Shown here one piece after another: positions 1 through 40,589 of a stretch of 40,589 nt of DNA. The position numbers and the translations under genes were made by a program. Each line of letters begins with the position of its first letter. Position 1 is the stretch's first letter. This stretch comes from Chloroflexota bacterium (GTDB lineage Bacteria > Chloroflexota > UBA11872 > VXOZ01), in contig JAAXIC010000042.1 of assembly GCA_012270555.1 (NCBI GenBank), positions 1-40,589 of the forward strand, written 5' to 3'. Under the pieces are notes generated by a model, which made no database searches, was not told where the DNA came from, and saw only the letters and a list, made by a program, of their open reading frames with translations.

Positions 1-24
1 AACTACTTTGACGACACGCCCTAG
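1..24. repeat. Left copy of 24-bp terminal inverted repeat
   Basis: The first 24 bases are the exact reverse complement of the last 24 bases of the window, and the match stops at base 25. The repeat ends inward in the palindrome CTAG. Such a short exact inverted match at both tips suggests that the assembled sequence stops at two copies of a repeated element, for example insertion sequence ends with a CTAG-like target. No transposase is visible inside the window. The repeat overlaps the ribosome-binding site of the first gene. Confidence 0.85.
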
Positions 25-32
25 GAGCGTCA

Positions 33-1649
33 ATGGCACTCTCCGCAAATCGCACGCGCGCCCTCGTTATAAGCCTGCTCTCCGTCGTGGGGTTGGTCCT
101 TGTATTGGGCTTTGCGGGCGCGCTCATGAACCGCATACGTGGTGTTCCTGAATACCCTCCGCCTGTGCTTGAGATGAGCGAGGACGGCGAACCGTCGGTG
201 AGCGTGTTGCCAAGCCGCGCCGAGCTTGGCGGGACTGTCTTCATCACCGGAGCCCACTGGCCGGAAGGCGCATTGATCCGGCTGCAACTTACCTATCCAA
301 ACGGGGACCCTGCGGTTACGGTGGGACACACATGGGCGGATGCGTATGGCACCTTTCGGATCCCTTTCGTTCTTCCCGTAGACTTGCCGCTTCTCGGTGA
401 GAATTCCCTCGTACTCGAAGCACGTGGCGAAACCCCCCGCGGGAACGAACACCAGCACACACTCCCTCTGCAGGTGACGCGCACAGGCTGGCCGCTGGTA
501 GTGGCGGTAACTGCCGGGGATGACGAGCCCATGGCCGGGGCGCACGTGGCTCTCTATGACGCGGTCGGTCAACTCTTGGCTGAAGCCTTCACGCAGGATG
601 ATGGCAAGGCGACCATTCTGGATGTGCCGCTGGGCGCCTACATCGTTGGCGTGCGCAAGATTGACCATGCGCTCGTCCGCGCCGAAGTGGAAGTCAGGCG
701 ACGTGAAACTGAGGTGCCGGTTGCCTTGCTCCCCAATGTGGGGGGGCGTCTGTTTGTGGGCGGCATCGATAACTCACTCACCCTCATAGACACGGCCAGC
801 AATCTATCCATAACGCGCTATGAGGATGTTTCCCAATCCTTCAGTCTCGTCCGCAGCGTGGATGGGCGGTATCTCTACAGCGGCCGCTACGGCGGATCGA
901 TTGTGCGCTTCGATGCTGCCACGGGCAAAGAAGACGCAAGGATGGAGATCGAGAGCGAGTACAGTCAACCAACGTTCTTGTCACTGCGGCCCGCGGATGA
1001 AAACACTCTCTACGGTCTCATGAGATTTCAAAGTGACAGTGATGAACGGATCTACCGTATTGTGGCAATCGACCTGGAGTCACGGCGCGTCACCGCCAGC
1101 GTGACGAACATCCCTTCGTTCGGACAACTGATACTAACGCCGGACGGTTCGCGTCTCATTCACGTGGGACACTTGAGCAAGACGATTACGGTGTTGAGCA
1201 CAAACCCCCTCGCGGTGCTGCGCTCGATTGAAGTCAATGAGAATCCGGGACGCAGTGTCATGGCCCCGGATGGCGCACGCTTATTTACAACACTGATAGA
1301 TTCTGGCGTCCTGGCCATCGTCGACATTCGTGAAGGCACTGTGGAGCAGGGCACAACCACGAGCGCTGGCTCTATCGCTCTTGCCTTGCATCCGAACTCT
1401 GAGAATCTGTACGTGCTCAATGGAGTGCTGGGGTACTGCCAAGTGCTTGATCCTGAAACCCTTGAAGTGAGAGACACCTTCCCGGTCGGACAACGACCCC
1501 GCGCTATGGCGCTTTCTAGCGACGGCCACTATCTCTACATTGCCGAAGAAAGCAATCCTACGCTGCACGTAATCGACACGACTAACTATCAACAGGTTGA
1601 TGCCATCACTCTCTCCAGCAGGGTAAGGACACTGGAAGTCCCAAACTAG
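33..1649 (+). CDS. Membrane-anchored YVTN-type beta-propeller protein with N-terminal Ig-like domains
   Basis: This is a 538-residue surface protein of unknown substrate. Residues about 10-32 form a single hydrophobic segment, an uncleaved anchor or signal peptide. Residues about 55-150 resemble an Ig/IPT-like beta domain, with LPSRAELGGTVFITG at its start. Residues about 150-230 resemble a carboxypeptidase regulatory-like fold, with the DDGKATILDVPLGAY segment. From about residue 240 to the end there are repeated blades of the YVTN/YncE propeller type, such as VDGRYLYSGRYGGSIVRFD and SSDGHYLYIAEE. Propellers of this class usually bind partners or act as extracellular scaffolds. The start is supported by AGGAG at 23-27, five bases before ATG. 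That site lies partly inside the terminal inverted repeat, so the native promoter is outside the window or was replaced. The domain calls are by pattern only. Confidence 0.75.
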   Translation: MALSANRTRALVISLLSVVGLVLVLGFAGALMNRIRGVPEYPPPVLEMSEDGEPSVSVLPSRAELGGTVFITGAHWPEGALIRLQLTYPNGDPAVTVGHTWADAYGTFRIPFVLPVDLPLLGENSLVLEARGETPRGNEHQHTLPLQVTRTGWPLVVAVTAGDDEPMAGAHVALYDAVGQLLAEAFTQDDGKATILDVPLGAYIVGVRKIDHALVRAEVEVRRRETEVPVALLPNVGGRLFVGGIDNSLTLIDTASNLSITRYEDVSQSFSLVRSVDGRYLYSGRYGGSIVRFDAATGKEDARMEIESEYSQPTFLSLRPADENTLYGLMRFQSDSDERIYRIVAIDLESRRVTASVTNIPSFGQLILTPDGSRLIHVGHLSKTITVLSTNPLAVLRSIEVNENPGRSVMAPDGARLFTTLIDSGVLAIVDIREGTVEQGTTTSAGSIALALHPNSENLYVLNGVLGYCQVLDPETLEVRDTFPVGQRPRAMALSSDGHYLYIAEESNPTLHVIDTTNYQQVDAITLSSRVRTLEVPN

Positions 1650-1756
1650 CACCCACATTCTTTGGCGCACGTGCGTTGATCTTGTTGATCGTATACCCAG
1701 CCGGAAACGCCAACGCCCGCATCCCTCAGTGATTGTTCAGATTGTTTCCAAGATAC

Positions 1757-1785
1757 TTGCACGCTTTTTTCGCCCGTGTTATACT
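1757..1785 (+). promoter_or_regulatory. Sigma70-type promoter for the amidase gene
   Basis: TTGCAC at 1757-1762 is followed after exactly 17 bases by TATACT at 1780-1785. This is a good vegetative promoter about 75 bases upstream of the amidase start codon, giving a predicted leader of roughly 68 bases. It lies in the 210-base gap after the propeller gene, so the two genes are probably transcribed separately. Confidence 0.6.
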
Positions 1786-1859
1786 ATCTGCGTAGGACCT
1801 CTCTACGTTCGTTTTTCTTCCAATCTTGCCTTCGCTGAATCCTATTTGGCGAAATACGT

Positions 1860-3449
1860 ATGCGGTCTATTCGCGTCTCGATATTTTCCACTATCTTTGT
1901 CTTACTCCTCACTGCGTTAGCCCTACCCGGCAGCTTTGTACAGGCGGCGGGTCCGCTTGCCGGCAGAGTTATCGTCATTGACCCCGGACACGGCGGAGAA
2001 GACCCAGGAGCCGTTGTTAATGGCTTCAAAGAAAAAGACGTCAATATCCAGATTGCTCTCAAGCTCAAAGCGTTATTGGAGAGTGCTGGCGCCGCCACTG
2101 TATACACGCGAGTTGACGACTCGACCCTGGGGATCAGCGCCAATCACCGCAGATCAGACCTGGAAGCCCGCCTGCAGATAGCAAACCAATCGAATGGGGA
2201 CATTTTCGTTTCAATCCATGCGAACTCTTTGGCGGATGCTTCACGCACGGGAGTGGTTGTCTTCTATGGACCTAAGAGTGGTTACCTGTACCCGCACACA
2301 CGTCCACCGGAACTCATAGCCCAGAGCAGGAACCTTGCAGACTCGCTTCGTGATCAACTCAAGGAAATCACCAAAGCCGACGACCGCGGCGTACAGTCGG
2401 TGCCGTATTACATTCTTGGCAAGATCAACCTCCCGGCGGTACTCGCAGAAATAGGCACATTATCCAATTACGCGGAAGCGATCAAGCTCAATGACCCCAG
2501 CTACCAACAAAAAGTCGCGGCTTCTCTCTATAGGGGCATTTACACGTACTTTACGGAGCCGGACGGACGCTTTGTTGAAGACCTAACCATACCGGACGGT
2601 ACCGCAGTGCTGGCAGGCGGCAACTTTACGAAGACCTGGAGAGTCATGAATACCGGCGGAGTTCCCTGGAACGGAGACTATCGATTGGTCTTCAAAGGCA
2701 GAAATCAGTTCGGCGGGCCTGTGAGCGTGCCACTGCCCTACCTCATGCCCGGGCAGACCGGCGCAGTGAGTGTGAGACTGCGTGCTCCCACCGCATGCGG
2801 GGAATGTATGGGTGTCTGGAGCATGCAAGGGCCGGGCGGACTGAATCTTGGCGACGATTTGTGGGTGAGCATTGGGCTGCGTGACAAGCTGCCGACCGAT
2901 CCGGCGCCGCGAGTCAATAGCCCGGACGCGATTTACTATGCTCAGACTGGGCATAACATCTTCGGCGGATTTCGCAAGTTCTTCGAGACCAACGGCGGTA
3001 TCGACATCTTCGGCTATCCGCGCACTGAAGAGCTTATTGAAGACGGCAAGACCGTGCAGTATTTTCAACGCGCGCGCTTCGAATACCATCCGGAATACGC
3101 CGGCACACCCTACGAAGTCCAGCTTACGCTGCTCAGCTATCAGATTCGCAGTGGCGAGCCGCCGACCGCAAGGGTAGCGCCAATACCGACAACTGAGACG
3201 CAACAGTATTTTCCCGAAACCGGACATTCCGTGCACTTCGCGTTCCTGAAGTTCTTCCGCGAGAACGGTGGCATCTATATCTTTGGCTACCCCATCACGC
3301 AGGAGGTCATTGAAGACGGCAAGATCGTGCAGTATTTCCAACGTGCCCGTTTCGAGTATCACCCGCAACACGCCGGTACCCGTTACGAAGTACAACTAGG
3401 ACTCTTAGGCGACATAATTCTGCGCCAAAGGGCATTGCTCTTCGACTAA
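1860..3449 (+). CDS. Secreted N-acetylmuramoyl-L-alanine amidase with Ig-like domain and two C-terminal repeats
   Basis: The enzyme would cleave the amide bond between N-acetylmuramic acid and the L-alanine of peptidoglycan stem peptides outside the cytoplasm. A signal peptide covers residues 1 to about 29, ending VQA-A. The Amidase_3 (AmiC/CwlV) domain runs from about 35 to 230: DPGHGGEDPG carries the zinc ligand H44, E58 and H120 (SIHAN) complete the zinc site, and E197 in LAEIG is the likely catalytic acid. Residues about 240-340 resemble the NBR1-type Ig-like domain, with TKTWRVMNTGGVPW. Two homologous repeats of about 70 residues follow (about 360-428 and 450-518), each with IFGYP, QYFQRARFEYHP and a YEVQL motif. 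The repeats probably bind the cell wall or another surface polymer. At 529 residues it is much longer than a bare amidase. It is probably monocistronic. Confidence 0.9.
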   Translation: MRSIRVSIFSTIFVLLLTALALPGSFVQAAGPLAGRVIVIDPGHGGEDPGAVVNGFKEKDVNIQIALKLKALLESAGAATVYTRVDDSTLGISANHRRSDLEARLQIANQSNGDIFVSIHANSLADASRTGVVVFYGPKSGYLYPHTRPPELIAQSRNLADSLRDQLKEITKADDRGVQSVPYYILGKINLPAVLAEIGTLSNYAEAIKLNDPSYQQKVAASLYRGIYTYFTEPDGRFVEDLTIPDGTAVLAGGNFTKTWRVMNTGGVPWNGDYRLVFKGRNQFGGPVSVPLPYLMPGQTGAVSVRLRAPTACGECMGVWSMQGPGGLNLGDDLWVSIGLRDKLPTDPAPRVNSPDAIYYAQTGHNIFGGFRKFFETNGGIDIFGYPRTEELIEDGKTVQYFQRARFEYHPEYAGTPYEVQLTLLSYQIRSGEPPTARVAPIPTTETQQYFPETGHSVHFAFLKFFRENGGIYIFGYPITQEVIEDGKIVQYFQRARFEYHPQHAGTRYEVQLGLLGDIILRQRALLFD

Positions 3450-3536
3450 AGCACCAACGGAGGTGCTCTCCCAAAACTGAATGTACGTATATGTTGCCCA
3501 CACATATACGCACCGATCCTTCCTCCATTTTTCCTG

Positions 3537-3572
3537 ATGACAAGCCGCTCGTACGCCCGGGCGGCTTGTCAT
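3537..3572 (+). terminator. Hairpin terminator-like structure after the amidase gene
   Basis: A perfect 12-base stem (3537-3548 with 3561-3572) surrounds a 12-base loop, and the right arm runs into TTAAT. The U-tract is short, so termination efficiency is uncertain. A smaller hairpin with a 6-base stem sits right at the stop codon (3450-3467). The rest of the 407-base gap (3450-3856) holds the lon promoter region and no convincing gene. Confidence 0.55.
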
Positions 3573-3725
3573 TTAATGCGCTAGCCTCAAGAGGCACGCG
3601 GCACGTGCTGCTCAATGCCGAGCCCTCATCGATCCCGGTTGCGCCCATGAGGCATGGTCCCGTGAGTTGGTTGTAATTGTCTGGATTTCAGTATGCCTCT
3701 GGGCCAAGCTTCAACTACAGCACGC

Positions 3726-3754
3726 TTGCCATATCTCATACGTCTGTGTAGAAT
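3726..3754 (+). promoter_or_regulatory. Possible second, upstream promoter for lon
   Basis: TTGCCA at 3726-3731 and TAGAAT at 3749-3754 are separated by 17 bases. This is weaker than the promoter at 3782-3810 but in the same orientation. It could give a second, HspR-independent start site, since it lies upstream of the HAIR-like repeat. Confidence 0.35.
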
Positions 3755-3780
3755 AATACTATGTCGCTTACTGTAGTTTA

Positions 3781-3801
3781 GTTGACACGCAGACACTCAA
3801 C
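3781..3801. promoter_or_regulatory. HAIR-like inverted repeat, candidate HspR operator
   Basis: GTTGACA, seven bases, then ACTCAAC matches the architecture of the HspR-associated inverted repeat, CTTGAGT-N7-ACTCAAG, at 10 of 14 positions with the same 21-base span. The outer arms GTTGA and TCAAC are perfectly symmetric. It covers the -35 box of the lon promoter, a typical repressor position, and an HspR homologue is encoded in the same cluster at 10126-10488. The assignment rests on the published HAIR consensus from actinobacteria and is an inference here. Confidence 0.55.
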
Positions 3802-3810
3802 CTGTAGAAT
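3782..3810 (+). promoter_or_regulatory. Strong sigma70-type promoter of the lon-dnaK heat-shock operon
   Basis: A full consensus -35 box TTGACA (3782-3787) is followed after exactly 17 bases by TAGAAT (3805-3810), five of six matches to the -10 consensus. Transcription would begin near 3817, about 40 bases before the lon start codon. The -35 box lies inside the HAIR-like inverted repeat at 3781-3801, so a bound repressor would block RNA polymerase. Confidence 0.7.
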
Positions 3811-3856
3811 GTTCGTAGTGAAGTCTTCCTACGGGAATGCATGAGGATGCTTTCGT

Positions 3857-6334
3857 ATGGCAGAACAGCCGGAAAAGAGATCAAGCACTGACGAAACCGC
3901 GACCGATGCAGGCCTGTTGCGCCTGCCGGTGGTGGTTCTCACAGATTCCGTAGTCTTCCCGTACATGACGGTGCCGTTGCGGCTGGAAGACGAAGCAGCG
4001 TTCCGGGCCGTTTCGGCGGCAACGGAGGGCGACCATAAGGTCTTGCTGCTTACGCCGGATAAGGAATTCAACCTGCAGCGCCCGAAGCGGGAGCATGCCG
4101 GCACCGTCGGCACCATTGCCGGCGTAGGTCAGCTCATTCGTCTCCCTGACGGCAAGCATCAGGCCCTTTTCCAAGGGCAACAACGGGGCCGTCTGCATAG
4201 CATTTGGAAGAAAAAGCACTTGATCGCGGAGGTGGAGGTTGTCGAAGAGGTCGTCGAGACGACGTTGGAAACCGAAGCGCTTGTGCGCAGCGTCATCAAC
4301 CAAATCGAAGCATACGTAGAGAAAGAGCCTCAAGTACCGCGTGACGCGGTGGCGGTAGCGCGGGGTATGGACGATCCCGGACGCCTTGCGGACCTCTTTG
4401 GCTACGCGCCGGAACTGACCCTCGACGAGCGGCGCACTTTGCTAAACATCACCGATCCGGTGGAGCGCTTGCAGCGCGTCTACCGCATCATGGCCCGGCA
4501 GTTGCAAATCTCCGAGGTCAAGGCGCGCATCCAGGGCGAGATCCAGCAAGGCATGGAAAAAGCCCAGCGTGAGTACTACCTCCGGGAACAACTCAAGGCA
4601 ATTCATCGCGAACTGGGAGAGACCAACCCGCAACTGGCGGAAATCGAAGAGATCAAGAAAGCAATCGAAGACTCGGATATGCCGGCTGAGGTAAAAGATA
4701 AGGCGCGCCACGAAGCCGGACGGCTCGGCAATATGCCGTCGGCTTCCCCTGAAGTCGGCATTGTGCGCAGTTACCTGGAGTGGCTCCTCGGCTTGCCGTG
4801 GGAGAACGGTTCCGATGAGGACATTGACATAAGTCATGTCAAGACGGTTCTCGACCAGGATCACTACGGGCTAAACAAAGTTAAGGACCGGATACTCGAG
4901 TACCTGGCGGTGCGTAGCCTTGCCAAACATGCGCGCACCCCCATCCTCTGCCTCATCGGCCCGCCGGGAGTTGGCAAGACATCGCTTGGCCGTTCCATTG
5001 CGCGCGCCTTGGATCGCAAGTTCGTCCGCATTAGTTTGGGCGGCGTGCGCGATGAGGGCGAGATCAGGGGACATCGCCGCACCTATATTGGCGCGCTGCC
5101 CGGCAGGATCATTCAGGGCATGCGCCAAGGCGGTGTGGTCAATCCGGTATTCGTGCTGGATGAAATCGATAAGCTCGGCTACGACTTCCGTGGCGATCCT
5201 TCCAGCGCCATGCTTGAAGTGCTCGATCCCGAACAGAACTTCAGCTTCTCCGATCACTATCTCGAAGTTCCCTATGACCTCTCGAATGTCCTGTTCATTG
5301 CGACGGGAAACCTGATGGAGACTATTCCGCCGGCTCTCCTCGACCGTATGGAAGTGATCAACATTTCCGGCTACACGGAGGAAGAGAAGCTCCACATCGC
5401 GCGGGGCTACTTGGTTCCAAGACAGCTCAAGCAGCACGGACTTACAAAATCGCAATGCAAGATGACGGATGACGGTCTGCGCAAAGTAATCCGAGGCTAC
5501 ACCGCCGAAGCCGGTGTGCGGAACTTAGAACGGCAGATTGCCACCATCGATCGGAAAGTTGCGCGCATGGTGGCCGCAGAGGAGCAGAAGTCCGTGCGCA
5601 TCGGCCCGCGCCGCGTACAGGAACTGTTGGGCCCGGAAAAGGTCAACACGAAGCTTGACAAGCGTAAGGATGAGGTCGGCGTGGTCACGGGTTTGGCCTG
5701 GACCGCCGCCGGTGGCGAGATCAGCACGGTAGAAGCAGCCCTTATGAAAGGCAAAGGCAATCTCATCTTGACCGGGCAACTCGGCGAAGTCATGCAGGAG
5801 TCTGCGATGACCGCGCTCTCCTTTGCCCGCGCCAAGGCGCGTTCATTCGAAATTGCCTCAAACGTAATCGAGGGCAATGACCTCCACGTGCACGTGCCCG
5901 CCGGCGCCGTGCCCAAGGAAGGGCCGTCCGCCGGGGTGGCGCTGGCGACCTCGATTGTCTCCATCTTTACCCAGCGTCCCGTAAGCAAGGACGTCGCCAT
6001 GACCGGCGAGGTCACGCTGCGGGGCCGCGTGCTGCCGGTGAGCGGGCTTAAGGAAAAGCTGCTTGCCGCGCACCGTGCCGGAGTGCAATCTGTGGTTCTT
6101 CCCAGCAAGAACAGGCACAGTCTGGAGGATGTGCCGAAAGAAGCGCTCGATGAGTTGCGCATCATTTGGGCTGAAACCATGGATGACGTGCTCGACGCGG
6201 CGCTGCTGAGGGCCGCTCCCACTGAGAAGCGCAAGACAAAACACCCAAAGAGAAAGCGACGGCTCTCTACGCCAACGCCGGAGAGTCACCCGGTTGTAAC
6301 ACCCATTAGTCCAACGCTAGCTGAGGAGGCATGA
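3857..6334 (+). CDS. lon: ATP-dependent protease Lon (La)
   Basis: Lon is a cytoplasmic AAA+ serine protease that degrades misfolded and short-lived regulatory proteins. The 825 residues show the usual order. The N-terminal substrate-binding LON domain runs from about 20 to 215, a helical region follows, and the AAA+ module carries GPPGVGKT at about 368-375 and the Walker B segment VFVLDEIDK. The C-terminal protease domain carries the Ser-Lys dyad: S691 in PKEGPSAG and the second lysine of [10 protein letters not shown]734. A basic tail of about 40 residues follows the protease domain. The start is supported by GAGGA at 3843-3847, nine bases upstream. lon is the first gene of the heat-shock cluster and its stop codon overlaps the longer dnaK start (ATGA), so the genes are co-transcribed. 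Regulation by HspR is likely from the upstream repeat. Confidence 0.96.
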
Positions 6335-6339
6335 CAGAG

Positions 6340-8310
6340 ATGGGAAAGATCATTGGCATTGACCTCGGTACGACGAATTCCGTGGTCGCGGTAATGGAAG
6401 GTGGCGATCCTGTCGTCATCCCAACGTCGGAGGGTGGAGACCTCTGCCCTTCGGTCGTGGGTTTCACCAAGAGCGAAGAGCGCTTGGTAGGCCAGTTGGC
6501 CCGGCGGCAAGCCGTGCTGAACCCGGAGAATACGGTGTCGTCCATCAAGCGCTTCATGGGCCATCGTGAAGATGAAGTGCAAGATGAGGGCCGACGGGTA
6601 GCGTATTCAATTTCCAAGGGGCCTAAAGGTGAGGCAAGGGTAGCGGTGCCGGCTTTGGGCAAGGACTTCACGCCGGAGGAAATCTCCGCGATGATCCTGC
6701 AGAAGCTCAAGGGCGACGCGGAGAAATACTTGGGTGAGGAGGTTACGCAAGCCGTAATCACCGTGCCGGCGTATTTTAACGACAGCCAACGCCAGGCAAC
6801 GAAGAATGCCGGTCAGATTGCAGGCTTGGAGGTGCTGCGCATCATCAATGAGCCGACCGCGGCTTCTTTGGCCTATGGCCTTGACAAGAAGACCACCGAG
6901 ACCATCTTGGTCTGGGACCTGGGCGGCGGCACATTTGACGTCTCGATACTTGAAGTCGGTGACGGTGTTTTCGAAGTAAAGTCCACGGCCGGCGACACAC
7001 ATCTGGGTGGAGACGACTACGACGACAGGATCGTCAGCCACCTCGCCGAGCAGTTCCAAAACGATGAAGGCATCGATCTGCGCAAAGACCGCCAAGCGTT
7101 GCAACGCTTGATCGAAGCGGCGGAGAAGGCCAAGATCGAGCTCTCCACCATGGTCCAGACGGAGATCAACCTGCCGTACATTACCGCCGACCAGAACGGC
7201 CCCAAGCATCTCTCCAACACGCTGTCGCGCGCGCGGTTCGAGGACTTGACCGCAACCCTGACCGAGCGTACGAAGAGACCATTCCAGCAAGCCCTGAACG
7301 ACGCCGGGCTTAGTCCCAACGACATCGATGAAGTAGTCCTCGTGGGCGGCGCGACGCGCATGCCGGTGATTCAGGAATTGGTCAAGAAGCTCATCGGCAA
7401 AGACCCGCACCAGGGTGTAAATCCGGACGAGGTCGTGGCCGTTGGCGCGGCCATTCAGGCCGGTGTGCTGGGCGGCGAGGTGCAGGATGTGGTCCTGCTC
7501 GACGTCACCCCGCTGAGCTTGGGCGTCGAGACGCTCGGCGGCGTCTTTACCAAGATGATTGAACGCAACACGACTGTCCCCACGCGCAAGAGCGAGATAT
7601 TCTCAACCGCGCAGGACGGCCAGAGCGCGGTAGACATTATGGTCTTCCAGGGTGAACGCCCGATGGCGAAAGACAACATGCTCTTGGGCCAATTCCGGCT
7701 GGAGGGCATTCCGCCCGCGCCGCGGGGAGTGCCGCAGGTTGACGTTACCTTCGATATCGATGCCAACGGCATCCTGAACGTGACGGCGAAAGACTTGGGC
7801 AGCGGCAAAGAACAGAACGTCACCATCCACGCGTCCACGACCCTCAGCAAAGAGCAGGTGGACCAGATGGTCAAAGAGGCTGAAGAGCACGCTGACGATG
7901 ACCGCGCTCGCGCCGAAGAGGTTGAGTTGCGCAATCGCGCGGATACGCTCTTGTATCAAACGGAACGCACGCTCAAGGACCTTGGGGAAGAGGATGTCCC
8001 TCAGGAGGACCGCGCGGCCGTCGAGAGCGCTCTCGAAAATCTGCGCGAGGCACTCAAGGGAGATGACACCGCGAGCATCAACGCAGCAGTGGAAGAGGTG
8101 CAGCAGGCCTCTATGAAGATCGGTGAGGCCATGTATGCCAAGGCCGGCGCGGCGCAAGGAGAGGACGGCGATCCGGTAGGCGCTGCGACAGGCCCGCAGG
8201 CAAGCAACGGCGACGGCAGCGACGACACGGTCGTTGACGCTGAGTTTCGTGCCACAGATGAGTCCGACGCTGAGGACAAGGCTGATGCGTCAGGAAGTGA
8301 GAAGCGCTAG
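6340..8310 (+). CDS. dnaK: Chaperone protein DnaK (Hsp70)
   Basis: DnaK binds exposed hydrophobic segments of unfolded proteins in an ATP-driven cycle with DnaJ and GrpE. The nucleotide-binding domain starts with [15 protein letters not shown] and includes [16 protein letters not shown] and [15 protein letters not shown]. The substrate-binding domain begins at about residue 390 ([14 protein letters not shown]). The alpha-helical lid is followed by an acidic tail. It is about 656 residues long, normal for the family. Two ATG codons are possible, at 6331 and 6340. GAGGAGG at 6323-6329 is only one base from the first but ten from the second, and the second gives the classic Met-Gly-Lys start, so 6340 is preferred. 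If 6331 is used, it overlaps the lon stop by four bases. Confidence 0.97.
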
Positions 8311-8357
8311 AGCGGAGCTGGCTCAATGAGCCGGCCGCTGTGGGAGGAATGAAACTC

Positions 8358-9005
8358 ATGGCACGATCAAGAAACGTCGAACAATCAAAAGACGAAGACT
8401 CGCACATCCACGTTGCTGAATCGGCGCAAAGTCAGGACTCTTCAGTCGATGGCGGCGAGGGAGATCTCGCGGCAGAACCGTCGGCCCCTGAGGCACCGTG
8501 GGAAGAGCAACTTGCTACTGCCACGCAGGAAGCCGAGACGTACAAGGATAGATTCCTGCGCGCCCGGGCCGATCTGGAGAACTACCGCAAACGGTCGATT
8601 CAGTCCATTACGGAGGGTGTCCGCGACGGTCAGAGGCAGACGTTTGAGGCTATCTTGCCCGTCATCGACAACCTCGAACGAGCCGTGGACTATCAGGAGC
8701 AGCACAAGACAGACTCCGTAGAAGACCTGCTCACCGGCGTCCGCATGACCTTGTGGCAGCTCCGCGAAGTGTTAGAGCGCCAGGAGGTAAAGCGCATTGC
8801 AGCCTTAGGCGAGACTTTCGATCCGCGCTATCACGAGGCGGTTGAGGTCCAGCCCGCTGACGGCGAGGTGGAAGCCGACACTGTAGTTGGAGAGATTCAG
8901 GCGGGCTATCTCTTTGGCGACGCGGTCCTGCGACCCGCCAAAGTGCGCGTGGCCCAACCGCGCCGAACGGCCGCTACCGATGAAGAACCGCTGGAGACCA
9001 CCTGA
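8358..9005 (+). CDS. grpE: Nucleotide exchange factor GrpE
   Basis: GrpE promotes ADP release from DnaK. The 215-residue protein has an acidic, low-complexity N-terminus, a long coiled coil (AETYKDRFLRARADLENYRKR, about residues 60-100) and the C-terminal beta domain with ETFDPRYHEAV and VGEIQAGYLFGDAVLRPAKV, which contacts DnaK. GTG 8340, ATG 8349 and ATG 8358 are all in frame. GGAGG at 8343-8347 is ten bases from 8358 and leaves no spacing for 8349, so 8358 is chosen. The gap after dnaK is only 47 bases, consistent with one operon. That gap contains a short hairpin (CCGGC-type) but no clear terminator. Confidence 0.95.
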   Translation: MARSRNVEQSKDEDSHIHVAESAQSQDSSVDGGEGDLAAEPSAPEAPWEEQLATATQEAETYKDRFLRARADLENYRKRSIQSITEGVRDGQRQTFEAILPVIDNLERAVDYQEQHKTDSVEDLLTGVRMTLWQLREVLERQEVKRIAALGETFDPRYHEAVEVQPADGEVEADTVVGEIQAGYLFGDAVLRPAKVRVAQPRRTAATDEEPLETT

Positions 9006-9059
9006 GCGGCGCTAGGTCTCATGGTCTAGAGCTACACCTTGGACTGTAGAGAGAATGTG

Positions 9060-10073
9060 ATGGAGTTCAAGGACTACTACAAGGTACTGGGCGTAACGCC
9101 AAAGTCTTCGACGAAAGAAATCAAGGAGACCTATCGGCGGCTTGCCCGCAAGTATCACCCGGACGTAAACCCCGGGGACACCAGCGCGGAAGAGCGCTTC
9201 AAGGAAATCAATGAGGCGTATGAGGCGCTCCGGGATGAGAAGAAGCGGGCACGCTACGACCAGGTACGCGCTGCTCACCAATCCGGGCGTTCTTGGCAAA
9301 CCCAGGCGCGCCGGGGCGCCGGTGACGGCTTCCCGTTTGACCTAGGGGGTTTGGGTGGCATTGACTTTGAGAACCTCGGACGCGGCAATAAGGGTTCCGG
9401 CGGCTTCTCCGACTTCTTCGAAACGCTCTTCGGTCGCGCGCAGCAGGCGGGCGACCAACAAGGCCGAGACCTAGAGCAGGAAATCGAAGTCACGTTGGCC
9501 GAAGCGTATGCGGGCACCCAACGGACGTTTAGTCTGCAAGTTCCAGGCCAATGCCCGGCCTGCGCTGGGTCGGGACGCATAGAGAGCATGGTGTGCACCA
9601 TATGCCGGGGCAGTGGTTCCCAGACGCGGCAGCGTCGCCTCGACGTGAAGATCCCCGCCGGCGTGCGTGAAGGATCGCGCATCCGCGTCGCGGGGGAAGG
9701 GCATCCCGGGAGAAACGGGGAGCGCGGCAATCTCTATCTGATCGTAAGGATCGCGCCGGATTCCCGCTTCGAGTTGCAGTCGGACGATCTGCACGTGACC
9801 GTGCCAGTGGACCTGGTGGACGCGGTCTTGGGCGCTGAGATTCCGGTAACGACGCCGGACGGCAAGAGCGTGATGATGCGCATTCCGGTGGAGACACAGA
9901 ACGGACAGGTGTTTCGTCTTGCCGGTCAAGGCATGCCCAGACTGAAGGGCGGCGCACGCGGCGGCTTGTTCGTGCGTGTGCGGGTTCGCTTGCCGAAAGG
10001 GCTGACGCCTCGTGAGAAGGAACTCTTTGCAGAGTTAGCGCAGCTTCGCAAGAGGAGTCCAGTCACGGCATAG
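9060..10073 (+). CDS. dnaJ: DnaJ-type Hsp40 co-chaperone with a reduced zinc-binding region
   Basis: This co-chaperone stimulates the DnaK ATPase and delivers substrates. The J domain occupies residues 1-70, with HPD at 33-35. A Gly/Phe-rich linker runs from about 75 to 135. The C-terminal beta domains (DLEQEIEVTLAEAYAGT onward) and the dimerisation tail complete the 337 residues. The zinc region has only two cysteine motifs (C165-x2-C168 in CPACAGSG and C179-x2-C182 in CTICRGSG) instead of the four of classical DnaJ, so it can form only one four-cysteine site. It is thus intermediate between DnaJ and CbpA types. An in-frame TTG at 9039 exists, but ATG 9060 gives the conserved start and has a GAGAGA sequence just upstream. 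Its position between grpE and hspR supports the dnaJ role. Confidence 0.9.
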   Translation: MEFKDYYKVLGVTPKSSTKEIKETYRRLARKYHPDVNPGDTSAEERFKEINEAYEALRDEKKRARYDQVRAAHQSGRSWQTQARRGAGDGFPFDLGGLGGIDFENLGRGNKGSGGFSDFFETLFGRAQQAGDQQGRDLEQEIEVTLAEAYAGTQRTFSLQVPGQCPACAGSGRIESMVCTICRGSGSQTRQRRLDVKIPAGVREGSRIRVAGEGHPGRNGERGNLYLIVRIAPDSRFELQSDDLHVTVPVDLVDAVLGAEIPVTTPDGKSVMMRIPVETQNGQVFRLAGQGMPRLKGGARGGLFVRVRVRLPKGLTPREKELFAELAQLRKRSPVTA

Positions 10074-10125
10074 GAATTCTGGAAAGGGAAAGCGCACGGT
10101 CTCACCGGGGAGATAGAGCAGTATC

Positions 10126-10488
10126 ATGAGTATTCGCTTCGAGGGTGAAGGGCTATTCTTTGCAATTGGCGTAGTGGCTGAGAGACTGCGTGTTCATCCC
10201 CAAACGCTGCGGCACTACGAGCGTCTCGGCTTGGTCAAACCCCGCCGTTCAAAAGGGAACGTGCGTCTCTACTCGCACGCCGACTTGGAGCGAATGGAGC
10301 AGATCCAGCGGTTAGTGAACGACCTCGGCGTCAATCTCGCCGGGGTGGAAGTAATCCTCAATCTCACCGAGCGCATGGAGCGGCTGCAAGCAGAAATGGA
10401 AGAGAAGCTCACCGCACAGCAAGAACAATACGAAGCTGAGATTGCCCGGCTCAAGGGCCTATTGCAGCGTGTGACGAGGAACTATTAG
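10126..10488 (+). CDS. hspR: MerR-family heat-shock repressor HspR
   Basis: HspR represses chaperone genes by binding HAIR repeats, often with DnaK as co-repressor. The 120-residue protein has the MerR winged helix at about 12-80: IGVVAERLRVHPQTLRHYERLGLVKPRRSKGNVRLYS includes the recognition helix and the wing. A C-terminal coiled coil (about 80-115) follows, and there are no metal-binding cysteines. The gene lies 52 bases after dnaJ, the same order (dnaK-grpE-dnaJ-hspR) as in actinobacteria. A candidate HAIR operator is in front of lon at 3781-3801. I found no second HAIR-like site directly before hspR or clpC, so both are probably read from the lon promoter or from promoters I cannot recognise. 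Confidence 0.9.
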   Translation: MSIRFEGEGLFFAIGVVAERLRVHPQTLRHYERLGLVKPRRSKGNVRLYSHADLERMEQIQRLVNDLGVNLAGVEVILNLTERMERLQAEMEEKLTAQQEQYEAEIARLKGLLQRVTRNY

Positions 10489-10524
10489 TTGCAGGAAAAC
10501 CAAGAGTTTCACCGGATTGAGAGT

Positions 10525-10551
10525 CAACGGTCTTGTTTTGAGGGGCCGTTG
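10525..10551 (+). other. Small hairpin in the hspR-clpC gap
   Basis: CAACGG (10525-10530) pairs with CCGTTG (10546-10551) around a 15-base loop. There is no T-tract after it, so it is not a clear terminator. It lies in the 129-base gap before clpC and might modulate read-through. No convincing promoter or HAIR site was seen in this gap. Confidence 0.3.
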
Positions 10552-10617
10552 CGGGAAGAAGTAAGAACTGTCGCTCCCATATTTGTAAGGGAGGCGGGTT
10601 GCTAAGGACGATGGATC

Positions 10618-13101
10618 ATGGCGTGGAATGACCGTTTCACGACAAAGGCGCAGGAGGCTCTTGCCAAGGCGCAAGAGCTAATGCTCCAGCAAAACCATAA
10701 TCAGCTTGACACTGAGCATATTATGCTGGCGCTGCTTCAGCAGAATGATGGCCTGGTGCCGCAAATGCTGGGCACCCTCAATGTCGATACGAGACAACTT
10801 GAGCAACGGTTGGAAGAGGCACTGCGGCCGCGGCCGCATGTGTCGTTCGGTCAGGGCGGACAAGCCCAGTACTACCTAACACCGCGCGCCAAGCGGGTGC
10901 TTGAGTTGGCTGAAAGAGAGGCGGCACGCCTCAAGGATGAGTACGTTGGCACCGAACATCTCTTGATCGCAATATCCGTGGCCGAGGACGGTGATGCGCA
11001 CCAGCTCCTGCAGGAGGCCGGTGTCGATCGCGAGAAGGTCTATCAGGCGCTGGAAAAAGTGCGTGGGTCCCACCGCGTTACCGACCCGGAAGCGGAATCC
11101 AAGTACCGTATGCTGGAGCGATTCGGTCTCGATCTCACGCAATTCGCGCGCAATGAGCAGCTCGATCCAGTCATTGGACGAGATGAAGAGATCCGCAGGG
11201 TCATACAGATACTCTCACGGCGCACCAAGAATAACCCCGTTCTCATGGGCGAACCGGGTGTCGGCAAGACTGCCATTGTCGAAGGCCTAGCACAACGCAT
11301 CGTAAGTGGAGATGTCCCGGAGCAAGTTCGCGAAAAGCGCGTCATTGCCTTGGATATGGCCGCGCTGCTGGCAGGCGCCAAGTTTCGCGGGGAATTCGAG
11401 GAGCGTCTCAAAGGCGTCGTAGAAGAGGTGCAAAAGGCCAAGCGCGAGGTCATCCTCTTCATCGACGAACTCCACACCGTCGTAGGCGCGGGCGGCGCCG
11501 AAGGCGCCATCGATGCAGCCAACATCCTCAAGCCGGCGCTGGCGCGCGGGGAGTTGCAAGTCATTGGCGCCACGACACTGGATGAATATCGCCGGTATAT
11601 CGAGAGAGACTCTGCCCTGGAAAGACGTTTTCAGCCGGTATACGTAGATGAACCTTCCCTAGAGGACGCAATAGCGATCCTGCAAGGGTTGCGGGATAAG
11701 TATGAGGAACATCATAGGCTGACCATTGACGACAGCGCCCTAACCGCGGCGGCGAAACTATCGCACCGCTACCTTACTGAGCGCTACTTGCCGGACAAAG
11801 CGATCGACCTCGTCGATGAGGCGGCGGCAAAGGTGCGCATGGAGATCTTCAGCATGCCGGAGGAGATCAAGGCACTTGAAAGCCGGCTCAAAGAGTGTGA
11901 GCGGGAAGAGGAGACCGCCTGGCAAGAACGGGACTACGAGAAGGCCGCCAACTTTCGTACTGAGCGCCTGCGCTTGCAGGAGGAGTATGAATCTGCCCGC
12001 CAGGAGTGGCTTGGCAGCCAAGAGATACGTGATGAGGTTGACGCCAAAGATGTTGCCGAAGTGCTCGCCAAGTGGACCGGCATTCCGGTGGCGCAACTCT
12101 TCCAGGAAGAAGCCGAAAAGCTCTTGCAGATGGAAGCGGAACTCCACAAACGCATCGTGAGCCAGGAAGAAGCTGTCGTGGCGGTTTCCGAAGCAATCCG
12201 CCGTTCGCGCTCCGGTCTGGCCAACCCCAAGCGTCCCATTGGCAGTTTTCTCTTCGTCGGGCCTACCGGCGTCGGCAAGACGGAACTGGCGCGGGCACTG
12301 GCGGAGTTCATGTTCGACGATGAAGATGCGCTGGTGCGCATCGACATGTCAGAGTATCGAGAGCGGCACAGCGTGAGCCGCCTCATTGGCGCGCCGCCCG
12401 GGTATGTTGGCTTTGAAGAAGGCGGACAGTTGACGGAAGCCGTACGGCGGCGACCGTACCGGGTGGTGCTCTTCGATGAAATCGAAAAAGCCCACACCGA
12501 CGTGTTCAATACGTTGCTTCAGGTCATGGAAGACGGGCGTTTGACCGACGGTCACGGGCATGTTGTCGACTTCCGCAATACCGTCATCATCATGACATCA
12601 AACGTCGGGACCAACGTGCTGAATTCCAACGGCATGCTGGGCTTTCAGCCAGGCGGCACCGAGGAGGAACGGGAGGACTTCGAGTCAACCAGGGCAAAGC
12701 TCCATAGGGAACTGCGGCAGACGTTCCGCCCCGAGTTTCTTAACCGCATTGATGAGATCATCGTCTTCCACTACTTGAACAAACTGCAACTACAAGACGT
12801 GGTTGAACGCATGCTCTCCGAGGTGCGGCAGCGCTTGGAAGAGCGGGACGTCACGCTTGACGTGAGTCCCGCGGCGAAGGCATGGCTGGTCGAAAACGGG
12901 TACGATCATGACTACGGTGCTCGGCCCATGCGTAGGCTTGTACAACGAGAGATCGAGAATGTGCTCGCCAAGATGTTGCTTGACGGCACGCTTGCTGAAG
13001 GCTACCGCGTAACGGTAGAATTGCAAGAGGACACGCTGCATTTTACCACCGGACAGCGTTCTTTAACCGAGGACGTGCCAGTGGAAGCTGCCGTACTGTA
13101 A
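10618..13101 (+). CDS. clpC: ClpC-type AAA+ protein unfoldase
   Basis: This is a hexameric ATPase that unfolds proteins, probably for degradation by ClpP. The 827 residues contain a Clp N-domain (two repeats, about 5-145) and a first AAA+ module with GEPGVGKT at 211-218. A short middle region (about 415-465) includes a UVR-like motif, [21 protein letters not shown] second AAA+ module carries GPTGVGKT at about 548-555. The middle domain is much shorter than the long coiled-coil propeller of ClpB disaggregases. A Leu-Gly-Phe tripeptide at 674-676 sits where ClpC and ClpA carry the ClpP-docking loop, which ClpB lacks. I therefore call it ClpC rather than the ClpB expected beside HspR. No clpP gene is in the window. 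The start is ATG 10618 in the context GGATCATGGCG; no strong ribosome-binding site is obvious. Confidence 0.9.
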
Positions 13102-13239
13102 GGATTATCTTGCTAGACCCTTCACATGGTGCACAGATGAGACGGAAGAGAAAGGTTGATAGCACATTGCCCGGTAGCTCCCGCTATCAGGGCAGCGGCA
13201 GTAATGCGCTTCCGGTCCCCCAGCCGGACAACCTCGCTT

Positions 13240-13265
13240 GACCTGCGTTACTCTCGGCGCAGGTC
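13240..13265 (+). other. Hairpin in the 331-base gap between clpC and aspS
   Basis: GACCTGCG (13240-13247) and CGCAGGTC (13258-13265) form a perfect 8-base stem with a 10-base loop. No T-tract follows. The whole gap (13102-13432) has no convincing gene. I looked for a T-box leader and did not find its conserved core sequence. The long leader may hold the aspS promoter, but no clear -35/-10 pair was identified. Confidence 0.35.
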
Positions 13266-13432
13266 CATCTCAATGACTATGACCTTGCATCTTAATGCGG
13301 TCGTGGTACATGGCCGTACCCGCAAGTCCTGTATCCTCTTTTGGTTCGGCCAGACAGAGAGTCAATTCTGAGAATTACAACGGTTGCCTATTCAGAAGGC
13401 TAACGCTCAACCATCCCAAGGAGCACACTCTC

Positions 13433-15217
13433 GTGAGTAGACAATGGAAGCGCACCCATACGTGCGGCGAACTACGGAAGGAACACGTCGCACACGAAGT
13501 TACATTGAACGGCTGGGTGCACCGGCGCCGCGATCATGGCGGTGTCGTCTTTATCGACGTCCGTGATCGCTATGGCATTACGCAGGTAGTAATAGACCCA
13601 CAGGCCTCGGCAGACGTGCAGGAAGCTGTGGCGCAAGTCCGCAACGAATTCGTGCTGAGTCTCTCCGGCACGGTGCAGATGCGCCCCGACGGCACGCGCA
13701 ACCCAAACTTGCCCACCGGCGACATCGAGGTGCACGCTGCGGATCTTCAGATTCTCTCCGCGACGCAGACCCCGCCATTTGATCTCAACAACCCGGCTCT
13801 GGAGGTCGATGAGGCAATCCGGCTGCGCTACCGCTACTTGGACCTGCGCCGTGAAGAGATGCAACGCAAGATGGAGTTGCGGCATCGGCTCATAAAAGCA
13901 GTCCGTGACTTCATGGATGGGGAGGGCTTTTGGGAGATTGAGACGCCGATTTTGCTCAAGAGCACGCCGGAAGGCGCGCGCGACTATTTGGTACCCAGCC
14001 GCGTGCATCCGGGCAGATTCTATGCGTTGCCGCAGTCGCCGCAGCAGCTCAAGCAACTGCTCATGGTCTCCGGCATGGACCGCTACTTTCAGATTGCGCG
14101 CTGCTTTCGTGACGAGGACCCACGGGCCGACCGCCAACCTGAGTTCACGCAACTCGACGTGGAGATGGCTTTCGTCGAGCGTGACGACGTCATAGACATG
14201 ATCGAGCGCCTCTACCTGGAGCTTGCCGACACGCTCAGCGACAAGACCGTCCAGACGCGGCCCATTCCGCGCATCCCCTTTGCGGAGGCGATGGAGAAAT
14301 ACGGCTGTGATACGCCGGACTTGCGCTTTGGCCTGGAACTCGTTGATGTCTCAAACCTTGCGCGAGAGACGGATTTCCGCGTTTTCAAAGACGTGGTTGC
14401 CAAGGGCGGCATAGTTAAGGGCGTGCGCGCGCCGGGGTGCGCGCACTACTCACGCAAGCAGGTGGATGAGTTCACAACTCTTGCCCGCTCGTTAGGTGGG
14501 AAGGGGCTCGTCAGCATTGCCCTTGACGATGATGGACTGCGCTCGCCGGTGCTGCAACACCTGGGCGAAGAGGCGGCAGCGCGTATTGCCGGGGCGCTCT
14601 CCGCCGAAACGGGCGACCTCGTGCTCATCGTGGCCGATCAACCGGACGTAACCAACGCGGTGCTCTCCCGCCTGCGCCTGGAAATTGGCGATCGGCTCGG
14701 TCTGCGTGATCCGAATGCCCTCGCCTTCTGCTGGCTTGTGGACTTTCCCTTATTCGAATGGGACGATGACGAAAGCCGCTGGAGCTTTGTCCACAATCCC
14801 TTCTGTGGGCCGTTCCCGGAGGACGAGCACCTGGTCACGTCGGATCCGGGCAGCGCCCGCTCATTGCAGTATGACTTGGTGTGCAACGGCTGGGAGGTCG
14901 GCGGCGGCAGTGTCCGCGCGCACAAGCGCGAACTCCTTGAGCAGATATGGCTGACTATGGGCTTTACCAAGGAGCAAATTGACGAACAGATCGGACACAT
15001 GCTCGAGGCGTTTTCGTATGGCGTGCCGCCGCACGGCGGCATTGCCATGGGCCTTGACCGTACCATCGCCATCTTCGCGGATGTCGAGAGCATCCGCGAG
15101 ACCATCGCCTTTCCCAAGAATCAGCAGGCTGTAGACATAATGACGCAGGCGCCGTCGCCGGTGTCCGAACCTCAGTTAGAAGAGGTCCACCTGGCACTGC
15201 GCCACGAGAAGGAATAA
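13433..15217 (+). CDS. aspS: Aspartyl-tRNA synthetase
   Basis: AspRS charges tRNA-Asp with aspartate in the cytoplasm. It is a class II synthetase of about 594 residues, normal for the bacterial type. The N-terminal OB-fold anticodon domain begins VTLNGWVHRRRDHGGVVFIDVRDRYG. Motif 2 is visible as CFRDEDPRADRQPEFTQLDVEM. The bacteria-specific GAD insertion lies in the middle, and motif 3 is GGIAMGLDRTIAIF near the C-terminus. The reading frame is open further upstream, but the conserved start and AAGGAG at 13418-13423, nine bases before GTG 13433, decide the start. I cannot tell from sequence alone whether it also charges tRNA-Asn. A strong hairpin follows the gene. Confidence 0.95.
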   Translation: MSRQWKRTHTCGELRKEHVAHEVTLNGWVHRRRDHGGVVFIDVRDRYGITQVVIDPQASADVQEAVAQVRNEFVLSLSGTVQMRPDGTRNPNLPTGDIEVHAADLQILSATQTPPFDLNNPALEVDEAIRLRYRYLDLRREEMQRKMELRHRLIKAVRDFMDGEGFWEIETPILLKSTPEGARDYLVPSRVHPGRFYALPQSPQQLKQLLMVSGMDRYFQIARCFRDEDPRADRQPEFTQLDVEMAFVERDDVIDMIERLYLELADTLSDKTVQTRPIPRIPFAEAMEKYGCDTPDLRFGLELVDVSNLARETDFRVFKDVVAKGGIVKGVRAPGCAHYSRKQVDEFTTLARSLGGKGLVSIALDDDGLRSPVLQHLGEEAAARIAGALSAETGDLVLIVADQPDVTNAVLSRLRLEIGDRLGLRDPNALAFCWLVDFPLFEWDDDESRWSFVHNPFCGPFPEDEHLVTSDPGSARSLQYDLVCNGWEVGGGSVRAHKRELLEQIWLTMGFTKEQIDEQIGHMLEAFSYGVPPHGGIAMGLDRTIAIFADVESIRETIAFPKNQQAVDIMTQAPSPVSEPQLEEVHLALRHEKE

Positions 15218-15244
15218 CGGTCTACACGTGCGTTACGACCAATG

Positions 15245-15280
15245 AACACGCCTCTGCGACAAGCCACGCAGAGGCGTGTT
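15245..15280 (+). terminator. Strong hairpin terminator after aspS
   Basis: A perfect 14-base GC-rich stem (15245-15258 with 15267-15280) closes an 8-base loop 27 bases after the aspS stop codon. Only three T's run through the end of the stem, so it is a terminator-like hairpin with a poor U-tract. Confidence 0.65.
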
Positions 15281-15447
15281 TCTGCGAGAAATCCGCCATT
15301 GGCGAAAACCAAGCGTAGACGATGAGCCAGAGCCGCCAATGTCTGGATTCTCCGGGGTTTCTCTGATAGTCTTACTGCCAAAGAAGGGCTCTGATAACAG
15401 CCGCAGCTCTCTCAAACCCATTAGCGTAAGCGTAAGGAGGCATACAG

Positions 15448-16272
15448 GTGAAGATTTACATAATGACGGATATGGAAGCGGTAGCGGGTGTCGTCGATTC
15501 AGACAACTACTGCAACAAGAGTTCCCGCTACTATGAGCGCGGTCGTGAGTTGACCACGCTGGAGACCAACGCCGCCATCGAGGCGTGTCTGGAAGCCGGC
15601 GCCACAGAGATCTTGGTTGTGGATGGGCATGGTCACGAAGCCATTGACCCGGTTCTGCTGCACCCGGAAGCGAAGCTGCTTGCGGGCCGGCCTATCGGCT
15701 ACCCCTTTGGGTGCGACGCTAGTTTCGATGCGGCGCTGAGCATCGGACAGCACGCGAAATCGAATACCGACGGCGGCCATCTTGCGCATACCGGCTCTTT
15801 CAATTGCGAAGAGCTCACCATCAACGGTGTTTCCGTCGGCGAGATGGGCTGCAACTTTCTCTTTGCGTCCTATTTTGGCGTTCCGTCCATATTCCTCAGT
15901 GGAGACCAAGCGGCGGCTGACGAAGCCAAAGCGCTGGTGCCCAATATCGAAACCGCCGCCGTCAAGGCGGGGCTTCATCGCGGACCTGCGGCGGGCATAT
16001 CGGGTGACGAGAACAGAAAGTTCAACGGCGCCGCGATTCATTTGCACCCGACCAAGGCCAGAAAGCTTATAAAGGAAGGCGTGCGGCGCGCGCTCGCCAA
16101 GCGCGGTGAAATCAAGCCGTTCTGGCTGGAACCGCCGTACCAGCTTGTGAGCGTGTCGCGTCCTGAGAACGGCACGCCCTCCCGCACGGCAATGGCAACT
16201 GCCGATGACTTGCTGGAGTTGCTGAGGAAACCGCGCACGTATACCACGACACATGCGGCGCCGGCGCGTTGA
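15448..16272 (+). CDS. M55-family D-aminopeptidase (DppA-like)
   Basis: This is a zinc peptidase of the DppA family, which releases D-amino acids from short peptides such as D-Ala-D-Ala and may help recycle peptidoglycan peptides. The 274-residue protein starts with KIYIMTDMEAVAGVV, in which D8 and E10 are family metal ligands. It continues with VVDGHGHEAIDP (further ligands), GQHAKS and a GGHLAHTGSFN segment typical of the active site. The start is GTG 15448, set by AAGGAGG at 15434-15440 with a spacing of seven bases. It stands alone between the aspS terminator and the two-component genes. Substrate preference cannot be read from the sequence. Confidence 0.88.
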   Translation: MKIYIMTDMEAVAGVVDSDNYCNKSSRYYERGRELTTLETNAAIEACLEAGATEILVVDGHGHEAIDPVLLHPEAKLLAGRPIGYPFGCDASFDAALSIGQHAKSNTDGGHLAHTGSFNCEELTINGVSVGEMGCNFLFASYFGVPSIFLSGDQAAADEAKALVPNIETAAVKAGLHRGPAAGISGDENRKFNGAAIHLHPTKARKLIKEGVRRALAKRGEIKPFWLEPPYQLVSVSRPENGTPSRTAMATADDLLELLRKPRTYTTTHAAPAR

Positions 16273-16425
16273 CGCATAGGCTGCCACCGCGCTTCAGGCA
16301 ACCCCAAGAATCTCGGAACAAAACTGTGATTAGCCTAGCGAGTGGATTGGGGCCAGAACCGTTGTTTCCGCGTGCAAGCCAGGCTCGCAGCCTAAGAAGA
16401 CTGCTCTTGCGACTGCGGCGTTCCC

Positions 16426-16436
16426 TGTACGGTACA
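16426..16436. promoter_or_regulatory. Small palindrome upstream of the response regulator gene
   Basis: TGTAC-G-GTACA is followed by ATT, so that TACAAT at 16433-16438 could be a -10 box, but no well-spaced -35 box was found. It might be an autoregulatory site for the two-component system. The remaining gap (16273-16541, 269 bases) shows no gene. Confidence 0.25.
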
Positions 16437-16541
16437 ATTGAGAGTTGAAGGCACAGAAGAGGCTCGAACGCTAGGCGGTTCAGCGAAAGTTGTTCGTGCT
16501 CCTAGAGTTCGAACAGCGAGAGTGTACTGAGAGAAAGTAGC

Positions 16542-17210
16542 ATGCGAGTTCTCGTCGTAGACGACGACCAGAAGATCACCGCGCTTCTTCACAGGGCACT
16601 TTCCCATCAAGGCTACGAGGTGGAAGTGGCGCACGATGGTTTTCAGGCCCTCTCGCTTGTGTCGCAGAACCGGCCCGATCTGATCGTACTTGACATCCTC
16701 ATGCCGGGTCTTGACGGTTTGCGCGTGTGCAAGCGCATCCGCCAGGAGAGCACCGTGCCCATCCTCATGCTCACTGCCAAAGATGAACTCTCCGACCGTG
16801 TGGTGGGCCTCGACGCCGGCGCGGATGACTATCTGGTCAAGCCGTTCGAACTGGAAGAGCTTTTTGCGCGCATTCGCGCCCTATTGCGTCGCAGCACCTC
16901 ACCCGAGGACGAGGTGCTCCATTTCGCGGACCTGACGCTCGACACCGGCGCGAGGCGCGCGCAGCGCAGCAACAGAACCTTCGACCTTACTGCCACGGAG
17001 TATGAGTTGCTTCTTCTCTTCATGCAGAGTCCACGGCGGGTGCTGCCTCGGCACTACATTATGGAAAAGGTGTGGGGCTACGATTTCGAGGGGGAATCAA
17101 ACGTGCTCGAAGTCTACGTCGGCTATCTGCGGCAAAAGCTAGAGGTAGACGGTGATTCCCGCATCATCTATACCGTGCGCGGCGTTGGATACGTACTACG
17201 CGAGAGCTAA
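16542..17210 (+). CDS. OmpR/PhoB-family response regulator (MprA-like)
   Basis: This is a DNA-binding response regulator of 222 residues. The receiver domain (1-115) has the acidic cluster D7-D9, the phosphorylation site D51 in VLDILMPG, T78 and K100 in YLVKPF. The C-terminal winged helix (about 130-222) has LTATEYELLLLFM and ends YTVRGVGYVL, typical of OmpR/PhoB proteins. The partner kinase starts three bases after its stop codon. An HtrA-type protease follows, the same order as mprA-mprB-pepD in mycobacteria, which suggests control of envelope proteolysis. The direct targets are unknown. Confidence 0.93.
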   Translation: MRVLVVDDDQKITALLHRALSHQGYEVEVAHDGFQALSLVSQNRPDLIVLDILMPGLDGLRVCKRIRQESTVPILMLTAKDELSDRVVGLDAGADDYLVKPFELEELFARIRALLRRSTSPEDEVLHFADLTLDTGARRAQRSNRTFDLTATEYELLLLFMQSPRRVLPRHYIMEKVWGYDFEGESNVLEVYVGYLRQKLEVDGDSRIIYTVRGVGYVLRES

Positions 17211-17213
17211 CTC

Positions 17214-18734
17214 ATGTCTCTGCGTCTCCGCCTTACGTTCCTGGCAGGGAGCGTGCTTGCAATTACGCTCGTTGTCTACTATGTACTCACGTACATTCTC
17301 ATTTCTCGCGCCATCTACGCCGAGATCGATCAGGTTTTGGAGACCCAGGTGCGCGAGGTACTGGTCTTTACGCAAGTTCGACCCACGCCGCACGGACTGC
17401 ACCTCGTTCCAAGTCCCGAATTCAGCGACGCATTTGCCCACTCCGGCATCTTCGTTCAGGTTGCCGGCAGGGACGGCTCGGTCTATTCTCGGTCGCCAAG
17501 TCTCGGTGACGAAAAGCTACCAAGCGGTAACGATGTACTTGAGCGGGCACGCCTTGGTGAGCCTTTCATAGAGACAGTAGTGGTACATGGGACCCAGTTG
17601 CGCGTTTACCACCACCCCTATGTCGTCCAGGGGCGGCTGCATAGCATGTTGCAAGTCGCCCGCTCACTTGCTGACGTGGAGACGAGTTTGCGTGAACTGC
17701 GCGTGATCATACTTGTCGGCGGGGGCGTGAGCATCGTTGCGGCGATGGGCCTGGCATACCTCATTGCGCACGCCGGCCTACTGCCGCTCGAACGCCTCGC
17801 ACAGGCCGCGCAAGTTATCGGCCAGACCCAAGACCTCAGTAAACGCGTGCCGCAGGCCGGCGCTCAGGATGAAGTGAACCGTCTGGCCGAGACGTTCAAC
17901 ATCATGTTGGACCGCCTCCAAAGCAGTTATGCCCGCATAGCCGAAGCGCTTGCGGCCCAGCATCGCCTTGTGGCCGATGCCTCACATGAACTCCGCACCC
18001 CGTTGACGGTCATTCGCGGCAATGTGGCGCTGTTGCGGGATATACCGGACTTGTCGGAGGAGGAACGCAAAGCCGCCCTCAACGACATCGCCGTAGAATC
18101 GGAACGCATGAGTCGTTTGGTCTCGGACATGCTGGCCTTGGCGCGTGCCGATGCGGGACAGACCGTGCGGCGTGAACGCGTCGATCTGAACGGGATTGCC
18201 GCGGATGTTGTGCGCCAAGCGCCATACTTCAATCCAATGGTAGGGGTCCACCTGCGTGCGGCGACGGACGATGTCTGTGTGCTTGGCGACCCCGATCTTC
18301 TCCGCCAACTTGTGCTGATTTTGCTTGACAACGCGCTCAAATACACGCCCGCGGGCGGCTCGGTTACCGTGAGCACCGTGAGCAAGATGCGCGCGGTTCA
18401 TCTCACGGTGCAGGACACCGGTATCGGTATGCGTGAGGCTGATATTGCCAGCGCCTTCGACCGCTTCTACCAGGCTGATAGGGCCCGCCATTCAGGTGGA
18501 TTTGGACTGGGTCTCTCTATCGCAAAATGGATCGTGGAAGCGCACGGCGCAGACCTTGACATAAAAAGCGCACCCGACCAGGGAACCACCGTGACGGTGA
18601 AGCTCCCCCGCAATCTCGCCGACCCGGAGGAGGGCAGCGACGCGCCAAAGGAGGCAGTGCAGGAAACCAATGGCGAGAATGCCACGCTCTTCGACCACGC
18701 CTCCCGACAGCCAAGCGATGACGTCGTCTCTTAG
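17214..18734 (+). CDS. Membrane sensor histidine kinase (MprB-like)
   Basis: This sensor kinase of 506 residues would phosphorylate the adjacent regulator. It has a first transmembrane helix at about 8-30, an extracytoplasmic sensor region at about 31-160 and a second helix at about 163-187. A HAMP domain follows at about 190-240. The HisKA domain has the phospho-accepting H258 in ADASHELRTPLT. The HATPase_c domain carries the N box DNALKYTPAG, the G1 box VQDTGIGM and the G2 box GGFGLGLSIAK. The hydrophilic C-terminal tail of about 45 residues is not conserved in the family. The start is ATG 17214, three bases after the regulator stop, so translation is probably coupled. Confidence 0.94.
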   Translation: MSLRLRLTFLAGSVLAITLVVYYVLTYILISRAIYAEIDQVLETQVREVLVFTQVRPTPHGLHLVPSPEFSDAFAHSGIFVQVAGRDGSVYSRSPSLGDEKLPSGNDVLERARLGEPFIETVVVHGTQLRVYHHPYVVQGRLHSMLQVARSLADVETSLRELRVIILVGGGVSIVAAMGLAYLIAHAGLLPLERLAQAAQVIGQTQDLSKRVPQAGAQDEVNRLAETFNIMLDRLQSSYARIAEALAAQHRLVADASHELRTPLTVIRGNVALLRDIPDLSEEERKAALNDIAVESERMSRLVSDMLALARADAGQTVRRERVDLNGIAADVVRQAPYFNPMVGVHLRAATDDVCVLGDPDLLRQLVLILLDNALKYTPAGGSVTVSTVSKMRAVHLTVQDTGIGMREADIASAFDRFYQADRARHSGGFGLGLSIAKWIVEAHGADLDIKSAPDQGTTVTVKLPRNLADPEEGSDAPKEAVQETNGENATLFDHASRQPSDDVVS

Positions 18735-18833
18735 CGCGCTGCTTGCGCCTAGATTGCACCGATTTTCAGGTAAACCTTAGCTAGCGGGTGTACACTGAGA
18801 CTAGAGGACATTCATTACCAAGGAGGCACGGCA

Positions 18834-19994
18834 ATGGCTATGTCTTCAGTTCCCGCTCAATCAGATAACAGCGGTTTCCGTGGCGAAGTTCCCAGCCGGA
18901 GAGGGCTTGGCTCCGTCATCGTGCTCAGTATCGCGGTCGCACTGGTCGCGGGCATTGTCGCCGGCAGTCTCACCGCCTGGCTAATCCTGCGTCAAGTGCA
19001 GACAGAGCCGGTGGTGGCTGCGCAGACGCCGCAAATCACCTACGTGCAAGAGGCAGAAGCAAGCGCGGCTGCCGTGTACCAGGCGGTGTCGCCCAGTGTC
19101 GTCACCATATGGACTCTTGATGAAGACCGGCCACGCGGAATTGGATCGGGGACCGGCATAATCGTGGACGGCCAAGGCCATATCGTGACGAATAATCATG
19201 TGGTCAGCCAGGCCGACAGAGTGCGGGTGCAGTTGTTCGATGGGAGCACACTATTTGCTGAAATCGTCGGCCGTGACCCGGCGACAGACCTGGCCGTCAT
19301 TCGAGCCAACCTCCCCCAAGATACATTTCAGATTGCGCGTTTTGGAGACTCGACAGCAGTGAAGCCGGGTGATCCGGTCTTTGCCATTGGCGCGCCATAT
19401 GGCTTTAGTCATAGCATTACTGCGGGGATAGTGAGTGCAGTGGGAAGAGACTATCCTGAGAGGGGGCGCGAAATCGAGGGCCTCATACAGAGCGACACGG
19501 AAATAAACCCTGGCAATTCCGGCGGGCCGCTGCTTAACGTCAATGGCGAGGTTATCGGCATTACGACGGCTATTCAAACTACCAGTCAGAGGTTCCAGGG
19601 AGTCGGTCTCAGCATTCCGTCGAATCTCGTGCAGGAGCTCTTGCCGCGACTGATTCGGGGTGAGGACATGCGGCGCGCCTTCTTGGGAATACGCATGGCC
19701 ACGATTACACCGCAGGCGGCCCAGGAATCGAACCTCGACGTTGAACGCGGGGTCTGGGTGCTTGGTGTCACACCCGGCAGCGCTGCACAGAGAGCCGGCA
19801 TCCGTGGCAACGGACAGAGTCCCCGTAACGCAGACATCATAACTGAGATTGATGGCGTCTCGATGAGAACAGCCGACGACCTCATCGCCTACGTTCAATC
19901 AAAAAACGTTGGCGATACGATCACCATTACGGTCCACCGCAACGGTGAGACCTTGGAATTCACGGCAACGCTTGGCGCCTGGCCAAATAGCTGA
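18834..19994 (+). CDS. HtrA/DegP-like membrane-anchored serine protease with PDZ domain
   Basis: This is a quality-control protease acting outside the cytoplasmic membrane. The 386 residues show a short cytoplasmic N-terminus, one transmembrane helix at about 26-52, and a trypsin-like domain with the triad H122 (TNNHVV), D152 (ATDLAVI) and S229 (GNSGGPL). One C-terminal PDZ domain runs from about 285 to 380 (RAFLGIRM, VLGVTPGSAAQRAGI). The start is ATG 18834, set by AAGGAGG at 18820-18826. The gap after the kinase is 99 bases and holds TACACT at about 18791-18796 with no good -35 box, as expected for an activator-dependent promoter. The neighbourhood suggests that the two-component system controls it. 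Confidence 0.93.
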   Translation: MAMSSVPAQSDNSGFRGEVPSRRGLGSVIVLSIAVALVAGIVAGSLTAWLILRQVQTEPVVAAQTPQITYVQEAEASAAAVYQAVSPSVVTIWTLDEDRPRGIGSGTGIIVDGQGHIVTNNHVVSQADRVRVQLFDGSTLFAEIVGRDPATDLAVIRANLPQDTFQIARFGDSTAVKPGDPVFAIGAPYGFSHSITAGIVSAVGRDYPERGREIEGLIQSDTEINPGNSGGPLLNVNGEVIGITTAIQTTSQRFQGVGLSIPSNLVQELLPRLIRGEDMRRAFLGIRMATITPQAAQESNLDVERGVWVLGVTPGSAAQRAGIRGNGQSPRNADIITEIDGVSMRTADDLIAYVQSKNVGDTITITVHRNGETLEFTATLGAWPNS

Positions 19995-20123
19995 GTGCCG
20001 ACTGCCGTAGCATCTGCAGGGCTATAGCTGCCCAGCGGTCAGGCTTAACCGCTTGACCGCTTGCTGCTGCCGGGATACGATATTTGGAGTGGCACTCCTG
20101 TCGTTCACTCCGGAGGCGCTGCA

Positions 20124-21134
20124 ATGCGGATGCCGCCCATACGCGACGACTTGCCGGATGCCAGCTATGCGGACGCCGTCTTCACGGTCGTCTCTCTACG
20201 CACGGCGATTGTGACCGGCTTCGTCGCAGGGGCGATTGTACTGTGCATCCCTTTCGCTATCCTCATCCTTGCCGGCCTCTTTGGCACGTTTCTCCTGAAC
20301 CGCGGCACCATCGACTTGACGACGTCCTATGTGGTCGCGCCGGGTAGCGCGGAGGCGGCGGCGCGGGTCCTCGCTCTGTTCTTCCTCTGCAGCAGTATGC
20401 TGGGGGCAGTGATGGGGGTGGTGCGCCGCTGGAGTGTGCAGCGCAATGTGACGTGGCCATTGCTCGTGGGCTTCCACTTTTCATCCCATCCCGGCCCGCA
20501 AACGGCGCTTGCCCTTATCGTGGTGCCGTCGCTCATTGCCGCTGCTCTGCATACCATGAGTCTTGAGGTCGGCTATCTTATCAGCATTGCCCCGGTGCTC
20601 TTCTTCATGTTCCCATTCTGGTCGCTTTCCGGCTTCGTCTACGAGACGGTATGGGAACCAATCGTCTTCCTGATCTTGCGCATTGCCGTCGGTGAGCCCA
20701 TGACATGGCTTAAGCGTGAGGCAGCCCTAGTTCGTCTCGTAAAGGACGACTCAGAGCTATTCGCTTGCCGCCTTTACGCCGTCCGCATAGATCCTGAATC
20801 CGGTGTGGCATATGTACGCGGTGACTTCCGCACGCCGGACCACTATCGCCGGGTGAGAGAGATCGGTCAGCGTATAATTGGCGTAAACGCTGTGGAGGCA
20901 GAGGGTCTGACTCTCCTTGAAAGAGAGCAAATGCGAGCTGCCGCAAAGCCGGATAGACTGAGTAGCACTAGAGATAGCCAAGAAATCGGGCCGGAACATG
21001 AGCAAGTGGCGGGGTTGGCAGGCATTGCGCCGCATCGCAAGATGTTGAGGGCGGGGCGAAACCTCTGGCAGGCTCTCGTCGATACCGCTCCCCGCACGAG
21101 CCGCAATGGGGGGCATGATTCCAAGGAGGGATAG
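20124..21134 (+). CDS. Polytopic membrane protein with BON-like C-terminal domain (paralogue 1)
   Basis: The family is not recognised by name. The 336-residue protein has hydrophobic segments at about 30-60, 80-105, 130-155 and 160-190. A soluble domain at about 215-275 has the look of a BON fold, with VRIDPESGVAYVRGDF followed by HYRRVREIGQRIIGVNAVEAEG. A polar tail of about 60 residues ends the protein. BON domains are associated with membrane maintenance, but this match is by eye. The frame is open back to a TTG at 20061, but GGAGG at 20112-20116 seven bases before ATG 20124 fixes the start. A frameshifted paralogue follows immediately, with its AAGGAGG overlapping the end of this gene. 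Confidence 0.75.
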   Translation: MRMPPIRDDLPDASYADAVFTVVSLRTAIVTGFVAGAIVLCIPFAILILAGLFGTFLLNRGTIDLTTSYVVAPGSAEAAARVLALFFLCSSMLGAVMGVVRRWSVQRNVTWPLLVGFHFSSHPGPQTALALIVVPSLIAAALHTMSLEVGYLISIAPVLFFMFPFWSLSGFVYETVWEPIVFLILRIAVGEPMTWLKREAALVRLVKDDSELFACRLYAVRIDPESGVAYVRGDFRTPDHYRRVREIGQRIIGVNAVEAEGLTLLEREQMRAAAKPDRLSSTRDSQEIGPEHEQVAGLAGIAPHRKMLRAGRNLWQALVDTAPRTSRNGGHDSKEG

Positions 21135-21137
21135 ACT

Positions 21138-22003
21138 GTGTTAAGTCAAAACCCGATGGTCCCGCCGGACAGGCCGCTGTCGCCGCAATTGCCGAGCGAT
21201 CTGCCTGATACGCTTGACGCAGACACCGTTCTCACGGTTGTCGACGTGCGCACCGTAATGGTGGCTGGCTTTGCTGCCGGCGCGCTGGTGCCGTGTATTC
21301 CCCTTATACTCTTGGGTGCAGTTGGAATAGTCGCTACAGTTCTCTTTAATCGCGGCACGATAGGCTTCACAGCCGTCTCTACATCTGCAAGCGGCGTCAC
21401 GCCGATGGCTGTAGTCACACTCTTGCTTGTTGTCCTAAGCAGTGGTGTCTTGGGCGCCCTCATGGGCGCGGTACGCCGCTGGAGCGTGCGTCGGGAGATT
21501 TCCTGGAATTTGCTGGTCGGCTCCTATTTCTCGTCGCATCCCCGGGTCCGCAGTCGGTCATAGCTCTTGCCGTAGTACCCCTTCTGGCTGCGGCCACCCT
21601 GCACGCAGTAAGCGTCACTGCCGGGTACAGTCTGAGCTTTGCCCCGATATTCTTCTTGATTTTTCCGCCTGCCTGGATACTATCTGGGTTGATGTTCGAA
21701 TCGGCATGGGAAGCCCTTGTCTTTCCCATGTTGCGTTCTACTGCAGGTGAACCGATGAAGTGGCTGGCGCGCGAGGCTGCGCTCTTTCGCCTGTTGAAGG
21801 ATGATTCCTACCTTTTTGAATGCCGCCTGCACACCGTGACAATCGACTCTGAAACCGGTGTGGCGCACGTTCAGGGCGACTTCTGCACGCCAGACCATCT
21901 GCGGCGTGTGCGAGAAATCGGCCTGCGCGTAGTCGGTGTGACTGAAGTTGAGGCGAATGAGGGGCCGCGCGTGCAATCAGAGCGCTTGGCAGAAGGCACT
22001 TAG
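21138..22003 (+). pseudogene. Frameshifted second copy of the BON-like membrane protein
   Basis: Two reading frames together match the preceding protein along its length. The first (GTG 21138 to 21563) carries the membrane segments up to LLVGSYFSSHP. The second, open through 22003, carries PQSVIALAVVPLLAA, FPPAWILSG, and the BON-like part TVTIDSETGVAHVQGDF and HLRRVREIGLRVVGV. The break is at about 21540-21548 in a C4G3 run. The paralogue has ...HPGPQ at this spot, so two extra bases, or one lost base, would explain it. It lacks the polar tail of copy 1. Either it is a recent pseudogene or the base count in the C/G run is a sequencing error. The conserved codons on both sides favour a very recent event or an error. 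Confidence 0.8.
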
Positions 22004-22008
22004 CGCCT

Positions 22009-23403
22009 ATGGCCAATCAAGCAAGAGATACTGACAGACATGGGAGCATGGGCTCCGTGGATCAAGACAATCGTATGACGCGACGCAATTGGCTCAAAAC
22101 GGCGCTGGTTGGCGCTCAGGTGCTGCTCCTGAGCTGTGGCGACGACAGCGAAACCCTGTCACAGAGCGAGCCCCAATCTGGGCAAGGAAGCGCGGCAATC
22201 CCGGTTGGGGAGACGCGGATTCTCACGCTTGCCGTCCTCGACACTCCCTTAGCGGTCACGCCCGGACAGAATGCCATTCAGGCATGGACTGAGGGCCATA
22301 TTCCCGGCGCGGCTCTGGGGACGGAATTGCAGCTCACCAAAGTCCCGATGCCGGGCGGCATAAAGGAATTCCTGGGTTCCCAGGCGGCAAGCGGAGTGGC
22401 TGTGGACTTGATCTGGCTGCCCCATAGGGAGGATATGCCCGACTTGTTCAAGTCTGGGTTGCTGGCGCCGCTGGACCGCTGGCTGGAGGTAGATCAGTCA
22501 AGGCCGCTCGAAGCATTTGCCGAAGAGGCTCGCCGCTTGGTGCGCTTTCGTGCGCAGACTCTTGCGTTGCCGCTTGCTATCGCGCCGGTCGTGCTGGCGC
22601 ACAATGCGTCCCGCTTCGAACGCGCCAATCTGGCGGCGCCCACGAGCGACTGGAGGTGGATTGACTTCATAGAGGCAGGCAAGAGCCTAACGGAAGACAT
22701 CAACGGCGACGGCACACCGGACCGCTGGGGCTTTATGGCGCCCGGGCATTTCCCGGAGTGGCTAGTATTCCTGCATCAAGAAGACGTTGCTGTCGTAGAC
22801 CTCGATACCAGTCAGATAGGCATGGATGGTCCGGCGAGCATTCGTGCGCTCACCGCTTGGGACGAGCTGGGAAGGGTGCACGGCATCCTACCCTATGGGC
22901 CAAACACTACGGTGGCAAGGCTGCAGGGCTTAAATGACATCTTGCAAAGAGGCATGCACTTTACCTATTTCTTCAACTTTCTGCCCCAGCAATGGAGGCA
23001 ACAAGTCACACCACTACCCTCCGGAGCACGGAGTTCTGCTCCCCTTGCTCTTGCGGAAGCGCTGGCCATCCCGGATGCGGCCCAAGGTGAGGACGTCTAC
23101 GAGGCTCTGGTGCCACTGGCGCACTGGATTGGAGAGCGTCGCGCGATGCCTGCGACGACCGCCGGCTGGCAGTTCATCCAGCGCCCGGACCGAGACCACT
23201 TTAACCTGATTTTTGCCGAGTCAACGCAGGACACGTTGCTCGATGCGCTGCACAACGCTAAAGCCTCCCACGTTGCCAGCAGTCCGGGATTGTCACAAGG
23301 GCTTTTCAATATCGTCACGTATCGTCTGGCGCGGGACGAGGTGGGAATTGAGCAAGCTATCGAGCAGGCAAGGAACTGGCTACAGAACTACGTCAACGCG
23401 TAA
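22009..23403 (+). CDS. Tat-type lipoprotein, extracellular solute-binding protein (paralogue 1)
   Basis: This resembles family 1 (MalE-like) substrate-binding proteins of ABC importers. The likely mature start is ATG 22075, giving a TRRNWLK twin-arginine motif followed by a hydrophobic stretch and a lipobox ending LLSC. The two paralogues downstream begin at the equivalent position. No good ribosome-binding site separates 22009, GTG 22057 and 22075, so the longest frame is listed. Domain signs are LLAPLDRWL in lobe 1, DINGDGTPDRWGF (a Ca-binding-loop-like motif), DGPASIRALTAWDELGR, and LVPLAHWIGERRAMPATTAGWQF near the end. No permease or ATPase gene is nearby. The ligand is unknown. It is followed by a convergent pspA operon. 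Confidence 0.82.
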   Translation: MANQARDTDRHGSMGSVDQDNRMTRRNWLKTALVGAQVLLLSCGDDSETLSQSEPQSGQGSAAIPVGETRILTLAVLDTPLAVTPGQNAIQAWTEGHIPGAALGTELQLTKVPMPGGIKEFLGSQAASGVAVDLIWLPHREDMPDLFKSGLLAPLDRWLEVDQSRPLEAFAEEARRLVRFRAQTLALPLAIAPVVLAHNASRFERANLAAPTSDWRWIDFIEAGKSLTEDINGDGTPDRWGFMAPGHFPEWLVFLHQEDVAVVDLDTSQIGMDGPASIRALTAWDELGRVHGILPYGPNTTVARLQGLNDILQRGMHFTYFFNFLPQQWRQQVTPLPSGARSSAPLALAEALAIPDAAQGEDVYEALVPLAHWIGERRAMPATTAGWQFIQRPDRDHFNLIFAESTQDTLLDALHNAKASHVASSPGLSQGLFNIVTYRLARDEVGIEQAIEQARNWLQNYVNA

Positions 23404-23510
23404 TCCACGCGCCTCATGTTTCTGCATGTCATTCACACAGCCTGAGAGCCGTGCAAGGCTTGGCGGCCAGTTCTAACGAGGCGGCGCGGCGACCGGCGAG
23501 TTTGCCGAGC

Positions 23511-23798
23511 CTAATCCGAACGCCCAGGGACGAACCCCTCAGCGCCGAGGCGCTTTTGCGCTTCTTCTAGTGTCTCATCCGGGGGCGGCAGGATAATGTC
23601 CGACGTAACAATCTCGTCATCCGGCAGCGGAGTACCCTTTTGGGTCACCAGGTCATTCATCTGCTGGAGCAAGTGTTGAAAAGCCTCGTTGTCAGAGCCT
23701 GCGGCAGCCTGCTCTATCTCGTCATCAAAGCGTTGTAATTCGGAAATGACATCGTCGTCGAGGCGGTATTGCCCCACAGTCGCGATGCGGACTATCAT
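23511..23798 (-). CDS. PspA-associated protein PspAA
   Basis: This small acidic protein of 95 residues is of the PspAA type found beside pspA in several phyla. It starts MIVRIATVGQYRLDDD, has a central helical part (ISELQRFDDEIEQA), and ends with LPDDEIVTSDIILPPPDETLEEAQKRL and GFVPG, the typical closing signature. Its start overlaps the pspA stop codon by four bases, so it is translationally coupled to pspA. Its role is thought to be partnership with PspA in membrane stress response; the mechanism is not established from this sequence. Confidence 0.85.
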   Translation of the reverse strand: MIVRIATVGQYRLDDDVISELQRFDDEIEQAAAGSDNEAFQHLLQQMNDLVTQKGTPLPDDEIVTSDIILPPPDETLEEAQKRLGAEGFVPGRSD

Positions 23799-24526
23799 GC
23801 GCGGTCCTCCAACTGCTTCTTGTCCTTGCCCGCGAGCTGTAGTTTGAGCATTTCCAACTCTTCCTCCACACCGCTTTCGGCGCTGAGCTTATTCAACTCT
23901 CTATCCACAAAATCGGATCGAGAACCGGTCGAGTCTTCAAGGACACCGGTATCTACAAGCTCATCAATGGCCAGCGCCCGCGCCTGTAGGGATTCCGTGC
24001 GCTCTTCCGCCCGCTCGACGAGCAAAGAGACGTCGGCCATTTCTTCCGACAAGCCCGATACGGTCTCACTGATGCGTGTCTGCGCCTCTGCCGCGCTGTA
24101 CTGAGCCTTGATGACTTCTTTCCGCGTGCGGAAATTCTCTACTTTTGCCACCAGTTTCTGCTCAGTGAGCGCCAGACGCTCTTGATCCTGCTCTAGGGCC
24201 TGGATCTGTTGCCGCAGCCCCTCTGCCTGCGTGACGACCAGTTGCTTGCGCTGCAACGCGATGCGGGCGAGGTCTTCTCGACCGGCCTCAACTGCGCGCT
24301 GGGCTTGGTCCACCAGCTTGGCCTCATTACTCTCCAACTTTGCGGCCTGCATCTCGAGGCGCCGCTTAGAAGTTACAACTTCGACGATGCCTCGTTTTAC
24401 CTTATGCAGTTGCTCAAGCTGTCGTTCGTAGGCATAGTCTAGCGTCTCGGCCGGGTCTTCAGATCGGTCCAATAGCGCATTTATCTTGGCGCTGAGCACA
24501 GCGCCCATCCGCGAAAAGATGCCCAT
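23795..24526 (-). CDS. pspA: PspA/IM30 family phage shock protein
   Basis: PspA-family proteins are ESCRT-III-like coiled-coil proteins that assemble on stressed membranes and stabilise them. The 243 residues start MGIFSRMGAVLSAKINALLD, the conserved amphipathic membrane-binding helix. They continue as nearly uninterrupted coiled coil (residues about 25-220) with the family segment DPAETLDYAYERQLEQL. A GGAGGAG sequence lies about six bases before the start. A promoter and an overlapping palindrome lie upstream at 24571-24615. The gene is co-transcribed with the downstream pspAA and is inserted, in the opposite orientation, between two homologous solute-binding genes. No pspB, pspC or pspF is visible. 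Confidence 0.92.
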   Translation of the reverse strand: MGIFSRMGAVLSAKINALLDRSEDPAETLDYAYERQLEQLHKVKRGIVEVVTSKRRLEMQAAKLESNEAKLVDQAQRAVEAGREDLARIALQRKQLVVTQAEGLRQQIQALEQDQERLALTEQKLVAKVENFRTRKEVIKAQYSAAEAQTRISETVSGLSEEMADVSLLVERAEERTESLQARALAIDELVDTGVLEDSTGSRSDFVDRELNKLSAESGVEEELEMLKLQLAGKDKKQLEDRA

Positions 24527-24570
24527 TCACACTCCTCCGGTCCGGTGACCGCATGGGTCTCCTTCAACCG

Positions 24571-24589
24571 ACTTGACACTGCCTCAAGT
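24571..24589. promoter_or_regulatory. Perfect palindrome over the pspA promoter, candidate operator
   Basis: ACTTGA (24571-24576), seven bases, then TCAAGT (24584-24589) form a perfect inverted repeat. It overlaps the -10 box and the predicted transcription start of the pspA promoter, the position of a classical repressor site. Its arms resemble the outer arms of HAIR elements but with a spacing four bases shorter, so HspR binding is doubtful. The regulator is unknown. Confidence 0.5.
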
Positions 24590-24615
24590 ATCCCATAGGT
24601 ATGCTACACGGTCAA
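24587..24615 (-). promoter_or_regulatory. Promoter of the pspA-pspAA operon
   Basis: On the minus strand, TTGACC (complement of 24610-24615) and GATACT (complement of 24587-24592) are separated by exactly 17 bases. The -35 box matches consensus at five of six positions and the -10 at four of six. The predicted leader is about 54 bases. The 346-base gap between pspA and the next solute-binding gene (24527-24872) holds this promoter, the palindrome, a possible plus-strand promoter and no other gene. Confidence 0.55.
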
Positions 24616-24663
24616 ACGACTTTGGGGAGCATTTCGCTACAGGGAAACTCTTGCCATAAGATG

Positions 24664-24676
24664 TTGACACGCCCTA
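24664..24676 (+). repeat. Degenerate copy of the terminal inverted repeat motif
   Basis: TTGAC followed by ACGCCCTA equals the inner part of the terminal repeat except for three missing bases. It could be a decayed mobile element end or chance. No partner copy was seen nearby. Confidence 0.25.
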
Positions 24677-24689
24677 AAAAGTGATCGAG

Positions 24690-24718
24690 TTGCAATTTAC
24701 ATAATGCACCGGTACACT
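24690..24718 (+). promoter_or_regulatory. Possible promoter for the second solute-binding gene
   Basis: TTGCAA at 24690-24695 and TACACT at 24713-24718 are separated by 17 bases. Each box matches the consensus at four of six positions. The predicted leader to GTG 24873 would be about 150 bases, long enough for leader regulation, though no known riboswitch was recognised. Confidence 0.35.
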
Positions 24719-24872
24719 TGGATATGTTTACAGACGCACGGAATCCCGAAGAGAGTTGCTGGCCGCCTGCCAATACTCTGTCAGCCGCCTAGGGTTTACA
24801 TAAGCGACTTAAAAATTGCCAATGGGTTCTGAGGGTTGAGTCTCAGGTCGAAGTGTGGAAGGAGGAAGTATC

Positions 24873-26261
24873 GTGACGCGACGCGAATGGCTCAGTCTTG
24901 TAGCTTTCAGTAGTGCAGTGTTGCTGCCGGCAAGTTGTGGTGGTGATGATGAAGATGGCGAGCAAGCGACACGCATGGAACCGAGTCCCCGTGCAGCAGA
25001 CATTGTAGAGACCGCCAAGGAGCCGCGGCAGTATACGCTGGCATACTTGGAACATCCTTACTTTTACAACCCGCCCAAGCCAAGCATCCTTGGCCGGGAA
25101 GTGGTCAACGGGTGGAACAGTGGCAGTATTCTAGGCGCGCCCGATGAAGCGACACTAGACTTCATCGATATTCCCAGGATACTTGATGAAAGCAATCGCT
25201 TTCAGGGTGCCTTATCAGTGATTGAATACCTGAATACGACTGCGGCAGGAGGGGTTGCCGCAGCGGATGTGGTCTGGCTTCCCTCCTATGCACAAATCAT
25301 GGATATCCTCAGAGCCAAGTTCTTCGCTCCGCTTGATCGCTGGTTGCAGGGGGATAAGCAGACTCCGTTGGAAGCGTTTTCGGATGAGGTCATACGTCTT
25401 GTGCGATATAAGGGCCAGACCCTCGGTTTGCCTATTGCGGTGGCCCCCGGCATCCTGGGCTACGACGCAATCAGCTTTCAGCGTGCCAACGTGGCCGCGC
25501 CTGCTACCGAATGGACTTGGTCGGAATTCATCGAGGCGGGCCAGCGCCTGACTCTGGACGCAAATGAAGACGGCAAGCCGGAACAGTGGGGCCTTTCGGC
25601 GAATTGGGACTTCCCAGACTGGCTGCCATTCCTGCTGCAAGAGGGCGGTGAAATCGTAGACTTGGATTCAGGCGTAATTCGTCTGGAAGGACCAGCTGCC
25701 ATACACGCGCTCACGGCCTGGGATGAAATGGGTAGAGAGTATGGTATCTACCCGTACGGGACGGAGGTTACGGATGCGGACTTGCGGGGCTACGAGGATG
25801 TTGTTCCGAGTGCCATGCGCTTTTCGCGGTTTAATAAGCATCCGTGGGGCTATTGGCCCGACTATGCATCAATGCCGCAAGGATCAAAGAAAGCTACGCC
25901 GCTGCTCCTGGAGGAAGTGCTGGCGGTGCCGGCGGCTGCAGCCGCGGACGACGCGTATGCAGCGCTCATTCCTCTCGCTCACTGGATTGGCGAACGCCGG
26001 GTCTTGCCTGCCGTGACCTCCGGCTGGCAGTTCCTGGAGAAACCGGACACCGGCCACTTCGACTTGATATTCCCGGAAGCGATGCGGCAGACCGCGTTAG
26101 AGAGCTTGCCCCATGCTAAAGCGTCCCAGGCGGCAAGTAGTTCCCAAATCTCCTATCACCTCTTTTACCAAGTCACGCTGCCCTTGGCCCGTGGCGAGGT
26201 TGTTGTCGAGCAAGCGATCGATCGGGCGGTCATTTGGCTTCAGAGCTATCTCGCTGAATGA
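24873..26261 (+). CDS. Tat-type lipoprotein, extracellular solute-binding protein (paralogue 2)
   Basis: This paralogue has 462 residues. It starts with GTG 24873, set by AAGGAGG at 24859-24865 with seven bases spacing. The N-terminus is TRREWLSLVAFSSAVLL, a twin-arginine signal, ending in the lipobox PASC. The sequence then follows paralogue 3 closely: YLEHPYFYNPPKPSI, FFAPLDRWLQ, DANEDGKPEQWGL (calcium-loop-like), WDFPDWLPFLLQEGGEIVDLD, LIPLAHWIGERRVLPAVTSGWQF and LPLARGEVVVEQAIDRAV. The next gene starts 20 bases after its stop codon, so the two form an operon. There are no ABC permease or ATPase genes around. Sugar or oligosaccharide binding is the family's common role but the ligand is unknown. 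Confidence 0.87.
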   Translation: MTRREWLSLVAFSSAVLLPASCGGDDEDGEQATRMEPSPRAADIVETAKEPRQYTLAYLEHPYFYNPPKPSILGREVVNGWNSGSILGAPDEATLDFIDIPRILDESNRFQGALSVIEYLNTTAAGGVAAADVVWLPSYAQIMDILRAKFFAPLDRWLQGDKQTPLEAFSDEVIRLVRYKGQTLGLPIAVAPGILGYDAISFQRANVAAPATEWTWSEFIEAGQRLTLDANEDGKPEQWGLSANWDFPDWLPFLLQEGGEIVDLDSGVIRLEGPAAIHALTAWDEMGREYGIYPYGTEVTDADLRGYEDVVPSAMRFSRFNKHPWGYWPDYASMPQGSKKATPLLLEEVLAVPAAAAADDAYAALIPLAHWIGERRVLPAVTSGWQFLEKPDTGHFDLIFPEAMRQTALESLPHAKASQAASSSQISYHLFYQVTLPLARGEVVVEQAIDRAVIWLQSYLAE

Positions 26262-26281
26262 AAATCAGAAGGAGATATACC

Positions 26282-27667
26282 GTGACGCGACGTAAATGGC
26301 TTAGTCTCGCAGTTTTTGGTAGTGCGGTGTTACTGCAGGCAAGTTGCGGTGGTAATGAGGATGAAGAGCGGGAATCGCAGGCAGAACCAAGTCCCCGCCC
26401 CGGAAACGTGGTCGAGACCACCAAAGAGCCCCGGCAGCTAAAGTTGGCGTACTTGGAACATCCAACCATATCTAATCCTCCCAAGCCAAGCATTCTTGCC
26501 CGGGAAGTGAAAAAGGGATGGAACAGCGGTGACATTCCAGGCATGTCTGAAGGAACAACGCTCGACCTCGTCGAGATACCTCACAAGACCGATGAGCAAC
26601 ATAGAATTCTTGGTGCGCCTTCGGTGGTCGAATTCCTTAACGCGAGTGCGGCCGGCGGAGTTCCTCTGGCAGATGTGGTCTGGATTCCGCCCTATGCGCA
26701 AGTCATAGAACTTCTGAGATCCGGTTTGTTCGCACCGCTAGATCGCTGGCTGCAAACAGACTCACGTAACCCGCTGGATGCGTTCTCGCGAGAGGCCCGC
26801 CGCCTCGTACGGTTCGAAGGCCAAACACGCGCCTTGCCCTTGGCGATCGCTCCCGGTGTAGTGGGCTACGACGCAGGCCGGTTTGAACGCGCCAACGTGG
26901 CTGCCCCCGCTTCCAATTGGACCTGGCAAGACTTTATCAAGGCAGCCAAAGGCCTTACTGTGGACGCTAACGACGACGGAAATCCCGAGCAGTGGGGGTT
27001 TTCTGCCACCTGGGACTTCCCCGATTGGCTGCCATTCCTGCTCCAAGAGGGCGGCGAGATCGTAGACTTGGACACCGGCAGGATTGGCATGGATGGACCG
27101 GCCAGCGTCTCCGCGCTCACCGCGTGGGATGAACTGGGTAGAGTGCATGGCATCCACCCTTACGGGCCCGATATCACGGATATCGAGCTACTGGGCTTTG
27201 AGGATACCCTCAAGAGCGGGATGCACTTTTCGCAATTCCAAAAGCGACCGTGGCACAATTGGCCCGACTTAGCGCCCATTCCACAAGAATCTCAGAATTC
27301 TACGCCGCTCTCTGTTGAAGAAGTGCTGGCCGTGCCGGCGGAAGCAGCGGACGAGAGCGGATATGATGCACTTGTTCCACTCGCCCACTGGCTCGGAGAG
27401 CGGCGGGTATTGCCCGCAGTCACCACTGGTTGGCAATTCATTGAGCAAGCCGATACGGACCACTTCGACCTGATACTCCCTGAGGCGATGCAAGAAGTGG
27501 CGCTGGATGGCCTGGCTAGGGGGAAAGCCTCCTACGCGGCGAGTAGTCCTATGATTCCGTACCACCTCTTCTACCAAGTCACGCTACCATTGGCGCGCGG
27601 CGAGGTTGTAGTCGAGCAGGCAATCGATCAGGCAGTAAATTGGCTGCGAGGTTACCTGGCTGAATAG
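26282..27667 (+). CDS. Tat-type lipoprotein, extracellular solute-binding protein (paralogue 3)
   Basis: The third paralogue has 461 residues. It is closest to paralogue 2 in the N-terminal half and shares IGMDGPAS and WDELGRVHGI with paralogue 1, so the three arose by serial duplication. It starts with GTG 26282; AAGGAG at 26270-26275 lies six bases upstream, inside the short gap after paralogue 2. The signal is TRRKWLSLAVFGSAVLL with lipobox QASC. The calcium-loop-like DANDDGNPEQWGF, DFPDWLPFLLQEGGEIVDLD and LVPLAHWLGERRVLPAVTTGWQF motifs are present. A strong hairpin terminates the operon at 27676-27711. Confidence 0.87.
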   Translation: MTRRKWLSLAVFGSAVLLQASCGGNEDEERESQAEPSPRPGNVVETTKEPRQLKLAYLEHPTISNPPKPSILAREVKKGWNSGDIPGMSEGTTLDLVEIPHKTDEQHRILGAPSVVEFLNASAAGGVPLADVVWIPPYAQVIELLRSGLFAPLDRWLQTDSRNPLDAFSREARRLVRFEGQTRALPLAIAPGVVGYDAGRFERANVAAPASNWTWQDFIKAAKGLTVDANDDGNPEQWGFSATWDFPDWLPFLLQEGGEIVDLDTGRIGMDGPASVSALTAWDELGRVHGIHPYGPDITDIELLGFEDTLKSGMHFSQFQKRPWHNWPDLAPIPQESQNSTPLSVEEVLAVPAEAADESGYDALVPLAHWLGERRVLPAVTTGWQFIEQADTDHFDLILPEAMQEVALDGLARGKASYAASSPMIPYHLFYQVTLPLARGEVVVEQAIDQAVNWLRGYLAE

Positions 27668-27675
27668 TCAGAACG

Positions 27676-27711
27676 AATAAGTTCCGAGAAGATACATTCT
27701 CGGAACTTATT
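27676..27711 (+). terminator. Strong terminator hairpin after the solute-binding operon
   Basis: A perfect 15-base stem (27676-27690 with 27697-27711) encloses a 6-base loop, only eight bases after the stop codon of the third solute-binding gene. The outer stem is AATAA/TTATT, so it can work in either direction, and TGGGTTTG follows. Confidence 0.75.
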
Positions 27712-27849
27712 GGGTTTGCAGCGGTTAGCGCTCTTTTCTCCATAGCGCTGTTGCCTGAGAAGGTGTGCACATTGCGCGCCAAGCCTTCCCGTGCCCTGAT
27801 AAGGGAAGGGGAATCTACTCCCCAATGCTGACGCATCTATAAAGTAGCG

Positions 27850-27866
27850 CGGGGGCTTGTCCCCCG
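27850..27866. repeat. GC-rich hairpin in the gap before the C45 hydrolase gene
   Basis: CGGGGG-CTTGT-CCCCCG forms a 6-base GC stem. The flanking 257-base gap (27712-27968) contains no convincing gene. It resembles short intergenic REP-like hairpins, but no second copy was found in the window. Confidence 0.3.
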
Positions 27867-27968
27867 ACGGAGTGCGGTGAGACTGCGCGCCACGCCAGCA
27901 ATACGGGGGCATATCACCGCTACGCCTTGTTAAAAAGAACTGAGCATGCACTGGCAAGCGCACACGCC

Positions 27969-29072
27969 TCACAACGTGTACGTGGTGTACCCATTCTCAC
28001 ACGGGTTGCCGTAACTTACGTTGAGCCGACCTTGCAGCGGCTCCATGACGTAGGAAGCCACAGTTTCAATACTCTCCGCTGTTCCATCATTATGTCTACA
28101 TATACTATGTGGATAGCCGGCGTGGTCCGACATCATCTCCATCACATCATTAGCCGAAGCGCGGTCAACGCTTGCGACAAGCTGGTCCGCCCGGGCACAG
28201 CGCGGCTCTGAGTCCGGCAATTGGCTGCGAAACGTGTCGAACGGTTCGAGTTCAGGCGAACGGATATTGTTTGTGTGCGCCAGGGTATCCTCGGTCGCCT
28301 CGATCACGCCCAACCCATGGGGCGCCGCGATCTCGGCATCCACCAAGCGATTCTCGCCATCCACCATGAGATAATTCCCTGCGGAAGAGAACGTTGTCTT
28401 GTGCATTATGTCAAGAACTTCGGCCAGATTGCGGCACTCCAGAATCCGGCGCTTGAGGGGATAGTGTGAGACCCCGACCCGCCAGCCTTCGGTGTAGAGT
28501 TGGTTCTGCACAAACGCCACGCCATGCTCATTGAAGCCGGGATACCCGATCACACCAGCCCAGGTGAACATGATGAATGCCGGCTTCTTGTCCGGGGACA
28601 CCCGCAGCACCACGCCCACGTCCTTCATCCAGTCCGCGACGTCCTGGTTCTGGGCAATAATCGTGCTCTCGTTGTCCGTGCGACTGGTCAAGAAGCCGAG
28701 GGAACTACAACCATCAGAAGGGTTTATCGCTTGCGCGGAGGTGACGGATTGTCCGCTCAAACCGGCATCGCCCAGCGTGAGTTCCGTCCGCACGTTGAGC
28801 AGCACGATCTCGGCAAAGGCAACGTTAGCCCCCGCCGCGATGCCTTCCATCTCCGCGATGGCGTCGGGGATGAACCCCTGGATCGACGGCACAAAAGACT
28901 CCGCGCGCGACCGCAGCGTTGCGCGATCCTGGTTCTTATATTCTCCAATCGACTGATACGAGTGCTCCAGGAAGCGGTGAATCTGTTCCCGGCAAGCCTC
29001 GCCATGCTGGCGGCCTATTTCAAACGGCGAGCCGCCGACCGCGAAGAACGGATAGCAATGCGCTTGTGCCAT
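27969..29072 (-). CDS. C45-family acyltransferase/hydrolase (acyl-CoA:6-APA acyltransferase-like)
   Basis: This is an Ntn-type hydrolase that matures by self-cleavage. The 367 residues (from the preferred start) begin QAHCYPFFAVGGSPFEIGRQHGEACREQI, a typical C45 opening. C122 in NPSDGCSSLGF is the expected N-terminal nucleophile after cleavage between G and C. Further marks are IIAQNQDV, GYPGFNEHGVAFVQN and a HTNN segment. Family members cleave or transfer acyl groups on amides, lactams or peptides; the substrate here is unknown. The frame is open to 29204, but AAGGA lies eight bases before the codon at 29072, so that start is preferred; ATG at 29081 is also possible. It diverges from the dehydrogenase gene across 261 bases with no clear promoter. 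Confidence 0.85.
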   Translation of the reverse strand: MAQAHCYPFFAVGGSPFEIGRQHGEACREQIHRFLEHSYQSIGEYKNQDRATLRSRAESFVPSIQGFIPDAIAEMEGIAAGANVAFAEIVLLNVRTELTLGDAGLSGQSVTSAQAINPSDGCSSLGFLTSRTDNESTIIAQNQDVADWMKDVGVVLRVSPDKKPAFIMFTWAGVIGYPGFNEHGVAFVQNQLYTEGWRVGVSHYPLKRRILECRNLAEVLDIMHKTTFSSAGNYLMVDGENRLVDAEIAAPHGLGVIEATEDTLAHTNNIRSPELEPFDTFRSQLPDSEPRCARADQLVASVDRASANDVMEMMSDHAGYPHSICRHNDGTAESIETVASYVMEPLQGRLNVSYGNPCENGYTTYTL

Positions 29073-29333
29073 TAGTGACATCCTTGCGTTTATGTAATGT
29101 TTTCTCGCCCGGCAGCACCATAGCGTGGTTGCCATGCTTGTCCACATCGTACGCTGCACATGGCGCTGCGGCAAGCATTCGAACTGCCCGCCAAGAACTG
29201 GCATAATGTCACCGGTTGCAATCTGAGTGTACTATTGCCTAGCTCTCAGGCTTGGTATGCTTCTCTTGAAGCTACGTGCGGTGATCGCCTCGCTACAACG
29301 TGAGCCACAGCGAATACCGGTGGTAATGCAAGT

Positions 29334-30347
29334 ATGAAATCCCTCGACATCTTCTTCCTCGCCCAGGATACGGTCGCGGTACAGCGGCAACCGCTTCCCG
29401 GTACTAAATCTGGCGAGATTCTGGTGCAGCTACGTCGCTCTCTCATCAGCACGGGCACGGAGTGCATCTGTCTGCAGCGCAAATTCGCGCCCGGCACCCA
29501 CTGGGACAAGTGGGTGCAGTACCCGTATCGGCCGGGTTACAGCGCTGCGGGGATCGTGGTGGAAGCCGCTGACGACGTTAAGGGTTTTTCCGTCGGCGAC
29601 CGTGTCGCGCTGCCAGTCAAGCATGGACAGTATGCCATGCTGGCCGCTGACCGCGCCGTCAGAGTGCCGGATGGTGTCTCGGATGACGCCGCCGCGTGGT
29701 TCAATCTGGCGTGCATTGCGCAAAATGCCGTGCGGCGGGCGGAACACGCGCTGGGTGACGACGTGGTGGTGATAGGCGCCGGCATTCTTGGCCAGCTCGT
29801 CGTGCAGTTTGTGCGCCTGCTCGGGGCCAATCGCGTCATAGTCATCGACATGGCGCCCGCGCGGCTCGCGATGGCGGCAGCCCACGGCGCCACGCACACG
29901 CTGCAAATGACGGCCGCTGACGCAGAAGAGGCCATCGCTTCGATCACAGGCGATAGGCTGGCAGACGTCGTCTACGACATCACGGGCAATGCGTTAGTGC
30001 TACCAACTGCTTTTCCGCTGGCGCGGCGGTTTGGCAAAGTGCTGCTGCTCGGCGACACCGGCACACCGTCGGACCAACGGCTCACCGGCGATGTCATTCG
30101 GCGCGGCGTCACGCTCGTTGGCGCCCACAGCACCAATCCGCCTCCGGTTGCTTCCGACTACGCCCACTGGACCCACAACCACATGACCGAACTCTTCTTT
30201 ACCTACCTGGAACGCGGCCAGATGCAGGTGGAGGATCTTGTCACCCACCGCTATGACCCGCGCAGGGCCGCCGAGGCTTACGGCATGCTGACGAAAGACC
30301 GCTCCCAGGCCATGGGTGTGCTCTTCGACTGGACGTGCCTCGGCTAA
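29334..30347 (+). CDS. MDR-family (zinc alcohol dehydrogenase-like) oxidoreductase
   Basis: This is a medium-chain dehydrogenase/reductase of 337 residues using a nicotinamide cofactor. The GroES-like N-terminal domain includes STGTEC and YRPGYSAAGIVVEA, and the Rossmann domain has the dinucleotide motif VVIGAGILGQLVVQFVRLLGA near 140-160. The four-cysteine structural zinc loop is absent and the catalytic zinc ligands are not obvious, so it resembles the BchC-like or threonine dehydrogenase-like subgroup lacking the zinc lobe. The substrate is unknown. ATG 29334 is taken from the conserved start MKSLDIFF, with only a weak upstream ribosome-binding site. Confidence 0.85.
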   Translation: MKSLDIFFLAQDTVAVQRQPLPGTKSGEILVQLRRSLISTGTECICLQRKFAPGTHWDKWVQYPYRPGYSAAGIVVEAADDVKGFSVGDRVALPVKHGQYAMLAADRAVRVPDGVSDDAAAWFNLACIAQNAVRRAEHALGDDVVVIGAGILGQLVVQFVRLLGANRVIVIDMAPARLAMAAAHGATHTLQMTAADAEEAIASITGDRLADVVYDITGNALVLPTAFPLARRFGKVLLLGDTGTPSDQRLTGDVIRRGVTLVGAHSTNPPPVASDYAHWTHNHMTELFFTYLERGQMQVEDLVTHRYDPRRAAEAYGMLTKDRSQAMGVLFDWTCLG

Positions 30348-30414
30348 ACGAGTGCAAACTCCTATCCTAACGATGCTCGCCGGTTGTACATTCCCTTTTG
30401 CATAGTCGATGAAA

Positions 30415-30449
30415 GCCGTTCGTGCTGAGCTTGTCGAAGTACGAACGGC
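30415..30449. repeat. Intergenic palindromic repeat, REP-like
   Basis: GCCGTTCGT (30415-30423) and ACGAACGGC (30441-30449) are perfect arms around a 17-base core, GCTGAGCTTGTCGAAGT. This pattern resembles a dispersed intergenic palindrome known from several bacterial genomes. It lies between the convergent ends of the dehydrogenase and crcB genes, where it may also stop transcription. No second copy is in the window. Confidence 0.55.
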
Positions 30450-30524
30450 GATTCGCCAACTTTGCACGGTCCCATTCACCCTTGCCCCAGGCTTCTCTTG
30501 ATCTTTGCCCAATGCAGATACTAC

Positions 30525-30908
30525 CTATACTGCGCTGCTTGCCAAGCGGCTGATTGCCAATCCGAGCAGCACCAGGGCGATGCCCAGCACGTTGCTGAGG
30601 AAGAGGTTGAGAAGAGCCAGCCTGAGTTCACCGTCGCGAATGAGGTTGACGCTTTCGATGCCGTAGGTCGAGAAAGTTGTAAACGCGCCGAGCACGCCGA
30701 TCAGGAAGAAGGTACGCACGTGGGGCGACAGGGCCGTGTGGGCAAGCGGTTCCCAGAGCAGCCCCACGGCAAAGCAGCCCAAGAGGTTTACGCCGAGTGT
30801 TCCCACCGGAAACGCGCTCTCGAAGTAGCGGCTGATGAGGCCCGAAAGGAGATAGCGGAGCGTCGCGCCAAAGGCGCCGCCCAGCGCAACAAGCAATAGT
30901 GACGCCAT
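30525..30908 (-). CDS. crcB: Fluoride ion channel CrcB/Fluc
   Basis: CrcB exports toxic fluoride through a dimeric membrane channel. The 127-residue protein has four transmembrane segments. It shows the family signatures GGAFGATLRYLLS, FPVGTLGVNLLGCFAVGLL, and GVLGAFTTFSTYG with the phenylalanines that line the pore. ATG 30908 is preferred; an in-frame GTG at 30911 is one codon upstream. Many crcB genes are controlled by a fluoride riboswitch, but I saw no match to its conserved core in the leader. The gene is single, with a tRNA-Leu upstream on the same strand. Confidence 0.93.
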   Translation of the reverse strand: MASLLLVALGGAFGATLRYLLSGLISRYFESAFPVGTLGVNLLGCFAVGLLWEPLAHTALSPHVRTFFLIGVLGAFTTFSTYGIESVNLIRDGELRLALLNLFLSNVLGIALVLLGLAISRLASSAV

Positions 30909-31021
30909 CACACGCTCTCACTCTCGTCGCTTGCAGTCTCTGCTGAAAAGCGACCGACGTGTGGAGACAAACGCGCAGGCCTAGCAGATTGCGGCCAAAA
31001 CAACCGGCAGTGCGGGATTTC

Positions 31022-31107
31022 TGGTGCCGAAGGCGGGATTCGAACCCGCACGGGTGTTACCCCACTGGTTTTTGAGACCAGCGCGTCTTCCGTTCCGCCA
31101 CTTCGGC
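31022..31107 (-). tRNA. tRNA-Leu (CAA)
   Basis: The reverse complement folds as an 86-base tRNA with acceptor arms GCCGAAG/CTTCGGC, discriminator A, encoded CCA, a long variable arm, TTCGAATC in the T loop, and anticodon stem CTGGT/ACCAG around loop CTCAAAA. The anticodon CAA reads UUG leucine codons. It lies between crcB and the FAD oxidoreductase gene. Confidence 0.95.
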
Positions 31108-31164
31108 AAGTCTAGGTTGATTCTAGGCAATAGCATTCACAGAGGTCAAGGAGAGTGGCTTATG

Positions 31165-32529
31165 TCAACTATCCCGCTGCACTAGCTGTGGCGCGTCAGC
31201 AAGGATGCGTTCAGCTACTTCTTGCCCAAGCCGGATGCTGTAGTTAATCCCTCGATCTTCGGGGTAGATGAGGGTAGTGTTCGCCAGATACAGCCGGGGG
31301 ATTGGCGTCCGCGGTTCCGGTTTCTTGTGCTGGTAGCCAACTTCAATCAGCGGCTGTGCGAACGGGTCGCCGCCCGACCACATATTCTTCACCATGTCCC
31401 GCGAGAACTGAGGATACACCTTTTGCAAGAACGGCAGGTAATGTTCGAATAACGCCGCAGTCTCCATGCGCATCAGCGGGTCCCGCGGCGACATGTAGCG
31501 CGCCACGTAGAGCAAGTGGCTGCCGCCATAGGCTTCAGGCGATACGAGATTCGTCTGCTCCACCAGTGCCGTGAAGGGCAAATCCTCAGCACTTATGTTG
31601 AGCCAATAGTACGGGGACATGCGTCGGTCAAGCTCCAGGAGCAAGCATGACGCGCCTTTGTATTCGATACTGCCCAACCGTTGACGGTACTCTTCAGGCA
31701 GGTCGGGAGCGAGGTGAAGGAAGATGGGCGTGTGCACGGCTGCCAGCACGAGATCGAAATCGCGTCGCTCACCGCCTGCGACGATTCCGCGCGCCTGACC
31801 GTTTTCGACGATAATCCGTTCCGCCGGCGCTTCCAGGTGGATGTGCCCGCCCAGCTCCTCAATGCGGCGCCCAAAGGCATCCACCAGGGTGCGAAAGGAG
31901 TTGTCGAAGTAGCCCAGTTGCTCCTTGGCCATGCCTTTTGAACGTGAGGCCGCCCGCACGTAAATGCGCGCCCAAAGCCACGACATACTCACGCGGTGCC
32001 AGTCCTCACCGAACTTCGCTTTCAGCAACCCCCCCCACACGGTGTCGAAGACGTGCTGTCCGCAAAAACGGCGCATCCAGTCCGCCGCGCTAACATCCTG
32101 GAATGGCTGCCAGTGCTTCCGTCGTTGTAGGTAGAGAACCGAAAGGCCAAGCCGGAAGCGCTGCACCGGATTAAGCGGCTTGAAGCGCAATACGTCCGTC
32201 GGGCCGTTGAAGGGAAGCAACTGCCCTTTCCAATAGAAGCCCATGGTGGAGTCGACCCAGGTCAGCTTGTCGGTCACACCGAGGCGGTCGGCGGAAGCGA
32301 GGAGATGATGGTCGCTGCTAAAGCAATGGTGGTAGTAGTACTCGACAAAGGTGCTGCCAATCGCCCGTGTGGCTACCTCGCCCCCAAGCTGCGATTGCTT
32401 CTCGAAAACGTGGACCTGAGCGCCTTGGGCCAGGAGTGCTTCGGCCGCGGCCATGCCACTGAAGCCTCCGCCAACGATGGCAATGCGCAGCGGCGCAGCG
32501 GGAGTGGCGGCTTTGGTAACTGCATTCAT
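31165..32529 (-). CDS. NAD(P)/FAD-dependent amine-oxidase-like oxidoreductase
   Basis: This is a flavoprotein of 454 residues. The FAD-binding Rossmann motif IAIVGGGFSGMAAAEALL occurs at about 16-33, followed by VFEKQSQLGGEVATR. The middle shows VEYYYHHCFSSDHHLL, typical of a UDP-galactopyranose mutase/protoporphyrinogen oxidase-like group. The C-terminal FAD contact is LYLANTTLIYPEDRGINYSIRLG. The reaction is not known. The longest frame would start at 32640 and overlap the upstream gene, but the conserved start is ATG 32529, 19 bases after the flippase-like gene stop codon. The pair is probably one operon and may act in envelope lipid or glycan metabolism. Confidence 0.86.
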   Translation of the reverse strand: MNAVTKAATPAAPLRIAIVGGGFSGMAAAEALLAQGAQVHVFEKQSQLGGEVATRAIGSTFVEYYYHHCFSSDHHLLASADRLGVTDKLTWVDSTMGFYWKGQLLPFNGPTDVLRFKPLNPVQRFRLGLSVLYLQRRKHWQPFQDVSAADWMRRFCGQHVFDTVWGGLLKAKFGEDWHRVSMSWLWARIYVRAASRSKGMAKEQLGYFDNSFRTLVDAFGRRIEELGGHIHLEAPAERIIVENGQARGIVAGGERRDFDLVLAAVHTPIFLHLAPDLPEEYRQRLGSIEYKGASCLLLELDRRMSPYYWLNISAEDLPFTALVEQTNLVSPEAYGGSHLLYVARYMSPRDPLMRMETAALFEHYLPFLQKVYPQFSRDMVKNMWSGGDPFAQPLIEVGYQHKKPEPRTPIPRLYLANTTLIYPEDRGINYSIRLGQEVAERILADAPQLVQRDS

Positions 32530-32548
32530 GTGACTGTCTAGTTTGGTC

Positions 32549-33790
32549 CTATGACGTGGGTTGGCGTAGCGGAGCCTGAGGCACGTCCGCGGCAGAAGTC
32601 GGCCACCAGCGATCCTGGCGCGACCACGCGAGCACGCCACCCAGCACGATTACTGGCAGCAGGAGAAGCGCGTGCACGAGGAGAAGGTACGCGACCGCCA
32701 CTTCAGCCGTAATGCCGAACTGCGTGAGAACGAGCTTGCCGGCGAACTCGAACGGCCCGATGTACCCGGGGGAAGATGGGATTGCAGAGAAAATGTTGAT
32801 AACACCCATCGCCAACAGGAATATCAGCACCGACTCGTCTATCCCCATGCTGCGAGCGATCACATAGTACGTAAGTCCTTCGACCAACCAAGAAGCCAGG
32901 CTCAGCAATACCATTTCCACAAGGCGCCGCGGCGAACGCAGGCTTTGTAGGCCTTCGACGAACGAACGTGCCATGCCAACAATGCGATAGCCCAATCTGC
33001 CGGGAAGCAACAGAGACAAACGCAGGGGCAGCGATAACAGGTAGCCGCGCGCAATTGTGGAGGCTGCGAAAACGGCAAGCAAGAACACAATGCTCGCGCC
33101 AACCAACGGCATAAGGAAGCTGTCAGGAACTATCTCCCTAAATTCCGCAAAGGCAGAGACAAGCAGTGCGGCAAGCAGCACGGTCAGAGCAAGCGCTCTC
33201 CGCACTGTTCGCGCCCGGCCTTGCCCCTGTTGCAAACGCTGCGACCGGTGTGTGGCGACGAGTATGAGCAACCCGGTCGCGACGATGGCCAGCACCGCGG
33301 CGATCCGCAATGCCGTAAGCAACGGTGAAGGCCAGGAAAGAACGACCGTGCACGCAACGATGATGGCCAGGATTGCCAAGACGTCTAAGAGGCGCTCCAG
33401 GACAACGGTTGCCAGAGAAACACTCTTGCGAATCCCCGTCTCGCGAGCAAGCAAGAAGACGCGCATCACGTCGCCCATGCGCGCGGGTATGATGTTGTTC
33501 ACGGTATAGCTGACGATCAGGAGGGCAAGCGCCTGCCGCACCGAGATTTTCTCAACAGGCAGCAGGAGACGCTGCCAGCGCAAACCACGAATAGTCACGC
33601 CCACAAAATATATCAGGACTGCCGGCGGCAGGTACCAGAAGTTGACGCCGCTCAGCGCAGCCCATGTCTGTTGTGGATCAAGGCCCCGCAGCGCCAGCCA
33701 CAGGAGAACCACGCTGATCCCAATGCCCGCTATTGCCTGGAACGCGCGTAGTCGTCCAGGTCGCCAGCGTGATTGCCAGCTCAACAACAT
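32549..33790 (-). CDS. Flippase-like integral membrane protein (UPF0104/LPG synthase TM domain)
   Basis: This 413-residue protein has at least eight hydrophobic helices across residues 20-380. It carries the family marks RGLRWQRLLLP, VNNIIPARMGDVMRVFLLARETGI and VVLERLLDV, seen in the UPF0104/AglD-like and MprF flippase-domain group. Related proteins act in transport or modification of lipids or glycolipids; the specific substrate is not evident. GAGGG lies six bases before ATG 33790. It precedes the FAD oxidoreductase gene in an apparent two-gene operon. A 10-base-stem hairpin sits in its leader. Confidence 0.85.
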   Translation of the reverse strand: MLLSWQSRWRPGRLRAFQAIAGIGISVVLLWLALRGLDPQQTWAALSGVNFWYLPPAVLIYFVGVTIRGLRWQRLLLPVEKISVRQALALLIVSYTVNNIIPARMGDVMRVFLLARETGIRKSVSLATVVLERLLDVLAILAIIVACTVVLSWPSPLLTALRIAAVLAIVATGLLILVATHRSQRLQQGQGRARTVRRALALTVLLAALLVSAFAEFREIVPDSFLMPLVGASIVFLLAVFAASTIARGYLLSLPLRLSLLLPGRLGYRIVGMARSFVEGLQSLRSPRRLVEMVLLSLASWLVEGLTYYVIARSMGIDESVLIFLLAMGVINIFSAIPSSPGYIGPFEFAGKLVLTQFGITAEVAVAYLLLVHALLLLPVIVLGGVLAWSRQDRWWPTSAADVPQAPLRQPTS

Positions 33791-33808
33791 TGGTTGCCCT
33801 CAAGAAAT

Positions 33809-33839
33809 TGTCGTTGGCCTGTAATCAGCGCCAACGACA
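33809..33839 (-). terminator. Hairpin between the glycine-rich gene and the flippase-like gene
   Basis: A perfect 10-base stem (33809-33818 with 33830-33839) closes an 11-base loop. On the minus strand it is followed by ATTTCTTG, so it could terminate the glycine-rich gene or act as a leader hairpin about 19 bases upstream of the flippase-like start codon. Confidence 0.45.
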
Positions 33840-33981
33840 TTCTGCCGCGCCTCGCCCAACTGGCTACGTGTAGAAAGCCACCATTTACAGGGCTGATTCA
33901 CGTGGCCTGTCATTCAGGGGACAACTCTAGCGTATTAGAACCAAGTGTCGCGGTCAATCCCCTCGCATTTAAGGACCCTTG

Positions 33982-34212
33982 TCAGCCGCCCCCTCCACCA
34001 CCATCACCTCCTCCACCGCCATCGAAGCCGCCACCGCTCCCTCCACCGCCGCCACCCTTGGGGAAGTAGGGTCCCAGGATGTAGCTCAGCCAGAACAGCC
34101 CGACGATCAAGAAGAGGCCCAGTGGTTCCATACGGAAGACGAATACGAGCACGAGGCTGACGATGAGAGACACGCCGATCCAGATTCTGGCCTTGACTAT
34201 TCTCGCTTTCAT
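33982..34212 (-). CDS. Small membrane protein with poly-glycine C-terminal tail
   Basis: This 76-residue protein has a basic N-terminus (MKARIVKARIW) and two hydrophobic stretches at about 11-25 and 30-48. Its C-terminal tail from about residue 53 is almost pure glycine with a few Ser, Phe and Asp. AGGAG lies five bases before ATG 34212, and the glycine codons are mixed, which argues that the tail is real coding sequence. Tails of this kind occur on TPM/YgcG-type and other surface proteins, but this protein is too short for those domains. No function is assigned. Two palindromes lie upstream. Confidence 0.6.
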   Translation of the reverse strand: MKARIVKARIWIGVSLIVSLVLVFVFRMEPLGLFLIVGLFWLSYILGPYFPKGGGGGGSGGGFDGGGGGDGGGGGG

Positions 34213-34289
34213 TAGAACTCCTAGAACCCCTCCACGCCGGGCGGTTCGCAGGTGAGGACGGCGGCCTTGCCCTAAACTGGAGCCAAGGT

Positions 34290-34303
34290 GGAATGTACAT
34301 TCC
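34290..34303. promoter_or_regulatory. Perfect 14-base palindrome, candidate operator
   Basis: GGAATGTACATTCC is its own reverse complement. It lies 78 bases upstream of the glycine-rich membrane protein gene on that gene's transcription side. The GGAAT/ATTCC half-sites recur in the inverted repeat at 34403-34419. Confidence 0.4.
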
Positions 34304-34402
34304 GCAGATAGAGTTCAATGACAGGACATGACCATTTCCCAGTAACGGGACAAAGAGGCGGCCGGAATGCCAAAGCTGCGTTCTCAGTGCCCCGGCAATG
34401 TA

Positions 34403-34419
34403 GATTCCGCTCTGGAATC
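34403..34419. promoter_or_regulatory. Second inverted repeat with GGAAT half-sites
   Basis: GATTCC-GCTCT-GGAATC is a perfect 6-base inverted repeat sharing the half-site of the palindrome at 34290-34303, in reversed arrangement. Together they may mark binding sites for one dimeric regulator. The 284-base gap (34213-34496) has no gene. Confidence 0.3.
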
Positions 34420-34496
34420 AGTTTAGGCACTCTCAGTTTCAGGAGCTTTGTCCACACAGCAATAGCGTAGAGCGTAGGTGATCGTAAGCTCGACAG

Positions 34497-35426
34497 TCAG
34501 AGTCCCACGAGATGACGCAAGTACTCCGCTGCAGATTTCGCGGCCTCTTCTGGGTCGGGTAAGAGGTGCCAATACGCCCTTGGCATGCCCTTGAATGGAT
34601 TCACGTACTCATAGAGCACATAGCCGTCGAAGCCGCCATGCCGTAGCTCACCGAGCACTTCTTTCCAGTCGATATCCCCATCAGGGAGCTCCGTCCACTC
34701 GTAACCGTACACATCCTTTGGCATGTAGTCAAGCACTCCCGGCTGGCGACGGCGTACGTTCTTCACGTGGAGCATGGCAATGTGCGGCGCCAACTTGCGG
34801 GCTTCAGATAAGACATCTTGGCCTTCCATATAGAGATTTGCCCCGTCCATCACAAGGTCGAGTTCGGGCCCCACTGCGTCGCTCACCGCCAACAATTCGT
34901 CGGCGCAAGACGTCGTCGTGTTCTCATTGGTTTCGACGATGAGCCGCACGCCACGCTCCCTGGCATAGGGCACTAACTCCTTGAGCGCAGCCACATGGAG
35001 GTCTTGGGCTTCTTGGAACGTCAGCGCCTCCCCTGGCACGGGATCGAGCACGTTGCCGATACTGCGCAGCCACAGCACGCCAAGCGCGGCGGCCAAGTCG
35101 ATGTAGGCCCGATTGAGAACCAGGCTCTGCTCGCGGAGCTCTCCCGGCGGATACGTCAATGGGCAGTAGCAAGAGAGGCAAGCTATTTCCAGCTTCTTCG
35201 CATTGAGTACACGGCGAAACTCGTTTCTCCCCGCCTCATTCACGAGCCTTGGACTGATCATGTCGTAGCCCACGGCGTTGTAGTGGCGTTCCACTCGCTG
35301 CGGCACGTCGAGCGTGTAACCGCGTAGGCTAATGCCGTCGTACTTGTACTTGCCGGCCCACGCGAGGACTTTCGCCAGCCCAAACGGATGCTGCCAGCCT
35401 ACGCCTCCATACAGCGCAATCTTCAT
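34497..35426 (-). CDS. Sugar phosphate isomerase/epimerase-like TIM barrel
   Basis: This 309-residue protein belongs to the xylose isomerase-like/AP endonuclease 2 barrel superfamily. It starts MKIALYGGVGWQHPFGLAKVLAWAGKYKYDGISLRG. Likely metal ligands appear at the ends of successive strands: E in LIVETNENTTT, D in LDLVMDGANLY, H in AMLHVKNVRRR and E in YVLYEYVNPF. Such enzymes isomerise or epimerise keto-sugars or process related polyols; the substrate is not predictable. GAGGAG lies about eight bases before ATG 35426. It appears to be a single gene upstream of the glycine-rich membrane protein gene. Confidence 0.88.
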   Translation of the reverse strand: MKIALYGGVGWQHPFGLAKVLAWAGKYKYDGISLRGYTLDVPQRVERHYNAVGYDMISPRLVNEAGRNEFRRVLNAKKLEIACLSCYCPLTYPPGELREQSLVLNRAYIDLAAALGVLWLRSIGNVLDPVPGEALTFQEAQDLHVAALKELVPYARERGVRLIVETNENTTTSCADELLAVSDAVGPELDLVMDGANLYMEGQDVLSEARKLAPHIAMLHVKNVRRRQPGVLDYMPKDVYGYEWTELPDGDIDWKEVLGELRHGGFDGYVLYEYVNPFKGMPRAYWHLLPDPEEAAKSAAEYLRHLVGL

Positions 35427-35556
35427 CGCGTACGCTCCTCTGATTCATTATGTCGAGTAATGGCCGCGTGTGGCAGGCCACCCTGATGGAATCACGCAGT
35501 CACAAGGTTCTTGGAGCTAAGACTATCGACTCACGCTGTCGCCCGTGCAAACCAAG

Positions 35557-35599
35557 GCCGCACTCCTTTGTGAACAGAGTCCGGGCAAAGAGGTGCGGC
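35557..35599. other. Imperfect long hairpin in the gap before tRNA-Trp
   Basis: Arms 35557-35570 and 35586-35599 pair at 12 of 14 positions and run into TTTAT on the plus strand. The surrounding gap of 353 bases (35427-35779) shows no convincing gene. The hairpin could terminate transcription from either side, or be the remnant of a repeat. Confidence 0.35.
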
Positions 35600-35779
35600 T
35601 TTATGTCTCAATAGGTGGGATGATGCGGCAGGCGTGTACCCAGAAGCGGAACCAGCCGCCATGTGCACGTTCAGTTCTCAGTGAGCGCGCAACTGCTGAC
35701 ACCGGACGCAAAGACGGGGGTCTTGCGGCAGATTAAGCGAAACCGGTATGGCGGCAGCGTACGCTCTTGGGCAGTGGCT

Positions 35780-35855
35780 TGGCAGGAGCGGAGGGACTCG
35801 AACCCCCGACCGCTGGTTTTGGAGACCAGTGCTCTTCCAACTGAGCTACGCTCCT
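35780..35855 (-). tRNA. tRNA-Trp (CCA)
   Basis: The reverse complement is a 76-base tRNA with acceptor arms AGGAGCG/CGCTCCT, discriminator G, encoded CCA, D arm AGCTCAGTTGG, and T loop TTCGAGT. The anticodon stem CTGGT/ACCAG encloses loop CTCCAAA, giving anticodon CCA for UGG codons. The region after it (35856-36214, 359 bases) contains no supported gene. Confidence 0.95.
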
Positions 35856-36214
35856 CGGCCGCACGGCACCTCTGTGCCGTAATTCTATGCTACTGGAAGG
35901 ATAATCATTGGTCAACGAAATCGCGGCAAAAGTACGAAGTGGTGCCGCCTTGGCGACGGACACCGTTGCGATAGCACGTCGCAGCCGCTAGAGGCAGCGC
36001 AGCGCGTGTTGGTGTGAGGCGGCTTGTGTGGACAGACGGTAGAACCCACTGTATGCTGAACCGAACGGAGCGCCGGAGTGCGTTGCATAGCGCTTCAGGT
36101 AGCGGCTCGCGAATTCATGGGGGCAAGCGCCGGGCAAGCTGCAGCGCCAGAACTCACTCTTGCAACATAGACTTCGTGAAAGCCATCCGCACACACCATA
36201 GGGCTTGCATTACT

Positions 36215-37987
36215 ATGTCAGAGAACGTCTCGCCGATCCTCATAGTTTGGGACAGTCAGACCGATGCGCGTCTCTCCGGGTACATTACTGAGATACTGCA
36301 CGTTGAGGGGTACAACTGGTTTACGGTTCACGACCTCGCGACCGCAAGTATTACCGTAGAGCAGCTTGCCCGGCATCCTGTCGTATTACTAACTCACATT
36401 GTCGTGCCTGAAGAATTGGCAAGCGCGCTTCTCACTTATGTTGATCAAGGAGGCGCGCTAATTGCGCTGAGGCCCCCCGAATCGCTTGCGTCGGCACTAG
36501 GTTTTCATCCCTTCAACAGCGACATTACGGACCGCTACATCGCACTCAATAGTCTCTGTGCCCTCAATGACGGTGTGGGCTTACCACCCCTCCAATTTCA
36601 CGGCCGTGCCGAGCTCTATTTGTGGCTCGGCGAACCCGCGCACATCCTAGCCTACTTCGCCGCTTCTCCCGATTTCATAACTAAACACCCCGCGATTACG
36701 GTTGGCAGACGCGGCCAGGGCACATGGGCCGTCTTTGCGTACGATCTCGCCGAGAGTACGGTACTCCTGCACCAGGGACGGCGCGAACAGGCGAGTACCG
36801 GTGCGTATCCGGATTACGACGGAGACCGCAGCTTTAAGCCCAACGATTTGTTTGTCGGCCATCTCGATCCCGCACTTTGTCCGCTGCCCCAAGCCGATCT
36901 CCACCAGGACATCCTCGTGCGCATAATTGAGTGGATGACCGAGCTCAGCGCGCCCCTGCCGCGTCTTTGGCACTTCCCCCATGCGGCACCTGCCGTGGCC
37001 TTTATCAATGGCGACGGCGACAGTATGTCGCTTACGGACTTGATGCAGACCGTCGCGACATGCGACCGCTACCAAGTACCGTATACCGCATACCTCAAGA
37101 TGGACGACCATCCAAAAGTGGAGCCGGCATACGAAAACGAGCTCCGACGGCAGGGCCATGACTTTGGTCAACACGCCTTTGCCGGCGCTAAGCCTACGCT
37201 TGAGGAAATGCGCGCTCAGCTCCGCGCCGAAATGGAAGCGTTTCGGACGCGATACGGTCATGAGTCGGTGACATACCGGGGGCATAGCGTCATATGGGTA
37301 GGCTGGACCGAGATGGCAAAGTACTTACGTGAAAACGAAGTGAGGCTGGACACGAATTTCGCGGCGGCACGCTACCACCACGGCGGTTACGTGAACGGCA
37401 GCGGTCTGCCCGTAAAATTCATGGATGAAGACGGGAGACTCATCGACCTCTACGAACAGACAACCATGTCCACTGACGATGGTTGGACGACTGACAAGAT
37501 CTTCGCGACGCCAATGAGCATGGAGGAGTGCACAGCGCTCTCCAAGGAGCAGGCGGATGCGGCAATCGAGCAGTACCATACCGTTTACCATCCGTACTTT
37601 CATCCACTGCGCACGCGCTCGGGTCCGACATCGAGCCAACGCTGGCTGGAAGGTGTGCTTGCCTATTGCCGGGAGCGGGACTTTCACTTTGTCAACGGCG
37701 CAGACTGGGTGGATTTCAACGACGGCAGGCGTTCGTTGCAAATCACCGCGTATGACTTTCAGCCGGAAGACCTCACCGTGCGCTTTGTCCTGGAGGCTGG
37801 CATGAACGCAGAGGCGCTCTCTCTCATACTGCCCTATGCGTTTCGGGGCGCGCCTATGCAAAGTGCCCGTGTCAATGGAGAGCCTGTACCGATTCTGGCA
37901 CGTGATCTTGAAGGGCAACCGCAAGTGCTGCTACCCGCCGACTATGCGGCCGGCAAGCAGTACGTCTGGGAGATTAAGTGGGTATAG
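36215..37987 (+). CDS. NodB-like (polysaccharide deacetylase fold) protein with N-terminal amidotransferase-like domain
   Basis: This large protein of about 590 residues has no name I recognise. Residues 1 to about 240 look like an alpha/beta domain of the glutamine-amidotransferase/ThuA type, with ILIVWDSQTDARLSGYITEIL, LTHIVVPEELASALLTYVDQGG and GRRGQGTWAVFAYDL. Residues about 255-490 resemble a NodB-like barrel. FINGDGDS (about 263-270) stands where TFDDG is usual, and H315 and H320 in GHDFGQHAFAG stand for the HSxxH metal motif. VTYRGHSVIW is the third motif. A beta-rich tail of about 100 residues follows. The metal site is therefore partly changed and activity is uncertain. The frame is open back to 36014, but that part has poor, non-protein-like composition. 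The start is ATG 36215. A methyltransferase gene follows after 35 bases. Confidence 0.72.
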   Translation: MSENVSPILIVWDSQTDARLSGYITEILHVEGYNWFTVHDLATASITVEQLARHPVVLLTHIVVPEELASALLTYVDQGGALIALRPPESLASALGFHPFNSDITDRYIALNSLCALNDGVGLPPLQFHGRAELYLWLGEPAHILAYFAASPDFITKHPAITVGRRGQGTWAVFAYDLAESTVLLHQGRREQASTGAYPDYDGDRSFKPNDLFVGHLDPALCPLPQADLHQDILVRIIEWMTELSAPLPRLWHFPHAAPAVAFINGDGDSMSLTDLMQTVATCDRYQVPYTAYLKMDDHPKVEPAYENELRRQGHDFGQHAFAGAKPTLEEMRAQLRAEMEAFRTRYGHESVTYRGHSVIWVGWTEMAKYLRENEVRLDTNFAAARYHHGGYVNGSGLPVKFMDEDGRLIDLYEQTTMSTDDGWTTDKIFATPMSMEECTALSKEQADAAIEQYHTVYHPYFHPLRTRSGPTSSQRWLEGVLAYCRERDFHFVNGADWVDFNDGRRSLQITAYDFQPEDLTVRFVLEAGMNAEALSLILPYAFRGAPMQSARVNGEPVPILARDLEGQPQVLLPADYAAGKQYVWEIKWV

Positions 37988-38022
37988 AGACCGGCTAGGG
38001 ATCACTAACAGAAGGATCAACG

Positions 38023-38712
38023 GTGTCTAACGAAAAGCCGGTCGCAGTGGCGAGGGACAAGGCTTACTGGCTGACAGCGCGCTTGGAGGCAGCACTTGCA
38101 GCCGGAGATATCGATGAGGCTGAGTGGCACCGCCAGGGATCACAGGTCATCACTTCTGCATACTTGGCCGCCGATACGCCATGGGGCCAATCCGGGAAGA
38201 GTGGAGACGAGAATAGTTGGTCTTACGCACGAAGCCTAATCTGCGACGCCGTGCATAGGGATGGGACGTTCTTAGATGTCGGCTGCGCCAACGGCTACTT
38301 GATGGAGTGTATGAAGAAATGGAAGGCAGAACGCGGGCTGTGTATTGAGCCACACGGCCTCGATATCTCGCCGGAACTGGCGGACCTTGCCCGCAGTCGG
38401 CTTGTGGGCTGGGCGGACAGGATATATACCGGCAACGTCATGACGTGGTCGCCACCACAGCGATTTGACTTCGTCCGGACGGGTCTGGAATACGTACCGG
38501 CTCGCCGTAGACGCGATCTTGTACATCGGATTATTGATGAATTCGTGTCAGACAGTGGTCGTCTCATCGTTGGAACATACTACGGAGTGTGTTCCGGGCC
38601 AGACGCATTGGAGCAGGAAATATCGTCCTGGGGTTTCGACGTGGCTGGCCACACGAGCCGACCTCATGGAGACGACCGCTTTTCCTACCGCGTGTTGTGG
38701 ATCGACGCCTAG
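38023..38712 (+). CDS. Class I SAM-dependent methyltransferase
   Basis: This 229-residue protein has the SAM-binding Rossmann fold: motif I TFLDVGCANGYLMECM at about 86-101, then GLDISPELADLARSRL and IYTGNVMTWSPPQRFDFV. The C-terminal part (SDSGRLIVGTYYG) fits the family. AAGGA at 38012-38016 lies six bases before GTG 38023, which sets the start. The target of methylation is unknown. The gene follows the NodB-like gene by 35 bases and is probably co-transcribed. Confidence 0.87.
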   Translation: MSNEKPVAVARDKAYWLTARLEAALAAGDIDEAEWHRQGSQVITSAYLAADTPWGQSGKSGDENSWSYARSLICDAVHRDGTFLDVGCANGYLMECMKKWKAERGLCIEPHGLDISPELADLARSRLVGWADRIYTGNVMTWSPPQRFDFVRTGLEYVPARRRRDLVHRIIDEFVSDSGRLIVGTYYGVCSGPDALEQEISSWGFDVAGHTSRPHGDDRFSYRVLWIDA

Positions 38713-38828
38713 TCTCCGGAGAGGGATTTAGGGGAAATCAGGACAACTGATCGGGATCACACTACATGGGGATGGGAATATGCACGTAAATCGCTCCAAA
38801 AAAGTGACCACGCCGTGTGCCAAGCACA

Positions 38829-38904
38829 TGGTGACCCGGCTGGGACTCGAACCCAGGACACCCTGATTAAAAGTCAGGTGCTCTGCCAACTGAGCTACCG
38901 GGTC
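38829..38904 (-). tRNA. tRNA-Lys (UUU)
   Basis: The reverse complement is a 76-base tRNA with acceptor arms GACCCGG/CCGGGTC, discriminator A, encoded CCA, D arm AGCTCAGTTGG, and T loop TTCGAGT. The anticodon stem CCTGA/TCAGG encloses loop CTTTTAA, giving anticodon TTT. It sits in the 328-base gap between the methyltransferase gene and the nucleoside transporter gene; the rest of that gap shows no gene. Confidence 0.96.
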
Positions 38905-39040
38905 TTATATTCAGTCTAGCAAACCCCGCTGGCTGACCTCAATGGCACTGGTGCACAAAGAGCGCGCGCCACAGGCTTCTGCGCTCGTGCTCGCTTGAGG
39001 CGCCGCTGCTTTGCCGCCCACATGTCGCCTGGGCCTGCTC

Positions 39041-40291
39041 TTACCAGTAGAGCAAACCGGCGATCGCACCCGTCATGCACGTCGCCATCGTGCCGGCCAG
39101 GATGGACTTCAGACCCAGGTTTGCGATTTCCAGCCGTCGTTCGGGGACGATGGCTCCAATGCCGCCAATCATGATGCCGAGGCTGGCAAAGTTAGCGAAC
39201 CCGCAGATGCTATATGCCATGATGACTGCGCTGCGTTCGCTCAAACTGCCGGGCGGGAGTTGAGACATCTGGACGTATGCCACGAGTTCGTTGAGAATCA
39301 CCTTGGTGCCGAGCAGTTGTCCGGCGGTCACTGACTCGGCCCAGGGCACGCCCAGCGCCCAAACAACCGGAGAGAGGATCCAACCGAGGATTCTTTGCAA
39401 GGTAAGCGGTTCGCCGGCGATGAGCGGCACAAGGCCGAGAATGATGTTTGCCAACTCCACAAGCGCCACCAGCACAATCAACATGCCGATGATATATGCG
39501 AAGAGCCGCAGGCCATCGATCGTGCCGCGCGTCAGCGCATCGGCGCCGTTCTCGTACAAGCGTTCGAACTCAACCTTGGTCTCATCCACTTCTTCACCCG
39601 TCCGGGGGACGAGTATCAGCGCTAGCATGATGGCCGCGGGCGCGCTGATGATGGATGCGGTGAGCACGTGGCCCGCCGGATCCGGGATTATGCCCTCCAA
39701 GAGGGTCACGTAGAGAGCGAACACGGTACCGGCGATAGTAGCCATGCCTCCCGTCATCACGATGAAAAGCTCTGACCGGCTCATGCGCTCAAGGTAGGGC
39801 CGGACGAGCAGCGGCGCTTCGACCATACCGATGAACACGTTGGCAGCCGTCGCAAAGCTCGTCGCCCCGCCAATGCTTAACGTCTTGCTTAGGACCCAAG
39901 CGAACCCTCTTACGACCCACGGCAATATCCGATAGTGGTAGAGGATCGCCGACAGCGCGCCGATAACGACGACCAGCGGCAGCGACCGGAAAGCGAAAAC
40001 GAACGACGCGCCTGGAAACGTCTCCGCAAAAGGCGGTGCTCCTCCACCAAGAAAACCGAATGCGAACGAGGTGCCGGCCTCCGTTGCCTGCACCAATGCA
40101 CTTACGCCATTGCCGATCCACACAAAGACGATTTGCGAATTCGGTAACTTTAGCAGCAAGAGCGCCAGCCCGAATTGCACGGCCAGCCCCACCACAGCCG
40201 TCCGCCAGGGGAATACCCGGCGGTTTTCGCTGATGGCCCATGCCAGCGCGATGAGGCCCAAAATCCCAACAATTGCCTGTGCCGCCGCCAT
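39041..40291 (-). CDS. Concentrative nucleoside transporter (NupC/CNT family)
   Basis: This integral membrane protein of about 416 residues would import nucleosides with a cation gradient. It starts MAAAQAIVGILGLIALAWAISENR. It shows the CNT signatures SFVFAFRSLPLVVVIGALSAILYHYRILPWVV, SIGGATSFATAANVFIGMVEAPLLVRPYL, LFIVMTGGMATIAGTV, and the C-terminal GTKVILNELVAYVQM and ICGFANFASLGIMIGGIG. The frame extends upstream to 40375, but that part is not conserved-looking. The start is ATG 40291. It appears to be the last gene of a transcript coming from beyond the window edge or from its own promoter in the 100-base upstream gap. Confidence 0.93.
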   Translation of the reverse strand: MAAAQAIVGILGLIALAWAISENRRVFPWRTAVVGLAVQFGLALLLLKLPNSQIVFVWIGNGVSALVQATEAGTSFAFGFLGGGAPPFAETFPGASFVFAFRSLPLVVVIGALSAILYHYRILPWVVRGFAWVLSKTLSIGGATSFATAANVFIGMVEAPLLVRPYLERMSRSELFIVMTGGMATIAGTVFALYVTLLEGIIPDPAGHVLTASIISAPAAIMLALILVPRTGEEVDETKVEFERLYENGADALTRGTIDGLRLFAYIIGMLIVLVALVELANIILGLVPLIAGEPLTLQRILGWILSPVVWALGVPWAESVTAGQLLGTKVILNELVAYVQMSQLPPGSLSERSAVIMAYSICGFANFASLGIMIGGIGAIVPERRLEIANLGLKSILAGTMATCMTGAIAGLLYW

Positions 40292-40390
40292 TGCCAGCAA
40301 TCCTCTCTCTGTGCCTTGGTTCCATCCTTGCAACCCACATACGGACTGCTCTTTGTCTTGTCCGCAGTCTAGCAAATCCTGCTCCTCGCC

Positions 40391-40565
40391 TCAAAGAATG
40401 TACTGCAATACCGGGGCCTCCAGCAGTGTATCGAGATCAATCCCCTCTGGTACCTGCCTGCTGCGGACACGAGGAGAGACTCCAGTTGAGGCAGCGGCGT
40501 CATTGGGCTTTTGACTGTGTTCCCGGCATCCAGCCGAGCTATAGCCACTATGCCCAGCGCGAGCA
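40391..40565 (-). pseudogene. Possible C-terminal gene fragment at the window edge
   Basis: A reading frame on the minus strand ends in GIDLDTLLEAPVLQYIL at 40391 and is open up to the terminal repeat. The ending looks protein-like, but the part closer to the edge has poor composition, while another frame there looks better (LALGIVAIARLDAG). It may be the end of a gene cut by the element at the window edge, with or without a frameshift. The family is not recognised. Confidence 0.25.
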
Positions 40566-40589
40566 CTAGGGCGTGTCGTCAAAGTAGTT
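40566..40589. repeat. Right copy of 24-bp terminal inverted repeat
   Basis: The last 24 bases are the exact reverse complement of the first 24. They begin with CTAG and continue GGGCGTGTCGTC and onward to the end. Both copies point outward in the same sense, as expected if each window end runs into the end of a copy of the same repeated element. Confidence 0.85.

Follow-up and report, generated by a model that had tools for sequence, protein, structure and literature searches.

A HAIR-like operator over the lon promoter of a Chloroflexota chaperone operon, with HspR as its predicted reader

Is the inverted repeat that overlaps the lon promoter of a Chloroflexota bacterium an operator for the heat-shock repressor encoded in the same gene cluster, or an ordinary promoter beside a fortuitous repeat? 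The locus lies in a stretch of 40,589 nucleotides (contig JAAXIC010000042.1 of assembly GCA_012270555.1), referred to here as the window, and its features are collected in Table 1. An earlier note, made from the sequence alone, had described a TTGACA-N17-TAGAAT promoter with its -35 box embedded in an inverted repeat, and had attributed to this repeat the exact 7-7-7 geometry of HspR sites and 10 of 14 consensus matches. Direct reading confirms the promoter, the geometry and the match count. The promoter, 47 bp upstream of lon, scores 11/12 in a consensus promoter scan, the top score within positions 3350-3900. Compared with CTTGAGT-N7-ACTCAAG, the left arm matches at 4/7 and the right arm at 6/7 positions. 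The arms pair with each other at 5/7 positions, and both inner pairs are mismatched because the left arm has CA, from the -35 box, in place of GT. The comparisons below argue that HspR, whose gene lies four genes downstream, very probably uses the repeat as its operator, which is fused to the sigma-70 promoter of lon-dnaK-grpE-dnaJ-hspR(-clpC).

Table 1. Predicted features of the lon operon and its upstream region (positions in the window)
Feature	Position	Strand	Basis or remark
Upstream tandem promoter candidate TTGCCA-N17-TAGAAT	3726..3754	+	without operator arms; about 30 bp upstream of operator
HAIR-like HspR operator GTTGACA-CGCAGAC-ACTCAAC	3781..3801	+	sequence, conserved arms with variable centre, genome-wide pattern scans
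Left operator arm GTTGACA	3781..3787		
-35 box TTGACA	3782..3787	+	within left operator arm
Spacer CGCAGAC	3788..3794		
Right operator arm ACTCAAC	3795..3801		
-10 box TAGAAT	3805..3810	+	17 nt (3788-3804) past -35 box
lon (endopeptidase La)	3857..6334	+	TIGR00763, 913 bits, cut-off 608; first gene of operon
dnaK	6331..8310	+	start overlaps lon stop (ATGA)
grpE	8340..9005	+	
dnaJ	9039..10073	+	
hspR, MerR-type heat-shock repressor	10126..10488	+	NF047375; proposed binder of 3781-3801
clpC-like Clp ATPase	10618..13101	+	below ClpB cut-off; probably read-through expression

As a single sequence, a 10/14 match to the HAIR consensus is weak and unremarkable evidence. It proves little because the window contains 14 sites with at least 10/14 matches in the same geometry, the one over the lon promoter and 13 others. 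The combination with the promoter is rarer: of the 10 TTGACA hexamers on the + strand of the window, the -35 box of lon is the one followed by CTCAA at the right distance, and STTGAN9ACTCAAS has a single occurrence in the 3.18-Mb genome, at this site. What carries the site far past chance, judging from the sequence comparisons, is its conservation.

The proposal had been accompanied, beforehand, by a check for conserved arms around a variable centre in relatives, and the site passed it at two depths. Within the genus, GTTGA[C/T]A-N7-ACTCAA[C/G] is present in all five species having lon upstream sequence, while the seven-base centre differs in each of them and most intergenic flanks have diverged. 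Among 16 divergent lon promoters, drawn from the class plus a few relatives, arm positions L2-L5, L7 and R2-R6 are invariant (2.0 bits) and L6 reaches 1.66 bits with one exception. Spacer positions 1-6 carry 0.1-0.6 bits, leaving the spacer nearly free save for its last base. A -10-like hexamer stands at N17 (N18 in L099) in 15 of these sites; the exception, L057, has the operator arms and a poor -10 box. Conservation of the left arm could by itself stem from the -35 box. The right arm is no promoter element, and its conservation therefore cannot be explained by that of the -35 box.

The genome-wide statistics rest on pattern searches with reversed-pattern controls. The strict fused promoter-operator pattern, TTGACA-N7-RCTCAA-N4-TA, gave 52 matches in 37 of the 41 class genomes, versus 1 for the reversed pattern. 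The gene that follows is lon in 35 cases and hsp20 (PF00011) in 16, and 1 case is unassigned. In a sample of the whole phylum the strict pattern occurs in 70 of 301 genomes, with 8 hits for its reverse. Of 27 loci inspected outside the class, 24 stand before grpE-dnaJ, dnaJ-hspR, dnaK or a clp gene; the site therefore tracks the hspR operon and heat-shock genes, whichever gene leads. Two of the three exceptions lie in genomes with no HspR or merely a weak MerR hit.

Several sequences resembling the site were set aside or are recorded here in their own right. The genus-conserved TTGACACAATGARGCTCAA (G000:C52, L208), before a penicillin-binding-protein gene, has a centre that is conserved too and fails the stricter pattern; it was treated as chance. 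The intergenic palindrome CTTGACACTGCCTCAAG at 24572-24588, ahead of two solute-binding-protein genes, is a perfect CTTGA-N7-TCAAG and was rejected as an HspR site because its 7-mers stand 3 and not 7 bases apart. In one class genome the fused pattern is matched perfectly at L260 (G021:C19:185017-185041) with neither lon nor hsp20 directly after it; this match was left unassigned, and the start of a gene for a DksA/TraR-like zinc-finger protein lies some 400 bp further on.

The earlier note had the gene order right (lon, dnaK, grpE, dnaJ, hspR, clpC, with hspR four genes past lon); aspS comes after the clpC-like gene, and most relatives in the class share the lon-to-clpC order. The hspR product passes the NCBIfam equivalog model NF047375 (HeatShock_HspR) by a narrow margin, 107.2 bits against a cut-off of 105, and its gene is encoded together with dnaK, grpE and dnaJ. 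Its near relatives, from Chloroflexota metagenome bins, have HspR proteins 90-98% identical. At residue 674 the clpC-like protein has an LGF motif, which is a putative ClpP loop. Neither a sigma-70-like promoter standing out nor a terminator was found in the gap between hspR and clpC. A separate clpC operator was rejected, as the scanned region yielded merely a 10/14 match and the gap no promoter-like site. Control of clpC would probably be exerted by read-through from the lon-operon promoter. The operator reading proposed at the outset is supported for the lon-dnaK-grpE-dnaJ-hspR operon; clpC would join the predicted feedback loop by read-through, with no HspR site of its own that stands out.

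Genomes with and without HspR differ in the expected sense. Among 73 upstream regions of hspR operons, 47 contain a HAIR match of at least 10/14 with a spacer of 7. For spacers of 4-6 or 8-10 the count falls to 4-8, for the reversed consensus to 4, and shuffled sequences reach that score in 7.5% of cases; the 7-bp spacer of HAIR operators is strongly preferred. None of 54 lon and dnaK upstream regions from 15 HspR-negative Chloroflexota genomes (two of them, incomplete, belong to the same class, and there the absence of HspR is uncertain) reached at least 11/14. In that set 7 of the 54 scored 10/14 (1 of 27 for lon), near the shuffle rate. HAIR operators are thus found at heat-shock gene promoters, with no lon or dnaK excess in the HspR-negative genomes. 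The HrcA element CIRCE, TTAGCACTC-N9-GAGTGCTAA, has no match in the genome allowing up to 3 mismatches, and control through CIRCE/HrcA was rejected for want of any such site. In sum, a HAIR-like HspR operator over the lon promoter is supported by its conservation, by the NCBIfam HspR model and by the fact that the site follows the hspR operon and not lon alone.

In the class, hsp20 emerges from the pattern scans as the second target of the same fused element. The single-copy HSP20 gene of the genome itself (G000:C17, L254) is preceded by CTTGACA-GATAGAG-ACGCATG, with TAGAAT at N17. In two genus mates the right arm reads ACTCATG or ACTCATA, and it is kept as AC[G/T]CAT in six genus members. Despite its degenerate right arm, this hsp20 gene is likely a second, weaker HspR target.

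The operator itself varies in parallel with its presumed reader. Sites that include the -35 box have CA (rarely TA) as the two inner left-arm bases, unpaired with the right arm. Five loci of Dehalococcoidia type (L088, L102, L106, L112 and L115) differ: their repeat is closer to the start codon and has GT at the inner bases, with an outer part of TCTGAGT or TATGAGT opposite ACTCAGA or a similar arm; L088 and L102 match at all 7 arm pairs. The HspR of these loci has HQQTIR instead of HPQTLR in its recognition region. Likewise, CTTGATA-N7-TATCAAG (or -TATCAGG) accompanies HAQSLR in L090 and L096. This parallel change, a correlation across few lineages, suggests HspR as the protein that reads the site. 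Whether the Chloroflexota HspR operator is maintained in two forms seems to us evenly balanced: these would be an asymmetric hybrid with the -35 box (CTTGACA-N7-RCTCAA) and a symmetric form away from it (TCTGAGT-N7-ACTCAGA or CTTGATA-N7-TATCAAG), the latter associated with HQQTIR or HAQSLR. If so, HspR tolerates the loss of two inner half-site contacts where RNA polymerase needs those bases, and repressor and operator have coevolved.

Two further conserved elements lie upstream of lon. Following the amidase gene, a block at 3520-3572 with the hairpin ATGACAAGCCGCTCGTACGCCCGGGCGGCTTGTCAT is identical among four species of the genus and nearly so in a fifth, amid much diverged surrounding sequence, with one copy per genome. 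It has no Rfam match, and no T-run follows the stem on the + strand. At 3483-3513 an inverted repeat, GTACGTATATGTTGCCCACACATATACGCAC, is terminator-like on the - strand, and its arms are kept in the genus.

A constitutive sigma-70 promoter, with a left arm kept merely as a -35 box and a fortuitous right arm, could account for the near-consensus TTGACA-N17-TAGAAT and draws on the 14 chance-level HAIR matches of the window. It does not account for a CTCAA right arm that is invariant at fixed distance in 16 divergent species while the spacer varies, nor for a pattern confined almost solely to positions before lon, hsp20 and hspR-operon genes, with the class-wide ratio of 52 to 1 control. This conservation already refutes it, and the genome-wide scan excludes CTCAA at the same distance at other TTGACA promoters; we give the constitutive promoter almost no credence. 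It is also very improbable that the operator belongs to some other regulator, such as another MerR-family protein or a different heat-shock regulator. The genome does encode further MerR-type proteins, with three matches. However, the sequence and its 7-bp spacer fit the published HspR operator, the site precedes the leading gene of the hspR operon, be it lon, dnaK, grpE or dnaJ, genomes that lack HspR show no excess before lon or dnaK, and operator and HspR recognition region co-vary in the Dehalococcoidia-type loci.

A different possibility concerns the effect of binding and not the identity of the reader: HspR could act chiefly as a roadblock or partial modulator, most transcription being carried by the tandem promoter at 3726-3754. 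The latter is kept in five species of the genus and may, being operator-less, provide HspR-independent or basal transcription of the lon operon. However, of the two promoters the fused one matches the consensus better and its element is conserved throughout the class, the upstream promoter having been compared within the genus. This roadblock role is unlikely.

With the repeat taken as an operator that represses the fused promoter, a circuit can be proposed. By analogy with HspR of Streptomyces and Mycobacterium, we infer that HspR binds the repeat and that the operon is induced by heat. In unstressed cells, an HspR dimer on the two half-sites would hide the -35 box and keep transcription low; since the operator covers this box, the bound dimer should exclude RNA polymerase. 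DnaK probably stabilises HspR on the operator as corepressor. Misfolded proteins that engage DnaK, or heat that unfolds HspR, would free the operator, and RNA polymerase would yield protease, chaperones and further HspR; repression would be restored as free DnaK rises. The circuit would form a feedback loop, with DnaK and HspR each encoded by the operon that they would control. The left half-site would represent a compromise, with the inner CA of TTGACA standing for the GT of HAIR, and the right half-site would keep RCTCAA. Repression of hsp20 by HspR would occur separately.

Most elements of this circuit have precedents. HspR of Streptomyces coelicolor binds and represses dnaK, clpB and lon (PMC2687793), and DnaK is an HspR corepressor (PMC10415612). 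According to PMC10415612 and to Bucca 2000 and 2003 as cited in PMC2687793, heat or the withdrawal of DnaK releases HspR. As proposed for the present locus, S. coelicolor encodes a MerR-type HspR in a dnaK-grpE-dnaJ-hspR operon under its own control, with the operator TTGAGY-N7-ACTCAA and lon as a direct in vivo target (PMC2687793). However, Streptomyces has lon as a separate transcription unit and three HAIR copies at its dnaK promoter (PMC6102357), whereas in the Chloroflexota locus lon heads the operon and a single operator contains TTGACA, the -35 box, in its left arm. In Helicobacter pylori and Campylobacter jejuni, repression at the cbpA promoter likewise depends on a HAIR-like repeat (PMC6102357). 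H. pylori HspR differs in protecting 70-80 bp and in acting with HrcA, whereas the Chloroflexota genome yielded no CIRCE-like element. Mycobacterium tuberculosis, of a different phylum, also has an HspR that represses dnaK-grpE-dnaJ-hspR with DnaK as corepressor, and clpB and the small heat-shock gene acr2 are targets. The acr2 gene is of the alpha-crystallin/hsp20 type, and a route for HspR turnover in mycobacteria passes via the Bpa-proteasome.

The switch, kept in sponge-associated and other Chloroflexota, is of a known kind, an ordinary HspR/HAIR circuit, and control of lon by HspR has a precedent in Streptomyces. The result is of moderate to low surprise. A description of HspR control in Chloroflexi or Dehalococcoides was not found in the open literature; entries in regulon databases are still possible. 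Novel aspects are the clade, the leading place of lon in the operon, hsp20 as a branch in the class and the hybrid of operator and -35 box; this hybrid and the matching HspR-operator changes in Dehalococcoidia-type genomes are slightly new points.

In Chloroflexota, lon would come under HspR control through its physical location as the leading gene of the operon. The analysis provides a testable heat-shock circuit for a mostly uncultured phylum that includes sponge symbionts, with a defined predicted regulon of lon, dnaK, grpE, dnaJ, hspR, probably clpC, and hsp20. Moreover, the natural variants of operator and repressor could reveal how HspR reads DNA.
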